A stretch of DNA of 52,597 nucleotides. Origin: Halocatena pleomorpha (GTDB taxonomy: Archaea > Halobacteriota > Halobacteria > Halobacteriales > Haloarculaceae). The stretch is taken from positions 1 to 52,597 of the forward strand of contig NZ_RRCH01000001.1 of NCBI RefSeq assembly GCF_003862495.1, read 5' to 3'. The position numbers and the translations under genes are program-made. Shown one piece after another: positions 1 to 52,597 of this stretch (positions are counted from its first letter, which is position 1; each line of letters starts with the position of its first letter). The notes below the pieces were generated by a model. That model saw only the letters and a list, made by a program, of their open reading frames with translations, ran no database searches and was not told where the DNA came from.

Positions 1-135
1 CAACCCACGACAGTTGTCCCAACACAGACACCGACGGAAACACAACCCACGACAGTTGTCCCAACACAGACACCGACAGTCACCACAACACAGACACCGA
101 CGGAAACACAACCCACGACAGTCACTACAACGCAG
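1..135 (+). repeat. 42-bp tandem repeat inside the Thr-rich gene
   Basis: A 42-base unit starting CAACCCACGACAGTTGTCCC begins at 1 and again at 43. A shorter variant follows and a third, diverged copy starts near 109. The unit is a multiple of three, so the reading frame is kept. The window begins exactly at a unit boundary. Confidence 0.85.
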
Positions 136-336
136 ACACCGACTGATAGTCAGACGACATCGATTAGAAATCAAACAACAACAGAAACACGATCAGAAAC
201 AGAAACACAACCTACATCGGAACCATCGACAGAAACGGACCAGAACCGGGAAACAACCGTCTCACAGCCGACTGACGAATCAAGATCGGGTGACGATACG
301 ATAACTGAATCACGCGAAGACGAGGAAGGCTGTTAA
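1..336 (+). CDS. C-terminal part of a Thr-rich secreted protein (partial)
   Basis: Frame 1 is open from the first base to TAA at 334-336. It encodes an almost unbroken Thr/Gln/Pro/Glu/Ser-rich chain, beginning with repeats of the type QPTTVVPTQTPTET and becoming acidic towards the end (ITESREDEEGC). Such Thr-rich chains are usual as O-glycosylated spacers in haloarchaeal surface proteins and lipoproteins. The last residue is cysteine. No folded domain is present in the visible part and the N-terminus lies outside the window. The Tat lipoprotein that runs off the other end (52409-52597) is also Thr-rich and ends in the matching frame, so the two could be one gene. Function is unknown. Confidence 0.7.
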   Translation, partial: QPTTVVPTQTPTETQPTTVVPTQTPTVTTTQTPTETQPTTVTTTQTPTDSQTTSIRNQTTTETRSETETQPTSEPSTETDQNRETTVSQPTDESRSGDDTITESREDEEGC

Positions 337-861
337 CGGCTGACCCATCCATTTATTGATTGCTGTTTTCCTGATCGAGAAAATAGTTTATAATCGGTGA
401 TGAATACACGGGAATAAGGTCATGTCTCGTCTGTACGGCTGATCATGTATCAAGTAGAGGGATGCTCTCCAACGACTGTTTGTCAGCGGGGATGGCCTCG
501 TCATCGAGGGACGTAAAACCGACACGATCCAGTCGCCACGGAAGACAGCGAACGACGACTGCGTGTCTGCCGGTTTCGCTGCATACCGGTCGTGCTCGTA
601 TTGGTGGGTGTTGATATGTGGAGGGGGACTATCGCCGTGTACGTGATCTGCGTTCGCAGTGGGCCGTAGTGGTGATCGTCCCGACGGTACGCCACGATGT
701 GGCCGATGGTTTTCGAAGTTTCAGCCGTTCGGATGAGGTCGTCGTTTAAGTGGTTCTGGCGATAAGGTAAAGGTATAGGCGGAGTTTCTTGTTTCTGGCC
801 TCTGGTCTTCCGATCGATCGGACCCACATGATTTACCGCTGTGCAGTGAGTACCGATCGGT
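337..861. other. Intergenic region, mostly without a recognisable gene
   Basis: This stretch of 525 bases separates the Thr-rich gene from the RNA polymerase subunit. A minus-strand open frame covers much of 501-827, but its translation is rich in Arg, Thr and His, looks unlike the acidic proteins around it, and is probably not a gene. The only recognisable item is the short C-terminal relic at 746-829. Confidence 0.5.
746..829 (-). pseudogene. C-terminal gene relic (copy 1), ends LYLIARTT
   Basis: A minus-strand frame of 27 codons ends in LRLYLYLIARTT and a TAA. Near the other end of the window (50412-50459) another minus-strand frame ends in PRLYLHLIARTT and TAA. The DNA of the two is identical over the last 24 bases or so and then diverges mainly at base substitutions. 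Both look like the surviving 3' end of the same unknown gene, possibly a transposase. Nothing upstream in this frame is recognisable. Confidence 0.45.
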
Positions 862-1554
862 ATGTCCGATAACGGGCGTCAGTTTTCGAGGGCCGACTCG
901 GACACCGTTGCAGCGACTCCTCTGAGTCGTCAGCCCGGTGATGGCGCTGTCTCACGCGCTGCTCGCCAACGCGATGAGACGGTACGGCGGTGGGGATTGG
1001 TTTCACCGAGTGCGACCCGGATCGGGCGGGCGGACGATCCTGCCCGCGATCTCTCTGAGAACGTGCGCCGTCTTCACGAAGAGCGCCACCCAGCGATGAC
1101 GGGATACAGCGAGCGGGCTCACCGCCTCGACAAACTCCGTATCACACACGCACTGTGTACGAAACTCGAACTGACCCCGTGGCAACGCGATCGCGCGATC
1201 GGTATCATGGTGGATCTGGATCTCACAGCCTTTGGCAGCCAGCGCGCGATTCCCACCGTGGCGCTGGTCGTGATCCGTCATATCGTTGATCGGAATCGGG
1301 AACACTATCTCGGACTCCACGATGAGGAGTGGCTTCACGACCAGTCACCCGAGCGGCTCGCCGATCTGTACGACCAGTTCCAATCAATCACCGACGACGA
1401 ACAGTTCACGGCTCTCTGTGAGTCTGTCGATCTCGATATCACTAGTCTCAATCGTCTCCGGCGCGTACTGACCGAGCAACTTGAGGAGCAGGGATTGACA
1501 GAAGCAGTGTACGGGCGATCGCCCTCCCATGACCCGGCGTTGCCGATTCTCTAG
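862..1554 (+). CDS. DNA-directed RNA polymerase subunit epsilon (haloarchaeal)
   Basis: This 230-residue soluble protein matches my recollection of the halophile-specific polypeptide annotated as RNA polymerase subunit epsilon. The recognisable core runs from GLVSPSATRIGRADDPARDL (about residues 45-65) through HEERHPAMTGYSERAHRLDK and LTPWQRDRAIGIMVDLDLTA to the helical C-terminus ending GRSPSHDPALPIL. The N-terminal 40 residues are low in complexity and probably flexible. ATG at 862 is the only start that keeps the full length. The gene stands alone, converging with the copper ATPase gene 16 bases downstream. Its precise role in transcription is poorly known; the name is a family assignment, not shown by motifs. 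Confidence 0.65.
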   Translation: MSDNGRQFSRADSDTVAATPLSRQPGDGAVSRAARQRDETVRRWGLVSPSATRIGRADDPARDLSENVRRLHEERHPAMTGYSERAHRLDKLRITHALCTKLELTPWQRDRAIGIMVDLDLTAFGSQRAIPTVALVVIRHIVDRNREHYLGLHDEEWLHDQSPERLADLYDQFQSITDDEQFTALCESVDLDITSLNRLRRVLTEQLEEQGLTEAVYGRSPSHDPALPIL

Positions 1555-1570
1555 CAGTAGTGTACGTCAC

Positions 1571-4054
1571 TCAATCGGCTGTAGAATCCGATTCGTCGAG
1601 GAGTTGTCGGGACGAGTTGGTGACTACGAGAAGGCTGCTCGTCGCCATCGCTGTGGCGGCAAACAACGGATTTAGCGCCCCCGAGAGCGCGATCGGGATG
1701 GCGATCGCGTTGTAGAGAAACGCCCACCCGATGTTCTGTTTGACGCGGCGTTTCGCCTTGACTGCGAGATCAAACACGGTTTCGATGGACGAGAGATCGT
1801 CGTTGACAATGGCGATCTCAGCCGCGTCAACGGCGAGCGCAGTGCCACTCCCGAGGGCGATGCCGAGATCCGCTTTGGCGAGGGCGGGTCCGTCGTTCGT
1901 TCCGTCTCCGACCATTGCGACCTGTCCATCGGTCTGGAGTCGCTGCACCGTCTCGGCTTTCGCCGCGGGTGGAACACCGGCAATCACGGTGTCGACGTGT
2001 GGATGATCGCGGAACGCGTCGGTCGCTTCTGTCTCATCACCAGTGAGGATGACGATCTCGACGTCGCGCTGCTGCAGCGCTGTCACCGTCTCTTCCCATT
2101 CTTCACGCGGTTCGTCTTCGAGAATGATGAGTCCCTCAGCAGTCCCATCCCGACCGACAATGACGGGCAATCGACCCACAGCACGGGCTGTTGCTGCCTG
2201 CTCTGTGAGGGTTTCTGCGATCTCCCAGTCCTGCTCGACGAACAGCTTTGGATGCCCGGCGAGCACGTTCGTTTCCCCGACCGTCCCCTCAACGCCGGTC
2301 GTGTGCGTCTGGAAATCGGACACGCACTTCTCACTATGGCTCCGTTGTGTGTCGGCTACGCCGTTGGCTGTCTCCCCAGCAGCTCTCTGTTTTTCAGCTT
2401 CGTTCGGATCGGTCTCATCTGTGGCACCGAACGCAGCAGCGATAGCGGCAGCGGCAGGATGAGACGATCGGCGTTCCACTGCCACTACTGCCTGAAGGAG
2501 TTCCGCCGGAGCATCGGCGCTGTGCACCGTCAGGTCACCCGTCGTGAGGGTCCCCGTCTTATCGAAAACGACGGTGTCGATCCCCCGTAGGCGTTCGAAG
2601 ACGGTGTCGTCAAACACGACGAGACCGTGCTCCATGGCTTCGCGGATGCTTGAGGCCACGGCGAGCGGCGTTGCAAGCCCGAGAGCGCACGGGCACGAGA
2701 CGATGAGGACGGTGAGTGTGAGGAGCACTGCATTCGACAGAGTGGCACCGGACGCGACGTACGCGCCACCGGCAGCGAGCGCTACGCTCACGATCACTGG
2801 AACGAACACCACAGCCATCTTGTCAGCGAGCTGTTGGATTCCGCGGTTCGAGCTCTTGAGGTTCCAGATGAGAGCCGTGATTCGGTCGAGACTGCTGCTC
2901 GCATCCTCTCCGACAGTAATCACCAGAGCGCCATTTGTGAGCACCGAGCCCCCAACGACGGTGTCGCTCGTTCGTTTGGTGACCGGCAAGGATTCGCCCG
3001 TGATAATCGCTTCGTCGACTGTACCCTCACTGTCACACACCACGCCGTCGACCGGGATTCGTTCCCCTGCTCGGACTAGAATCCGATCGCCCGGTGTGAG
3101 ATCAGCGATCTCGGTCTCTGTCGTGGTTCCGTCGTTCTGATACCGGCGAGCCGTATCAACCCGCGCAGTGCTGAGCTCCGAGAGCAGATCAACCGCCTTT
3201 CGCTTGATCGACGACTCATAGTAGGTTCCGGCTGTAACGACCACGATGATCGCGGTGGTTACGTCGTAATAGATGTCGATACGTCCGAGAATCACTGCTA
3301 TCGTGCTGTACAGATACGCGCTGCACGCCGCGAGCGCGACGAGGAGGTCCATATTCGGGTGTCGAACCTTGAGGCTCACGTACGCACCCCTGAGAATCGG
3401 CATTCCCGTGTAAAACAGAACGATGCTCGTGAACAGAAAGAGCACGTAATAGAAATACGCCGCGTCGGCGAGCAGCTGACTGGTGAATTCGAGCACCCGA
3501 TCCGGATAGAGGCTAAAATGCATCGGATAGATGTACACGATGTACGGAAGCATCACCCACATACCGAGCAAGACGCCAGGGATCAACCGCCAGAGGATCT
3601 CATCGTCAGACTTTCGCTCCGCGATCGTATCCTCCGGCCGGTAAGCCGTGTATCCGGCGGTGCTGAGAATCTCCGGGAGATCCTGCCCAGCCAACCGCTC
3701 GGGATCGTAGTCGACTCGAACTGTTTCACTGACGTAGCTTGCCTCTGCGCTGGCAATCCCGTCGGTCGCTTCGGCAACGGTTTCGAGAAACGTCTCACAG
3801 GTCGTACAATGCATCCCCGTGATCCGGAGAAACGCGCGCTCGTGGTTTGGTGGCGGCTCATCGCGTGAACTGTCCTCCTTGTTCGTGTCCGCCGATCGGA
3901 TGTCACGCTCCTCGATATCTGGTCGGTCACTCAGGACTTCGGAAACCTCACGACAGCCAACACAACAGAACGTGTTGCCGTTCGCTTCGAGTGGTGAGCC
4001 ATCGAGGGGCATCCCACACAGATCACAGGTCCCGTCCGCCTCCACAGTCGTCAT
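1571..4054 (-). CDS. copA: Heavy-metal (copper-type) translocating P1B-type ATPase
   Basis: This membrane pump uses ATP to move a soft metal, most likely Cu(I), across the cytoplasmic membrane. From the N-terminus it shows a Cys-rich metal-binding segment (CDLCGMPL at residues 10-17 and FCCVGC at 29-34), then a heavy-metal-associated domain with GMHCTTC (Cys83 and Cys86), several hydrophobic segments, the actuator motif TGES (about 352), the CPC metal-binding motif in the membrane (454-456), the phosphorylation motif DKTGT (498-502), a SSHP motif and the hinge GDGTND. Length, 827 residues, is normal for the family. The frame extends upstream to 4141, but ATG at 4054 is the sensible start because the upstream residues are not acidic or conserved. 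It diverges from the DJ-1/PfpI gene. Substrate is inferred from CPC; Ag or another soft metal is possible. Confidence 0.9.
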
Positions 4055-4204
4055 GGATGGTACTCTCTCGCTGATTCCACGTACATTTTTCCTTGCTACC
4101 AGTCGACAACCACATCCGGACCTAATTGCGTATCCTCCCACGTTGCATTGGCACGCCGAACGGTTTTGCCTGCCACTTTCGAACCCGCATACGGTGATCG
4201 ATTC

Positions 4205-4801
4205 ATGACTGGCAAATCATTGGTAATGATCGTTGGGGATTATGTGGAGGATTACGAGGCGATGGTTCCGTTTCAAGCATTACAAGTGGTCGGCCACGAT
4301 GTCGACGTGGTCTGTCCGGACAAAGAGGCCGGTGATCGCGTCAAAACAGCCGTTCACGACGAACGCGGTGCCCAGACATACAGTGAGCTAGAGGGCCACG
4401 AACTGCCCTTGAACGCGACGTTTGCGGAGATTGACCCAGCGGAGTACGATGGTCTTGTTCTTCCGGGCGGTCGTGCACCCGAGTATCTCCGCCTTCACGA
4501 CGCGGTGCTTGAGACGGTTCGTCACTTCTTCGAAGCCGATAAGCCAGCGGCAGTGCTCTGTCACGCCCCCCTGATTCTCGTCGCTGCGGACGTGCTGGAT
4601 GGACGGACGTGTACGTCCTATCCGGGGATTGCTCCCGACATCGAAGCCGCTGGCGGGGAGTGGGTTGACGAGGTCACTGTCGATGGCACCCTCGTGACCG
4701 GCCGACTGTACAACGATCATCCGGAGTGGCTACGGGAATTCATCGAGGTGTTGGGGACCGAAATAGAGCACGGCGATCCAGTTACGGCTCCAACCGACTA
4801 A
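4205..4801 (+). CDS. DJ-1/PfpI family protein
   Basis: A 198-residue cytoplasmic protein of the DJ-1/PfpI (class I glutamine amidotransferase-like) superfamily. It begins with the beta strand [18 protein letters not shown], carries the nucleophile elbow around [10 protein letters not shown] (Cys about residue 120, followed by His), and has [14 protein letters not shown] before it. Family members act as deglycases, chaperones or peptidases in stress; which applies here cannot be seen. ATG at 4205 was chosen because the family starts right before the first strand; an in-frame upstream start at 4148 would add residues with no counterpart. It is divergent from the copper ATPase with only about 150 bases between starts, so the promoters share one short region. 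Confidence 0.85.
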
Positions 4802-5194
4802 GGTCGGAGTACCGGATCAATCCGAGTGAGTGTGTTAATGACGCGGGGCCACGCGCGTCCGATTGTGGGACCACTGGACCCCGACCGAGACCCCGATCCC
4901 GCCGTCAGCAAAGCAGTCGGTAATTTTCGTGTGCAGATACAGCGTGTCGTTCCACGTTTCCACTGTCAAACGTTCCGTATCCATTTTCTCGTCTCGCGCT
5001 GTTCGGTCTCCTCCCGAAACTGTGCTAACGCACTCGATGAATCCGTTTGTGAACGTTCGTACAGCCTGTGAGGGCGGTTCGTTTTGTTGTAGCGGTGCTT
5101 CCTATACGCTCGTCGGCTGACTGTCCCGTCACTGTTGATCTATCCAGAAGACAGAACTGTGAATAATAGGTGTCCAATCTTAACAGACGAACCC
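4802..5194. other. Intergenic region with no supported gene
   Basis: Nothing intact is visible here. A short minus-strand frame (start near 4982, about 49 codons) has a moderately protein-like sequence with ETWNDTLYLHTKITDCFADG, and upstream of it another frame contains ALAQFREETEQRET. They could be two halves of one decayed gene, but the evidence is weak. Confidence 0.35.
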
Positions 5195-5599
5195 TTAGGA
5201 CTGAGTTGTCACTGGCTGTTCAGGCTGTTGATCGTACTTATCCCGAAACTCTTGGATGAGCTGACCAATTTGTGCGTACCATTCGTTGAGCGTCCGCTGC
5301 ATGTCATCAGCGATTTCGTCGGGGTTCGTCGGTTGGTACACGTGGTAATAGCCGCCCTGATCGTAATTGATCTGTTCTTTCTGAATAAAGCCGACTTGCA
5401 ACAGTCGTTGGACCGCTCGGTAAGCTGTCGAACGCTCTCGGTCGACTCGTTCAGCGATTTCGTCCACAGTCAGCGGTTCAGCACTTGCCATAAGGTTGCG
5501 AAAGATCTCCTTGTCAAGTTCTTTGAATCCGTGAAAGCATTCGAGCAGTCCTTCACAGTCCATGTCTTGTCGGATCATTTCATTCATCGAATCGGGCAT
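5195..5599 (-). CDS. TrmB-like winged-helix transcription regulator
   Basis: A 134-residue DNA-binding protein. The centre (about residues 38-75) is a winged helix-turn-helix with PLTVDEIAERVDRERSTAYR as the helix-turn-helix core and LLQVGFIQKEQI leading into the wing, followed by GGYYHVYQPTNPDEIADDM and a helical C-terminus suited to dimer formation. The N-terminus holds two Cys close together (MDCEGLLECFHG), which could sense oxidants or bind metal. I recall close relatives in haloarchaea beside thioredoxin and DUF302 genes, as here. It is likely to control its own cluster, but no operator was identified. Starts at 5599 or the next Met at 5587 are both possible. Confidence 0.8.
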   Translation of the reverse strand: MPDSMNEMIRQDMDCEGLLECFHGFKELDKEIFRNLMASAEPLTVDEIAERVDRERSTAYRAVQRLLQVGFIQKEQINYDQGGYYHVYQPTNPDEIADDMQRTLNEWYAQIGQLIQEFRDKYDQQPEQPVTTQS

Positions 5600-6001
5600 T
5601 CTTAGTAGAGAAAAATCGGTTCACAAATAAAAGGTTTGTGGACCTGGTGCAATATTGTACACAACAGGCTTCGCTCAGTTGTCTTCTCCCCGTTCCTTGC
5701 TGTCTATCGCGTCGAGATCGACGAACGGTGCCACAGATTGGGGTTTTTCCGCACAATTATGATTGTACGGATCGCTTGTCGGTCAGTGGTGAATAGCGTT
5801 GGTTCTCCAACAGCCATTCACAGCCCACAACCGCGTTTCGTGTGATCAGAGCCGTTTATTCGATTACTCTACCGTGTTTCAGTATTCCTCATACACTGGA
5901 TCTGTTAGCGGTGATGATCCCTGTGCATTTCTCAACCATCTATATGTTATTATGTAAGTGGAACCATTATCTTTGAGTAGTTGTGGAACCACTCTTCATC
6001 T
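5600..6001. other. Divergent regulatory region between regulator and DUF302 genes
   Basis: About 400 bases without a gene. It must contain the promoters of the TrmB-like regulator (leftwards) and of the DUF302 gene (rightwards). Just before the DUF302 start there are two copies of GTGGAACCA about 32 bases apart (near 5960 and 5991), which might be a binding site. No other structure was seen. Confidence 0.35.
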
Positions 6002-6460
6002 ATGAAGCTACCCATTGATCCGACAGCGATCGATCCAGAAACCATTGGTGAAAAGAGCGCGACGCTCCGGATGGACCACGAGGAGGCGGTCAAGCACGTT
6101 CGTGAGACGTTTACCGCAGAGGGCTTTGGTGTCCCGGTCGAATTCTCTCCCTCGGACCTACTCAACGAAAAAGTCGACGCTGACCGCGATCCGTACTACG
6201 TGCTCGGGGCGTGCAACCCGGAGGTGGCAGACCGAGCGCTCGACGAGACTCTGCAAATCGGCGGATTGTTCCCCTGTAATGTCGTCGTCTGGGAGCGTGA
6301 ACCGGGAGTACAGCAGGTCTATCACGTCAGTATTATGCGGATCGCTCGTCTCCTCGGAATGGCTCCGGATACGGAGGAATGGGACGAGATCATTGCAGAT
6401 ACGGGCGAACTCGCTGAAACAGCCATGGCGAATCTCGATACTGCGGCTGATACCAACTAG
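6002..6460 (+). CDS. DUF302 family protein
   Basis: A 152-residue soluble protein of the DUF302 family, a small alpha-beta fold of unknown function found widely in bacteria and archaea. The diagnostic centre is DPYYVLGACNPEVADRALDE, with a conserved Cys, followed by GLFPCNVVVWERE with a second Cys, and a helical tail. ATG at 6002 is chosen over an in-frame ATG at 5981. It lies between a TrmB-like regulator and thioredoxin, which suggests a thiol- or sulfur-related task, but this is inference. The two Cys could be thioredoxin targets. Confidence 0.8.
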   Translation: MKLPIDPTAIDPETIGEKSATLRMDHEEAVKHVRETFTAEGFGVPVEFSPSDLLNEKVDADRDPYYVLGACNPEVADRALDETLQIGGLFPCNVVVWEREPGVQQVYHVSIMRIARLLGMAPDTEEWDEIIADTGELAETAMANLDTAADTN

Positions 6461-6545
6461 CGTCACAGCACCAACTGAACTGAGAAACTGCCTGTATTAC
6501 CGGTGTTCCGCGACGTAGTTCGAACTCGTATCGTTCTGCCAGTGC

Positions 6546-6947
6546 TTAGGACTGGGTGTACTGGTCGATGAGATCGAGCAGCGATCCTTTGTTCTGCATG
6601 CCGACAACGCGCTCTACCGACTCGCCGTCGGCAAACAGGAGTAACGTGGGAACTCCCCTAACGCCGTATTCGGACGCGAGGCGCTGATTGGCGTCGATGT
6701 CGACCTTTGCGACGACTGCATCGGTTTCGGCGGCGATTTCCTCGACTATCGGCTCAATCATCTGACAAGGCCCACACCAATCGGCGTAAAAGTCGACGAG
6801 GACGACGCTGTGTGTTTCAACGGTGTCCTGCAAGTCAGACTGTCCATCGATATGAATGAGTTCAGATGGACTATCCTGCTTTTGTCCGGTCTGCAACTCT
6901 TCGAGCTTCCGTTCGCGGATTTCCTCGATAGACCGATTGTCGCTCAT
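6546..6947 (-). CDS. trxA: Thioredoxin
   Basis: A 133-residue thioredoxin with the classic active site WCGPC (Cys58 and Cys61) after VVLVDFYAD, the cis-proline loop GVPTLLLF, and the C-terminal helix. About 40 extra N-terminal residues, rich in charged helix (SIEEIRERKLEELQ), precede the fold, as in many haloarchaeal thioredoxins. It reduces protein disulfides in the cytoplasm. ATG at 6947 was chosen; an A/T-rich box (CATAAAAG) lies about 25 bases upstream on the minus strand, which fits a nearly leaderless transcript. It converges on the DUF302 gene with 85 bases between. Confidence 0.93.
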   Translation of the reverse strand: MSDNRSIEEIRERKLEELQTGQKQDSPSELIHIDGQSDLQDTVETHSVVLVDFYADWCGPCQMIEPIVEEIAAETDAVVAKVDIDANQRLASEYGVRGVPTLLLFADGESVERVVGMQNKGSLLDLIDQYTQS

Positions 6948-7263
6948 CGTCTTATCTATGCACCGGACACTTTTATGAGTTTTGTATGGGTAGTACAATA
7001 CTACTGCTCGATGACGCTATCGACTGAATCCGAGCCCCGTGTGGCATGTCGAAGTCGATAACAGCACCAAGCGCTCTTATAACATTTCTGAGAATCGCCG
7101 TCATGAAAACGAGTGCGAGGATCATGGTTTGTATGCCGAACTACTGTGGGTTACCCAACTGATGCTGATCGCCAGCTCCTGATCGATGTGACCGTGATGA
7201 TTATCAGAAGTTATTGTAACGGCGGACTGTGTGTATTTGTTTCTTAATAAATACCTGCACGTA

Positions 7264-8316
7264 TTAAGTCATCCTTCGGATCATTTCGAGACAGAGTAGC
7301 GAAATCCGCGATCGAACTGCGTTGACGAAACGTTTCACTGGAGCAGTCCACTGCTCACGTGCATCGCTATTAGCGGCGGAACTCGTTTCGCACTTAGTAT
7401 CACCGTTGGTATCGCTCGTTATCAGTGCGCTCACGGTTTCGAACGTCGCGCGCGGGTCGTTTGTTCGTCGCCACTGCCACCATGTCCGTACGAGCAGTTC
7501 AATCCGGCGGGTGATACTTAATGCTGGTTGATCCGATAACACGTCGTAACTGTGCTCTCGAATGAGGCGGTGATGATCGGCATACAGGACAGCAGCAAGC
7601 AACACCGCGAATTGGGTTTCCTCAGGGAGAAGTACGATCCCACCAACACCGCGTCGATACAGCGCTTCGGTCCGTTGCAGTTCGCTTTGCATTGCCGCCG
7701 CGAATCCGTCTGTGAATTCCAGCCGTTCGATCTGTTCGGTGGTCACACCGTGGGATTCGAGTGTCGAACGAGGCAGATATATCCGCCCGTATTCGAGTAC
7801 GTCTTCTCGCACGTCTCGTAGAAAGTTCGTGAGTTGGAACGCTTCTCCGAGTGCTGTTGCGTGTGGAAGTGCTTGTGACGGATCGTCCGGGAGCATCACA
7901 GTGGTCATCATCCGACCAACAGCGGCAGCTGATCCATCCATGTACGCTTCAAGCTCTGCGTGCGTATCGTATCGACATTTCGTAATATCCGTCGCCATCG
8001 CGTCAATGAACGTGTTCACATCGGCGGCAGCAATACCGTGTTCTTTCCGCAAGTCAGCAAACGCTGTCACCACTGGACTGTCACTTTCTCGTTTGCCGAG
8101 TGCCGCTGCACGAAGGTGTTCTAACTGTGCTCGCTGACGGGCAGGGGATGCGTCTCCCGGATCGTCGACGATTTCGTCAGCGATCCGAAAAAATGCGTAC
8201 AACACGTACGTCACGCGGCGAATACGCCGCGGGAGTAAACGGGTTGCGAGATAAAACGTAGTGCCTGTTTGCTGTTGAATCGTCTTGCTCTGTCTTACCT
8301 GCGTGGTATCTATCAT
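7264..8316 (-). CDS. crtB: Phytoene synthase
   Basis: A 350-residue squalene/phytoene synthase that joins two geranylgeranyl diphosphates into phytoene, the first committed step of carotenoid synthesis. The first Asp-rich motif is visible in FFRIADEIVDDPGD (about 43-56) and the second in the family signature AFQLTNFLRDVRED, followed by GRIYLP. The start at 8316 lies directly before IDTTQVRQSKTI and leaves the usual N-terminal spacing to the first motif. The C-terminal 60 residues are variable and polar. It lies about 330 bases downstream of the crtD-lyeJ-cruF operon on the same strand. The product feeds bacterioruberin synthesis; a separate phytoene desaturase would be needed and is not obvious here unless the crtD-like enzyme serves. 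Confidence 0.92.
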   Translation of the reverse strand: MIDTTQVRQSKTIQQQTGTTFYLATRLLPRRIRRVTYVLYAFFRIADEIVDDPGDASPARQRAQLEHLRAAALGKRESDSPVVTAFADLRKEHGIAAADVNTFIDAMATDITKCRYDTHAELEAYMDGSAAAVGRMMTTVMLPDDPSQALPHATALGEAFQLTNFLRDVREDVLEYGRIYLPRSTLESHGVTTEQIERLEFTDGFAAAMQSELQRTEALYRRGVGGIVLLPEETQFAVLLAAVLYADHHRLIREHSYDVLSDQPALSITRRIELLVRTWWQWRRTNDPRATFETVSALITSDTNGDTKCETSSAANSDAREQWTAPVKRFVNAVRSRISLLCLEMIRRMT

Positions 8317-8650
8317 GACTCTTCTTGTAACACCGCACATCTATGCTTGTTAACGCCCATCCACAGTTCAGATATCAGTGCGGTCAGCGCCTGATCACGC
8401 AACATCCCGCGTCTCATTGCTTCTCCCCCGTCGTGCGTTGTACTCGTCCGATCGCCATGCAGTAAATAAGAACGACAGCATGATAAAATTCATTAGAAAA
8501 TAGCAATATATCATAATATTTTTATCTATATTTAAATTATTCTAAGAAGTGGTTACATCATTGGACAGACGTTGTCTCGTGACCGTGTTACTGCATGAAC
8601 GTCGCTGTTGTTCGGACCAATCCGTGAATGGGTGTTCTCACTGTGTATGA
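8317..8650. other. A/T-rich gap between cruF and crtB
   Basis: This stretch holds no gene. Bases 8470-8545 are very A/T-rich with short runs of TATA-like sequence. It is the likely promoter region for crtB and may also hold the end of the cruF transcript. Confidence 0.5.
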
Positions 8651-9481
8651 TTACAGCGATGGATCGAACGGGAGAATGACACGATCGGCTGTGACCAGGC
8701 CGAGTGCGAACAGTCCTGTAATTCCGACAGGGAGCAGATACCCAAAGTAGGCGTTGACTGCTCCCCAAAAAATGATGAATGCCGTGAGACTGTCAAGCAT
8801 AAACTCACACTGGTGTAACCGGTTGAGGACAGCCGACTGTTCGAAGCCCCAGTTGAATATCACAACGGCGATGGTTGCTGACACGGTCCACCCGAGATAG
8901 TTTGAGACCGGAACGCCGTGGTAGAGACCGCCGCTGTACGACCAGAAACCGAGTGCAACGGCGGCCGGATCGAGGACGAGGTCCATTCCGATGACAGCAA
9001 TGATCGAACTCAAGATGAGCGTCCGACCGAAGCGTCCATCGAGCAATAGCAGCAACAGCAGACAGCAATTCGCTACGATGGGTATGAAAAAGATCGGGAG
9101 TCCAAGTGGAACCTCACCGAACAGGAGTGGTTCGAGACCGACATCGTATGAGAACTGGCCGTACGGTACACCCGTGGTTATCCCGACATACTCGATACCG
9201 TATGCATACACAGTGAGTAGGATGAGTGCCGTCGCTGCCTTCCGATCGATGAGTGGCAAGAGACCAGCGATAAGTGGCAATCGCATCGCCACGACACCGA
9301 TTAGGATGAGTGATGAATCGAACGGCAGCAGTACTGGTAGTACTGATTCGAAGCTTGCAAGAAGCATAACGGCTCCAACGGTGGGAACGACGACACCGAA
9401 GAGAGCGCGGTTCTCACGAACCATCGAATCGAACGCTCGTTCAACGCGCTGTCGATTGAGCGTCACAGACGCCTCAGCCAT
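8651..9481 (-). CDS. cruF: Bisanhydrobacterioruberin hydratase (CruF-type carotenoid hydratase)
   Basis: A 276-residue integral membrane protein with seven or so hydrophobic segments. It shows the family stretch YGIEYVGITTGVPYGQFSY, then MDLVLDPAAVALGFWSY and YHGVPVSNYLGW, all typical of the CruF/carotenoid hydratase family (formerly DUF422). In haloarchaea the enzyme adds water to the C-2'' and 2''' ends of bisanhydrobacterioruberin, giving bacterioruberin. ATG at 9481 overlaps the stop of lyeJ by eight bases (ATGGCTGA), evidence of coupled translation and of this start. It is the last gene of the crtD-lyeJ-cruF operon, the order I recall from Haloarcula japonica. Confidence 0.9.
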   Translation of the reverse strand: MAEASVTLNRQRVERAFDSMVRENRALFGVVVPTVGAVMLLASFESVLPVLLPFDSSLILIGVVAMRLPLIAGLLPLIDRKAATALILLTVYAYGIEYVGITTGVPYGQFSYDVGLEPLLFGEVPLGLPIFFIPIVANCCLLLLLLLDGRFGRTLILSSIIAVIGMDLVLDPAAVALGFWSYSGGLYHGVPVSNYLGWTVSATIAVVIFNWGFEQSAVLNRLHQCEFMLDSLTAFIIFWGAVNAYFGYLLPVGITGLFALGLVTADRVILPFDPSL

Positions 9482-10376
9482 GAATTCCTCCGAACACGAG
9501 TAGCCACACTCCACCGAGTGTGAACACCAGTCCGGTGAACGTGTTGATCACCGGAAACCACCAGTATGCTTTGGTCACACTCACTGACGAACGACGGATA
9601 CTGATAGCGAGGAGCGGATATACGAGGAGTATGACGGCGAAAAACGGATGAACAACGGCAAACACGAGCGACGCTGCCAGCCAACAAACTGTACAGTAGG
9701 TGTATGTCCCTCGTTCACCGAGAACAGTCGCAGTCGTTTCGATGCCAGCTTGACGATCCGGTTCGATATCCGGAATCGCTGAGAAGGTGTGCATCCCCAT
9801 TGCCCAGAGCCAGCCACCAGCAACCGCCCCAGTCGGTGGATAGTCCCCCGTTATGGCTGCGTATGCGGTAATCCCCGGAATGATATACAGCCCATTGGAC
9901 AGCGAATCAAACACCGGCGTCGTTTTGAATCGAAACGGGGGAGCACTGTATTCGACGGCTAACACGAGGACGCCGATCAACGACACGCTCGCTTCCGGGG
10001 GAAGAATGGGTATGAATGCACAACCGAGAAGTCCGCACGTGAGTACGACGGTGACGACGAACGAGCTACCTTCATACCGAACTTCACGCTCCGTTTTTTT
10101 CGCGTTGTGTGCGTCGATATCGGCGTCGAAGATGTCATTGATCCCGTAGAGGAACACGTTGGCAGGCACCAAGAAATACCCGAGCAGGGCGAGCGGGATC
10201 GGTTGGAACAGATCATTCGCGGTCTTTGCGGCGTACACGCAGCCGACGAGAACTGGTCCGGCGAGATACAGCCAAAACCGGGGCCGCGACAGCCGAAGGA
10301 GGTATCCACAACGTGTCGATTCCGAGGGGAGATATCCTCCGATATCGACCGTGGAGCGGGATCTCGGACCTCGCAT
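9474..10376 (-). CDS. lyeJ: Lycopene elongase/hydratase (UbiA prenyltransferase family)
   Basis: A 300-residue membrane prenyltransferase of the UbiA family. It adds C5 prenyl units to lycopene, producing the C50 skeleton. The first Asp-rich motif is NDIFDADIDAHN (about residues 78-89) and the second is IPDIEPDRQAGIETTAT; hydrophobic helices fill the rest. The ATG overlaps the stop of crtD by one base (TAATG), and its own end overlaps cruF, so the three genes form one translationally coupled unit. Operon context decides between lycopene elongase and other UbiA functions. Confidence 0.9.
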   Translation of the reverse strand: MRGPRSRSTVDIGGYLPSESTRCGYLLRLSRPRFWLYLAGPVLVGCVYAAKTANDLFQPIPLALLGYFLVPANVFLYGINDIFDADIDAHNAKKTEREVRYEGSSFVVTVVLTCGLLGCAFIPILPPEASVSLIGVLVLAVEYSAPPFRFKTTPVFDSLSNGLYIIPGITAYAAITGDYPPTGAVAGGWLWAMGMHTFSAIPDIEPDRQAGIETTATVLGERGTYTYCTVCWLAASLVFAVVHPFFAVILLVYPLLAISIRRSSVSVTKAYWWFPVINTFTGLVFTLGGVWLLVFGGIHG

Positions 10377-11893
10377 TACTCACTCCGATCCTTGATAACC
10401 GCATCGGCCGCGTGTTCGCCGCTGATGAGGCACATTGGCATTCCGATTCCTGGGGTGGTGTACCCCCCTGCGAAGTACAGCCCATCGACCGCATCCGAAC
10501 GATGTGGTGGTCGGAAGAGCGCTGTTTGACGGAGTGTGTGTGCCAACCCAAGCGCTGTTCCGTTCCAACTGTTGTACACTGAAATGAAGTCCTCGATACA
10601 GAACAGCTCTTCGCAGACGATGCGGCCGTGCAGATCGACACCAGTGTGTTCAGCGATATCCCCAAGCACGAAATCACGGTACTGTTCCCGAATATCGGTC
10701 GTATCCTCCAGCCCCGCTGCGACAGGAACGAGTACGAATAGGGCGCTGTGCCCGTCCGGAGCAACCTCTTCGTCGGTCTTCGAGGGTGCACACAGATAGT
10801 AGGCTGGATCGTCAGGCCACGTCGGCCGGTCGAATATCTGCTCGAAGTGTTGATCCCAATCAGGTGGCACGATAAGGGTGTGATGGGCAAGCGGATCGAT
10901 GTCTCCCTCGACGCCCAGGTACATGAGAAACGCCGACGGTGCGTACGTTCGCTCGTCCCAGTACTCCGCGTCGTACTGGCGGGCGCGGGAGGGGAGTAAG
11001 TCCTGCTCCGTGTGGGCGTAGTCAGCGCCGCTGACGACGATATCGGGCGTGAAGACATCCCCACCAACGGCTTCGAGGTGAAAATGCTCCTGTCTGCGGG
11101 TTATTTCGTTGATTTCCGTTCCCAACGTCGTCGTAACCCCGAGTTCTACAGCGAGATCAGCGATAGAATCAACAACACCACCGATACCATCCTCCGGATA
11201 CCAGACGCCCATATTGAAATCGACGTGAGACATCATGTTGTACAGTGCGGGTGTGTTTTTCGGCGCTCCACCGAGGAAAACGAGGGTGTATTGCATAATC
11301 TGCTGGAGTTTCGGATGATCGAAGTACTCAGCAACGTACTCATCCATCGTGCCGAGTAGCTGAAACCCGATCGAGGCCGCGTTCATCACGTCACGGTCGA
11401 TCCAGTCGCGTAGACGTGGACGGTCCTCGTACACGAAATTCTCCATTGCGATCGAGTACTGTTCCTCGCTCGCCGCGAGGTACTCCCGGAGGGCATCACC
11501 CGCTCCCGGTTCGTAGGATTCGAACGTTTCAATCACCTGCTCTCGATCCGGCGTGATGTCGACCCGGTCTCCGTCTTTGAAGAAGATCCTGTAATGCGGA
11601 TCGAGTCGGTTGAGAGCGTAGTACTCCCCGACATCGCGGTCGAAATGGCCGAAAAACCGCTCGAACACATCAGGCATGAGATACCACGAGGGACCCATGT
11701 CGAAACGAAAGCCGTTTGTCTCTAACCTGGATGCGCGTCCGCCCAACTGCGCGTTCTTCTCGACGAGTTCGACATCTGCTCCGGCCTGCGCGAGATAACA
11801 GGCAGCCGAGAGTCCACCGAATCCGCCTCCAACAACGACAACGGATGTGTCAGTGAGACAAGTGTCCGTTGTCCTCATCTGTTCGAGTGCCAT
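10376..11893 (-). CDS. crtD: Carotenoid 3,4-desaturase / phytoene-desaturase-like oxidoreductase
   Basis: A 505-residue FAD-dependent carotenoid desaturase. Near the N-terminus it has the dinucleotide-binding fold VVVVGGGFGGLSAACYLA followed by ELVEKNAQLGGRASRL, and near the C-terminus the family signature DGLYFAGGYTTPGIGMPMCL. The position before lyeJ and cruF supports carotenoid 3,4-desaturase (CrtD) of the bacterioruberin route. The family also includes CrtI phytoene desaturase, and no second desaturase is seen here, so which steps it performs is uncertain. The start may be 11893 or the next Met at 11878; both precede the FAD fold by few residues. An A/T-rich stretch lies directly upstream. 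Confidence 0.88.
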   Translation of the reverse strand: MALEQMRTTDTCLTDTSVVVVGGGFGGLSAACYLAQAGADVELVEKNAQLGGRASRLETNGFRFDMGPSWYLMPDVFERFFGHFDRDVGEYYALNRLDPHYRIFFKDGDRVDITPDREQVIETFESYEPGAGDALREYLAASEEQYSIAMENFVYEDRPRLRDWIDRDVMNAASIGFQLLGTMDEYVAEYFDHPKLQQIMQYTLVFLGGAPKNTPALYNMMSHVDFNMGVWYPEDGIGGVVDSIADLAVELGVTTTLGTEINEITRRQEHFHLEAVGGDVFTPDIVVSGADYAHTEQDLLPSRARQYDAEYWDERTYAPSAFLMYLGVEGDIDPLAHHTLIVPPDWDQHFEQIFDRPTWPDDPAYYLCAPSKTDEEVAPDGHSALFVLVPVAAGLEDTTDIREQYRDFVLGDIAEHTGVDLHGRIVCEELFCIEDFISVYNSWNGTALGLAHTLRQTALFRPPHRSDAVDGLYFAGGYTTPGIGMPMCLISGEHAADAVIKDRSE

Positions 11894-12128
11894 ACCGGAG
11901 ATGAGTCCGGGAACGGCTAAAAATATATGTTAGGTATGAACAACTTACTAGTTATTGTGACAGATGATTGTTGTATGTTCTGTGATGGTGGAGAAGATAG
12001 ACGGCTATAACAGATTACTGGAGTGACAACAATGAGTCACTGATTGACAGTAACAGTCGATTCGTATCACTCACGAATGGTGATTTCGCCACGCGCTTAT
12101 GTTGCTACAAACCGAACGACAGGCTGTA

Positions 12129-13079
12129 ATGAACTACATTTTCTATGGCGGTAAGGGTGGTGTCGGTAAGACGACTTGTGCAGCCGCCACCGGACTCGCA
12201 CTCGCCAAGCGTGGTATCGAAACGCTCGTTATTTCGACAGATCCCGCTCACTCGCTGTCGGATTCGTTCGAGATGGACGTGTCTGTTGAACCGACTTCGA
12301 TCCGCGAACATCTCCAAGCAGTCGAAATCGATCCAGAACAGCGACGAGATGTGTATCAGGGGATGGTCTCCGCGCTGGTCGACGAGTTCAGGGATGTCGG
12401 GATCCGGCTTGATGAGGCGGAGATCGAAGCACTGTTTTCTGCGGGCGTCGCGCCCGGCAGTGACGAAGTTGCGGCGCTCGATCTGCTTATCAACTACGTT
12501 GAGACTGATGCGTGGGAAACGATCGTCCTCGACACCGCTCCAACCGGGCACACACTTCGTCTGCTTGACCTTCCTGCTGTGATGGACACGACACTCGACA
12601 CTGTGCTCTCTGTCCGAGAGCAAGTACGGCGCAAAGCGGATTCAGCCCGCCAGCTAATGCTCGGACCAGCCTACTACGCGATAGGAAACCGTACTGGCGA
12701 TGAGGAATCTCCGGATATTACTTCATTACAAGATCGGATGGAACGAGTTGATGACATCCTTCACGACGATGAACGGACCGAATTCCGGGTTGTACTCGTC
12801 CCCGAAACGATGGCCGTCCGGGAGACAGAACGCCTCGTGGACCGACTCCGTACGTTCGATATTCCAGTCAAGACGCTCGTCGTAAATAAAGTTCTTGAGA
12901 ACAGCAACGAGAGCTGTGATCGATGCCGCACGCGCCGTCAAACCCAACAGCAAACGATCAGAGCAGTACGAGAACGATTTCCTGACTTGGCAATCCAACA
13001 ACTTCCGCGGATCGATGGAGAAGTACACGGTCTTAGGACGCTTGAACCGATCGCTGATCAGATTCGTCCTCAGGCGTGA
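12129..13079 (+). CDS. ArsA/Get3-type anion-transporting ATPase
   Basis: A 316-residue ATPase of the ArsA/Get3 (SIMIBI) class. The deviant Walker A is GGKGGVGKTT (residues 7-16), with the family stretches ISTDPAHSLSDSF and LDTAPTGHTLRLLDLP (switch II). Near residue 260 a CxxC (SCDRC) is present, the feature that binds zinc at the dimer interface in Get3. In archaea such single-domain proteins are thought to target tail-anchored membrane proteins; true ArsA powers arsenite export. It is 7 kb from the ars operon on the other strand, so the targeting role is at least as likely. ATG at 12129 sits just before the first strand; an upstream start at 12099 is unlikely. Confidence 0.85.
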   Translation: MNYIFYGGKGGVGKTTCAAATGLALAKRGIETLVISTDPAHSLSDSFEMDVSVEPTSIREHLQAVEIDPEQRRDVYQGMVSALVDEFRDVGIRLDEAEIEALFSAGVAPGSDEVAALDLLINYVETDAWETIVLDTAPTGHTLRLLDLPAVMDTTLDTVLSVREQVRRKADSARQLMLGPAYYAIGNRTGDEESPDITSLQDRMERVDDILHDDERTEFRVVLVPETMAVRETERLVDRLRTFDIPVKTLVVNKVLENSNESCDRCRTRRQTQQQTIRAVRERFPDLAIQQLPRIDGEVHGLRTLEPIADQIRPQA

Positions 13080-13298
13080 CGTTCCTACATCTATTTGAAC
13101 GAGAGTCGTGTGACGTGCACAGCTGATCTACTGAAAGTGGGTCTATTAGTTATTGTCTCTTAGTGTTACATCAGTACCGTTGTAATGTGTACCGGTTAGT
13201 TTTATCGCGTTGTTCCCAGCCATTCGCTACGCGCCGATGAGTTTGTTATCTCAATGAAAAAAAAGTGATTGCGTAGCAGTCGTGTCTTGGTCACATGG

Positions 13299-13976
13299 AT
13301 GAAGGATGACGCCACCACGCCGACCGTGAGTTTCGTGATTCCCACCTACAACGAGCGGACTACCTTGCCAGCAACGCTCCGAAGTATCGACGCGCTCACG
13401 ACCACCATTCCGTACGAAGTTCTTGTCGTCGATGGCGGCAGCACCGACGCAACGCGTGCCGTTGCTCAAAAGCATGGTGTGACCGTCTATCACTGTGATG
13501 GCACCGATGTCGGACCGAGTAGACACATTGGTGCCACACACGCGGCAGGTGAGTGGCTCGCGTTCATCGATGCCGACACCACTGTCTCTCCGACCTACCT
13601 CGATACGATGCTCGAATTCGTCACGGCGGCCAGTGTTGAAGGGGCAACCTCACGCTGTCGTGTGGTCGGGTGTCGGCGCGCGAAGATAGCGGAATGGACG
13701 GTCAACCATCTGTTCCCCCGTCTCTCAAAACCCATTCTTCCTGGATTCAACTGCTTCGTTGCGACTGCCGCATACTTTGCTGTGGGTGGTTTCTCTGACG
13801 TGCCAAACGAGGACGTCGGTTTCAGTCACCGACTCAGTGAAGACTATCGAACGGCTGCTTGTCCAACGGTGCTCGTTGAAACGTCGGCTCGACGGATCGA
13901 ATCGTTGGGATTGACACGAACTCTCATGTATTACTCCATACGTGAATGGCAACGGAAAATATCACTATCTTCGTAG
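13299..13976 (+). CDS. Family 2 glycosyltransferase
   Basis: A 225-residue GT-A glycosyltransferase. The N-terminus has the nucleotide-sugar fold TVSFVIPTYNERTTLPATL and EVLVVDGGSTDATRAVA, followed by the metal-binding motif FIDADTTV (DAD about residue 92). The acceptor part contains PGFNCFVATAAYFAVGGF and ends with a short region lacking strong membrane helices. Sugar donor and acceptor are unknown; lipid, carotenoid or protein glycosylation are all possible in haloarchaea. ATG at 13299 was chosen because it precedes the fold by a few polar residues. The gene is flanked by A/T-rich gaps and appears monocistronic. Confidence 0.85.
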   Translation: MKDDATTPTVSFVIPTYNERTTLPATLRSIDALTTTIPYEVLVVDGGSTDATRAVAQKHGVTVYHCDGTDVGPSRHIGATHAAGEWLAFIDADTTVSPTYLDTMLEFVTAASVEGATSRCRVVGCRRAKIAEWTVNHLFPRLSKPILPGFNCFVATAAYFAVGGFSDVPNEDVGFSHRLSEDYRTAACPTVLVETSARRIESLGLTRTLMYYSIREWQRKISLSS

Positions 13977-14047
13977 CATCTCTGACACACGCTGACTACC
14001 AATGCGCCCCAATCGTCCGTTCTCGAAGCTCGATAGAGATCTCATTA

Positions 14048-14386
14048 CTACGCTTTTGTCGCTCTCTCCCGACACTTATTACACCGATTCAGTAGATCCG
14101 AACGGTTGTGATCGACATCGATCGCTCCGAGACCGAATGTCGGTCCGTCGTATTCGAGTGGTGACTCGTGGTCGAATCCGCGCCGCTCCATCTCTTCAGC
14201 GAGTTCGTCGTGACGGTCCTCCACTCGGGTAGTATCGATGTTACCTTCCTCGGCGTGGCCAGCGGCAATCGCCTCTCCGTGGGGATGGTTCAAGATCGTC
14301 CCAACAAGCTGATGGTGTTCTGCGTGCTCACCACGCAGATGATCATCACAGAGTATCTCCGGCGGTACACACCACATTCGAGTCAT
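14048..14386 (-). CDS. Pyrimidine-dimer DNA glycosylase/endonuclease V-like protein
   Basis: A 112-residue small protein resembling T4 endonuclease V (DenV) family members. The N-terminal TRMWCVPPEILCDDHLRGEH matches the family pattern in which Thr after the initiator Met is the catalytic nucleophile, followed by HLxGEH and HQLVGTI. The family removes UV-induced pyrimidine dimers. The C-terminus carries Cys residues (NRCNKC). ATG at 14386 was chosen because the family starts M-T-R-M-W; an ATG three codons earlier would bury the catalytic Thr. UV repair fits beside the photoprotective carotenoid genes, though they are not an operon. Confidence 0.72.
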   Translation of the reverse strand: MTRMWCVPPEILCDDHLRGEHAEHHQLVGTILNHPHGEAIAAGHAEEGNIDTTRVEDRHDELAEEMERRGFDHESPLEYDGPTFGLGAIDVDHNRSDLLNRCNKCRERATKA

Positions 14387-14570
14387 GCATCTCAACTACG
14401 AATCTCACTCATAGATCACCGTCGATTTAGTCTGAGTTGTCAGTCTATCCTTGTCACAATTTTACATAGATATCATAATACGTTTGTTTTACAACAATGC
14501 ACTATATTAGTGCATAAATTGTTGGGTGTGGGTAATAATGCTTAATACTATGGGCGTAAATTAATAATTG

Positions 14571-14786
14571 ATGTCTCAGCAAGATACACAGCCCACAGAT
14601 AGGGCATCGAGTGCGGCGGTGGTCGCAGCAGCGATGTCCGTTCTGTACTCGTGGTACATATTTTTCATACAAGGAAGACAGCGGCGAGGAATCTTCGTCG
14701 GTTTGTGGCCTCCGACGATCCTCGCATTCGCAAGTTACCTCGAACAGACGGATATGGTTCAACATATGCAACAAGAATCGGAATAA
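14571..14786 (+). CDS. Small membrane protein
   Basis: A 71-residue protein with a polar N-terminus (SQQDTQPTDRASS), one hydrophobic segment AAVVAAAMSVLYSWYIFFI, a basic turn GRQRRGI, and a second hydrophobic segment, probably two membrane passes. It is acidic at the end. I do not know its function. It converges on cydB with about 20 bases between stops; ATG at 14571 follows a T/A-rich stretch suggesting its own promoter. Confidence 0.6.
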   Translation: MSQQDTQPTDRASSAAVVAAAMSVLYSWYIFFIQGRQRRGIFVGLWPPTILAFASYLEQTDMVQHMQQESE

Positions 14787-14806
14787 CACTATCTTTCAAG
14801 TTATTT

Positions 14807-15808
14807 TTACTGATTGTTATTGGACTTTATTGGGCCGCTGAACGCCGAGTAGAGGACGCCGAAGTAGGTGTAGATCAGGGGAAGCAAGAGGGCAGCACCG
14901 ATCGACATAATGTTGAGCGGGAGGATTGAGACAGCGGCCGACTCCACGGTGAGTCCCAATCGTGGGTCGATAGTCGGAAACAGCAGACCGGCGACCACGC
15001 CGACAAGGGAGAAGACGAGCCCCGCTGCTGCCCCGAACGCGAGGTGGTTCCGATTCTGACTCATTCCTCCGGCGTACATCCCGGCGAAGACGAACGTTAG
15101 AACAACGAGACTACCCACAATGGGCGAACGCAGAGCTGATCGCCGTGCCGGATCTGTGAAGTAAACGTATCCAAGTATCAACATTATTGTGAGAAGATAC
15201 GCCGCGAGCGCGCGATGACCGTCTGTGCGGAGTTGATCCCGGAGCTCCCCGCGTAGTTTCAATCGCAAGAATGCGACACCGTCAACGACGGTGAGAGCGA
15301 CGACCGCAAGTCCGACGACGATTCCCGGAAGCGTGATGATTGCCGTTCTCCCGAGCAGCCAGTTCGCTAAGAAGATTCCGAGTAAGAACGGCGTTGTGAG
15401 ACTGCCGAGGACGAACGCTCGTCCCCACCATAGTTGCCACCTCTCGTCCTCACGTTGTTCATACATCTCGGGTGACAGGCCGCGAAGACCCAACGCGGCG
15501 AGGATCGCAAACATCAGTGGATAGTGCCGACTGAACAGATTTGCGTACACGGCTGGGAACGCCGCGAATAGACTGCCGCCAAAGACGACGAGCCACACCT
15601 CATTAGCGTCCCAAAACGGAGTAATGGCCGCGAGCAGTCGTGATTTCTCGGCATCGTCGTTATGAATCGCAAACAGAATGCCGATACCGAAATCGAAGCC
15701 ATCGAGAAAGAGAAACATCCCAAGGATAACAAACAGAAGGATAAACCAGAGGTCAGCGAGGGGTAATCCGAACAGCGGTTCGGTCCCAAGCTGCTCGACA
15801 TTAATCAC
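14807..15808 (-). CDS. cydB: Cytochrome bd-type oxidase subunit II
   Basis: A 333-residue polytopic membrane protein, the second subunit of cytochrome bd quinol oxidase. It has the family start GLPLADLWFILLFVILGMFLFLDGFDFG, cut here as the hydrophobic first helix with LDGFDFGIG, and later FWDANEVWLV (the conserved Trp/Asn/Glu stretch) and FAAFPAVYAN. It uses GTG at 15808, which overlaps the end of cydA by eight bases, so translation is coupled. No other in-frame start gives the full first helix. With CydA it oxidises membrane quinol and reduces oxygen to water at low oxygen levels. Confidence 0.92.
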   Translation of the reverse strand: MINVEQLGTEPLFGLPLADLWFILLFVILGMFLFLDGFDFGIGILFAIHNDDAEKSRLLAAITPFWDANEVWLVVFGGSLFAAFPAVYANLFSRHYPLMFAILAALGLRGLSPEMYEQREDERWQLWWGRAFVLGSLTTPFLLGIFLANWLLGRTAIITLPGIVVGLAVVALTVVDGVAFLRLKLRGELRDQLRTDGHRALAAYLLTIMLILGYVYFTDPARRSALRSPIVGSLVVLTFVFAGMYAGGMSQNRNHLAFGAAAGLVFSLVGVVAGLLFPTIDPRLGLTVESAAVSILPLNIMSIGAALLLPLIYTYFGVLYSAFSGPIKSNNNQ

Positions 15809-17225
15809 TGGTAGTCACCTCCGCGTCCGCCTGAGGCGGGCGATCGACCGCGTCGAGTTCGTCACGTGGCGGTGGTCCGCTTCTGATGATCCGAGCGACA
15901 ACGTAGCTGTACAGTCCCAACAGCAGCGTATAGCCGGTGACGAAACCGATGAGCGTGAACGTCGTTTCAGCGCCGGTTAGGCCGGGCGAGACGCTGTCTG
16001 TGGTTTTCATGACGCCTTGGATAACCCACGGTTGTCGTCCGACCTCAGTGACGATCCATCCGAGTTCAACAGCGACGAAACCCAGAAGCGACGAGATCAT
16101 CAGTGCCTTGTGGAGTAAGTCGTCTTCGAACAGTTCACCGCGCCACCACCGATACGTTCCCCAGATTGCCAGCAGGATGAACCAAAAGCCGAGCGCGACC
16201 ATACCCCGAAAGACCCAGAAAACGATTGCGACGGGCGGTGCTTGCGTCGAAAAGGAGTTCAGCCCACGGATTGTAGCTTGTGCGTTCCCACCGCTGGCGA
16301 GCCACGATGCCCCGCCCGGAATACCGATTCCCAAGAGATCTTTCGCCCGCGGGTCAAGCAACTGATCGAGGTTTGTCGGGAGTGCGACAATGTATTCAGG
16401 GACGTACGACTCGGTCTCCCAGACTGCTTCCATTGCGGCGAATTTCTGTGGTTGCGTCTCAGAGACGTGCCGGGCGTAGGCGTCGCCGTGGATCGCCTGC
16501 AGCGGAGCCGTGATGAGGAGAGCTATAAGAGCGATTTTGAGCGTTGCCTCCCAGAAGGCGATCTGCTGGATGGGATAGCCCCAGACGTGATGGCGGAAGA
16601 CGTAGTAAGCGGCGACACCGGCCATGAAGAGCGCGACTGACTCGATTGCGGCGTTCTGCATGTGGACGAACATCCACGGAAATCGTGGGTTGAGATACGC
16701 CGCGACTGCGTCGGTGAGATGCACCACGCGCTGGCCGTTCTCCGTGACCATCTCGAACCCCCGAGGAGTCTGCATCCACGAGTTGGCGATCAGGATCCAG
16801 ACGGCTGAGAGCCACGTCCCGAGACCGACTGCAACGCTCGATAGGAAGTACAGCCGATCAGAGACACGCTCCCGGCCAAAGACGAAGATACCGAGAAAGG
16901 TCGCTTCGAGCATGAACGCCATCATGCCCTCAAGCGCGAGTGGACCACCGAACAACTCGCCGGCGACAGTCGAGAAGGCGGCGAAATTGGTGCCGAACTC
17001 GAATTCAAGCACGAGTCCTGTTACGGTGCCGACAGCGAAACTCACTGCAAAGATTTCCGTCCAGAATCGGCGGAGCTGCTCGTAAATAGCATCGCTCGAT
17101 CGTATTTCTTTCCACGTGAAGTAGATGAGAAACGGGGCAAGACCCATACTCATAACGGGGAAGATAATGTGGACGATAACCGTGACAGCGAACTGCAAGC
17201 GGCTTGCGAGGACTGGATCAACCAT
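15801..17225 (-). CDS. cydA: Cytochrome bd-type oxidase subunit I
   Basis: A 474-residue polytopic membrane protein carrying the haems of cytochrome bd oxidase. The N-terminal helix has LQFAVTVIVHIIFPVMSMG with the conserved haem-ligand His, then GTVTGLVLEFEFGTNF, and in the C-terminal half the signature GWIVTEVGRQPWVIQGVMKT. The Q-loop between the middle helices is short, as in cyanide-insensitive (CIO-type) relatives. Upstream an AGGAAAG sequence lies about ten bases before the ATG and may serve as ribosome-binding site. It heads a two-gene operon and is divergent from a winged-helix regulator gene about 300 bases away. Confidence 0.93.
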   Translation of the reverse strand: MVDPVLASRLQFAVTVIVHIIFPVMSMGLAPFLIYFTWKEIRSSDAIYEQLRRFWTEIFAVSFAVGTVTGLVLEFEFGTNFAAFSTVAGELFGGPLALEGMMAFMLEATFLGIFVFGRERVSDRLYFLSSVAVGLGTWLSAVWILIANSWMQTPRGFEMVTENGQRVVHLTDAVAAYLNPRFPWMFVHMQNAAIESVALFMAGVAAYYVFRHHVWGYPIQQIAFWEATLKIALIALLITAPLQAIHGDAYARHVSETQPQKFAAMEAVWETESYVPEYIVALPTNLDQLLDPRAKDLLGIGIPGGASWLASGGNAQATIRGLNSFSTQAPPVAIVFWVFRGMVALGFWFILLAIWGTYRWWRGELFEDDLLHKALMISSLLGFVAVELGWIVTEVGRQPWVIQGVMKTTDSVSPGLTGAETTFTLIGFVTGYTLLLGLYSYVVARIIRSGPPPRDELDAVDRPPQADAEVTTSD

Positions 17226-17365
17226 TGGTGTTCACTTTCCTTAGTTGATATGGAGTGGTGACAGTGGGAGGTTCGTTGTGGCCGCGTTCGAACGGCTGTC
17301 GTTCTCGGAATGTGAGAACTGGATTCGTCTGAACGTTCGCGTTGTCCAGCGGCTTCAGCATATAG

Positions 17366-17408
17366 GGAGTTGACATCCCTCCGAAGTCAACCGCCGGGGG
17401 ATTCTCAG
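17366..17408. mobile_element. IS200/IS605-type element end relic
   Basis: The sequence GTTGACATCCCTCCGAAGTC followed by AACCGCCGGGGGATTCTC resembles the hairpin end left by haloarchaeal IS200/IS605 (IS1341-type) elements, compare GTGACATCCTCCCCGCCGTA at 35536. No transposase or TnpB gene is beside it. It lies in the region between cydA and the winged-helix gene. Confidence 0.4.
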
Positions 17409-17534
17409 CTATTGGGAAACAGCATAATGTCCGTCCCTCGTGGGATCTATAGCTGAATATTGTGGGCGCTCAGATCCATTTCATTATATCGAGGGATCGA
17501 GGAGCCTATTCCGTCCGCGCTTCAAAAGCCGACA

Positions 17535-17912
17535 ATGGGGACCGATCCAGTGATGACTGACGACTCACCGGCGATACAGAACGTCCTTGACGCGCTGGAT
17601 GATCCCGACTGTCGAGCCATCCTCAAAGAGACCGGACAACCTATGACTGCCAAAGAACTCGGCGAACGCTGTGAGATATCCACCTCGACCCTCTACCGCA
17701 AGTTGGATCTCCTGAGTACGGCTACGCTCGTGCGAGAACTCCACAGTGTTCATCCTGACCGCGGCCGAATCACACGTTACCAACGAGATGTGGCGAGTTT
17801 GAACGTTTCCATAACAGACGATGACCAGTTCGATGTGAGGATACACCGGCCAGAACGAACAGCAGACGAACGACTCGCTGATATGTGGTCAGAGATGGGT
17901 GAAGAACTATGA
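17535..17912 (+). CDS. Winged-helix (ArsR-like) transcription regulator
   Basis: A 125-residue DNA-binding protein. Its domain runs from AIQNVLDALDDPDCRAIL (helices 1-2) through MTAKELGERCEISTSTLYRK (recognition helix-turn-helix) to LVRELHSVHPDRGRITRYQR (wing). No metal-binding Cys motif is visible apart from two isolated Cys. It overlaps the following DUF7521 gene by four bases (ATGA), a pairing frequent in haloarchaea. The partner in the membrane suggests that membrane state is the signal. ATG at 17535 or 17553 could be the start. The nearby divergent cydAB operon is a plausible target. Confidence 0.8.
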   Translation: MGTDPVMTDDSPAIQNVLDALDDPDCRAILKETGQPMTAKELGERCEISTSTLYRKLDLLSTATLVRELHSVHPDRGRITRYQRDVASLNVSITDDDQFDVRIHRPERTADERLADMWSEMGEEL

Positions 17913-18190
17913 GCCAGACAGTAACATTCGGAATTATTGCGATCAAAACCGTCATACTGCTTTTAGGAAGCGGCATCACCTACATTGCCTTCAAGGCCTA
18001 CCGACGGACTGGAGCACTATCACTCCGTGCTCTTGCGCTCGGGTTCGGTGTCATCACCATCGGTGCGCTCCTCGCTGGGATTGCGCATCAACTACTTGAT
18101 GTGGCTCTCCAGACTGGCGTTCTCATCAACAGTCTCCTGACAGCGATCGGCTTTGGGATCATCATCTATTCGCTGTACATCGAACGGTGA
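17909..18190 (+). CDS. DUF7521-type small membrane protein
   Basis: A 93-residue protein with three hydrophobic segments: FGIIAIKTVILLLGSGITYIA cut into a first helix near residues 7-26, ALALGFGVITIGALLAGIA in the middle, and LINSLLTAIGFGIIIYSLYI at the end. Between the first two is a short basic loop (YRRTG). Families of this pattern sit directly after winged-helix regulators in haloarchaea. Its ATG lies inside the regulator stop (ATGA overlap), so the two are co-translated. Role unknown; it may anchor or modulate the regulator. Confidence 0.75.
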   Translation: MSQTVTFGIIAIKTVILLLGSGITYIAFKAYRRTGALSLRALALGFGVITIGALLAGIAHQLLDVALQTGVLINSLLTAIGFGIIIYSLYIER

Positions 18191-18303
18191 CAGCGTCCAT
18201 GGTGGATTAAGGCAGACGCCGTCGGCTCCCACACGCAACTGGAAACCTGTTCTCAAACAATCGTTGAAATGTTTAACTACTCCAATACCGTACACACTAA
18301 CAC

Positions 18304-19452
18304 ATGTTCGCAAAGGTCACACCAAGAGAACTCGCGGAGCGACAGGATTCGGACAGGGATGATTACACGCTCATCGACACCCGGCCCGAGGACAGTTACG
18401 AAGCGTGGCGTATCAAAGAGGCGAAGAATGTTCCGTTTGGACCTGCTGAGACGCTGACTGACGATCAACAACGGGAGATCGATGAACTAGCGAACGGCAA
18501 CGAGATAATCACGATCTGTGGGAAAGCAGCGACATCGACACGGCTTGCTTCCGAGTTGGACGCTAACGGATTCGACGACGTCGCGGTAGTCAATCGAGGT
18601 ATGCGTGGCTGGAACGCGTTGTATGAGACGACACGCGTCGACACCGCAAACGACGACCTCCGCGTCATTCAGTTCCAGCGCCGCGCGAAAGGCTGTTTGA
18701 GCTACCTTATCGGATCGAAGCAGGCGGGTGAGGCTATCGTTGTCGATCCCACGCGACACACCGACCAGTACATAACTACCGCCGCCATCGAGGGACTGAC
18801 GATCACCCATGTCCTCGATACGCACGTCCACGCCGACCACATCTCCGGTGGTCGTGAGCTCGCGGCGACACTCGACGTGCCCTACCATCTCGGTGAACGA
18901 GCGACTGAACGCGATATTCAGTACGAATTCGACTCCCTGGCAGACGGGGAGACGATCTCGGTCGGTGAGACGGAGGTAGAAGTGCAGGCAGCACCGGGAC
19001 ACACCACGGAAATGGTCGTCTATCGTATCAACGACGTTGTCCTCACGGGCGATAGCCTGTTTCTCGATTCCGTTGGCCGCACGGAGCTCGAATTCGGTGA
19101 GGAGGCAGCCGAGAAGGGGGCACGAATGCAGTATGAGACCCTGCACGAGACGCTACTGGAACTCCCGAACGATGTGACCGTACTGCCGGGACACGTCACA
19201 GTGAACAACGATGGCACCTATGAGAACGCATCGCCAGGCGAATTGGTCGGTGCACCCCTGGGTGACGTTCGGGATCGCCTTGACCTCGTCACTCTCGACG
19301 AGGAAGAATTCGTTGCGTGGATGACTGAGAACATTCCTGAGAAGCCAGACAACTACGAGACGATCATTAGCATCAACCTCGGCACAGAGGATGTCGGACG
19401 CCGTCGTGACGCCACAATGCTTGAGACGGGTGCGAACAACTGCGCGGCTTGA
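18304..19452 (+). CDS. Rhodanese-metallo-beta-lactamase fusion (persulfide dioxygenase/sulfurtransferase-like)
   Basis: A 382-residue soluble protein with two domains. Residues 1-110 form a rhodanese domain with IDTRPEDSYEAW and the active loop ICGKAATS (Cys72), which accepts a sulfane sulfur. From about 120 onwards is a metallo-beta-lactamase fold with the metal motif THVHADH (His174, His176, Asp178, His179), then GHTTEM, TGDSLFLD and LPGHV. Similar fusions act as persulfide dioxygenases/sulfurtransferases in sulfide detoxification. The end carries NNCAA. It lies between the DUF7521 gene and the convergent ars operon; a role in thiol or sulfide chemistry is inferred from the domains only. 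Confidence 0.85.
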   Translation: MFAKVTPRELAERQDSDRDDYTLIDTRPEDSYEAWRIKEAKNVPFGPAETLTDDQQREIDELANGNEIITICGKAATSTRLASELDANGFDDVAVVNRGMRGWNALYETTRVDTANDDLRVIQFQRRAKGCLSYLIGSKQAGEAIVVDPTRHTDQYITTAAIEGLTITHVLDTHVHADHISGGRELAATLDVPYHLGERATERDIQYEFDSLADGETISVGETEVEVQAAPGHTTEMVVYRINDVVLTGDSLFLDSVGRTELEFGEEAAEKGARMQYETLHETLLELPNDVTVLPGHVTVNNDGTYENASPGELVGAPLGDVRDRLDLVTLDEEEFVAWMTENIPEKPDNYETIISINLGTEDVGRRRDATMLETGANNCAA

Positions 19453-19711
19453 GTGATCACCGGTATCGGTCAGGCGACCCTCTCAGCTCCGCCTTCAGAG
19501 TGTGGGCGTGATTCACACACAGTATTTTCCACTCCCTAATACCGAAGTATTCGAGGTAATGTTTCATGGTGTCTCTGCGAACGCCAGCCGAGCGGTGGTT
19601 TCGTCGTGGTCCGTCGGTACGTTCGTTGAGTGCGAGCACCGCCAGGATCGCTCGGGATAGACGTGAGTGATATCCCCGAAAGAACCCGAGGTTCCGGTGC
19701 TGTCGGACATG

Positions 19712-20161
19712 TTATGGTGGTTCTGCTCCGAGTTCATCGAACAGTGCTGTGACGTGTCTTTTGATCTCATCACGGAGTTCGCGGACGCGCTTCAGTTCCA
19801 GACCAGCCGGATCGTCGAGCGCCCAGTCGCGCACGTCCACCTCGGCTCCGACCGCCTTCAGATCGAGCGTCGAACAGCCCATCGTCACAACGTAATCACA
19901 CGACTGGAGTTCCTCGGTCGTGATTTCTCGTGGGGTTCGATCTGAAAGGTCGAACCCCACATCGTCCATCACGGTGACCACTTCTTGGTGAACGTGGTCA
20001 GCCGGATGGGTCCCACCGGTCAGGATGGTAACGCGGTTATCGAGTGCTCGGCGGTCGCGTTCGCGTTGGGCAAACGCCGTAGCCATCTGTGAACGTCCAG
20101 CATTCTGCACGCACACGAACGCAATACGAAGCTGCACAGCCGGATCGGATGTTGTGGACAT
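19712..20161 (-). CDS. arsC: Arsenate reductase, low-molecular-weight phosphatase type
   Basis: A 149-residue cytoplasmic enzyme that reduces arsenate to arsenite. It has the phosphatase-like P-loop VCVQNAGRSQMA (nucleophile Cys17) and later CDYVVTMGCSTLD with Cys88 and Cys96, which probably form the relay disulfide, then the Asp-Pro of the catalytic acid (WALDDPAG). It is the third gene of arsR-acr3-arsC, with 15 bases between acr3 and its start. The arsenite produced is exported by the Acr3 pump encoded upstream. Confidence 0.9.
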   Translation of the reverse strand: MSTTSDPAVQLRIAFVCVQNAGRSQMATAFAQRERDRRALDNRVTILTGGTHPADHVHQEVVTVMDDVGFDLSDRTPREITTEELQSCDYVVTMGCSTLDLKAVGAEVDVRDWALDDPAGLELKRVRELRDEIKRHVTALFDELGAEPP

Positions 20162-20176
20162 TGGTTTGTCGTTTGA

Positions 20177-21340
20177 TCAGTCGTCGTCTGTGGTCGGTTC
20201 GGACGTTGCTGTGGCACCGCGTCCAGTTCCGGCGTCATCCCAGTCGACGGTTCGTTGGAAGTACAACGCAACGTTGACTAGCGCGAGTAACACTGGTACC
20301 TCGATAAGCGGGCCGATAACGGTCGTAAAGGCGACGCCGGAGCCGACACCGAACACCGCGACAGCGACTGCGATGGCCAACTCAAAATTATTGCTCGCTG
20401 CGGTGAAGCCGATTGCGGTCGTCGTTGAGTAATCAGCCCCGATACCGCGGCCCATCCCGAAGCTAACGAAGAACATCACGACGAAGTAGATCGTTAGCGG
20501 CACCGCGATCAACAGGACATCTGCTGGTGCGGCGACGATATTGTCGCCTTGGGTGGCGAACATCACGATCACGGTGAACAGCAGCGCGACCAGCGTCAGC
20601 GGATCGATTTTCGGAATGAATTGGTTGTCGTACCACTGTTTGCCTTTCGTTCGGGTTCCAACGTACCGGGTGAGGAAGCCACCGGCGAAGGGAATCCCGA
20701 GGAAGACGACGATCGCCTCAAACACTTGCACTGGCGTGATGTCAAAGGCCACAATGCCAGCGACGAGCGATTCCATGCCCAGCAGTGGCGGCAAGAACAG
20801 CCCGAAGAACCAGACGTAGACGCCGTAGGTGAGGATCTGAAAGAGACTGTTGAACGCGACTAGTCCCGTCACGTATTCGGTCGAGCCCTCGGCCAGTTCG
20901 TTCCAAACCAGCACCATTGCGATACACCGGGCCATCCCGATGAACACCAACCCGAGGAAGTATTCGGGGCGGGCGGGCAGGCCAGGAACCAGCCCACTGA
21001 AGAAGACGACTGCCAGTCCGAACATCAGCGTCGGCCCGATGAGCCAGTTCTGGATGAGGCTCAATCCGAGCACCCGCCAGTTGCTAAAGACAGCTCGAAG
21101 CTGTGAGTAGTCCGCTTTCGCCAGCGGCGGATACATCATCACCACGAGGCCGATCTCCACGAGATGGAGATCTTGGATCGGTTGCGTGACTGATGATGCG
21201 ACATATCCCAGTCCGACGCCGATCGCCATCGCGCTGAAGATCCAGACGGTGAGATACTTATCGAGGAAACCCATTGAGCGCGGATCGCCACAGTCCGGAC
21301 AGTCACAGCTCGGGCCGTGGTTGTGTGTGGCGCTACTCAT
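20177..21340 (-). CDS. acr3: Acr3-family arsenite efflux transporter
   Basis: A 387-residue membrane transporter of the Acr3 (bile/arsenite/riboflavin) superfamily with ten hydrophobic segments. Diagnostic stretches are LVVMMYPPLAKADYS, the conserved Cys in FIGMARCIAMVLVWNELA and FTAASNNFELAIAVAVAVFG. An unusual N-terminal tail with four Cys or His (HNHGPSCDCPDCGDP) might bind arsenite or another metal. The protein exports arsenite using the membrane potential. Its start overlaps the end of arsR by eight bases, so translation is coupled. The C-terminal tail is acidic (TTDDD). Confidence 0.92.
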   Translation of the reverse strand: MSSATHNHGPSCDCPDCGDPRSMGFLDKYLTVWIFSAMAIGVGLGYVASSVTQPIQDLHLVEIGLVVMMYPPLAKADYSQLRAVFSNWRVLGLSLIQNWLIGPTLMFGLAVVFFSGLVPGLPARPEYFLGLVFIGMARCIAMVLVWNELAEGSTEYVTGLVAFNSLFQILTYGVYVWFFGLFLPPLLGMESLVAGIVAFDITPVQVFEAIVVFLGIPFAGGFLTRYVGTRTKGKQWYDNQFIPKIDPLTLVALLFTVIVMFATQGDNIVAAPADVLLIAVPLTIYFVVMFFVSFGMGRGIGADYSTTTAIGFTAASNNFELAIAVAVAVFGVGSGVAFTTVIGPLIEVPVLLALVNVALYFQRTVDWDDAGTGRGATATSEPTTDDD

Positions 21341-21731
21341 GACTCACGCTCCCTTCAAGAACAGTGACAATGGTGATCGCTCTGTTGGTCGCTTTGTATT
21401 TCCGCCAGCGCCCGTCCTTCCAGCCTGTGATGAGTCCGGCGTCGACGAGCGCTGACAGCGCGTGACTGAGACCGCTTTCTGATACGTCGACGACGGCGTG
21501 CAACTCACAGACGCACAGTTCCTCTTGAGCCGCCACGAGAACCCGAACAAGTGTATACCGCGTCTCGTTGGCGAGTGCTGAAAGCACATCGAGTTCAGCG
21601 GTTACCTGAGCTTCTCCGACTGTCGCTTCAAGCGTGCTGAGTTCAGCGAGACGACGCTCAACGTCCTCGCTCCGACACTCCCCAAGCTCATCGTCCAGAT
21701 AGCGCCGAAGCCGCTCTGGTGTTTGTGTCAT
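21333..21731 (-). CDS. arsR: ArsR-family arsenic-responsive repressor
   Basis: A 132-residue winged-helix repressor. The metal-sensing motif ELCVCEL (Cys73 and Cys75) lies at the start of the recognition helix region, as in ArsR/SmtB proteins, and VSESGLSHALSALVDAGLIT is the DNA-binding helix-turn-helix. About 45 extra helical residues precede the fold (RLRRYLDDELGE), probably for dimer formation. It is the first gene of arsR-acr3-arsC. Arsenite binding to the cysteines should release DNA and induce the operon. A candidate operator lies right upstream. Confidence 0.92.
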   Translation of the reverse strand: MTQTPERLRRYLDDELGECRSEDVERRLAELSTLEATVGEAQVTAELDVLSALANETRYTLVRVLVAAQEELCVCELHAVVDVSESGLSHALSALVDAGLITGWKDGRWRKYKATNRAITIVTVLEGSVSHE

Positions 21732-21739
21732 CGAACGTT

Positions 21740-21759
21740 ATTTGAGTAGACATTCAAGT
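21740..21759 (-). promoter_or_regulatory. Candidate ArsR operator
   Basis: An imperfect dyad lies 9-28 bases before the arsR start: TTGA and TCAA arms eight bases apart within ACTTGAATGTCTACTCAAAT on the minus strand. Such TTGA-N8-TCAA dyads are typical of ArsR/SmtB operators. The position next to the start of arsR suits autorepression. The assignment rests on pattern and place only. Confidence 0.5.
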
Positions 21760-22043
21760 AACTGTTCCGATTATTGTGCAATTTCTGATCTCAAGTAGTT
21801 AATGTACGCGTATTTTGAACACAGTGGGTGGCTCAATAGTACTCTATACTTGCATATTTGCTAAAATCACTTTGACGGAGTTGGGATGGTGTGACCAGTC
21901 AACTGTGGTACGACAGAGCGGACAGGCTCGGGAGCTACGGGAAACTGTCAGCGTCGCTCCAGTCTGTAGGATGGCTGTTGGACTTGCTGCTCTGAACCTC
22001 CAGACACAGCATAACTCATTTAGCAACTCAAAAGAGGTCAACG

Positions 22044-22487
22044 TTACAGAGGTTTTTTCAAACAGGTTGCTGTTGTGGGACAGAGGCTGTCGAACTCAGT
22101 CGTCTGCTGAATGGTGGCAGGCACGGTAGCACGCTCGTGTTCGCTGTACCCGTGGTTGGTGAAGAAGTCAACCGCCGTCGTCGTCAGTAGATACAGGGTC
22201 TCTATGCCGTCTGCCGCCGCTGTGTTCTCTAATGCCTCACACAGTGCTGTTCCGAACCCGTTTCCTCGTGCTGTCCGCTCGATGACAACCGATCGGAGCA
22301 GTCCATGCGGTCCGTAGCGTTCGACACCACCGATACCGACAGGAGCAGCGTCTGTGTACGCAACATAGAACCACTCGGGGGTTGCCCGCACATCTTGAGC
22401 GGGCAGATCGTTCCGCTCCAACAGCGTTTCAATGTACGGAAGGGTGCTGTCGTCGGCCTGCTTGAGCGTCAGTGTCGCGCCGTTCAT
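22044..22487 (-). CDS. arsN2: ArsN2-type arsenic-resistance N-acetyltransferase
   Basis: A 147-residue GNAT acetyltransferase. The stretch VGIGGVERYGPHGLLRSVVI leads to the acetyl-CoA binding loop ERTARGNGFGTALCEALE, then LYLLTTTAVDFFTNHGY and TTEFDSLCPTTATCLKK, a pattern I recall from ArsN2 proteins of arsenic operons. Related ArsN1 enzymes acetylate the organoarsenical antibiotic arsinothricin; whether ArsN2 does so is not settled. ATG at 22487 is chosen over the in-frame start at 22562. It is on the same strand as, and about 300 bases ahead of, arsR. Confidence 0.75.
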   Translation of the reverse strand: MNGATLTLKQADDSTLPYIETLLERNDLPAQDVRATPEWFYVAYTDAAPVGIGGVERYGPHGLLRSVVIERTARGNGFGTALCEALENTAAADGIETLYLLTTTAVDFFTNHGYSEHERATVPATIQQTTEFDSLCPTTATCLKKPL

Positions 22488-22855
22488 GCAGACGGAGTAC
22501 TGTTTCTGCACGCTGCTTATATCTTGTGCCACATCGTTGTTGGTGTGCGTGTCGTCACGCAACGTGGATCATTCGGGGGAGTTTGGAACTGAATCACTGC
22601 TGTCTGAAATCAGACAGTAGAAGCGGTACAGTCGGTTATAGAGTGAATTCCAGCCAACAGATACTCTGTCAGCGGTCGATCAGTGTGTGAGTTTTCAGTT
22701 GGTCTTCTATTAAAGATACTCTTAGAAAGATATTCATCTTTGCAGCCATCTCAGAATCTTAATGAACTGTTCGAAAAAGTATTGGTTCCGGACGAGCCAC
22801 CGTCCGGCAATACGCTTTGGCTGTCGACTCGTATCGAGAGGGAGCCTTCAACAGA
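22488..22855. other. Intergenic region between arsN2 and katG
   Basis: About 370 bases with no gene that I can support. It holds the promoter of arsN2 and the end of katG. A short dyad near 22596-22621 (CTGTCTGAAATCAGACAG) is a near-perfect hairpin (CTGTCTGA/TCAGACAG) that could be an operator or terminator. Confidence 0.45.
22600..22617. promoter_or_regulatory. Perfect palindromic hairpin upstream of arsN2
   Basis: CTGTCTGA and TCAGACAG form an eight-base inverted repeat with only AA between, located about 115 bases before the arsN2 start and 240 bases after the end of katG. Its symmetry suits a protein-binding dyad or a small hairpin; no T-run follows closely. Confidence 0.4.
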
Positions 22856-25406
<2,551 letters not shown>

Positions 25407-25823
25407 TCATCCATCAGAGTCCGCATCAGCGTCAGCACCGTCAGAGTCCGCATCAGCGTCAGCACCGTCAGAGTCCGCATCAGCGTCAGCACCGTCAGAG
25501 TCCGCATCAGCGTCAGCACCATCAGCGTCCGCATCGGCGTCGGTGCCATCGCTATCAGAGTCCGTATCGCCATCATCAGCTTGTTGATTAGTCTGTGGGT
25601 GTTCAGGCAGGTCACCGGCAAGATAGAGGTAGACTGGCGGAAACAGATACACAGCGATGGCTGGGATTACGAACCATCGATTGAAGTACATCAACAAGCC
25701 GAATGCTGTCAGGCCGGCTGTCGCTGCCGCGTGTACTCCGACTCGTGTTCGCGCATAGATCAGATAGTAGTCCCAGAACCCCTTGGCCCGCGCGCGAACG
25801 GTTGAGAGTGTTTGAGTGATCAT
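25407..25823 (-). CDS. Small membrane protein with a repetitive acidic tail
   Basis: A 138-residue protein. The first 75 residues have an amphipathic start (MITQTLSTVRARAKGFWDYY) and two hydrophobic segments (VHAAATAGLTAFGLLMYF and WFVIPAIAVYLFPPVYLYLA). The rest is a hydrophilic tail built from Asp, Ala, Ser and Gly, in nine-residue repeats DGADADADS, encoded by a 27-bp tandem repeat. Membrane parts resemble other small haloarchaeal proteins I have seen, whose function is unknown. The tail is probably disordered and strongly negative. Repeat number may vary between strains. Confidence 0.75.
   Translation of the reverse strand: MITQTLSTVRARAKGFWDYYLIYARTRVGVHAAATAGLTAFGLLMYFNRWFVIPAIAVYLFPPVYLYLAGDLPEHPQTNQQADDGDTDSDSDGTDADADADGADADADSDGADADADSDGADADADSDGADADADSDG
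25414..25521 (-). repeat. Four 27-bp tandem repeats
   Basis: Four consecutive copies of a 27-base unit beginning TCAGAGTCCGCATCAGCGTC occupy 25414-25440, 25441-25467, 25468-25494 and 25495-25521, nearly identical, followed by degenerate units. They encode the DGADADADS repeats of the tail. Confidence 0.95.
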
Positions 25824-25964
25824 AAGTATGCAGAAGAACTAGGGGGGCTACACACTCAACATCATCGGTGCTCGCTATCGTGATTGACGTGATCAATCGC
25901 GCTGCAGTCACTGGTTATCCTTTGCTGTTTGACGCTGCCCGATTCCGAAATCACTCCTCCGTTC

Positions 25965-26150
25965 TTATCGGCTGCCTGAGTCGCTATGTTCGTTTGGTTC
26001 GTCGTTCGTGGTGGCTACTGATTTGAATTTCCTAATACCGATGGCTGTGCCGATTGCCACGCTGACTCCAGCGACGATAGCTCCGGGGAGACCGTATCGT
26101 TTGTACCCGAATTCTGCTGCCTTTTTGCCTGCTACGAGTGGCCCAACCAT
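25965..26150 (-). CDS. Small membrane protein
   Basis: A 61-residue protein with a conserved-looking N-terminus (VGPLVAGKKAAEFGYKRYG), a hydrophobic segment PGAIVAGVSVAIGTAIGI, then a basic patch RKFK and an acidic polar tail. One membrane pass is likely. Its composition and start resemble other short haloarchaeal proteins, but I do not recognise a named family. It stands alone. Confidence 0.55.
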   Translation of the reverse strand: MVGPLVAGKKAAEFGYKRYGLPGAIVAGVSVAIGTAIGIRKFKSVATTNDEPNEHSDSGSR

Positions 26151-26297
26151 GTGTTGAAAATAAGGATGATCGACGGAAACCCGTTGGGGCTGCTTCTGCT
26201 GGCTCTGATTTAATGGTGTAATTCACGATCTCAATGAACGCTTGACACGCGGACAGTCCACCAGAATCAGAATTCCATAACAATCGAGTCGCTCTCA

Positions 26298-26460
26298 GTG
26301 GCTGTCCACATCCCGTTTAGCGGTGTCGGTACCGTTGTGTTCCTATCCAGTGGTGAATACACGGGTTACAAGTGAAACGGTGAGCGGCGAAATAAAGGTC
26401 ACGAACCACTACTTCCGATGTTTCCTCAAGAATGACTAATCGATCAGTTGATCGGAATAC
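26298..26460. repeat. Diverged 160-bp repeat, copy A
   Basis: The sequence from GTGGCTGTCCACATCCCGTT to about CGATCAGTTG is similar, at roughly 60-70 percent by eye, to 29190-29355 (copy B), with shared islands such as GCTGTCCA, TTCC, GTGTTTCCT and CGATCAGTTG. Neither copy contains a gene. The pair brackets the DUF106/HNH/GIDE-like genes. Confidence 0.6.
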
Positions 26461-26494
26461 AACTGCGAGACGTATTCATCATTGCAGACGAGGC

Positions 26495-27403
26495 TCAACG
26501 GTATTTCGTCCACTGCATAATGTATGTGCCGCCGTGATAGAACACTCTAAGTACATTCGCCACGCTCGCAATGAGCAACGGCCAGTAAACCTCCAGAAAA
26601 ATTCCAACAGTGATAACACACACTGCCAACATTAGCAATCCCTTTTTCAAAATCCGTCTTTTGAGCCACTGCCGGTGACTTTCGAACCCCTGATCAGTGA
26701 TGAACAGCGGCTGATCGTCGCTTCCGCCGACTACAAGCTCGTTCTCTGATCTGCGTAATTCCCCGTACACACTGAGTGGTATCCCGTCTTGGAGTAACCT
26801 TGCCTCAAACAGATACCAGTCGGGATCGACACGATCATCGAATTCGTACGGTCCGTCGATCAATTGACCGACACTAGACTGAATCGTCTGTGCGCGACAG
26901 TAGAGCGGCGGCGCGTTCCAGAGATACGTTCTGGAGCTTGAATATTTGATTGGATTGGTGGAAAGCTCCGAGAGCGGAGTTGATTCCGAAACGGTGCGAA
27001 GCCAAGAAGGATCGAGACGAACAGTGTGGTTCGCAGTCGCAATCGCGAGTTCGCCCCACTTGATCCCCCGAGGCGAACGTCATCCACCGCTGGTGTTCCC
27101 ACATGGCATCATCCGGGGTCACCTGATCATCGGTGTCGCCAGTACGCCGGAGGAACCCCCAATAACTTGTTCAGAATCAGACGCCAGAAGATCAGCGCCG
27201 TCAGCCGGAGTTTCGACTGTGAGGGTCCCCTCGATGGCGACTGGCTCGCCCGAATCCATTGTGAGTAAATCCGTCGGTTCCACAGTCGATAGCGTTCGCC
27301 AAGCCCGCAGATTAGATACCGTATATTTGTCGGTTGGAGTTGCCGTATGATCCTTACGTGGGCTGTTTGCCGTCTCAGCATTCACGAGGAATACCACGTC
27401 CAC
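26495..27403 (-). pseudogene. GIDE-like/PH-type membrane protein, broken by two frameshifts
   Basis: Three minus-strand frames join into one protein. The first part (27403 downwards) reads TVEPTDLLTMDSGEPVAIEG and ends LASDSEQVIG; the second contains TDDQVTPDDAMWEHQRWMTF; the third runs from IKWGELAIATANHTVRLDPS to the C-terminus at 26495, with two hydrophobic helices after QWLKRRILKKG. This layout is that of haloarchaeal GIDE-like (E3 ligase-family-like) membrane proteins as I recall them. Each switch of frame happens in a run of five G (near 27157 and 27080), where one extra G would restore the frame. The expected N-terminal membrane part is not seen either; upstream of the GTG at 27403 a stop follows soon. 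A sequencing error is possible for the two G-runs, but gene decay is likely. Confidence 0.65.
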
Positions 27404-27740
27404 GGGGCGTTGCCAATCAGTTCACCGATCGCCGGGCCAATAGTCTATCAGTTGTCAACAAGGGTGATGACAGGGCTAGCCGCAGTCGGCTTTGGATTCG
27501 GGAGCCTCTACTTCGCGTTGCAGTCATCAGTTCTATATGGATTATCGGCGATTACAATTCACCATAGTCCTACACTTTTTCCCTTTCTTACTTTTACGTT
27601 GGTCGTGAGTCAGCCGATCGTATGATTACTGTGGCGTACTATTATCATTGGTGGACTAAAAGACGAAGAAAACGACAAACAGCAGCACAGCGATGAGCAC
27701 CGCAACGACAGCGTAGTGGCGACAATTAATAATAACGAAA
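27404..27740. other. Intergenic region with no gene seen
   Basis: About 340 bases upstream of the broken GIDE-like gene and downstream of the DUF106 gene. An open frame on the plus strand (27347-27625) is hydrophobic but has no family resemblance and is probably the shadow of the lost N-terminal membrane part of the GIDE-like gene. Confidence 0.35.
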
Positions 27741-28655
27741 TTACTGCGCAACTGATTGTCGCTGACAGTCGAACAGGCGGTTGGTCGCGCGTTTGACCAG
27801 TAGATTCGATGTGAAGGAACTCACGAAGTACCATACCATCCACACCTGCATTGGTCCAACTAAATGAGCGCTCCAAATGATGCGGTCCACCATCGGCACT
27901 ATTGGTGCAACTGAGACGATCGCACCAGAGGGGTCCACGACGAACCATGAGAGCCAGAGAAATACTGGAATCGTGACGAGCATTGTCCAGACTATCGGGC
28001 GAAACATCTGTTTGAACATCCCGAGCTGGTTACGCATGAGTTCCTGCTGGCGATCGGTGAGCCGGTCAACAGCAGCACCATCGTCCCGTTGTTTTGCGGC
28101 AGCAAGTTGGTCTCGAACCTGTTGCATCCGCTCTTTGTGGGCATTCATCCGGTCTTCGTCGAGCAACTGACGGCGAACACCCGTCGAAACGAGCGCAGTC
28201 ACAGTTGCGAGAACAACGATCAGAAGTGGGAACGGAAGTATCCCCGCAACAGGGCCGAGAACGAGATCCATCGGACCGACAATAGCAGATTTGATTGTGG
28301 GAATCCGGTAGCCAGCCATGAGACCAAGAGCGCCAACTCCTGCGAGCTTGTCGGCTGTACTCCACGCAGAACTATCCGTCTCCGTGATGTCTTGCTCTAG
28401 GTTAGTGGTCTCCTCAATGCCCACCTCAGCAAGAGCGGCCCGAACAGTCGGTGGATCATCGACGACGAAGGCATCGTGAATGGGCACGAGCGCTCCGGTC
28501 TTGAGAAGACGACCCCACGTTTCTGGGGCTACAGCATCACTTACAGCATCGTAGGTGACAGTGCCGTCACTAGCTTCTGCACGTGCGAGGACGTATGCCA
28601 GTGCCTGTCCACTGGTGTCATCCGCGACGAGAGACTGGAGAGCAGTATCGTCCAT
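27741..28655 (-). CDS. DUF106 (EMC3/TMCO1-like, Oxa1-superfamily) membrane protein
   Basis: A 304-residue protein. An N-terminal soluble part (about 1-95) resembles a winged-helix region, followed by a hydrophobic helix (IVGPMDLVLGPVAGILPFPL), then the coiled charged segment MNAHKERMQQVRDQLAAAKQ, the conserved RNQLGMFKQMFRPIVWTMLV and further helices with LSWFVVDPSG. This matches the archaeal DUF106 family, related to EMC3/TMCO1 and YidC/Oxa1, membrane protein insertases. The soluble N-terminal extension is unusual for the family. It is divergent from the HNH remnant. Confidence 0.8.
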   Translation of the reverse strand: MDDTALQSLVADDTSGQALAYVLARAEASDGTVTYDAVSDAVAPETWGRLLKTGALVPIHDAFVVDDPPTVRAALAEVGIEETTNLEQDITETDSSAWSTADKLAGVGALGLMAGYRIPTIKSAIVGPMDLVLGPVAGILPFPLLIVVLATVTALVSTGVRRQLLDEDRMNAHKERMQQVRDQLAAAKQRDDGAAVDRLTDRQQELMRNQLGMFKQMFRPIVWTMLVTIPVFLWLSWFVVDPSGAIVSVAPIVPMVDRIIWSAHLVGPMQVWMVWYFVSSFTSNLLVKRATNRLFDCQRQSVAQ

Positions 28656-28672
28656 CTATTATTTGTATCCGG

Positions 28673-29137
28673 AACAACAATAAAAATCTACCGTCGTGGC
28701 GAACGGGGGACTACTTGCCAAGCGATGACGAACTGCGTACTAGCACGTACGAAACGACGGTGCATGCCCGTGCGGTTGATCCCGAGTTCCGGGCGACAGT
28801 GCTCGCCCGGTACGACCAGACGTGCCCGCTCTCCGGGGTCGATCAGCCGGGACTGTTGGACGTAGCACATGTGCTGTCGTGGCGTGACTATCCAGAACAT
28901 AGAGCGGATTTGGCGAACGTGTTGGCACTGAGTAAAACCCATCATGCTGCCTTCGACCGGGGCCTGTTCACGATTGACCGTAATTATCGACTATGTGTGA
29001 ATCCGTCATTCGAGACCGAAAGCGATCTGTTGCAACGAACGATTATCGAACGAGCTGGTGAACGAGTCGAACTGCCTGCAACGTACTTGAATTCTGAGTA
29101 CATGGCACAGCACAATGCAGCGCTTGAATGGGTATGA
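28673..29137 (+). pseudogene. HNH endonuclease, C-terminal part (5' truncated)
   Basis: The frame codes for a typical HNH_2-type C-terminal domain: VLARYDQTCPLSGVDQPGLL, DVAHVLSWRDYPEHRADLAN, and VLALSKTHHAAFDRGLFTI, with Cys and His of the metal site, ending HNAALEWV. Related haloarchaeal proteins carry another 150 or so residues before this. Here the frame continues upstream only into the antisense of the DUF106 gene (which starts at 28655), with Arg-rich residues that look unlike coding. So the gene has probably lost its 5' half. A short functional form starting within this frame cannot be excluded. Confidence 0.6.
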
Positions 29138-29189
29138 GGATAACCACCACAACGAGCCTGAATTGTGGTCTGATCGACGGGGGCAGCGC

Positions 29190-29355
29190 TCCGTAGCTGT
29201 CCATATTCCGTCTGGCAGCGTCGGCGTCGGTGTGTTCCGATCGACCGGTGCAGACACCCCGGATTGGGAGTGAACAACCACGTGACGAGTCGGGGATCAC
29301 ACACCACCATTTCCAGTGTTTCCTGATCGTGCGCCAGCCGATCAGTTGCGCTCGG
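29190..29355. repeat. Diverged 160-bp repeat, copy B
   Basis: Partner of 26298-26460. It starts GTAGCTGTCCATATTCCGTC and ends at CCGATCAGTTG. It contains the motif ACACCACCATTTCCAGTG (29301-29319), which resembles the motif cluster at 36750-36840. Confidence 0.6.
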
Positions 29356-29604
29356 GACACACCATCTGCAATATGAAGAACGTCCCGATGAAACCGTTTG
29401 TGAGGCCTCTCTCATTCCCTCTCGGTTCGGTGTTGTCGTCTCTACGCGCGAGGATGAATGTATTCGACGTTTATATCATACCGATAGTCACCATGTCGGT
29501 AATACACACCAACTCAATGAATATACTATCATGACGACCGAGAAAATCGATATGACCGTCAATTCATCCTTTCTGTGCTGATTCCAAATAATGCAGTACT
29601 CTGG

Positions 29605-29937
29605 TTACAGTTTCATGAGCTGTACTGCCAGCGTTCGCAGTTCGGTTACCTCATCGAGTGCTGCCAGTCAGCGGTCGGGAAGCGCAGTTGCCCCGAAGCG
29701 GGCTCCGGCGATAGCTTCGGTGACAGCGCCGATCGTATCTGTATCACCTCCTCGATTCACACTCCGCACGATCGCCTCCTCACCGTCTGCTGCCCGGAGT
29801 CCATCGTACAGTGCCGTCTGGAGGGTATGAAGCACGTAGCCCGATGTCGGAAGTGACTCTAGTTCGCTCCCGTGAGCAATGGGTTCGAGTGCCGTAACGA
29901 GCTCCGCAGGTGCTTCAGATCGCATTAACAAAGTCAT
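29605..29937 (-). pseudogene. ADP-ribosylglycohydrolase, C-terminal remnant with in-frame stop
   Basis: The minus-strand frame contains SGYVLHTLQTALYDGLRAAD and RSVNRGGDTDTIGAVTEAIA, the C-terminal signature of the DraG/ADP-ribosylglycohydrolase family, where the GGDTDT aspartates bind the metal. It runs GARFGATALPDR, then meets TGA (29668-29670), and the same frame continues LAALDEVTELRTLAVQLMKL to TAA at 29605. A Trp is expected at that stop, so TGG became TGA. The upstream two thirds of the enzyme are missing. This is a clear remnant. Confidence 0.75.
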
Positions 29938-30362
29938 GAGAAGTAACGTACTCTGTTAGCAGCAACTGCCGTGCTGACATGAGTGAACGGTTCGGAAGAG
30001 ATCGAAGTTATGTATTTATAGACAAACACACGATCTTTGATTCTCGTCTACAGTCGGGCTGTGGGTCGAGAGGAGATCCGTCTCCTACCAGAACCGAACG
30101 GGGGAGTGCGGACAGCAAGTGCCAAAGCTGTCGGTTGCGACGATTGAGTAGGAGAGTATCTACGCAGGTCAGTTAATCATTCAGGGCTACGGGAAAATCG
30201 ATTGATCCCGCATCACTACCATTTCAGGTTCGAAACGAATGAGACTTCATCCCGAACAATGGCGGTTCTAACACGGAATTTCGTCTCATCAAGGAAGCAA
30301 ACGAAGATATATTAGATAGATAGACGCCATGGGTAAATACCTATATTCTCTCGACATAAAGG
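29938..30362. other. Intergenic region with no gene seen
   Basis: About 425 bases. I found no continuous protein-like frame here, nor the missing 5' part of the ADP-ribosylglycohydrolase. Confidence 0.4.
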
Positions 30363-31106
30363 ATGGATATGGTGGTTCACGGGTCTCCAGAGGATGGTTC
30401 CGTCCCTGATCTCTCTGATGAGCAATACCTTGCATTGAGGGAGTTTGCGGCTCAACATATAGATGAGGGTACTTGTTCGACGACACCGTTACGCCTTGCG
30501 CGTGTAGTGGCATATAACAAACCGGCAACTCTCATTCTCACTCCTCCTGAGGTCACCCCACGCCCGGAACCGTCTCCGGAAGAGTATCTTGTTGACCTTC
30601 TCGATCGAATTGATTATCCATATCAGCAGTTTACTGGTCTCCCCGGCTGGATCGTCTCATCGTCACCCGGGCGGTTAGACCTCCTTCCGACCACTAAGAC
30701 TCCCTGCGATGCGTATCACCGACGGCTCGGAGTCGTGTTCGGATATCCTCGTGATGCGATTGACTATTTCATCGACGAAGACAAGTCTCAATCAACGAAG
30801 ATCGATCTTGTCCAGTCCGGCGAATTCGACGCAACAGAGGTAGCGTATACGACGTTCGTTTGCTATTCGTACCCCAAAACGCCAGAGAAATTTGAGCACC
30901 ATATCTTAGTCGGACGGGAGAACAGACGACAGATCAGCAAACTTGCCCGTACATGGGACCTGCCGGAACTTGACACACTCGCAGATAATGCCTATAACGA
31001 TGAGATGAGAGTCTTGAAGGAGGGTGAGAGGCCATCCACCTCTACCCAGACCATCAAGTTCGATTGGAAGGCGGGACAACAAATTTCAGACTATAGTCGC
31101 AACTGA
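30363..31106 (+). CDS. Hypothetical protein
   Basis: A 247-residue soluble protein of acidic haloarchaeal composition with no motif I recognise. The N-terminal half has LSDEQYLALREFAAQHIDEG and a proline-rich stretch TPPEVTPRPEPSPEEYLVDL. The centre reads YHRRLGVVFGYPRDAIDYFI, followed by FVCYSYPKTPEKFEHHILVG, and a polar C-terminus. The sequence resembles conserved haloarchaeal hypotheticals. The start could be 30363 or the Met two codons on. It converges with the zinc microprotein with one base between the stop codons. Confidence 0.65.
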   Translation: MDMVVHGSPEDGSVPDLSDEQYLALREFAAQHIDEGTCSTTPLRLARVVAYNKPATLILTPPEVTPRPEPSPEEYLVDLLDRIDYPYQQFTGLPGWIVSSSPGRLDLLPTTKTPCDAYHRRLGVVFGYPRDAIDYFIDEDKSQSTKIDLVQSGEFDATEVAYTTFVCYSYPKTPEKFEHHILVGRENRRQISKLARTWDLPELDTLADNAYNDEMRVLKEGERPSTSTQTIKFDWKAGQQISDYSRN

Positions 31107-31107
31107 C

Positions 31108-31224
31108 CTATTTTGGGACAGTGGTACCACAGACCATGCATTCGTGAGTTCCGTTTCTGTGGGGATCCGTTATCTTATTCTTCGTCTTCATTTCACATTC
31201 CGGGCAATAGTTACGTTCGGCCAT
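31108..31224 (-). CDS. Zinc-ribbon microprotein (38 residues)
   Basis: A tiny open frame from ATG (31224) to TAG (31108). It has two CxxC knuckles, NYCPECEM (Cys7, Cys10) and HECMVCGTT (Cys29, Cys32), spaced as in single zinc ribbons. This is the layout of the zinc-finger micro-proteins known in haloarchaea. All four cysteines and a proline after the first are kept, the composition is polar and Lys-containing, and no stop or frameshift disturbs it. It converges on the hypothetical gene to its left, stops one base apart. Function unknown; such proteins are thought to act in regulation or protein contacts. Confidence 0.7.
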   Translation of the reverse strand: MAERNYCPECEMKTKNKITDPHRNGTHECMVCGTTVPK

Positions 31225-31569
31225 GATTTCACCGTAATGAGTGTAGCCAGCCAATCTCGGTGAGTCGGAGCACCGACACATTCATTGACTGACTACGTTA
31301 TTTAATTATCAAGAAAAGCAATATAATTTTCTATATTTTAAGTGAGATTAATGAGGGTGGCTCCGATGATGACTTCTAGCGAGTCAAGAATGCAAACTAT
31401 TCCTTGTTAGACTAGAAGGGGGATTGATGCTATCCGACATACATCGTGTTGGTTTGTTGCGGCCCTGTTGAATCACCAGACGGCTGCAGAATCAGTCACA
31501 GTTCGCCTGTGATGATGCAATTATCACGTGAGTAGAGTGACTTAGCTGCGATCGGGAGACGTGCTACTT
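31225..31569. other. Intergenic region with an IS4-type end relic
   Basis: About 345 bases; A/T-rich at 31300-31350. At 31459-31484 the sequence GGCCCTGTTGAATCACCAGA resembles GGCTCTGTTGACTCACTAGA at 40152-40171, the edge of the broken IS4-type element. It may mark an old insertion site. Nothing else was seen. Confidence 0.4.
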
Positions 31570-32304
31570 TCATCTGCGTCGGAGTCCCTGAAGGAAGTCG
31601 CGGATCTTCGTCAATGAAGTATTCACGAGAACGCTCTGCTTATGGCGAGCAAGATACCAGAATGCCTTCGGAACAAGCACGAGAAGCGGGAATCCGAACA
31701 GTAGGAACACGCCGTCCCTTGTGGAATCTGATGGCCCGAACAGCAGTCCGAAGATGCTGACCAGGATCAGGACGGCTGAAACGACCGCACTTCCGGCGAA
31801 CCAACGATTGAGCGGTGGGAGATCAACCGAGCGGAGACGGAGATCAAACGCCTCAACAAGTCGGTCGGGGTCGTCAACTGGCCCCAGCGTTCATTCCTCA
31901 TCGTCGTCCCGGCCAACGGTCACGGTGAACGTTCGTGTTCCGAACCACCGATCCGGAAATACGGTGTCTACGACTGCGACGTTACGGAGGGTTTCGACGG
32001 GCGCACTCCACTGTGGTTCGTCCGTCAGTCGATCGACGGCGACGAACTGGTCGTCGATGCGGCGATAGGTCATCCACCCGGTTGCAAGGATGGATTCAAT
32101 GACGTCACCGCTAAACAGTATTCCGAACAGCACCATCGCAACCAGGACGCTTTCGAGGAGAACCGAGTCGGTTGGGTCGTTTCCGGCGAGTAAGGCGAGC
32201 CAAACGAGCCAGACTATCGTGACCATGCTGACGTAGAACGGTCCTGTCTTCGTGACAGCTCGCCAGACCGCTGTGGCCGCGGTTGATCGCCAATCGACAT
32301 CGAC
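31570..32304 (-). pseudogene. PH-like (bacterial PH/YdbS-type) membrane protein split by an in-frame TGA
   Basis: The minus-strand frame from VDVDWRSTAATAVWRAVTKT through two hydrophobic segments (FYVSMVTIVWLVWLALLAG and SVLVAMVLFGILFSG), DDQFVAVDRLTDEPQWSAPV and DRWFGTRTFTVTVGRDDDEE reaches TGA at 31889-31891. The same frame then continues TLGPVDDPDRLVEAFDLRLR, another membrane segment and ends at TGA 31570. DEE-stop-TLGPVDDPDRL reads naturally with Trp in place of the stop, so TGG became TGA. The true start is also unclear: the expected initiator near VDVDW reads GTC, and upstream frame is not protein-like. Family assignment (PH-like membrane domain) is tentative; the pseudogene status is fairly sure. 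Confidence 0.6.
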
Positions 32305-32322
32305 TTTATAGGTCTGTTCGAA

Positions 32323-32388
32323 GGTGCTCGTTCGAGCACCCCCGCACCCCTCAGGGGGTGAAAAACTTGCTGCAGTCCCTGAGTTGCA
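32323..32388. other. Cluster of three hairpins upstream of the PH-like pseudogene
   Basis: In 66 bases there are three inverted repeats: GGTGCTCG/CGAGCACC around TT (32323-32340), CACCCC/GGGGTG around TCAG (32345-32360), and CTGCA/TGCAG (near 32369-32388). A TATA-like CTATAAAG on the minus strand follows at about 32305-32312. The cluster could be a regulatory leader or the remains of a mobile element end. Confidence 0.45.
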
Positions 32389-32482
32389 GTGGCCCTTGAA
32401 CGAGTTAACCAACATCACCGACCAAGACCGATTAGACGTTAGTTAATCCGTGCTTGGTGGACGCTGTGCTCGGGGAATGATC

Positions 32483-32844
32483 TCAGCGCTCGGCGCCGTA
32501 GACGATTGCCGAGTGGCTTTCGCAGCCGCAGTCTCAGTACTTGAACCACCGTTTTATCTTGGCGCCGTCAGTACTCATCTGGACGACGACGTTGTCATTC
32601 AGGCATTCAGGACATATGAGGCGGGGTTTGGGCGTTTTCGGAGTTCATCACGAAGAGCATCGGCCTCCTTTATCGCAACGCCCCGCGACTACACTGGGTA
32701 GCCGTGGACAAGGATCGTCGCATGCCACTTGTAAACGTACGTGTCGGGTGCTCGATGGGGGACTGCACGGGCGTCGGTTTCGGTATTCCGGTACTTGAGG
32801 CTCGGGACTCGACTTTCTCGGGCCCAGTTTGGGATTCGAGGCAT
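32483..32844 (-). pseudogene. DUF7568-type zinc-ribbon protein, broken
   Basis: Reading the minus strand from ATG 32844, the frame gives MPRIPNWARESRVPSLKYRN, then TDARAVPHRAPDTYVYKWHA and ILVHGYPV, then TAG where Trp is expected, then SRGVAIKEADALRDELRKRP. After a shift of frame it continues ICPECLNDNVVVQMSTDGAK and IKRWFKY, TGA, DCGCES. Together this is the haloarchaeal DUF7568 family as I recall it, a small protein with a C-terminal zinc ribbon (CPEC and CGC). It carries two in-frame stops and one frameshift, so it is dead. It starts 12 bases after the end of the gene at 32857-33353 and was probably its operon partner. Confidence 0.7.
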
Positions 32845-32856
32845 ATCTAGGGCTCC

Positions 32857-33353
32857 TTAGAAGTGGACGTCCGCCGGAACGATCCAGAGGTCGTCACTCT
32901 CGTCGACGATGCGATCCAGTTGGTCTCGGTGGCGAATCCCACAACCGTGTTCGTCGTATAGGAAAATCGAGGGACCGTCGTAGGCAGCGACTTGATGGAA
33001 GGCATGCCGAGCGAGGTTCTCATCACGCATTATCTCATCATCGCTAAGCTCAGCTCGTTGAGCGCCTCCTGTACTCGATTGAGATTACGCTGGAACTCGC
33101 TCTTCGTCGCCTCCCAACCGCGCCTCAGGATTTTCTGGCCTTCGTCAGAGTCTACGTGCGCTGCAACTGGGAAGTCGCCCCAACGAGCCTTGCCTGCCAC
33201 CGTCGTGCCTTCTTGATCGAACGTGACGAAGTAGTCGAATACGGCGCCACTGTGCGGGTCGGCTCCAACCAGCCGATCGAACACTGCTTTGGCGGTGGCC
33301 ACTGCGTCGTCTCGCGTCGATGCCTCTACCAGGGTGTAAATGACCATATGCAT
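32857..33353 (-). pseudogene. Conserved haloarchaeal protein, frameshifted by a 5-bp duplication
   Basis: The intact first part starts MHMVIYTLVEASTRDDAVAT at 33353 and runs through VFDRLVGADPHSGAVFDYFV, TVAGKARWGDFPVAAHVDS and RNLNRVQEALNELS. There a tandem AGCTCAGCTC (33047-33056) shifts the frame and the reading stops at 33030. If one AGCTC is removed, the frame continues DDEIMRDENLARHAFHQVAA, IFLYDEHGCGIRHRDQLDRI and DLWIVPADVHF to TAA at 32857. The rejoined protein has about 163 residues and no gap. I recall the family as a conserved haloarchaeal hypothetical; function unknown. It sits before the DUF7568 pseudogene. Confidence 0.75.
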
Positions 33354-33393
33354 CGGTTTTTCACCGTCGTCTGCCAACGCACGCGACTGCACA

Positions 33394-33648
33394 CTGTGTC
33401 ACTATATGATGCGCCGGCACCCATCGCCGGCGCTCAAAAAAAGTACTGACGACGCTGGCTAGACGTTCTCGATTTTCGACTGGCAGTCCTCCTCCTCGAC
33501 GCTAATCGTCAGTCCCCTCTCTCGTAATCGGCCTCGAACACAACTGAGAATATATCCGAGTTGTAGGCGGCGTGGTACGCACGATGTTTAGGGGCTTCCT
33601 GTGGATACCTCTGTGAGCGTCGTCCGCTATCAGCACTCGTGACTCACA
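33394..33648. other. Intergenic region with weak coding traces
   Basis: On the minus strand two adjacent frames read AYHAAYNSDIFSVVFEADYE and then RLRERGLTISVEEEDCQSKI ending at a TAG near 33460. They may be the tail of another decayed gene that preceded the frameshifted one, but no family was recognised. Confidence 0.3.
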
Positions 33649-34032
33649 GTGACGATGAATTACAGTGCTGGGACGGCAGAAATCTTCCTCTCCGATGCTG
33701 CTGGGAACCTAGTTCCAAACCGATTAGTCAGTCTCGATGGAGCCAGCGCACAAAACGTGACGATGGATGCGACCGGACGAGCGACAATCCCTCTCTTAGG
33801 AACGTTCGTCCGTGCCCACTCCGCCGGCGATATCCAGCGCGAGTCGCGGTCCCAGTACTACCTGAATACCCACTCCAGTGGCTTCTCGCCCACCTCATTC
33901 CTCGCAGGGGCTACCGACCTCTTCGGCTATCTCAACGCCGCAATCTCGAATACGGTCCTCTTCACCGAATGGCTCGTGCTCGGAATCCCCACGCTGTTCT
34001 GGATGCGATTTATGCGTGTGAAACCAGCGTGA
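33649..34032 (+). CDS. Hypothetical protein, beta-sandwich plus membrane segment (possibly truncated)
   Basis: A 127-residue frame. Residues 6-60 look like a carboxypeptidase-regulatory-type beta domain (AEIFLSDAAGNLVPNRLVSL followed by TMDATGRATIPLLGTFVRA), the rest has a polar linker and one hydrophobic segment (TEWLVLGIPTLFWMRFM). Haloarchaea have long membrane proteins that carry such a domain near their C-terminus; this may be a tail cut from one. Short length and surroundings full of pseudogenes favour a fragment. Confidence 0.45.
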   Translation: MTMNYSAGTAEIFLSDAAGNLVPNRLVSLDGASAQNVTMDATGRATIPLLGTFVRAHSAGDIQRESRSQYYLNTHSSGFSPTSFLAGATDLFGYLNAAISNTVLFTEWLVLGIPTLFWMRFMRVKPA

Positions 34033-34112
34033 TTCTGTCTATTGTGACTCAGGGGTTCCAAAGCTGAAATCCATTGAGAGGCTTTATCACATACTCGTCA
34101 GTGGCTAGCGTT

Positions 34113-35207
34113 ATGGGATTGTTTAGTCGGTTATTCGGTTCGGGCGGCAACACCGATTCGGGGTCGAAGGACACCTCCGAACCGGAACTAGATATCGTGA
34201 TTGATAGCCCATTAGACAAGGAGTTCATCCATGGGGAATTTCGTGGCGAGCGGGTCACCTTCTCATCAGTCCCATCGCCAAATGGTGAGTGGAGTTGCTT
34301 GTACGGACGAACTGGAATGAACGGTGGCGCTCCGATCGTCTTAGTCAAAGGGGACGGGAAGCTTCAACACGCCTTCGCTGTAACTCGTGCAGAAAACGTT
34401 GCTGTCGCAAACACCGGGCACATCGCCGTTACCGACATCGGCGAAGCTGATAATCAAGATCTCGCTGGGACACTTCATGTTGTGGCTCCTGACGGCCAGC
34501 CAAGCATCGAGCACGAGTTCGATGCGAACATTTGGGAGTGTTCGATCACTGAGGACGGTCGGTACGCTTCCACAGCAACCCACAATCCCGACCGCTCGGT
34601 GTATATCTTCGATATCGCGTCTGAGGAACTCATCACGGAGTTCGAGACGCCGAATCTCAATGGCCCACCACAAGAATTCGGAGAAATTGATGGCGAACTC
34701 GTTCTGTACCTCTTCGACGGTGACGAGCGGTATCGGGCTATCGACCTCAACGGTAATACAGTCTGGAAGAGCCAGAAACTCGAGAATCAAGATCGTATCG
34801 ACGGACTTCTGGCCAGCAGCGAGCGGGCTGATCTGGAGGAGTCTATCGAGCTCTTAGCGGAGGCGTACGAACTCACCGACGACGAGAATAGAAAGAAATC
34901 GATCGCAAATAAATTAGCAGACGCTCACTGGAAGCTATCGAAGGAGATCCACAAAGAGGAGGGAGACACCGACGCATGGTGGTCGCACCTCAGCCAGGCG
35001 AAACAGTACTACTATGAAATCGTGTCCTGGTACGACGGCAGGAAAGGAGTCGCCAAAGTGGAGCGCAAACAGGCGAAGTACCATCTGAAAGACGGAGATG
35101 AAGAGACAGCGCTCCAGCTATTACAGAATATCGCCGAGCTTGAGGAGGAATACGACGCTCAGTTGCTCACCGATGCCGACAAGGACAAAATCGAGAATCT
35201 ATCCTAA
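34113..35207 (+). CDS. Hypothetical protein: beta-propeller-like part plus helical repeats
   Basis: A 364-residue protein. It starts MGLFSRLFGSGG, a short amphipathic and Gly-rich lead often used for membrane association, then an acidic stretch. Residues 40-225 are strand-rich with WD/Kelch-like turns (GQPSIEHEFDANIWECSITE, DGRYASTATHNPDRSVYIFD). From about 235 it is helical with TPR-like periodicity (LEESIELLAEAYELTDDENR, AKYHLKDGDEETALQLLQNI). No catalytic motif was seen. ATG at 34113 was chosen because upstream residues are hydrophobic by chance only. The gene looks intact. Function unknown. Confidence 0.65.
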   Translation: MGLFSRLFGSGGNTDSGSKDTSEPELDIVIDSPLDKEFIHGEFRGERVTFSSVPSPNGEWSCLYGRTGMNGGAPIVLVKGDGKLQHAFAVTRAENVAVANTGHIAVTDIGEADNQDLAGTLHVVAPDGQPSIEHEFDANIWECSITEDGRYASTATHNPDRSVYIFDIASEELITEFETPNLNGPPQEFGEIDGELVLYLFDGDERYRAIDLNGNTVWKSQKLENQDRIDGLLASSERADLEESIELLAEAYELTDDENRKKSIANKLADAHWKLSKEIHKEEGDTDAWWSHLSQAKQYYYEIVSWYDGRKGVAKVERKQAKYHLKDGDEETALQLLQNIAELEEEYDAQLLTDADKDKIENLS

Positions 35208-35305
35208 GGGGCATTCAATAGAATCGCGATATCCACCTTCGTCAGAGGGGTAACAGAACATTCCCAGTACGAATATCTGACCCCCAATTCCACCGAGTAG
35301 CATTC

Positions 35306-35488
35306 CTATATTCTAGATCCGGGAGTTCGAACAAACGAGATCGATTCCACTGCATTCACGCTTCGATATTTGGCGTCGAGATAGTGAGTTAGGATTCGTT
35401 GTTGATTATCCGTCAGCGTCTCAAGCGGGAAGGTGGTCGGCTGATCTGGCGGCTTGCTCGTGTGCTGTGGGCGTGACGGAGTAGACAT
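35306..35488 (-). CDS. Short hypothetical frame, possibly a truncated gene
   Basis: A 60-residue frame starting STPSRPQHTSKPPDQPTTFP and containing ETLTDNQQRILTHYLDAKYR. The middle looks protein-like and could be the N-terminus of a larger gene cut at about residue 45; the final residues are basic and hydrophobic. Low confidence. Confidence 0.3.
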   Translation of the reverse strand: MSTPSRPQHTSKPPDQPTTFPLETLTDNQQRILTHYLDAKYRSVNAVESISFVRTPGSRI

Positions 35489-35535
35489 ACTATTGGCTAT
35501 TTTCCCGTTGTATTAAATGTATGCACAACTGTCTC

Positions 35536-35575
35536 GTGACATCCTCCCCGCCGTAAACGGCGGGATTCTCCCCTT
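35536..35575. mobile_element. IS200/IS605-type right-end relic
   Basis: GTGACATCCTCCCCGCCGTA followed by AACGGCGGGATTCTCCCC contains the CCCGCCGT/ACGGCGGG hairpin found at the ends of haloarchaeal IS200/IS605 and TnpB-carrying elements. No transposase or TnpB gene remains on either side. Confidence 0.55.
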
Positions 35576-35582
35576 GAAAGAA

Positions 35583-35646
35583 GATAGAATCATAGCTTGC
35601 TGGTATTGCCATATCGACTCTATCGCTAGATTCTATCAAGCAAGCT
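35583..35646. other. Possible pseudoknot-forming inverted repeats next to the IS end
   Basis: GATAGAATC (35583-35591) is complementary to GATTCTATC (35629-35637), and AGCTTGCT (35594-35601) to AGCAAGCT (35639-35646). The two stems interleave, as in an H-type pseudoknot. It follows directly after the IS200/IS605-type end. Confidence 0.4.
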
Positions 35647-35945
35647 GATGGCCACCTAGCTCGATCTCAATATCGTTCCATCCAGAAATACACGAAAGAC
35701 GCTCGGCGAGGAAGCCAAACGTGAGGAGACGGGAGTGGCTGACCGAATCGGCACAGCTGGGTATCGTCTTCGATGGAAGCAGAAAGGTCGTGGCTCGAGA
35801 GAGCTTTGCTTTCTCGTCACTAAGCGGAGAGGACCTCCGAGAGATCCGCAAGAGCGCAGCTCTTGTGAGATCACGAACGATCCCAGATCTTTCAAACCAC
35901 TCCGTGAGGTCGGAGGCTCCACCTTGAAGTATGCATGAGACGAGA
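35647..35945. other. Stretch without a recognisable gene
   Basis: Open frames exist on both strands (for example a basic plus-strand frame at 35735-35938) but their translations are rich in Arg and Ser and resemble nothing. Possibly decayed element interior. Confidence 0.35.
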
Positions 35946-36578
35946 TCATGGGGCCTTGCGCGCTAGCAGGTTATAGTGATCGTCTCTCTTGTCAAGGGCC
36001 TCGATCTCGAAGTCGGAGAAGATTTCGTGTACCTCCTCTCTCTTGAAGTTATGGTGGGGGACCCCCTCCTCGGGACCCTTGAGCGGGATGTTCGTCCCAG
36101 GCTCGACCTCCTCGAACTCCTCGCCGCCTCCCCGCAGTTTCTCTAGTTTCTCGTACGTCGGAACTTGGACGTAGATCAGGCCCGACGGTCGCAGGACCCT
36201 GAATATCTCGTCTACGGAGTGGTTAATCGTGCTCAGGTCCGCGTGGTGGATGGATCTGATCGCCAGCACGGTGTCGAACTGCTCCCCGTCGTAGGGGAAC
36301 TTCTCGGCCATGTCCGCCACTTGCACGTCCGCCTCAGCGCCGAGTTCGTCCAGTTCCCCTCTCAGTTTGGCGACCGCCGACTCAGAGAAGTCGAACCCAT
36401 GTGCGTCGAGCTCGTTCTGTGTCAGGTATAGCAAGTGACGCCCTGCGCCACAGCCGACATCCAGGACACTGTCCTTGTCCTCTTCTTCAAGTTGTTCTCG
36501 TAGCTCCACGACGTCCGGATCGATATCGCCCTCTACCTTCTCGTACCAGTCGCCCCAGCTCTCACGTGCGTCTGTCAC
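35946..36578 (-). CDS. Class I SAM-dependent methyltransferase
   Basis: A 210-residue Rossmann-fold methyltransferase. The SAM-binding motif I is SVLDVGCGAGRHLLYL (about residues 37-52), acidic motif II lies at AHGFDFSESAVAKL, and motif post-I/III is EKFPYDGEQFDTVLAIRSIH. The C-terminal part (FRVLRPSGLIYVQVPTYEK) is typical. Charge is strongly acidic as in its host. Substrate unknown; relatives methylate small molecules. It appears intact and monocistronic; start ATG at 36578. Confidence 0.85.
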   Translation of the reverse strand: MTDARESWGDWYEKVEGDIDPDVVELREQLEEEDKDSVLDVGCGAGRHLLYLTQNELDAHGFDFSESAVAKLRGELDELGAEADVQVADMAEKFPYDGEQFDTVLAIRSIHHADLSTINHSVDEIFRVLRPSGLIYVQVPTYEKLEKLRGGGEEFEEVEPGTNIPLKGPEEGVPHHNFKREEVHEIFSDFEIEALDKRDDHYNLLARKAP

Positions 36579-36749
36579 AGTTAATCAGGATTAATATATC
36601 CCTCTCACTCATAAAGAGCTATCTTTATTCTCTTATAATTCGGCTGTCTGCCATGCTGGATGTGGTCGACGGCTCGACCACAACGACTGAAGCCAGGGAG
36701 ACAACATCGTTTACAAGGGTTCACCTTCGATATGATTTCGCTGGTAGAC

Positions 36750-36840
36750 ACACCGAATTTCCAGTGAAAATTCGACCAAGGCGCGACGAGCCACCACCAC
36801 TGTTTCCAGTGAGTCCTGTCTCCACCACGTCCCAGTGGAC
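36750..36840 (-). repeat. Three motifs resembling haloarchaeal origin recognition boxes
   Basis: Read on the plus strand, the motif CCACC-n-TTTCCAGTG occurs three times: CACACCGAATTTCCAGTG (near 36749-36766), CCACCACCACTGTTTCCAGT (36791-36810) and CCACCACGTCCCAGTGGAC (36822-36840). The second closely resembles the haloarchaeal ORB pattern as I remember it, a C-run followed by CTGTTTCCAGTGGA. No orc1/cdc6 gene is nearby, so an origin is unproven. Confidence 0.3.
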
Positions 36841-36982
36841 GGTGAACGATCTCACGAATCTCGAACAGTTCTTCTGAAGCGATCGCTCCGGTGATCGACG
36901 CAATCTCTGGTCCCATTTGTCGCTGATGGTATCTGCTATAGGCGACGGAATCCTTATAGTGTCAAGCGAAGATGAACGCATC

Positions 36983-37597
36983 ATGGCTGATCTGTCGGAC
37001 GAAGACGCTGCCGTCGTTGAGTTAGTACGACACGAGTTCGAATCGATGGGCGACTTCCATGCGGAGGGACCGAACAGCAGGATCACTGTGGATCCAGCTG
37101 ATGCCCTCAGTTCGGATGTAGACGGAGATTGTAGTGACTCGATCTTCTATTCGTCGGTACAGGGAGAGTTCATGGACTGGGGCTTCAGATTAACCTGTGA
37201 ACTCCGCGATGCGTTTCCACCGGAGGCGAATCACTCTATGACGGAGCTCACCCCATACGCCAAACGAGTTGCGGAGCGATTGCTGCGGACGTGGCTCACG
37301 GTAGATTTCAATAACTATTCTCCCGTTGGTGACACATGGATTTCTGGTAGTATCACGGATGCTGCCGATGCCAAGCGAGCTCGGGAGGCGTACGCAAAAG
37401 TACACGGCAAACAACCGCCAGACAGCTACTATTTGAGTCTCATCGAAGCTGATGAAGAAGTGATACGGCTAGCCATGAAAACAGCCCCCGGGAGGGCGTT
37501 TGATTCGGCGGACGATTTCCGCCAACAATGTCCCGAAGGGGAGACGGCGCTGTACCATATCGATTCCCCCGAATCAGAACTGACACAGCTCTATTGA
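36983..37597 (+). CDS. Hypothetical protein
   Basis: A 204-residue acidic, soluble protein (ADLSDEDAAVVELVRHEFES at the start, VQGEFMDWGFRLTCELRDAF in the middle, AKVHGKQPPDSYYLSLIEAD near the end). I recognise no motif. ATG at 36983 chosen; the frame extends upstream to 36917 but those residues look non-coding. The gene appears intact. Confidence 0.6.
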   Translation: MADLSDEDAAVVELVRHEFESMGDFHAEGPNSRITVDPADALSSDVDGDCSDSIFYSSVQGEFMDWGFRLTCELRDAFPPEANHSMTELTPYAKRVAERLLRTWLTVDFNNYSPVGDTWISGSITDAADAKRAREAYAKVHGKQPPDSYYLSLIEADEEVIRLAMKTAPGRAFDSADDFRQQCPEGETALYHIDSPESELTQLY

Positions 37598-38381
37598 GCG
37601 TCTTCAATCGCTGTTCCGACATCGATTTTCATGGTGGTGTCTCCCCAATAGGCTTGCGCGAGTTGCTCACGATCCTACCTCAGGTTTCTCTCAGAAGAAG
37701 CCGGTGTGCTGTGGTTGGGGGTAATCTGAGTCGGTCATATTCGGTTGGGAGCGGGATACAGACACCTTGCATACATGTATTGTGTGTTTCCAGACGGTTG
37801 CAGTCTGAATACCCAACGGTTAAACACCATCAATTATGCATATAAGGAATAAACCGTATGTGGCTATACTAAATGGGATAAAGAGACAACCCCAACTTCA
37901 AAGAATGGATTTCTGTAAACGTCTTTGTCCCATGTTAATCGGGACGGAATTTGTACTATCATGCCACGAGATGGCTTCTATCGGTATGCTACTGTTCCAC
38001 GATACCAAGATAAGACTTCCCAAGAGTGTCTGGATGCATACGACCGATCCAATTTATATTAATAATAGATATATTTTAATATAAAGTATAATAGGGCAAA
38101 TGGCATGGTCGGCCATCGTTCGGCTTCGATATTAGGTCCCAAGGGTATCTCACACCGAACGACGACTTCGAGAAAGCCGTTGTAGTGCTTGATGAACCCC
38201 AACAAGGGCGCGAGCAAGCGCGAGTTGGCCCGTTCTGTCGGGATCGCTTGATCAATGGGCAGCAACATCGCGGAAAACCGAGACCGATACACGGTCAAGT
38301 AACTCCCACAGAGTAGCGCGTTGAAAAAGTGGGTGCGAATAACCGAACGGCCTGCTAGCGAGTATAGGAACTTCGATTATG
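37598..38381. other. Long gap with a transposon-like repeat copy
   Basis: Almost 800 bases without a supported gene. At 37913-37990 lies a stretch repeated at 42680-42757. A minus-strand frame at 38059-38298 (79 codons) has mixed composition and is probably a relic. Bases 38060-38090 are A/T-rich. Confidence 0.45.
37913..37990. repeat. 76-bp imperfect direct repeat, copy 1
   Basis: TCTGTAAACGTCTTTG and GCCACGAGATGGCTTCTATC correspond to TCTGTAAACGGCTTTTG and GCCACGAGACGGCTTCTCTC at 42680-42757, with GGAATTTGTAC in common. In the minus strand of copy 2 the frame RMYKFHLNLREQKPFTETR looks protein-like, so the repeat is perhaps part of a transposase. Confidence 0.6.
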
Positions 38382-40013
38382 TCACGAACTGCCGAGATAA
38401 CGCCACGCCACTACGCCGACGCCAGTGAGGGTCATCAGAATACCGAACCCCGGGCCGTCGGTAGTCGTTGTCGAGGGGTCCGTGCTGGGAGAATCCTTGG
38501 TTATTGATGGCTCGGTGGGAGCTTCCTCAGTTGGGCTGTCGGTAGTCGCTGTTGAGGAGGCCGTACTGGGAGAATCCTTGGTTGTTGATGGCTCGGTGAG
38601 AGTTTCCTCAGTTGGGCTGTCGGTTTCAACGGTTAGTTTGTCTGTATCGTCGGGCTGGGACGGTTCCGCTGTATTATCCTTTTGTTGATCAGTGTCGTCT
38701 GGTTTGGGAGTCGGCGTCGCCCCCTTCTGTGTTTGAGAGCCTTTCATCACAATTAGGCGACTGTCCATGCCAACGTCTCTAAAGTACATCTGGCCGCCGG
38801 CGACGGCCCGTAACACAGTTCCAGCGGCCGCCCCCGGTTTGATTTTCTGTGTCCACACGATCGACCCATCGGTTGGGTTGAGTCCAACACTGCCGACGTA
38901 TAACAGCTCTCCGACCCGGGCCATGCCCCTTCTCAGAACGTACTTTCCGGACGTATTGTCTTTCGAGGGTTGCGGAAGGGATGTTCGCCACCGCTTGTTG
39001 CCATTTGTCCGATCGAGCGCAATGATATCGTCCGTATCAGAATCGATCTGGATGTACAGCCGCTTTGCGTCGGTTGTTCCGATGCTCAGGCGAGAATATT
39101 TATACGATTGTTTCCACTGCTGTTCTCCTGTCGCCGCATCAAGCGCGATGATGGACGGTCCGGCTGTGTTATTCAGAAATAGCGTTCCGTCGGACACCAT
39201 GGCGACCGATGGATCTTCCACGTCGGGGAGTGCCTCCCAGACGACGTCGCCACTCGTCGCGTCGAGCGCTCTGACACCGGTTTGCTCTTTGACAACTACG
39301 ATACCGTCGGCGACGACCGGTGTGTGCCCCGGCCGTCCATCACTGTTGTGTGGAACTGTACTCTGTTGTCGCCAGCGCACTGATCCATCAGAGGGGTTGA
39401 GTGCGTACACGAATCGATCCCAGCTACCGTCGAGATCTGGACCAGTCGTATAGATGGTTCCGTCAACCGCTGTCACGTCGGAGAATCCGGCTCCTACTGG
39501 TGCGTCGATCCGCCACACTTTTTCGCCACTGTCTGCGTCCACAGCGACCATGGCTGCGTGCCGGGGATCGTCATCGTCGAAAATGCTCATCCGAACCGGG
39601 GCAAACACAACCCCATTCATCACCGTTGGGCTCTTCACATCAGAGACCGCACCTCCATGAAGGCCATCTGGAACATCAGCTACGAATTCCCACTGTGTGG
39701 TGCCGTCGGCTGCATCGAATGCGGCCAGTTTGTCGCCAGCGCCGTACACAGTTCCGTCAACGACGCAAACTGAATCACGCTCGTGAAACCCGGCGAAGTG
39801 ACCTATCCAGGCGTTCGTGATCTCTCCCGTCGGACCGACGCCGTCTGCGAAATGTGCGTTGTAGGCTGTGTTCCCCTTCGGGTGTGTCCACTGCTCTTCG
39901 CCAATCGCGTCCGATGTCGCCTGTATGGGTGTGCTCTTACTGTAGAGGACACTAGCGGCAGTCACTGCGCCAACTGTTCCGGAGAGAAACGATCGTCGAC
40001 TGATTTGCCCCAT
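38382..40013 (-). CDS. Secreted PQQ-type beta-propeller protein with PGF-CTERM anchor
   Basis: A 543-residue surface protein. A Tat signal lies at the start (SRRSFLSG, Arg6-Arg7, then the hydrophobic GTVGAVTAASVLYS). Residues about 40-430 are repeated beta-propeller blades of the PQQ/BamB type with W-turns such as ALDATSGDVVWEALPD, AATGEQQWKQSYK and RTNGNKRWRTSLP. A Thr/Ser/Asp-rich spacer with two near-identical blocks (TEEPSTTKDSPSTASS-like) follows, and the end carries PGF, a hydrophobic stretch and basic tail WRYLGSS, the archaeosortase A signal. It is thus likely to be processed and lipid-anchored at the cell surface. ATG at 40013 has GGAG six bases upstream; a Met four codons earlier exists. 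Function unknown; it could assemble envelope proteins or bind a ligand. Confidence 0.85.
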   Translation of the reverse strand: MGQISRRSFLSGTVGAVTAASVLYSKSTPIQATSDAIGEEQWTHPKGNTAYNAHFADGVGPTGEITNAWIGHFAGFHERDSVCVVDGTVYGAGDKLAAFDAADGTTQWEFVADVPDGLHGGAVSDVKSPTVMNGVVFAPVRMSIFDDDDPRHAAMVAVDADSGEKVWRIDAPVGAGFSDVTAVDGTIYTTGPDLDGSWDRFVYALNPSDGSVRWRQQSTVPHNSDGRPGHTPVVADGIVVVKEQTGVRALDATSGDVVWEALPDVEDPSVAMVSDGTLFLNNTAGPSIIALDAATGEQQWKQSYKYSRLSIGTTDAKRLYIQIDSDTDDIIALDRTNGNKRWRTSLPQPSKDNTSGKYVLRRGMARVGELLYVGSVGLNPTDGSIVWTQKIKPGAAAGTVLRAVAGGQMYFRDVGMDSRLIVMKGSQTQKGATPTPKPDDTDQQKDNTAEPSQPDDTDKLTVETDSPTEETLTEPSTTKDSPSTASSTATTDSPTEEAPTEPSITKDSPSTDPSTTTTDGPGFGILMTLTGVGVVAWRYLGSS

Positions 40014-40025
40014 TTGAATCTCCAT

Positions 40026-40286
40026 TGATACGAATTGGTTAGTGGTAATCGGAATAGGTCTTCTGGCCTCTTATCCCCGATGCTCCGTTTTGGCGGGGGT
40101 TACCTCTAGAGGAGCACATTGTCAGAAGTTGGGAACGACAGGTTGCGTGCATGAGCGGCTCTGTTGACTCACTAGACAGCAGCGGGATAGGTCGCTACAT
40201 CAAAGGAACTGAAGCGGGTGACTGCGAGGATCCATGGCGCAGGTCTCCCGCTTCATTGGAGAAGTTGTACCCGCACTGGGCTTTAG
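40026..40286. mobile_element. IS4-type element flank
   Basis: The bases from GGCTCTGTTGACTCACTAGA at 40152 to the transposase stop at 40287 are the likely outer end of the broken IS4-type element (compare 31459-31484). Left of 40152 is the upstream region of the beta-propeller gene. Confidence 0.4.
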
Positions 40287-40860
40287 CTAACACTCATCCC
40301 TCGGTTGTATAGTGGTAGCGAGTGTCTCTTGCAGAATCAGTCGATGCTTGTGGATCTTCTGTGCATCTTCGGTCAGTCGTTCCAACAATGAAGGAGGGGA
40401 GTAGCCAAGGTACTCACTGAGTTCGTGGAGGATGAGCTGGGCCGAAAGACAATCTCATCAGCAGCATACTCGTTCACAAGGGACAGCAGATCCCGGCTCA
40501 CTAACAGCGACAGCAACGCCGCGTACAGCAGAATTTCAACGATATGCTTCTTACTCGTGGTAACTCATCCAGTTCGTACTGCGTCTTCAGCTCACGAAGC
40601 AGCAGTTCTATCACCTACCGACACCGGTAGATCGTCGCTAGATCGGTCGGCAGAAACTCCTCTCTGGACAGATTCGTGATGTACAGATGGTAGTCGTCGT
40701 CCTCGTTGCGGACGCCGACGACGCGGAACGTCTTCGTGTCCCATGTCTGCGTGCCTGCGTACGTACGACGCTGAAACCGTGTTTCCACCTCTGCGTCACT
40801 GTACTGTCGGTAGAGATCGGACACAACGTCCTAGATCTGTTCATCTTCCAGGGGAATGGC
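40287..40860 (-). pseudogene. IS4-family (ISH8-like) transposase, C-terminal part with frame breaks
   Basis: On the minus strand the frame VAIPLEDEQI, stop, DVVSDLYRQYSDAEVE leads to RRTYAGTQTWDTKTFRVVGV and YHLYITNLSREEFLPTDLAT, then IYRCR, stop, and ELLLRELKTQYELDE, the DDE-transposase C-terminal signature with catalytic Glu. After a further frame break the end reads LILHELSEYLGYSPPSLLER and stops at TAG 40287. At least two stops and one shift break it. It is fused at about 40860 to the start of an IS6-type transposase. Confidence 0.7.
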
Positions 40861-41016
40861 GACGCCTGTCAGGGCGTTCGCCGTCCGCCCATTCTCCCAA
40901 GAATCTTCTCGATCCGCGTCATAGCTCTCACTGAGCAGGTCTGCGAGCATTTGAACCAACTTACTCAAAACCTGCTCGTTTCTTAAACTGGCTCAACTGG
41001 ACAGTGCCTATTGCTA
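40860..41016 (-). pseudogene. IS6-type transposase, N-terminal end and terminal repeat
   Basis: The minus strand from the end GGCACTGTCCAGTTGAGCCA (41013-40994) continues through VLSKLVQMLADLLSESYDAD to SWENGRTANALT near 40870, then switches into IS4-type sequence. The terminus GG(C/T)ACTGTC(C/T)AGTT is the same as at 52290-52307. So it is the left end of an IS6-like element whose interior was lost in a recombination with an IS4-like copy. Confidence 0.6.
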
Positions 41017-41137
41017 TAATTTAGCAGTACTTTTTGAATAGATTATTTAAATTTCGTGTTTTTGGTTACACGGTAGCACTGGTAGCCGCTTTTAAACCCA
41101 ACGACTAAGGCCTGTCAACGCCTACGTTGACATAGAG

Positions 41138-41386
41138 ATGGCGACCGCTAACGAGCAAATCCGAGTCAGTGACCGAGTCAAGCGAGCACTCGACCGGCGG
41201 AGGCGTGAGGGAGAGAGTTATAATGACGTCCTTGAGCGTGTCCTCGAGGAGCGCACTGAGGGCAACTTCTACGACGGGTTCGGAATCCTCTCAGACGAGA
41301 CAGCCGACTGGATCCGCGAGAATCGCGAAGAGGCAAAGACCAAGCGGAAGCAGCGGATGGGACAGGTGACGAACGAAGATACATGA
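41138..41386 (+). CDS. VapB-type antitoxin
   Basis: An 82-residue protein with an N-terminal DNA-binding-like ribbon or helix (ANEQIRVSDRVKRALDRRRR) and a conserved EGESYNDVLERVLEE, followed by a charged helical tail that can wrap the toxin (NREEAKTKRKQRMG). Such proteins are common antitoxins for PIN toxins in archaea. Its stop overlaps the toxin start by four bases (ATGA). It probably also represses its own operon. Confidence 0.8.
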   Translation: MATANEQIRVSDRVKRALDRRRREGESYNDVLERVLEERTEGNFYDGFGILSDETADWIRENREEAKTKRKQRMGQVTNEDT

Positions 41387-41784
41387 AGGTTGTTGACGCG
41401 AACTTTCTCATCGACTATCTCGACGGTGTGCCAGCGACACAAACCTTCTACGAGGCAAACGGGGCCGATGACGAAGTTTGGACACTACCGTCACCAGCAT
41501 ACACCGAGGCATTAGTGGGCGTTGGAAACCATCCAGCGGGTGATGTTGATCAGGCGATTGAGGCGTTATCGTGGGGTGAGATCTACACGATCGACGACGA
41601 ACTGTCGATCTCGGCAGCACGGATCGCGGACGATATCGGGCCGCAGGGGCCATACCTTGACGGCGTCGACTCGCTTGTGGCTGCAGTCGGTCACAAACTG
41701 GGCGCTCCAGTCGTCTCCGCAGACAGCGATCTCACGCATGAGGAAACGAAACAGATCATCGACGTTGAGGAGTACCGCGATTGA
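41383..41784 (+). CDS. VapC-type PIN-domain toxin ribonuclease
   Basis: A 133-residue PIN protein. The first strand KVVDANFLIDYLDG holds the first catalytic Asp; a Glu follows in AYTEALVG, and the C-terminal acidic residues lie in YLDGVDSLVAAVGHKLG and VVSADSDLTHEE. PIN toxins cut RNA, often tRNA or rRNA, and are blocked by their partner antitoxin. Fold, length and acidic residues are all intact. Confidence 0.85.
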   Translation: MKVVDANFLIDYLDGVPATQTFYEANGADDEVWTLPSPAYTEALVGVGNHPAGDVDQAIEALSWGEIYTIDDELSISAARIADDIGPQGPYLDGVDSLVAAVGHKLGAPVVSADSDLTHEETKQIIDVEEYRD

Positions 41785-41972
41785 GGATTGGTAGTTTGAT
41801 ACGCAGAGCGTTCTGTCTCTATCTCAATCATCCAATCATCCTGACCAGGCATATAAGCATCTCTGAGCTGTACGTCGATATTGAGTTCTGACATTACCAA
41901 CCATACGGTCGCTCCGCTCGCCGACTCGGACGCGGCAACAATCAACTCGATGCTCCTCGCTGTCGATGCTCC

Positions 41973-42259
41973 GTCACCGTGCTACACGTCGTCCCCCCTG
42001 ACGCGTCAGCACAGGAAAGAGCTGATGCCGAAGACGTGTTGCAATTCGCTGAACATGTCCTTGGGCCGGACGTGGCGGCTGAAGCGGTAATCAGGGAGGG
42101 GTCGAACATTAGAGACGGCATCGTTCAGGCGGCCAAAACCACGACGTCACGACGATCGGAGCCCCAGAGCGGAGATCTCGATTAGAGCGGCTCGTGTTCG
42201 ACCCAGTACAGGAAACGCCGTCAGAACGGGATGATGTAAACCGTCCTTATGACGCGTGA
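41973..42259 (+). pseudogene. UspA-domain fragment, frameshifted
   Basis: From 41973 the frame reads VTVLHVVPPDASAQERADAE and DVLQFAEHVLGPDVAAEAVI, then EGSNIRDGIVQAAK, a universal stress protein half. One base is missing near 42135; in the next frame HDVTTIGAPER, then LERLVFDPVQETPSERDDVN follow to TGA 42257. The N-terminal half of the domain is not recognisable. Haloarchaea also carry UspA domains on transporters, so this may be the tail of such a gene. Confidence 0.6.
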
Positions 42260-42380
42260 CTCCAACCGGACGATGCGATCGCTCTACTACCAGTGGAAGC
42301 AAGGACTCGAAGCGATATCAGACGTTGAAATGAAAGCTCGCAACGAATCGAGTCGTGAGAGCGTTCTATAGTACGAGATT

Positions 42381-42539
42381 GTGGAATCGTCACCAAAGCA
42401 TTTTCTCACTAAAGTAAAAGAACGCCAAGATGACGGTGACACACGGAAGATGCTCTACCGCATCGAGTATGAACCACACCCAACTGGCGATGAAACCGTT
42501 CACTGGCGCTTTCTCGGGACAATTACCGATGACAGCTAG
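42381..42539 (+). pseudogene. Short coding remnant of unknown kind
   Basis: A GTG-started frame of 52 codons reads VESSPKHFLTKVKERQDDGD, then RKMLYRIEYEPHPTGDETVH and WRFLGTITDDS. The composition is protein-like and the same frame continues upstream only through a TAG at 42369. It may be the C-terminus of a small gene. No family recognised. Confidence 0.3.
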
Positions 42540-42679
42540 ACCGTGATCCGCACGGTAAGTCTTCAGCCATTGTATCACTTCGTCTCGGTCACACCCGGTC
42601 CATTCTTCACTCTCATCACAGCTGTGCTGTCTTTTTCGTACTCACTCAGAGTCAACGCCCTTACTTCGGAGAGCGGGTT

Positions 42680-42757
42680 TCTGTAAACGGCTTTTGCTCA
42701 CGCAGGTTGAGATGGAATTTGTACATTCGTGCCACGAGACGGCTTCTCTCGGTATGC
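42680..42757. repeat. 76-bp imperfect direct repeat, copy 2
   Basis: Partner of 37913-37990. It directly adjoins the serine recombinase C-terminal remnant. Confidence 0.6.
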
Positions 42758-42769
42758 TAGTCGATCTCA

Positions 42770-43155
42770 GATACTGAGCCGAATATTCCAGCGAGTAGCT
42801 GCTGATCAGTGTGATCGACTCGGTGATCCGGTCTGCAAGCGGTGTAAGTGTCTTCTCACCAGCTGTGACCGTCGCCCGTTCGAATCGCCACTGGTTGTTG
42901 TCGAACGGGACGTCATAGTTCGCCTCAGCTCGTGTGAGGATGCTCTGGACTGCAGCCTTGGAAATCTCGAAGAACGCGGCGGTTGCATGTTTCTCGCGGC
43001 CCTTGCGTACTTTGTGGATGAAGGTCTAGGCGCGAACGTACTTGGCAGGAAGCTGCTGGAGGAACCCGTCTTCTACCGTATAGCGAAGGGCGGTCGCCCA
43101 ACACGCTTCCCATCAGCGATAGCAGCGTCGATTCCCCCCGCACGCGCGAGCGAAT
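42770..43155 (-). pseudogene. Serine recombinase, C-terminal DNA-binding part (decayed)
   Basis: Minus-strand frames read SLARAGGIDAAIADGKRVGR-PPF, then after a shift YTVEDGFLQQLPAKYVRA, stop, TFIHKVRKGREKHATAAFFE and ISKAAVQSILTRAEANYDVP. GRPPF...VEDGFL is the Hin-type helix-turn-helix linker of haloarchaeal serine recombinases. A stop, a frameshift and loss of the catalytic domain show it is dead. Confidence 0.6.
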
Positions 43156-43157
43156 TA

Positions 43158-43375
43158 TCATACGCCAAACACCATCATCATGTTCATCATCATCTCAGCC
43201 ATCCAATCGTCTTTACCAACTGTCCCAACCGGCTGGTTTGCAAGGTCGATGTCAATGGTTCTCTTGCACAGATCCTCGATGAAGCCAGTGGGGGCGGCGA
43301 ACGCCCGAGATGGAGGCAGAGGGCCACGCCGAGAACGATTGCCAGGCTGGTGAGAATGACTGTCTTTGGATTCAC
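43158..43375 (-). pseudogene. Small secreted or membrane Met-rich protein, probably frameshifted
   Basis: The minus strand opens with NPKTVILTSLAIVLGVALCL, a good signal peptide or membrane segment, then HLGR. In another frame, directly after that point, it reads AFAAPTGFIEDLCKRTIDID, LANQPVGTVGKDDWMAEM and the Met-rich end MMMNMMMVFGV. Joined, they give a plausible 73-residue secreted protein, cut by one frame change near 43303. Met-rich tails are known from copper proteins, but no family is recognised. Confidence 0.35.
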
Positions 43376-43420
43376 TACGCAAACCGAAGATGATAAGTGA
43401 ACTAGTTTCGATCTCGACGT

Positions 43421-44050
43421 ATGTTTGATCTGAGCGTTCTGATTGCATTCATTCCGGCCGCAGTCATGCTCATTATCTCACCGGGTCCAGACAGCATTTA
43501 CACGCTGACTCGGAGTATCAGCGATGGACGCACTGCTGGTGTGATGGCTGCACTGGGTTCTTCGAGCGGAAGTATTGTCCATACAACCGCTGCGGTTGTT
43601 GGTCTTTCAGCACTTCTGCAACAGTCAGCACTCGCCTTCACAGTCGTCAAATTCGCCGGGGCTGCCTACCTCGTTTACACTGGTGTCCAAACACTGAGGA
43701 GTTCTGAAGAATTCGAGATCTCGCCAGAGACGGACAGCTACACGCCCACCCAGTCATACCGGAGCGCGCTGCTGATCAACGTACTGAATCCAAAGGTAGC
43801 TCTGTTTTTCCTTGCGTTTCTCCCGCAGTTCATTCAGACGGAAGCTAATGCTCCCGTTCAGATTTTCACGCTGGGTATCCTGTTCGCCGGGCTTGGATTC
43901 GTGTATCAAGCATTACTGGCGATCTTCTCAGCGAGCGCGAGACGAGTGATAACGGAGAAAGAACTCGTGAAAACCGTCCTGCGTGCGGTAAGCGGAAGCG
44001 TTCTCGTCGGATTCGGGGTGAAACTTGCGCTTGAACGCCGTCCTACGTAA
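43421..44050 (+). CDS. LysE/RhtB-family exporter
   Basis: A 209-residue membrane protein with six hydrophobic segments. The family start is visible: FIPAAVMLIISPGPDSIYTL, then GVMAALGSSSGSIVHT, KFAGAAYLVYTGVQTLRSS and LLINVLNPKVALFFLAFLPQ. These proteins export amino acids or similar solutes, driven by proton or sodium gradients. Length and motifs are complete; substrate unknown. It sits between two serine-recombinase remnants, so it may have arrived with mobile DNA. Confidence 0.88.
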   Translation: MFDLSVLIAFIPAAVMLIISPGPDSIYTLTRSISDGRTAGVMAALGSSSGSIVHTTAAVVGLSALLQQSALAFTVVKFAGAAYLVYTGVQTLRSSEEFEISPETDSYTPTQSYRSALLINVLNPKVALFFLAFLPQFIQTEANAPVQIFTLGILFAGLGFVYQALLAIFSASARRVITEKELVKTVLRAVSGSVLVGFGVKLALERRPT

Positions 44051-44353
44051 TGGCATTCTCTGAGAAAATAGCGTTCGTTACCGATACTCAACAGCATAGT
44101 GTCCGATTCGACAGATGTACACAGCGCGAGAAGCGCCTATTGACTGAAGTCGGCTGCGTCGATTCGTCGTACACAGTCATCTTCGAAACGTTGACTATCG
44201 AGATGGATTACGGGATTGCTTGTGCATTAGAAATCTACCTAGCTGACTTCTGTTCTGGGAGCTCCTCGTTTCAATATCGTGGTAGGTTTCAGGGGACAGA
44301 TATGTGTCGATAGAGCCTATAAACGTTTCTCATTCAGTAAGCATCCGTCCTGT

Positions 44354-44401
44354 CTTCGTGGACTCCCCCCCTGTACACAGACTTTATAAAGGTCCACGAA
44401 G
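44354..44401. repeat. Perfect 10-bp inverted repeat
   Basis: CTTCGTGGAC (44354-44363) and GTCCACGAAG (44392-44401) are exact inverted copies 28 bases apart, with C-rich and TTTATAAA sequence between. It lies just beyond the 3' end of the serine-recombinase remnant, a place where recombination sites are found. Confidence 0.6.
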
Positions 44402-44447
44402 GTGAGTTCAGTTGTTTGCTGACTACACAGACTCCGGTACTTTATTC

Positions 44448-45019
44448 TCAGCGCTCGATCGCTCGGCGTACATCGAGATAGCCCACCTCGCCCTCGTCCC
44501 GATCAGGATCGAGTAGCACCTGAAGGAATCCATCGTCATCCCGCTCGAAGCCCAGCGGACAGCACTAAGCCACTTGCCCTGATCCTGAGCTCGCGCCGCG
44601 CCAGCCTCAACCGCTTGATGAGCCGCCGTCGTTCTTCCTCCGCAACCGCTACGGAAATGTCAGCAATCAACTTCCTGGTTCCGTCTGGTCGAACCTCCTC
44701 GACCCAACCATCGGTAATCGCGACGATCGTCCCAGCATCTTCGCACGTCCCGAAAAGCGCTGGCAAATACTCCCGAGTCACGCCAGCCGTGAGATCTCCC
44801 ACACCACGACGTACTCGTACTGGCCGGTCTCGATCACGTCGATCAGCTCACGGAATTGTACACGACCAGGATCAGAGCCGGAGTGACTGAGGTCGGCGTA
44901 GTGATCGACGTCCACCTGGTCAACATCGTGGTCATCGAGCCAGCTATCGATCGCGCTGCGTTGTGGGTAGTCTCTTGGGAGTCGGTTGAGGCGCGAATAT
45001 AGGTCGCATAACGAGCCAT
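44448..45019 (-). pseudogene. Serine recombinase (resolvase family), broken
   Basis: From ATG 45019 the minus strand reads ARYATYIRASTDSQET with the catalytic-type Ser in RAST, then after a shift QRSAIDSWLDDHDVDQVDVD and SGSDPGRVQFRELIDVIETG, VVVWEISRLA and a TGA where Arg is expected. Later frames give CEDAGTIVAITDGWVEEVRP, IADISVAVAEEERRRLIKR, and at the end QVLLDPDRDEGEVGYLDVRR before TGA 44448. So nearly the whole N-terminal half and linker survive, with several shifts and a stop. Confidence 0.7.
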
Positions 45020-45234
45020 CTGAGTACGACTTACTGACCGGGTGCCAGCCATATAAAGAACGGTAGTTGCTGACAGGCTGTCAGCAGACATCTCCCTACT
45101 GACAGGGGGAGAACCACGAGTACTACACAGCCGAGTAGATCTGGCTCAGAAAAGGGACTTCTGAGATACCACTAGCGGTGCGCCACGATAACCATAGAGC
45201 ACGGGGGTGCCGTTCTCACCTGATGGTCCAACCC

Positions 45235-45873
45235 TTAGTCAATAATCGGTGGATGATCAAGAGCTTCAGTATCGTTCTCGCGGATGACCTCCGTCTCATC
45301 CGTCTCAAGATCGTAATGGAATTCGTTGATTGAGGAGTTTGCCTGTGATTGCTCCATGATTGCCTCTGCAATGTCGAGTTCTTTGACGTGCCCGAGAATC
45401 AAACGGATAGGGCCGCCGTGGGCGACGATGAGAATGGTTTCGTCCGGATCACACTCGCCCAGTAGGTCTTTCCATCGCTCAACGACGCGATCGCGAACTT
45501 CGACGAGACTTTCGCCGCTCTCTGGCTGTTCGTATGCTGCTTCCGGACCGATTTCGAGTCCGTACTCCGGGAACCGCTCGAACATCTCGTCGGCGGGGAG
45601 ACCCTGATACATCCCGATATCGTGTCCACGCCACGCGGACTCGAATGTGACTGGTGCATCAACGTGTTCAAGCAGTAGTTCTGTCGTCTCCTTTGTCCGA
45701 TAGAGGTCCGACGACAGAATGCGATCGACATCGTATTCGTCTGCTAGTGTATCCCCAACTTGATTGGCTTGTTCTCGCCCTAATTCGGTGAGTGGAGCGG
45801 GTGCCCAACCCTGCATCAGCTCTTTACGATTCCATGTTGTTTCGCCGTGACGGACTGCGACGATAGTTGTCAT
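45235..45873 (-). CDS. Histidine phosphatase superfamily protein
   Basis: A 212-residue phosphoglycerate-mutase-like phosphatase. The RHG motif is TIVAVRHGETTWNRKELMQG (catalytic His9), followed by LSSDLYRTKETTELL and the second catalytic His in ILIVAHGGPIRLIL. Substrate unknown; relatives dephosphorylate sugar phosphates, alpha-ribazole phosphate or nucleotides. ATG at 45873 puts the RHG motif at the usual place; the upstream Met at 45900 would add basic residues. The gene is intact. Confidence 0.88.
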   Translation of the reverse strand: MTTIVAVRHGETTWNRKELMQGWAPAPLTELGREQANQVGDTLADEYDVDRILSSDLYRTKETTELLLEHVDAPVTFESAWRGHDIGMYQGLPADEMFERFPEYGLEIGPEAAYEQPESGESLVEVRDRVVERWKDLLGECDPDETILIVAHGGPIRLILGHVKELDIAEAIMEQSQANSSINEFHYDLETDETEVIRENDTEALDHPPIID

Positions 45874-46067
45874 CCGTGAGCGTAAGCGGAACGACGGCAA
45901 GAGGATTGCTTATTAGTTTCAGCTGTACTAATCCAACTGACTGAACTTGACTAGGTAGATTGGTCATGCACAGACCTCTGAGAGATTTAGCCTGCCGAGA
46001 TTGGTTTCAGCATTTGTCGTGCATGAGAAATCCACCTTCCTGAATTCAGGTCCAGTCAATCAGCAGT

Positions 46068-46340
46068 CTACGTAGTTGTCTCGGTTATCTCACTGGCTGG
46101 AGCTTCCCAGAAATCGATGATAATCAACCCAACGAGAAAGAAGGTAACGAGCGATGACACGGCAAGGAGAGGGGTGTGAAATCCGCGATCCATCCACCAA
46201 CGGGTTGGAACGGAACACGGACCAATGCGTACACCATTGAAGCCTTCGAGAGCGCTACCTCCAGGGGCGAAACATCACTCTGGGCAATCAGAGACAGACA
46301 CTTGATCACGCCAAGTCGAAGGACGTCATCTTGCTTCAAC
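46068..46340 (-). pseudogene. Membrane transporter remnant (MFS-like), frameshifted
   Basis: The minus strand reads LRLGVIKCLSLIAQSDVSPL, KASMVYALVRVPFQPVGGWI-AD and, in another frame, FHTPLLAVSSLVTFFLVGLI before a polar end and TAG at 46068. PVGGWIAD resembles the loop of major facilitator transporters. One frame change is needed. Family assignment is weak. Confidence 0.35.
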
Positions 46341-46398
46341 AGAGCAGATATTCGGCTTTTTCGTAACGACTATTGCTTGGTGAGCCCGAATATGCCCG

Positions 46399-47270
46399 AT
46401 GACACGGTGGTGGACGCGGCGGATGCTGCTACTGACTGCTGCGGTGACAGGACTCACCGGGACCGCAGGATGCTCGACATCGCTTGTTCGCGACCCGCCA
46501 CCAAAGCCCCGCGTCAGTATCCAGTCCCAGAGCTTCGATCCAGACCGGCTCGTCATCGACCGTGGGGAAACGGTCACGTGGTGGAACGTCGAAGACATAG
46601 TACATACTGTCACTGCCTATGAAGAACGGATTCCCGACGAGGCGGATTACTTTGCGAGCGGTGGGTTCGACTCCGAACCTGTCGCTCGTAAGAAGTACAG
46701 TCCCCTCGCCGGTCGCGTCGAGGAACTCGAAACCGGGAGACTTCGACGGGACGACCGCTTCGAACACAGATTCACTGTCTCAGGGCACTATCATTATTTT
46801 TGCATCCCACACGAGAATGGGAGGACGATGACTGGAACCATCGTTGTCCGGACGGAAGCAGGCGAGATTCCGTCGTCCCGAGAGGTGGTCCAGCCCAATA
46901 CCGACCACGTCATTCAGATGGGTGCGACGGCTTTCCACCCAGAATCGCTGACGATTCACACGGGTGATAGTGTGGGCTGGGTGAATGGAACGGGAATTGC
47001 CCACTCTGTCACTGGGAAGGCGTCGTAGACAGCGAGGACGTGGTATTCTCCGCCGCAAGGAGGAAATTTCCGGAACATGGTGAGTATTTTGCCAGTGGGG
47101 GATTCGACTCGTTGGAGGCTGCGGTACGGGACTGGAATACGGCACGGAAGGGTGATGTCCTCCCCAACAAGCCATTTGTTCATACGTTCGAGGAACCTGG
47201 GACGTACCCGTATCTGTGCATCTTGCATTCCGACAGGATGGAAGGCACCGTGAACGTACTCGAAACGTAA
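46399..47270 (+). pseudogene. Two-domain cupredoxin (halocyanin-like) lipoprotein, broken by one missing G
   Basis: From 46399 the frame gives a signal and lipobox (LTAAVTGLTGTAGC), then a cupredoxin domain with Cu ligands in VEDIVHTVTAY and YHYFCIPHENGRTM (His, Cys, His, Met). A second domain starts IQMGATAFHPESLTIHTGDS and GIAHSVTGK, then meets TAG at 47026. With one more G in the GGG run near 47018 the frame continues EGVVDSEDVVFSA, YFASGGFDS and YLCILHSDRMEGTVNVLET to the stop at 47270, providing the Cys and Met ligands. So it is one protein of about 290 residues, likely an extracellular electron carrier, either truly broken or mis-sequenced. Confidence 0.75.
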
Positions 47271-47915
47271 GGTCATCCGTCGAACTTTATTGGTGTCCTG
47301 CTGAAAGCGACCGTCTCACGGGAGCTGACAATCGCTCCGCCAGTCCTCACTGCTGGAGAACTCGCTGACTGGATTGCCATTCATCTCCGGCTCGGTCTGG
47401 CTAAACAGCCCGTCCTTCGTCGGATGAGGCGGTATGCCGAGCGACAACTCTCCACAAACACATCCCAGATTGACTCGTACCACAGCAGACAGCTTGGATC
47501 CCAACGATATTTCTGAAGCGTACAGCCGGGCACAATTATTTCAGAGATGGTTAAGGGAATAAAAGTTGCTGAGGATCTATTTGCGTTTGCACTCCGAAGT
47601 TAGGACAAGATAACGTATTTCGTTACGGCAGTGGAACCCCGATGGATCTCACTCTTGAGGTCGAGTGGTAGATAGGCGTCACGAGAACTCTCACTTGAGC
47701 CACGGTATCCTTCCTTCGAGGGACACGTAGGTGACGAACCGTCTCCACCGATCAATTCACCTATTTAGATTGATAGTGAACGTTACCGGCACTTTTGTTC
47801 AAACCCACCACTGTGTCGGCCACAAAACTTATTCAGGAAAATAACAATTTTTAGACGATGTGTCACAGGACGATAATACACAGCATTTAGCGACCGTTCT
47901 GCCACATCGAGAATT
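47271..47915. other. Long gap upstream of the PPC-domain gene
   Basis: About 645 bases. A short open frame near 47330-47515 reads LTAGELADWIAIHLRLGLAK and may be a small remnant, but nothing is supported. The promoter of the PPC-domain gene must lie near 47860-47910. Confidence 0.4.
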
Positions 47916-49826
47916 ATGAAACGAAAACGACTATCAACTGTTGCGGTCCTTGCTGTCCTTCTCGTCTCAGCCGTGGCTATCGGTGTCTCTCCGTCGGTGG
48001 TAGCGACCGATGGCGACGACGCAGGCGACGATAAACCTACTGCTACGAAGCTCACGCCGGGAAGTACAGCGACTGATGCTATCATTGCGGGAGATGTCGA
48101 CTGGTATTCGTTCGATGCGGAGAAGGGTGATCGACTGTTCGTCGAGCTCACCGCGCTGACCGAGGAGTACGACCAGCTCCGGATGGAGTTCTACGCGCCG
48201 GACGGGTCGGAGCTCGGTGAGGTCAGCGAATCGACCGGCAATCCACAGAAACTCGACGTTGACCGGGGACCCACAGCGTGGGGCGGTGACATTGCGCCCG
48301 CCTCGGGGACGTACTTCGTGAAAATCGAGCCGTGGGTGAGCGACGGTACCACGTCAACCGAGTACGAGCTCGCGGTGGAAACGAAATCCCTGGACGCTGA
48401 CCGACCCGGAGACACGCCCCCGACCGCTGTCTCCATCGACGGCAACACGACCGTCTCGGGAACGATGAGCGGCCAGGACGTCGATACGTACGCGATCGAC
48501 CTGACCGAGGGCGAAACGATCGAGGCGTCGATCGAATCCGAAACCGACGCGTTGGGCAACATCCAGCTCGTCGATCCATCGGCCTCGGAGTACATGCACA
48601 ACGGGTACAACGAACAGTACGATCTCTCTGGAGGCCCGGCGCTGAACGACGCGTTCAGTTATATGGCATCGGAGAATGCAACGCACTACCTCCGCGTGTA
48701 TCCCGGAAACAACAGCAAAGAGTGGTTTACGCGTTCGTCATCGTACGAGTTGTCGGTGTCGGTCAGCTCGAACGAATCGAACATCCCTGCTGACGAGGTG
48801 GGTGACAGTCGGAGCGAGGCAACCACGATGGATGCGAACGCCACCACGTCGGGGACGATTTTCGGCACCGACGCAGACTGGTATGCGTTCGATGCGTCCG
48901 CCGGCCAGTCGATCGGTGTGGAACTGACTGCGATAACGGCGAACGAGGAGGACCTCGTGTTCTCCCTGTACAATCCGGACGGCGACGAGATCGGTGCGTA
49001 TCCGAACGATGCACTGAATCCGGCCTATCATACCGACCGTATCGCAACGGGTCCGGGGACGGGTGGTGGAGACACCGCCATCCAATCCGGGACGTACTAC
49101 GTGAAGGTGAGTGGCGCCGGGCCAGTCTCTTCGACCGCGTACAATTTGTCTGTACAAACACGCCCCCTCGACGATCACGAACCGAACGAACAACCATCGA
49201 TGGCCAGCTCAATCGGTGACAATGGGTCTGTTGATGGAGTCATGACGGGTTCGGATGCGGACACCTACAAGATCGACCTCGACAAAGGCGATCGGGTGCG
49301 TGCGACGCTCGACCGTCGTGGTGGATTCGGGATCCATACGGAGCTCCTCGAGCCCGATACCCCGGACACACTGCAATCAGAATCCGAATGGGAATATGAC
49401 GTGTCCGAATGGACGGTTGAGGGATTCAACGCCACCATAAACGAGAGCGGTACCTACTACGTTCGCGTCTATCCGGTGGAGAACGGGGTTTACTCGTTCT
49501 TCGAGACCGTCGATTACACGCTCTCGGTGTCGGTTGCTGGGAACGGCGAAGAGTCGGACACCGAAGAAACGCCGGACGACGAGACTGAAACACCAACGGA
49601 AGACACCGATACGCAACCGAAGGACACGGAAACGGAGACCGAAGGCACACAGACACCAACGGAGGACACTCCAACCGATGAGCAGATGACACCGGAGAGC
49701 ACGCCAGACGATTCGACACAATCGAATGGCGATAGTGTCACGAAGAGTGATGATGCCGGCCAGCCCGACAGCGTCGACACCGAATCGAACGATTCGGAAA
49801 GAGAGGTTTCCGCACCGCCGTGTTGA
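47916..49826 (+). CDS. Secreted protein with four PPC (bacterial pre-peptidase C-terminal) domains and a Cys end
   Basis: A 636-residue exported protein. The signal peptide is MKRKRLSTVAVLAVLLVSAV and ends near VVATDGD. Four beta-sandwich repeats follow, at about 45-155, 165-285, 295-420 and 425-535, each with a start of the type VDWYSFDAEKGDRLFVELT (also TDADWYAFDASAGQSIGVEL and SDADTYKIDLDKGDRVRATL) and an end like SGTYYVRVYPVE. This is the PPC domain, found C-terminal to proteases and in binding proteins. A Thr/Glu/Asp spacer of 90 residues ends VSAPPC, without the PGF signal. No catalytic domain is present, so it probably binds sugar or protein at the surface. The last Cys parallels the Thr-rich protein at 1-336. 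Confidence 0.85.
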   Translation: MKRKRLSTVAVLAVLLVSAVAIGVSPSVVATDGDDAGDDKPTATKLTPGSTATDAIIAGDVDWYSFDAEKGDRLFVELTALTEEYDQLRMEFYAPDGSELGEVSESTGNPQKLDVDRGPTAWGGDIAPASGTYFVKIEPWVSDGTTSTEYELAVETKSLDADRPGDTPPTAVSIDGNTTVSGTMSGQDVDTYAIDLTEGETIEASIESETDALGNIQLVDPSASEYMHNGYNEQYDLSGGPALNDAFSYMASENATHYLRVYPGNNSKEWFTRSSSYELSVSVSSNESNIPADEVGDSRSEATTMDANATTSGTIFGTDADWYAFDASAGQSIGVELTAITANEEDLVFSLYNPDGDEIGAYPNDALNPAYHTDRIATGPGTGGGDTAIQSGTYYVKVSGAGPVSSTAYNLSVQTRPLDDHEPNEQPSMASSIGDNGSVDGVMTGSDADTYKIDLDKGDRVRATLDRRGGFGIHTELLEPDTPDTLQSESEWEYDVSEWTVEGFNATINESGTYYVRVYPVENGVYSFFETVDYTLSVSVAGNGEESDTEETPDDETETPTEDTDTQPKDTETETEGTQTPTEDTPTDEQMTPESTPDDSTQSNGDSVTKSDDAGQPDSVDTESNDSEREVSAPPC

Positions 49827-50121
49827 TAGTGTAACCCACGAATTCGTCCTTCGTTTTTGCCGTGTGAGAACCTACAGCGACGCAATCGCCCGAAAATATA
49901 TTCTTTCCGGGGTCGTGGTCGGCGTCAGCGTACTCGCGAACCTCCTTAACGAACGCCTGATACTCCGGATTTGGGTGAGGATTGATGAACTTGTTAATGA
50001 TGTAAAGCATTCGGGACAGTTCCCATGATGGGTTATACAATTTGGAACATTTAGAGAGATCATCATTATCTATGATCTGTTTGTCTCTTTTATTTTCGCT
50101 ATACTCGTCCCCCCATCTCAT
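49738..50121 (-). CDS. Doubtful open frame, partly protein-like
   Basis: A 127-residue minus-strand frame. Its first 100 residues (WGDEYSENKRDKQIIDNDDL, YNPSWELSRMLYIINKFINP, EYQAFVKEVREYADADHDPG) look like real protein, but the last 25 lie antisense to the end of the PPC gene and are basic. It may be an intact small gene or the start of a truncated one. No family was recognised. Confidence 0.3.
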   Translation of the reverse strand: MRWGDEYSENKRDKQIIDNDDLSKCSKLYNPSWELSRMLYIINKFINPHPNPEYQAFVKEVREYADADHDPGKNIFSGDCVAVGSHTAKTKDEFVGYTINTAVRKPLFPNRSIRCRRCRAGRHHHSS

Positions 50122-51025
50122 CTTCGCGCTTGGATACCATTACGGGAAAACACAGACAGAGACTCCATCCCGGAGCTAGGTTGTCTCTTCGCCTGGAACG
50201 TGAGGGACGTCGTTCCACGTTCAGAAAGTCACCTCAGCAATGCTAGTGCACATCATCCATCAGAACATAAAGAATGGGCCTTTTGCACGGTATGTGTAAA
50301 AGGAAATCCTTCTGCACGGTCGGAGGGGCGTTTGAGATCGTGGCCATTCGCGGGACCGTTGCTCGTCACTCACTGAATGTTCGACTGGGCAGCGAGGGGT
50401 GCGCTGCTCCTTTAAGTGGTTCTGGCGATAAGGTGAAGATATAGACGAGGTTCCGTGCGTGTTCTGTGTTGATAAGCTTTGAGCCAGATGATATGCCTCA
50501 CAAGGAAGGATCTAGTACCTTTGAGACTTAGCTACCCGTTGTCGGTTCCGTCCTGATTCTATTCCGTTCGTATGTTGCATGATTCTCTTATGGATATCAC
50601 CCAATATCGATCCATCAGCCGATCGATTGATGCTGTGAGAATATCGAAATCGGGCGTTTCAGAGCGGTAGTTCGTGGTGAGTCGCACGTAACTCTACATT
50701 CACGCAATTGCGAGTACAATCAGAGCTCTCCCAATAGTATGGACGGTTCGAATACTCCGTCAGTGGTAGGTAGTGATTGCTTCGCTGGCCGTCTGATTCT
50801 CTATGAAGAACTGCACTTTTGCCCAGTAGGTACAGAAACAGATCTATATGCACACACCCCGCAAAATCTCTGGTCTCGATTCAGTCGCTTTCACGGAAAT
50901 CAGTAGCTGACCGCCAACTTTGATATCGAGAACGACGAGGCCAGGCCGTCTGTCTCGTTATTCTATGGGACAGATAAGTAGTATTTGGGAAAACATCTTT
51001 GTTTGTGCCATACGAATAGCCAACT
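50122..51025. other. Long gap with only a gene relic
   Basis: About 900 bases. Besides the C-terminal relic at 50412-50459, no frame gives a convincing protein. The region may be decayed mobile DNA. Confidence 0.45.
50412..50459 (-). pseudogene. C-terminal gene relic (copy 2), ends LHLIARTT
   Basis: The minus-strand frame RTEPRLYLHLIARTT ends in TAA. It matches the relic at 746-829, with the last 24 bases identical. Confidence 0.45.
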
Positions 51026-51301
51026 ATGTCAGTTGAAGCAGATTCACATGGCCGACTCTACCTGTCCGCAGACTTGAGACAGAAGTACGGCGAGAAGTTC
51101 CACGTCGTCGAATACGAGGATCGACTCGAACTTATACCAATTGACGAGGACCCACTTCAAGCAGTCCGCGACGAACTCGGTGACGCACTCTCTGGGACAT
51201 CCAGAGCCGAACTCCGGGAAGAAGCGCTCGAACGGGCGAAACAGGAGGCTGAAGAGGATCTCGAACAGGCGAAGCGAGACACAGGGGCCACTACTGAATG
51301 A
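51026..51301 (+). CDS. AbrB/MazE-like antitoxin
   Basis: A 91-residue protein. The start is a swapped-hairpin-type fold (SHGRLYLSADLRQKYGEKF, then VVEYEDRLELIPID), as in AbrB/MazE antitoxins. The C-terminal half is one long charged helix (REEALERAKQEAEEDLEQAK) that can bind the toxin. The stop overlaps the toxin start (ATGA). Confidence 0.8.
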   Translation: MSVEADSHGRLYLSADLRQKYGEKFHVVEYEDRLELIPIDEDPLQAVRDELGDALSGTSRAELREEALERAKQEAEEDLEQAKRDTGATTE

Positions 51302-51696
51302 CGGTGTTCGTCGAGAGTGACTTCCTTATTGCACTCGCAACGGATGACGACCGGCTCCAAGAACGGGCCAAAGAAGTCCTCGACGGGCGAGAGATTGTCA
51401 CGTCGCTGATCTCGTACCTAGAGTTGCTCATCGTTCTTGAGCGCCACCAGTTCGACTACGTCCGACTGTTTGCCAACCTCCTCGATCTCGTTCCTGTCGG
51501 TGCTGAGCACGAGCAACAAATCGTCTTGAAGGCGGTCACCTATTTCGAGGACGGGATGACACCGTTCGATGCCTTCCATGCGGCCACTGCCGAAACGCGT
51601 GGGCTATCGATTTGCTCGTCCGACAAAGCGTATGAGGATGTTGATCCAGATCGGCTCCCGCTGGAACCGCAGAGTAGTACAGAGGGACAACGATAG
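51298..51696 (+). CDS. VapC-type PIN-domain toxin
   Basis: A 132-residue PIN protein. The first strand TVFVESDFLIALATDDDRL has Glu/Asp acids in place of the usual start, a Glu follows in SYLELLIVLERH, and the C-terminal acids lie in MTPFDAFHAATAETRGL and ICSSDKAYEDVDPDRL. The pair is complete. It is a different family branch from the toxin at 41383, so the window carries two independent toxin-antitoxin systems. Confidence 0.82.
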   Translation: MTVFVESDFLIALATDDDRLQERAKEVLDGREIVTSLISYLELLIVLERHQFDYVRLFANLLDLVPVGAEHEQQIVLKAVTYFEDGMTPFDAFHAATAETRGLSICSSDKAYEDVDPDRLPLEPQSSTEGQR

Positions 51697-51976
51697 GTGG
51701 CAGTAACGAATTTCAGCGAGATCATCCGTGGTGTGACGGAGAACGTTTTCAAATTGATGATGAAGAGCGCACGGAGAACGATTGCAGCTCCCACGTTCAG
51801 GGCAAACACACAACATAGAGAGTGGCATGCTGACTTGTGAACTTAAAGTCAGGCAGATAGATTGCTCATGGATGACTGGGTTCGAAGCCTGTATCAGTGG
51901 TGTGGATTTCGCAGGGGGCTATATACGATGAATCCACCTAGCCGACCACTGGTGTTTAACAGGGATTCACCCCCCC

Positions 51977-52255
51977 TCACACAGCGGTTTCGTCGACCGC
52001 GACCCGCGACGGCGAAGCCGTCGGCGGGTCCGGAACGCTATCAGAAATCCGATGCACTCGGTTCCAGACTGGTCTGTGAGAGCGTTCAACGCCGAATTCA
52101 GTCAGAATCGAAGTTGTCACTCTGAGCGAACAACCAGCCGTGTGGAGCCGGACAGCGAAGCGTCTCGTCAACGTCGCCGGCTGCTCACGCTCCCAAGTTT
52201 CTTCTAAATCCACTGCAAGGCACTTGCTGAGCAGGGCTACGAGCATTCTGACCAA
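51977..52255 (-). pseudogene. IS6-type transposase, N-terminal fragment
   Basis: The minus-strand frame MVRMLVALLSKCLAVDLEET, then RRFAVRLHTAGCSLRVTTSI, GVERSHRPVWNRVHRISDSV and PSRVAVDETAV ends in a TGA. It is the N-terminal helix-turn-helix and first catalytic Asp (VDETAV) of haloarchaeal IS6-type DDE transposases. The rest of the enzyme is missing. Confidence 0.75.
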
Positions 52256-52287
52256 GAACTCACGACCTGCTCGCTTCTCAAACTGGC

Positions 52288-52307
52288 GTAACTAGACAGT
52301 ACCAAGT
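52288..52307 (-). mobile_element. IS6-type terminal inverted repeat
   Basis: On the minus strand GGTACTGTCTAGTTACGCCA corresponds to GGCACTGTCCAGTTGAGCCA at 41013-40994. It marks the outer left end of the element whose transposase fragment is at 51977-52255. Confidence 0.6.
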
Positions 52308-52408
52308 GACAATATATATTAGCGTGGAAATATTACCATCATCGTAATGAGATATCATTGTATTGTTCCTGAATCTGACATCGTTAGCCATCATCGAGAG
52401 AGTGAGTC

Positions 52409-52597
52409 ATGACTGTATCTCGTCGATCGATGCTTCACACTGTAGGCGGACTCCTGCTGACGACCACTACTGCGGGGTGTACCGATGGGCTATTCGAAGG
52501 CAAAACCCCAACCCAAACGGCGACTTCTGAATCAACAACCCAAACGGCGACTTCTGAATCAACAACCCAAACGGCGACTTCTGAATCAACAACCCAA
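52409..52597 (+). CDS. Tat-exported lipoprotein with Thr-rich tail (partial, runs off the end)
   Basis: The first 63 residues are visible. The twin-Arg signal is TVSRRSMLHTVGGLLL and the lipobox is TTAGC (Cys24), so the mature protein should be lipid-anchored outside the cell. It then turns into Thr/Ser/Gln repeats (TATSESTTQ). The frame is open at the last base. Its first in-window counterpart, the Thr-rich C-terminus at 1-336, is in a compatible frame. Function unknown. Confidence 0.75.
   Translation, partial: MTVSRRSMLHTVGGLLLTTTTAGCTDGLFEGKTPTQTATSESTTQTATSESTTQTATSESTTQ
52517..52597 (+). repeat. 27-bp tandem repeat at the window end
   Basis: Three exact copies of a 27-base unit starting ACGGCGACTTCTGAATCAAC occupy 52517-52543, 52544-52570 and 52571-52597. 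The last copy ends on the last base of the window. Confidence 0.95.

Follow-up and report, generated by a model that had tools for sequence, protein, structure and literature searches.

The 52,597-bp stretch of Halocatena pleomorpha DNA analysed here (hereafter, the window) makes up all of contig C1, one of the 61 contigs of a 3.65-Mb genome. It contains genes of the ordinary chromosomal kind, such as those for a metal-transporting ATPase, carotenoid synthesis, cytochrome bd oxidase and a peroxidase. A first-pass annotation, made from the sequence alone, had singled out a 38-residue zinc-ribbon microprotein in an intergenic region surrounded by decayed genes. The frame is present with its ATG, its stop codon and the two knuckles CPEC and CMVC, and lies on the minus strand, which the annotation had not specified (Table 1). 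Translation of the minus strand from 31224 to 31108 gives MAERNYCPECEMKTKNKITDPHRNGTHECMVCGTTVPK followed by the stop codon; CPEC occupies residues 7–10 and CMVC residues 29–32, with 18 residues between CPECE and CMVCG, and no such frame exists on the plus strand across this interval. The description of the surroundings as decayed applies to the decayed and repeated DNA further to the left and right, but not to the nearest neighbour, an intact gene for a 247-aa protein. The microprotein gene is no lone intergenic ORF; together with this neighbour it makes up a two-gene module that recurs.

Table 1. Features at the microprotein locus (window coordinates)
Feature	Position	Strand	Remarks
Partner gene, 247 aa, intact	30363..31106	+	Stop 1 bp from microprotein stop, tail-to-tail
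Cys4 zinc-ribbon microprotein gene, 38 aa	31108..31224	-	Stop codon 31108–31110; from translation, relatives and profile
In-frame longer reading, 57 aa	31111..31281	-	ATG at 31281; not favoured
GGTGA, possible Shine-Dalgarno sequence	31229..31233	-	4 bases before microprotein ATG; read from sequence, function putative
A/T-rich AATTAAAT, possible TATA-like element	31300..31307	-	About 75 bases upstream of microprotein ATG; weak candidate

Nothing corresponding to the 19 additional residues of the longer reading is present in the paralogous ribbons described below. We favour the 38-aa start because in those paralogues that lie stop-to-stop with their neighbour, the first cysteine follows within a few residues of the start. 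A sigma-70-type promoter scan yielded matches at chance level, such a consensus not being meaningful for archaea.

To the left of the module, a segment from about 28,730 to 29,916 is found again, at 79–94%, on several of this genome's contigs and on contigs of relatives. Part of an HNH endonuclease ORF falls within this repeat, as does, on the minus strand at 29668–29937, what looks by eye like a fragment of an ADP-ribosylglycohydrolase-like gene. To the right, the 105 bp at 31,500–31,604 share 77–90% identity with a portion of the AAA-ATPase/orc1-cdc6 genes carried by plasmids from several haloarchaeal genera and, judged from that identity, are a relic of a plasmid ATPase gene. No copy of the module was found at the nucleotide level, apart from a 60-bp stretch of the partner gene. 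Two tandem repeats were also noted in the window: an 81-bp unit repeated 2.1 times at 38452–38624, within a PQQ beta-propeller gene (38382–40025), and a 27-bp unit repeated 3.3 times at the contig end (52509–52597).

Class of the microprotein and direct searches

CPxCG-related small zinc fingers have been defined as proteins of fewer than 100 residues with two Cys/His pairs 7–40 apart, at least one of which is CPxCG-like, meaning CPxCG, CPxCx or CxxCG (PMC2253796). The microprotein has 38 residues, or 57 at most, and its pairs are CPECE and CMVCG; by this published sequence definition it is a CPxCG-related small zinc finger, and the first-pass assignment to a known class of haloarchaeal zinc-finger microproteins agrees with this. 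The motif alone is no proof of zinc binding: of 14 H. volcanii CPxCG proteins tested for it, only 9 bound the metal (PMC11241148). Examples of the class are Brz (PMC2253796), HVO_2753, HVO_0758 and the 43–49 such proteins of Haloferax volcanii (PMC6562870, PMC10716476, PMC11241148). Like these, the microprotein has a single domain of fewer than 70 aa with two Cys pairs 7–40 apart in a CPxC/CxxCG pattern; however, whereas those have been described as single genes, the window microprotein is part of a module that is specific to its lineage and includes a defined large partner. The novelty lies in the partnered, multicopy module of Halocatena/Actinarchaeum relatives, the microprotein itself being of the known CPxCG class. 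The suggestion that so short a gene could be missed by annotation is in line with the PLSDB gene table (incomplete by its own description), which has no gene for two paralogous ribbons on deposited plasmids.

Searching 146 genomes of the family with the 38-aa sequence revealed no convincing standalone relative, although 78 of the 146 had some match at E ≤ 1. The best match outside the window (E 6e-4) was a Cys-rich stretch within an 898-aa frame, which is not a standalone relative. At the level of the order (392 genomes), two ORFs of 36 aa (G158 L032 and G198 L034) stood out, at 44 and 47% identity. These ORFs come from another family of the order and resemble the window ribbon: they start with MA and contain CPEC...CSVCGT, the identity extending over most of their length. 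They differ in that the partner-family profile (see below) has no match in the order sample outside genera g1 and g6. A profile composed of these two ORFs and the window ribbon matched 65 of the 392 genomes at E ≤ 0.001, but the matches constitute a broad class of generic small ribbons and were not taken as orthologues. Several small ribbon ORFs matched this profile in G429 (six matches, on C6, C7 and C10) and in G437 (three, on C1), which may represent another local expansion.

Other collections added little. The 38-aa search gave nothing significant in plasmid and phage collections, and the 57-aa frame, used in patterned scans of genome_contigs and viral_contigs, had no match. Against the zinc-ribbon families of Pfam and NCBIfam, the window ribbon scored below the cut-offs (best Pfam family, DUF7129, 18.1 versus 30 bits; best NCBIfam family, 17.9 versus 32), and PHROGs returned weak or sub-threshold matches only. 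With PADLOC, the ribbon had a single weak match (E 0.0023), and six partner proteins had no match. The anticipated homologues with conserved cysteines in other genomes hence did not convincingly emerge from the 38-aa search; they were reached instead by a module search guided by the neighbouring gene, which identified 17 other stop-to-stop relatives in seven genomes of the genus, four of them lacking one cysteine.

The partner family and its ribbons

The 247-aa partner protein belongs to no named family in Pfam, NCBIfam or PHROGs. In a search of 195 related genomes, its family was detected at 43 places in seven genomes, that is, in all seven members of the genus (g1) searched. These include Actinarchaeum halophilum YIM 93972, a hypha- and spore-forming haloarchaeon (PMC10067837), YIM A00010, YIM A00013 and Halocatena salina AD-1. 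A profile built from 14 partner paralogues likewise found the family in 7 of 7 genus genomes, whereas outside the genus, among 392 genomes of the order, it produced short partial matches in four genomes of genus g6. The g6 proteins (L139–L142, about 241–245 aa) match the C-terminal half of the partner in a profile–profile comparison (84 columns, probability 95%, E 1.8e-8), but they occur as one match per genome, and the short loci read contain no adjacent ribbon of the window type. On these sequence comparisons the partner family is multicopy and, as far as tested, genus-limited. There are up to 14 diverged matches per genome, many of them on plasmid-sized contigs, and none was found in the viral_contigs scan.

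Attempts to relate the partner to known proteins were unsuccessful. Two to three paralogues resemble DUF3793 (PF12672) weakly at an RRLGxxLGYP motif (best E 0.0086); at 13.5 bits (L097) and 12.9 bits (L107), their scores are far below the Pfam cut-off of 25.1, and we rejected this assignment. The one DUF3793 match in the organism's own genome was not above the cut-off either. The structure model of the window partner is poor (mean pLDDT 62.1, pTM 0.65) and that of a relative, L128, is better (pLDDT 80.5, pTM 0.81); according to this best model, the fold is predicted to be mostly helical with a few short strands. Neither model had a Foldseek match in the PDB at E ≤ 0.001. VIA-align returned 46 chains at Z ≥ 2 but none at 5, and the best (Z 4.2, 110 residues, 4.8 A) was not accepted as a structural relative; nor do we believe a sequence-profile match to NFRKB chains (E 0.0017 over 34 residues). 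Three partner proteins carry an additional domain, at the N terminus in L097 and at the C terminus in L103 and L104, and these domains look mutually similar by eye.

When the DNA surrounding all 43 partner places was read for ribbon ORFs, a Cys4 ribbon ORF of 31–46 aa was found within 250 bp of the partner at 30 of them. When the flanks of these loci were scanned by the same rule, 12 such ORFs turned up in 154,058 bases, from which 1.67 would be expected at the 43 places. The count of 30 includes one ribbon twice, as it sits between two partner genes. As the 43 places are paralogues, those from G040 and G041 being near copies of each other, they are not independent and a Poisson value should not be taken literally, but the contrast is still very large. 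Several layouts occur: (i) at 14 places, including the window, the ribbon (32–40 aa) lies opposite the partner and stop-to-stop, with the stops −12 to +3 bases apart; (ii) at 10 places it lies opposite the partner but 75–178 bases further away; and (iii) at six it is co-directional with the partner, three times downstream and three times upstream. Four more places have a stop-to-stop ribbon that lacks one cysteine (including L101), and 9 of the 43 have no recognizable ribbon, some with intact partners. Conversely, no partner could be detected in the 5 kb read around one ribbon (G000:C28:16612). A comparison of 40 loci revealed no third gene common to them. Since the window pair is convergent, microprotein and partner are not co-transcribed there. 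Among open-licence PMC papers, we found none on this gene pair.

Fourteen distinct stop-to-stop ribbons were aligned: 13 with four cysteines, one identical copy having been dropped, and L101, which has lost one. The other 13 are only 21–37% identical to the window ribbon and differ widely, yet they keep the pattern CxxC...NG...CxxC: C7, C10, N24, G25 and C32 are invariant, and C29 is missing only in L101 (13 of 14). In the seven genus genomes, a profile of these 14 ribbons gave 19 matches at E ≤ 1e-4. Of these, 18 adjoin a partner gene, three of the 18 having been absent from the profile; the next matches in rank lie in long frames of 354–411 aa, which we take to be TFB. Across the 146 family genomes, the profile matched in the seven genus genomes alone, with none in the other 139. 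Leave-one-out profiles (239 kb) recovered every group, the window ribbon being the weakest, with a modest score (E 6.2e-4); the window ribbon is the most divergent of the set.

Divergence and decay of the two genes

Summed over four close ribbon pairs, there are 22 synonymous changes in 80.2 sites but just 9 nonsynonymous ones in 354.8; the window ribbon has no close relative of its own, and these counts come from other pairs of the family. For the partner, one ribbon-bearing pair showed 12.5 nonsynonymous changes over 524.3 sites and 31.5 synonymous changes over 174.7, and a ribbon-less pair (L087/L122) showed 38.0 over 592.7 and 54.0 over 202.3, respectively. Distances among ribbons and among their partners were correlated in a Mantel test (r = 0.865, n = 14; r = 0.693 with near-duplicates removed, n = 11; p = 5e-5 each), none of 20,000 permutations reaching as high a value in either case. 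For a second layout, in which an element of about 115 bp lies between partner and ribbon, the correlation was weak (r = 0.36, p = 0.048, n = 10).

At two of the four places where the ribbon has lost a cysteine, the partner is damaged as well: the partner at G044:C1:168730 is split into two frames, and that at L157 reads on where the partner of its homologue L092 stops earlier. At the other two, the partner frame is open. The net charge per 100 aa is +3.5 for ribbons and −4.8 for partners; this opposition between roughly neutral to basic ribbons and acidic partners is only suggestive.

Together, the two genes form a module that has been multiplied and has diverged within one genus, and whose members are adjacent in any orientation, co-diverge and sometimes co-decay. 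The recurrence of a ribbon beside the partner, the retention of CxxC...NG...CxxC, the synonymous excess and the correlated distances indicate that the microprotein is a real protein-coding gene and half of this module.

Possible roles of the pair and flanks of the second layout

We propose, with a probability of about 0.55, that the ORF is a real Cys4 zinc-ribbon microprotein gene whose product is the dedicated small partner of the convergently encoded 247-aa protein. Its four cysteines would hold one metal ion, probably zinc; the folded ribbon would bind its own cognate partner and then switch or target it; and the module would be a self-contained regulator/effector unit, moving and being lost as one. 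Since at least one partner gene that has no ribbon remains under purifying selection, the acting component is probably the large protein, with the ribbon as its cognate modulator, and that protein is probably not a toxin that always needs the ribbon. More tentatively, and with the balance slightly against it, the pair might represent a new two-gene system, with a partner of about 230 aa, in which each ribbon is specific for its own partner and the copies serve as parallel specificity switches or conflict modules.

The adjacency maintained in several orientations, the many diverged copies, many of which are on plasmid-sized contigs, and the joint occurrence of Cys loss and damaged partners in two of four Cys-losing ribbons would also suit a toxin-antitoxin-like or intragenomic-conflict module, in which the ribbon would neutralize its cognate large protein, the latter being harmful or acting to block a competitor element. 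At three places the ribbon gene even precedes the partner in the same direction, but these are just 3 of 43, and the window genes are adjacent but convergent, with no operon, rather than adjacent and co-transcribed. As ribbon-less partners exist, L087/L122 being under selection without a ribbon, and the window partner has no match in PADLOC, Pfam or NCBIfam, we consider such a module unlikely. The co-divergence of the two proteins suggests contact between ribbon and partner, and a regulator acting at promoters only would not need it. It thus speaks against a Brz-type ribbon, which would regulate transcription of the neighbour or of distant genes through contacts with DNA or RNA polymerase, making no contact with the partner protein. 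Brz itself, a small CPxCG zinc finger of Halobacterium salinarum, adjoins and regulates its target, and bat homologues are also accompanied by small zinc finger genes (PMC2253796). However, the main layout places the ribbon gene next to its neighbour's 3' end instead of upstream, and the convergent window pair, with stops 1 bp apart, differs from a regulator encoded upstream of its target and in the same direction; we regard a Brz-type role as doubtful.

That the ORF merely arose as an open frame by chance, or is a relic without present function in a plastic intergenic region, appears highly improbable. We counted ORFs of 30–60 aa that start with ATG and contain two CxxC motifs 7–40 apart, one being CPxC or CxxCG: the window has one, as compared to a mean of 0.06 in 200 first-order Markov resamples, 6% of which had one. 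At about 6% per window, the Cys pattern by itself is borderline, only weakly beyond chance, and the region is a mosaic, with repeated DNA on the left and the plasmid ATPase-gene remnant on the right. Nevertheless, the stops of the ORF and of the partner are exactly 1 bp apart, paralogues of this partner have a ribbon in the same position, the ORF retains the signature residues, and close pairs of the family, although not the window copy, which has no close relative, are under purifying selection.

Small proteins encoded beside a dedicated larger partner are also found among MqsA-type zinc-ribbon antitoxins and the XRE/DUF397 pairs of Streptomyces, the latter being likewise multicopy in a hyphal organism. 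The resemblance of these systems to the dedicated-partner module is a general one; the module differs in being mainly convergent. Haloarchaea have dozens of tiny CPxCG zinc fingers, the targets of which are mostly obscure, and for one branch of these a specific partner can now be named from adjacency, co-divergence and partial co-decay, which makes binding between zinc microprotein and partner directly testable. The analysis also brings to light a genus-limited family of considerable size in a lineage that has attracted study for its hyphae and spores, and demonstrates that ribbons can be found through their neighbour where a search with the 38-aa sequence fails.

Further observations concern the second layout. 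Its conserved element of about 115 bp, GTCGTCGCCGACC ... CCAGCCACGG ... GGGGAnnATCCCCGCTAC ... CCGTGTTCGTC, extends from the partner stop codon to near the ribbon (L089, L095, L097, L100, L107, L109, L110, L102 and L106). When folded, it forms 13 pairs, three of which have two-sided changes, with a weak covariation term (+0.36); it is possibly an RNA, a terminator or a recombination site. Just upstream of the ribbon starts at L089, L100 and L110, there is a hairpin-like sequence, GGATTCGATCCTGTGGTAAAAGGATGAGTCC, with variants; it looks paired by eye and shows apparent compensatory changes. Finally, L095 and L097, on one plasmid of Actinarchaeum halophilum, have near-identical DNA upstream of ribbons whose proteins are strongly different, as if the coding parts were exchanged, or were diverging fast, between fixed flanks.

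Follow-up and report, generated by a model that had tools for sequence, protein, structure and literature searches.

The window analysed here is a stretch of 52,597 bases and coincides with the complete contig C1 of a haloarchaeal draft assembly, which has 61 contigs and a size of 3.65 Mb. Since both of its ends lie in tandem repeats that encode Thr-rich protein, the question raised by this locus is whether the ends are two halves of one gene or parts of two genes. An earlier note on the sequence of the window had taken them for a single Thr-rich gene, and had suggested either a contig break at a repeat or a circular replicon of about 52.6 kb. The analysis below indicates that, at both ends, the draft assembly broke off inside low-complexity tandem repeats, so that a contig broken at a repeat is a correct description of each end, whereas the single gene and the circle are not. 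The coordinates of the features are collected in Table 1.

Table 1. Features of the window and of the contigs that hold the remaining parts of its two terminal genes
Feature	Position	Strand	Remarks
Tail of secreted PPC-domain protein with Thr-rich stalk; last 111 codons and stop; terminal Cys codon 331-333	1..336	+	
Imperfect Thr-codon repeats (42/66 bp) of the PPC stalk	1..143	+	87-89% match; QTPTETQPTTVVPT-like units
Head of the PPC gene	contig C16 130934-131584		repeat match and orthologues
Block colinear with the Halocatena salina 532-kb plasmid	796..11937	+	PPC gene and C16 flank upstream, in the same order, in the plasmid
636-aa multi-PPC-domain protein with acidic Thr-rich stalk; sole Cys is the last residue (..REVSAPPC; codon 49821-49823)	47916..49826	+	
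N-terminal part of Tat lipoprotein, first 63 codons (MTVSRRSMLHTVGGLLLTTTTAGC...)	52409..52597	+	truncated by contig end
27-bp tandem repeat in 3.3 exact copies; codes for the TQTATSEST spacer units that follow the lipobox	52509..52597	+	last 89 bases
Remainder of the right-end lipoprotein gene	contig C4 85970-86820	-	

The right end and contig C4

The gene at the right end opens with an ATG at 52409 and runs through 63 whole codons up to the final base of the window. As read from the sequence (MTVSRRSMLHTVGGLLLTTTTAGC), its product carries a twin-arginine signal (SRRSML) and then a lipobox Cys (TAGC). The earlier note had placed three exact 27-bp repeats in the last 81 bases; the repeats are real and exact, but their actual extent is 89 bases. 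When the genome was searched for the 27-bp unit with up to 2 mismatches allowed, only three copies in C1 and one at the last bases of C4 were found. Furthermore, the last 44 bases of the window have one other exact occurrence in the genome, which is the end of C4 in reversed orientation, and the suffix-prefix overlap is 44 bases.

Past the repeat, the reading frame on C4 stays open for ~270 codons, and the product of the gene joined at the overlap is 332 aa long. An intact orthologue of 331 aa (G006:C3:135892-136884) has the signal, the lipobox, three spacer repeats and the body all as in the joined gene; both the twin-arginine signal and the lipobox Cys are kept, and the identity to the C4 part is 92%. 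Moreover, window 52311-52597 and the end of C4 map side by side on G006:C3 in a DNA alignment. The right end encodes the N-terminal portion of a Tat lipoprotein whose gene continues on contig C4.

On its sequence, the product of the right-end gene is a Tat lipoprotein, with a lipid predicted on the lipobox Cys. It shares the twin-arginine signal and the lipobox with the haloarchaeal Tat lipoproteins, but differs in that its folded part belongs to no confident Pfam family (FlgD_ig only, below the cut-off). No NCBIfam family was found for this lipoprotein or for the PPC protein at the left end.

With respect to the genomes compared, the main contigs G002:C1 and G006:C1 (both of length 3915224) have the same genes with identical coordinates, and the two genomes are therefore not independent. 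G006 has additional plasmids, one of which carries the intact lipoprotein.

The left end and contig C16

At the left end, frame 1 is open from the first base onward and is closed by a stop at 334-336. The 42-bp repeats that had been described from base 1 are real, although they proved to be imperfect, with units of 42/66 bp over ~143 bases. The terminal ~235 bases of C16 are the only other place in the genome that has the left repeat, and the repeats at window 1-143 are 94% identical to C16:131424-131559. This part of C16 encodes a Sec-type signal, a PPC-like domain and then the repeat, and its open frame runs off the contig end. Against PF04151, the C16 head scored 21.1 bits (E 0.00058), below the cut-off of 25.9, and the orthologue of Halocatena salina scored 28.1 bits, above it.

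Two intact orthologues, G003:C2:367736-368833 (365 aa) and G005:C2:500365-501514 (383 aa), each have a C16-type head, long Thr-rich repeats and a window-like tail. When the tail of the window was aligned with the tail of either orthologue, none of 500 shuffles reached the alignment score in each case. The left end encodes the C-terminal stalk of a PPC-domain protein of the Sec type, the start of which lies on contig C16. C16 and the window have no exact overlap, and a few repeat units are therefore probably missing between the two; an extra base is present within the last ~15 bases of C16.

Several other genes were found to be cut or to carry repeats. The left end of C16 (G000:C16:3-717) likewise interrupts a PPC-type paralogue within its Thr-rich stalk. 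One further PPC gene is split between the right ends of G000:C2 (65079-66204) and C22 (156141-157152), despite a 158-base exact overlap, and its C22 half ends in ..DQSEC. Within the window, a 138-aa ORF of no Pfam family (25407-25823, minus strand) contains a 27-bp tandem repeat at 25414-25541 (4.7 copies, 97% match), and a PQQ-type beta-propeller protein (38382-40025, minus strand) has an 81-bp repeat at 38452-38624 that codes for a portion of its C-terminal region.

Contig order and the rival explanations

Among named sequences, the window is closest to a plasmid of Halocatena salina AD-1 (532,509 bp), with 85% identity across most of window 814-11937. In Halocatena salina, the C16 flank, the PPC gene and the sequence from window 796 onward are colinear and all on one strand; however, ~4.6 kb (three genes) separates the PPC gene from window 796, and the local order is not identical. 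The intact left-end orthologue in this plasmid is MW046_RS14560 (WP_247994887.1, hypothetical protein). Its head is 75% identical over 161 aa, and its Thr-rich stalk and terminal Cys are alike, whereas it differs from the left-end gene in the number and sequence of the stalk repeats and in the three genes that separate it from the RNA polymerase epsilon gene. We infer that G003 is Halocatena salina, the left-end orthologue being at the same place in both, and that the genome of the window belongs to Halocatena too.

The window is almost certainly a whole draft contig whose ends were cut at repeats in two different surface-protein genes, the right one continuing on C4 and the left one starting on C16, which gives the order C16 - window - C4. 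The C16-window join was based on the identity of the repeats, on orthologues and on the order of genes, in a comparison of assembled sequences and not of reads. The window ends are an ordinary assembly break; as with other short-read contig ends at tandem repeats, they fall exactly in the repeats, the partner contigs C4 and C16 stop in the matching repeats, and there is no essential difference.

That the window could instead be a nearly complete circle of ~52.6 kb, with one gene split in a long Thr-rich array at its ends, was suggested by the Thr-rich repeats at each end and by the compatible reading frames. The frames do fit if the ends are joined (63 whole codons on the right; frame 1 on the left). 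However, haloarchaeal surface proteins commonly have Thr-rich spacers, and a phase match is expected in 1 of 3 cases for unrelated ends; therefore, neither supports one gene. The repeat units differ, being TQTATSEST on the right and QTPTETQPTTVVPT-like on the left, and an exact overlap of at least 4 bases between the window suffix and its own prefix was absent. The sole other copy of each repeat sits on a different contig, the two separate genes each have intact orthologues in sister genomes, and the self-joined product of 174 aa is unlike either of these. We thus give the circle with one gene scarcely any chance at all. A complete circular replicon was rejected, since the ends do not overlap one another and continue on C4 and C16. 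The single Tat lipoprotein with a Cys at both ends, which the earlier note had derived from the join, is a chimera that takes its lipobox Cys from one protein and its C-terminal Cys from another. As the outcome that would speak against its proposal, the same note had named ends that lead away into unrelated sequence, and this is what the assembly and the relatives display, in sequence data other than reads.

It is also conceivable that the right end leads to C4, but that C16 and the left end of the window belong to two paralogues with similar stalks. The genome has several PPC stalk paralogues, and the overlap between C16 and the window is inexact, as this explanation would have it. Nevertheless, the left repeat is absent from all other contigs, the C16 head and the window tail match the head and the tail of the same Halocatena salina orthologue, and the flanks are colinear on both sides. 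Two paralogues are accordingly very improbable, if a little less so than the circle.

With one gene at each end, the true order C16 - window - C4 would lie on a larger replicon, whose left part at least probably corresponds to the 532-kb Halocatena salina plasmid. Both repeats may code for extracellular spacers or stalks, rich in Thr, that keep a folded domain at a distance from the membrane, and slippage of the repeats would vary the length of the spacer or stalk. The result orders three draft contigs and keeps a spurious plasmid circle and a spurious chimeric protein out of the records.

A terminal Cys in PPC stalk proteins

The tail of the left-end gene (..TESREDEEGC) has no PGF motif and no hydrophobic segment, and is thus not of the PGF-CTERM type. 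Its terminal Cys is kept in both intact orthologues (..DEDQEDC and ..TQDEEGC). The C-terminal plan of the 636-aa protein in the window is alike.

When homologues were compared, the last residue was Cys in nearly all of the Halocatena PPC proteins that have an acidic or Thr-rich stalk and lack a PGF-CTERM or hydrophobic tail. Besides the two proteins of the window, those with a final Cys were found in G000:C22, G001 (two), G002 (three), G003 (three), G004 (two) and G005 (two); in this survey, G002 and G006 have a chromosome in common. The exceptions were G003:C3, with a Cys three from the end, and G005:C1:1197896, with three Cys near the end. The remaining Cys residues listed for these open frames are near the N terminus, within the signal region or ahead of it.

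In Halocatena and related genera, other PPC stalk proteins finish in PGF and a membrane segment, as PGF-CTERM/archaeosortase substrates do, and the PGF-CTERM paralogues have no Cys close to the end. In contrast, neither PGF nor a membrane segment is present at the C-terminus of the left-end gene product and its Cys-ending relatives, which have the final Cys instead. In genus g35, which belongs to another family (f14) than Halocatena, six homologues have a Cys exactly five residues from the end (CITVE, CITVV, CITID, CKTDS, CGDDR and CGIDD), and some of these six carry additional Cys elsewhere. The PPC homologues of genera g26 and g59 use PGF-CTERM.

In 1.99 Mb of G003, a final Cys was present in 3 of 28 stalk-tailed genes versus 16 of 1719 genes that have no such tail (Fisher p = 0.003), a comparison made after the pattern was seen, with ORFs from a simple script and with paralogues that are not independent. 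In the same 1.99 Mb, no sign was found that the terminal Cys extends to stalk proteins other than PPC proteins, as all three Cys-ending stalk-tailed genes are PPC genes.

An anchor role is suggested by the exactness with which the Cys is placed and by its exchange with PGF-CTERM. We speculate, at somewhat less than an even chance, that the left-end terminal Cys is part of a so far undescribed signal for C-terminal anchoring or cross-linking in archaeal surface proteins. The Cys could be lipidated through a thioether or a thioester, or could take part in intermolecular disulfides. In the literature that was searched, nothing relevant on a C-terminal Cys anchor in haloarchaea came up. If the speculation is true, the final Cys in these fast-changing stalk tails, at the place of the archaeosortase signal of related proteins, would represent a new mode by which archaea hold proteins at their surface.
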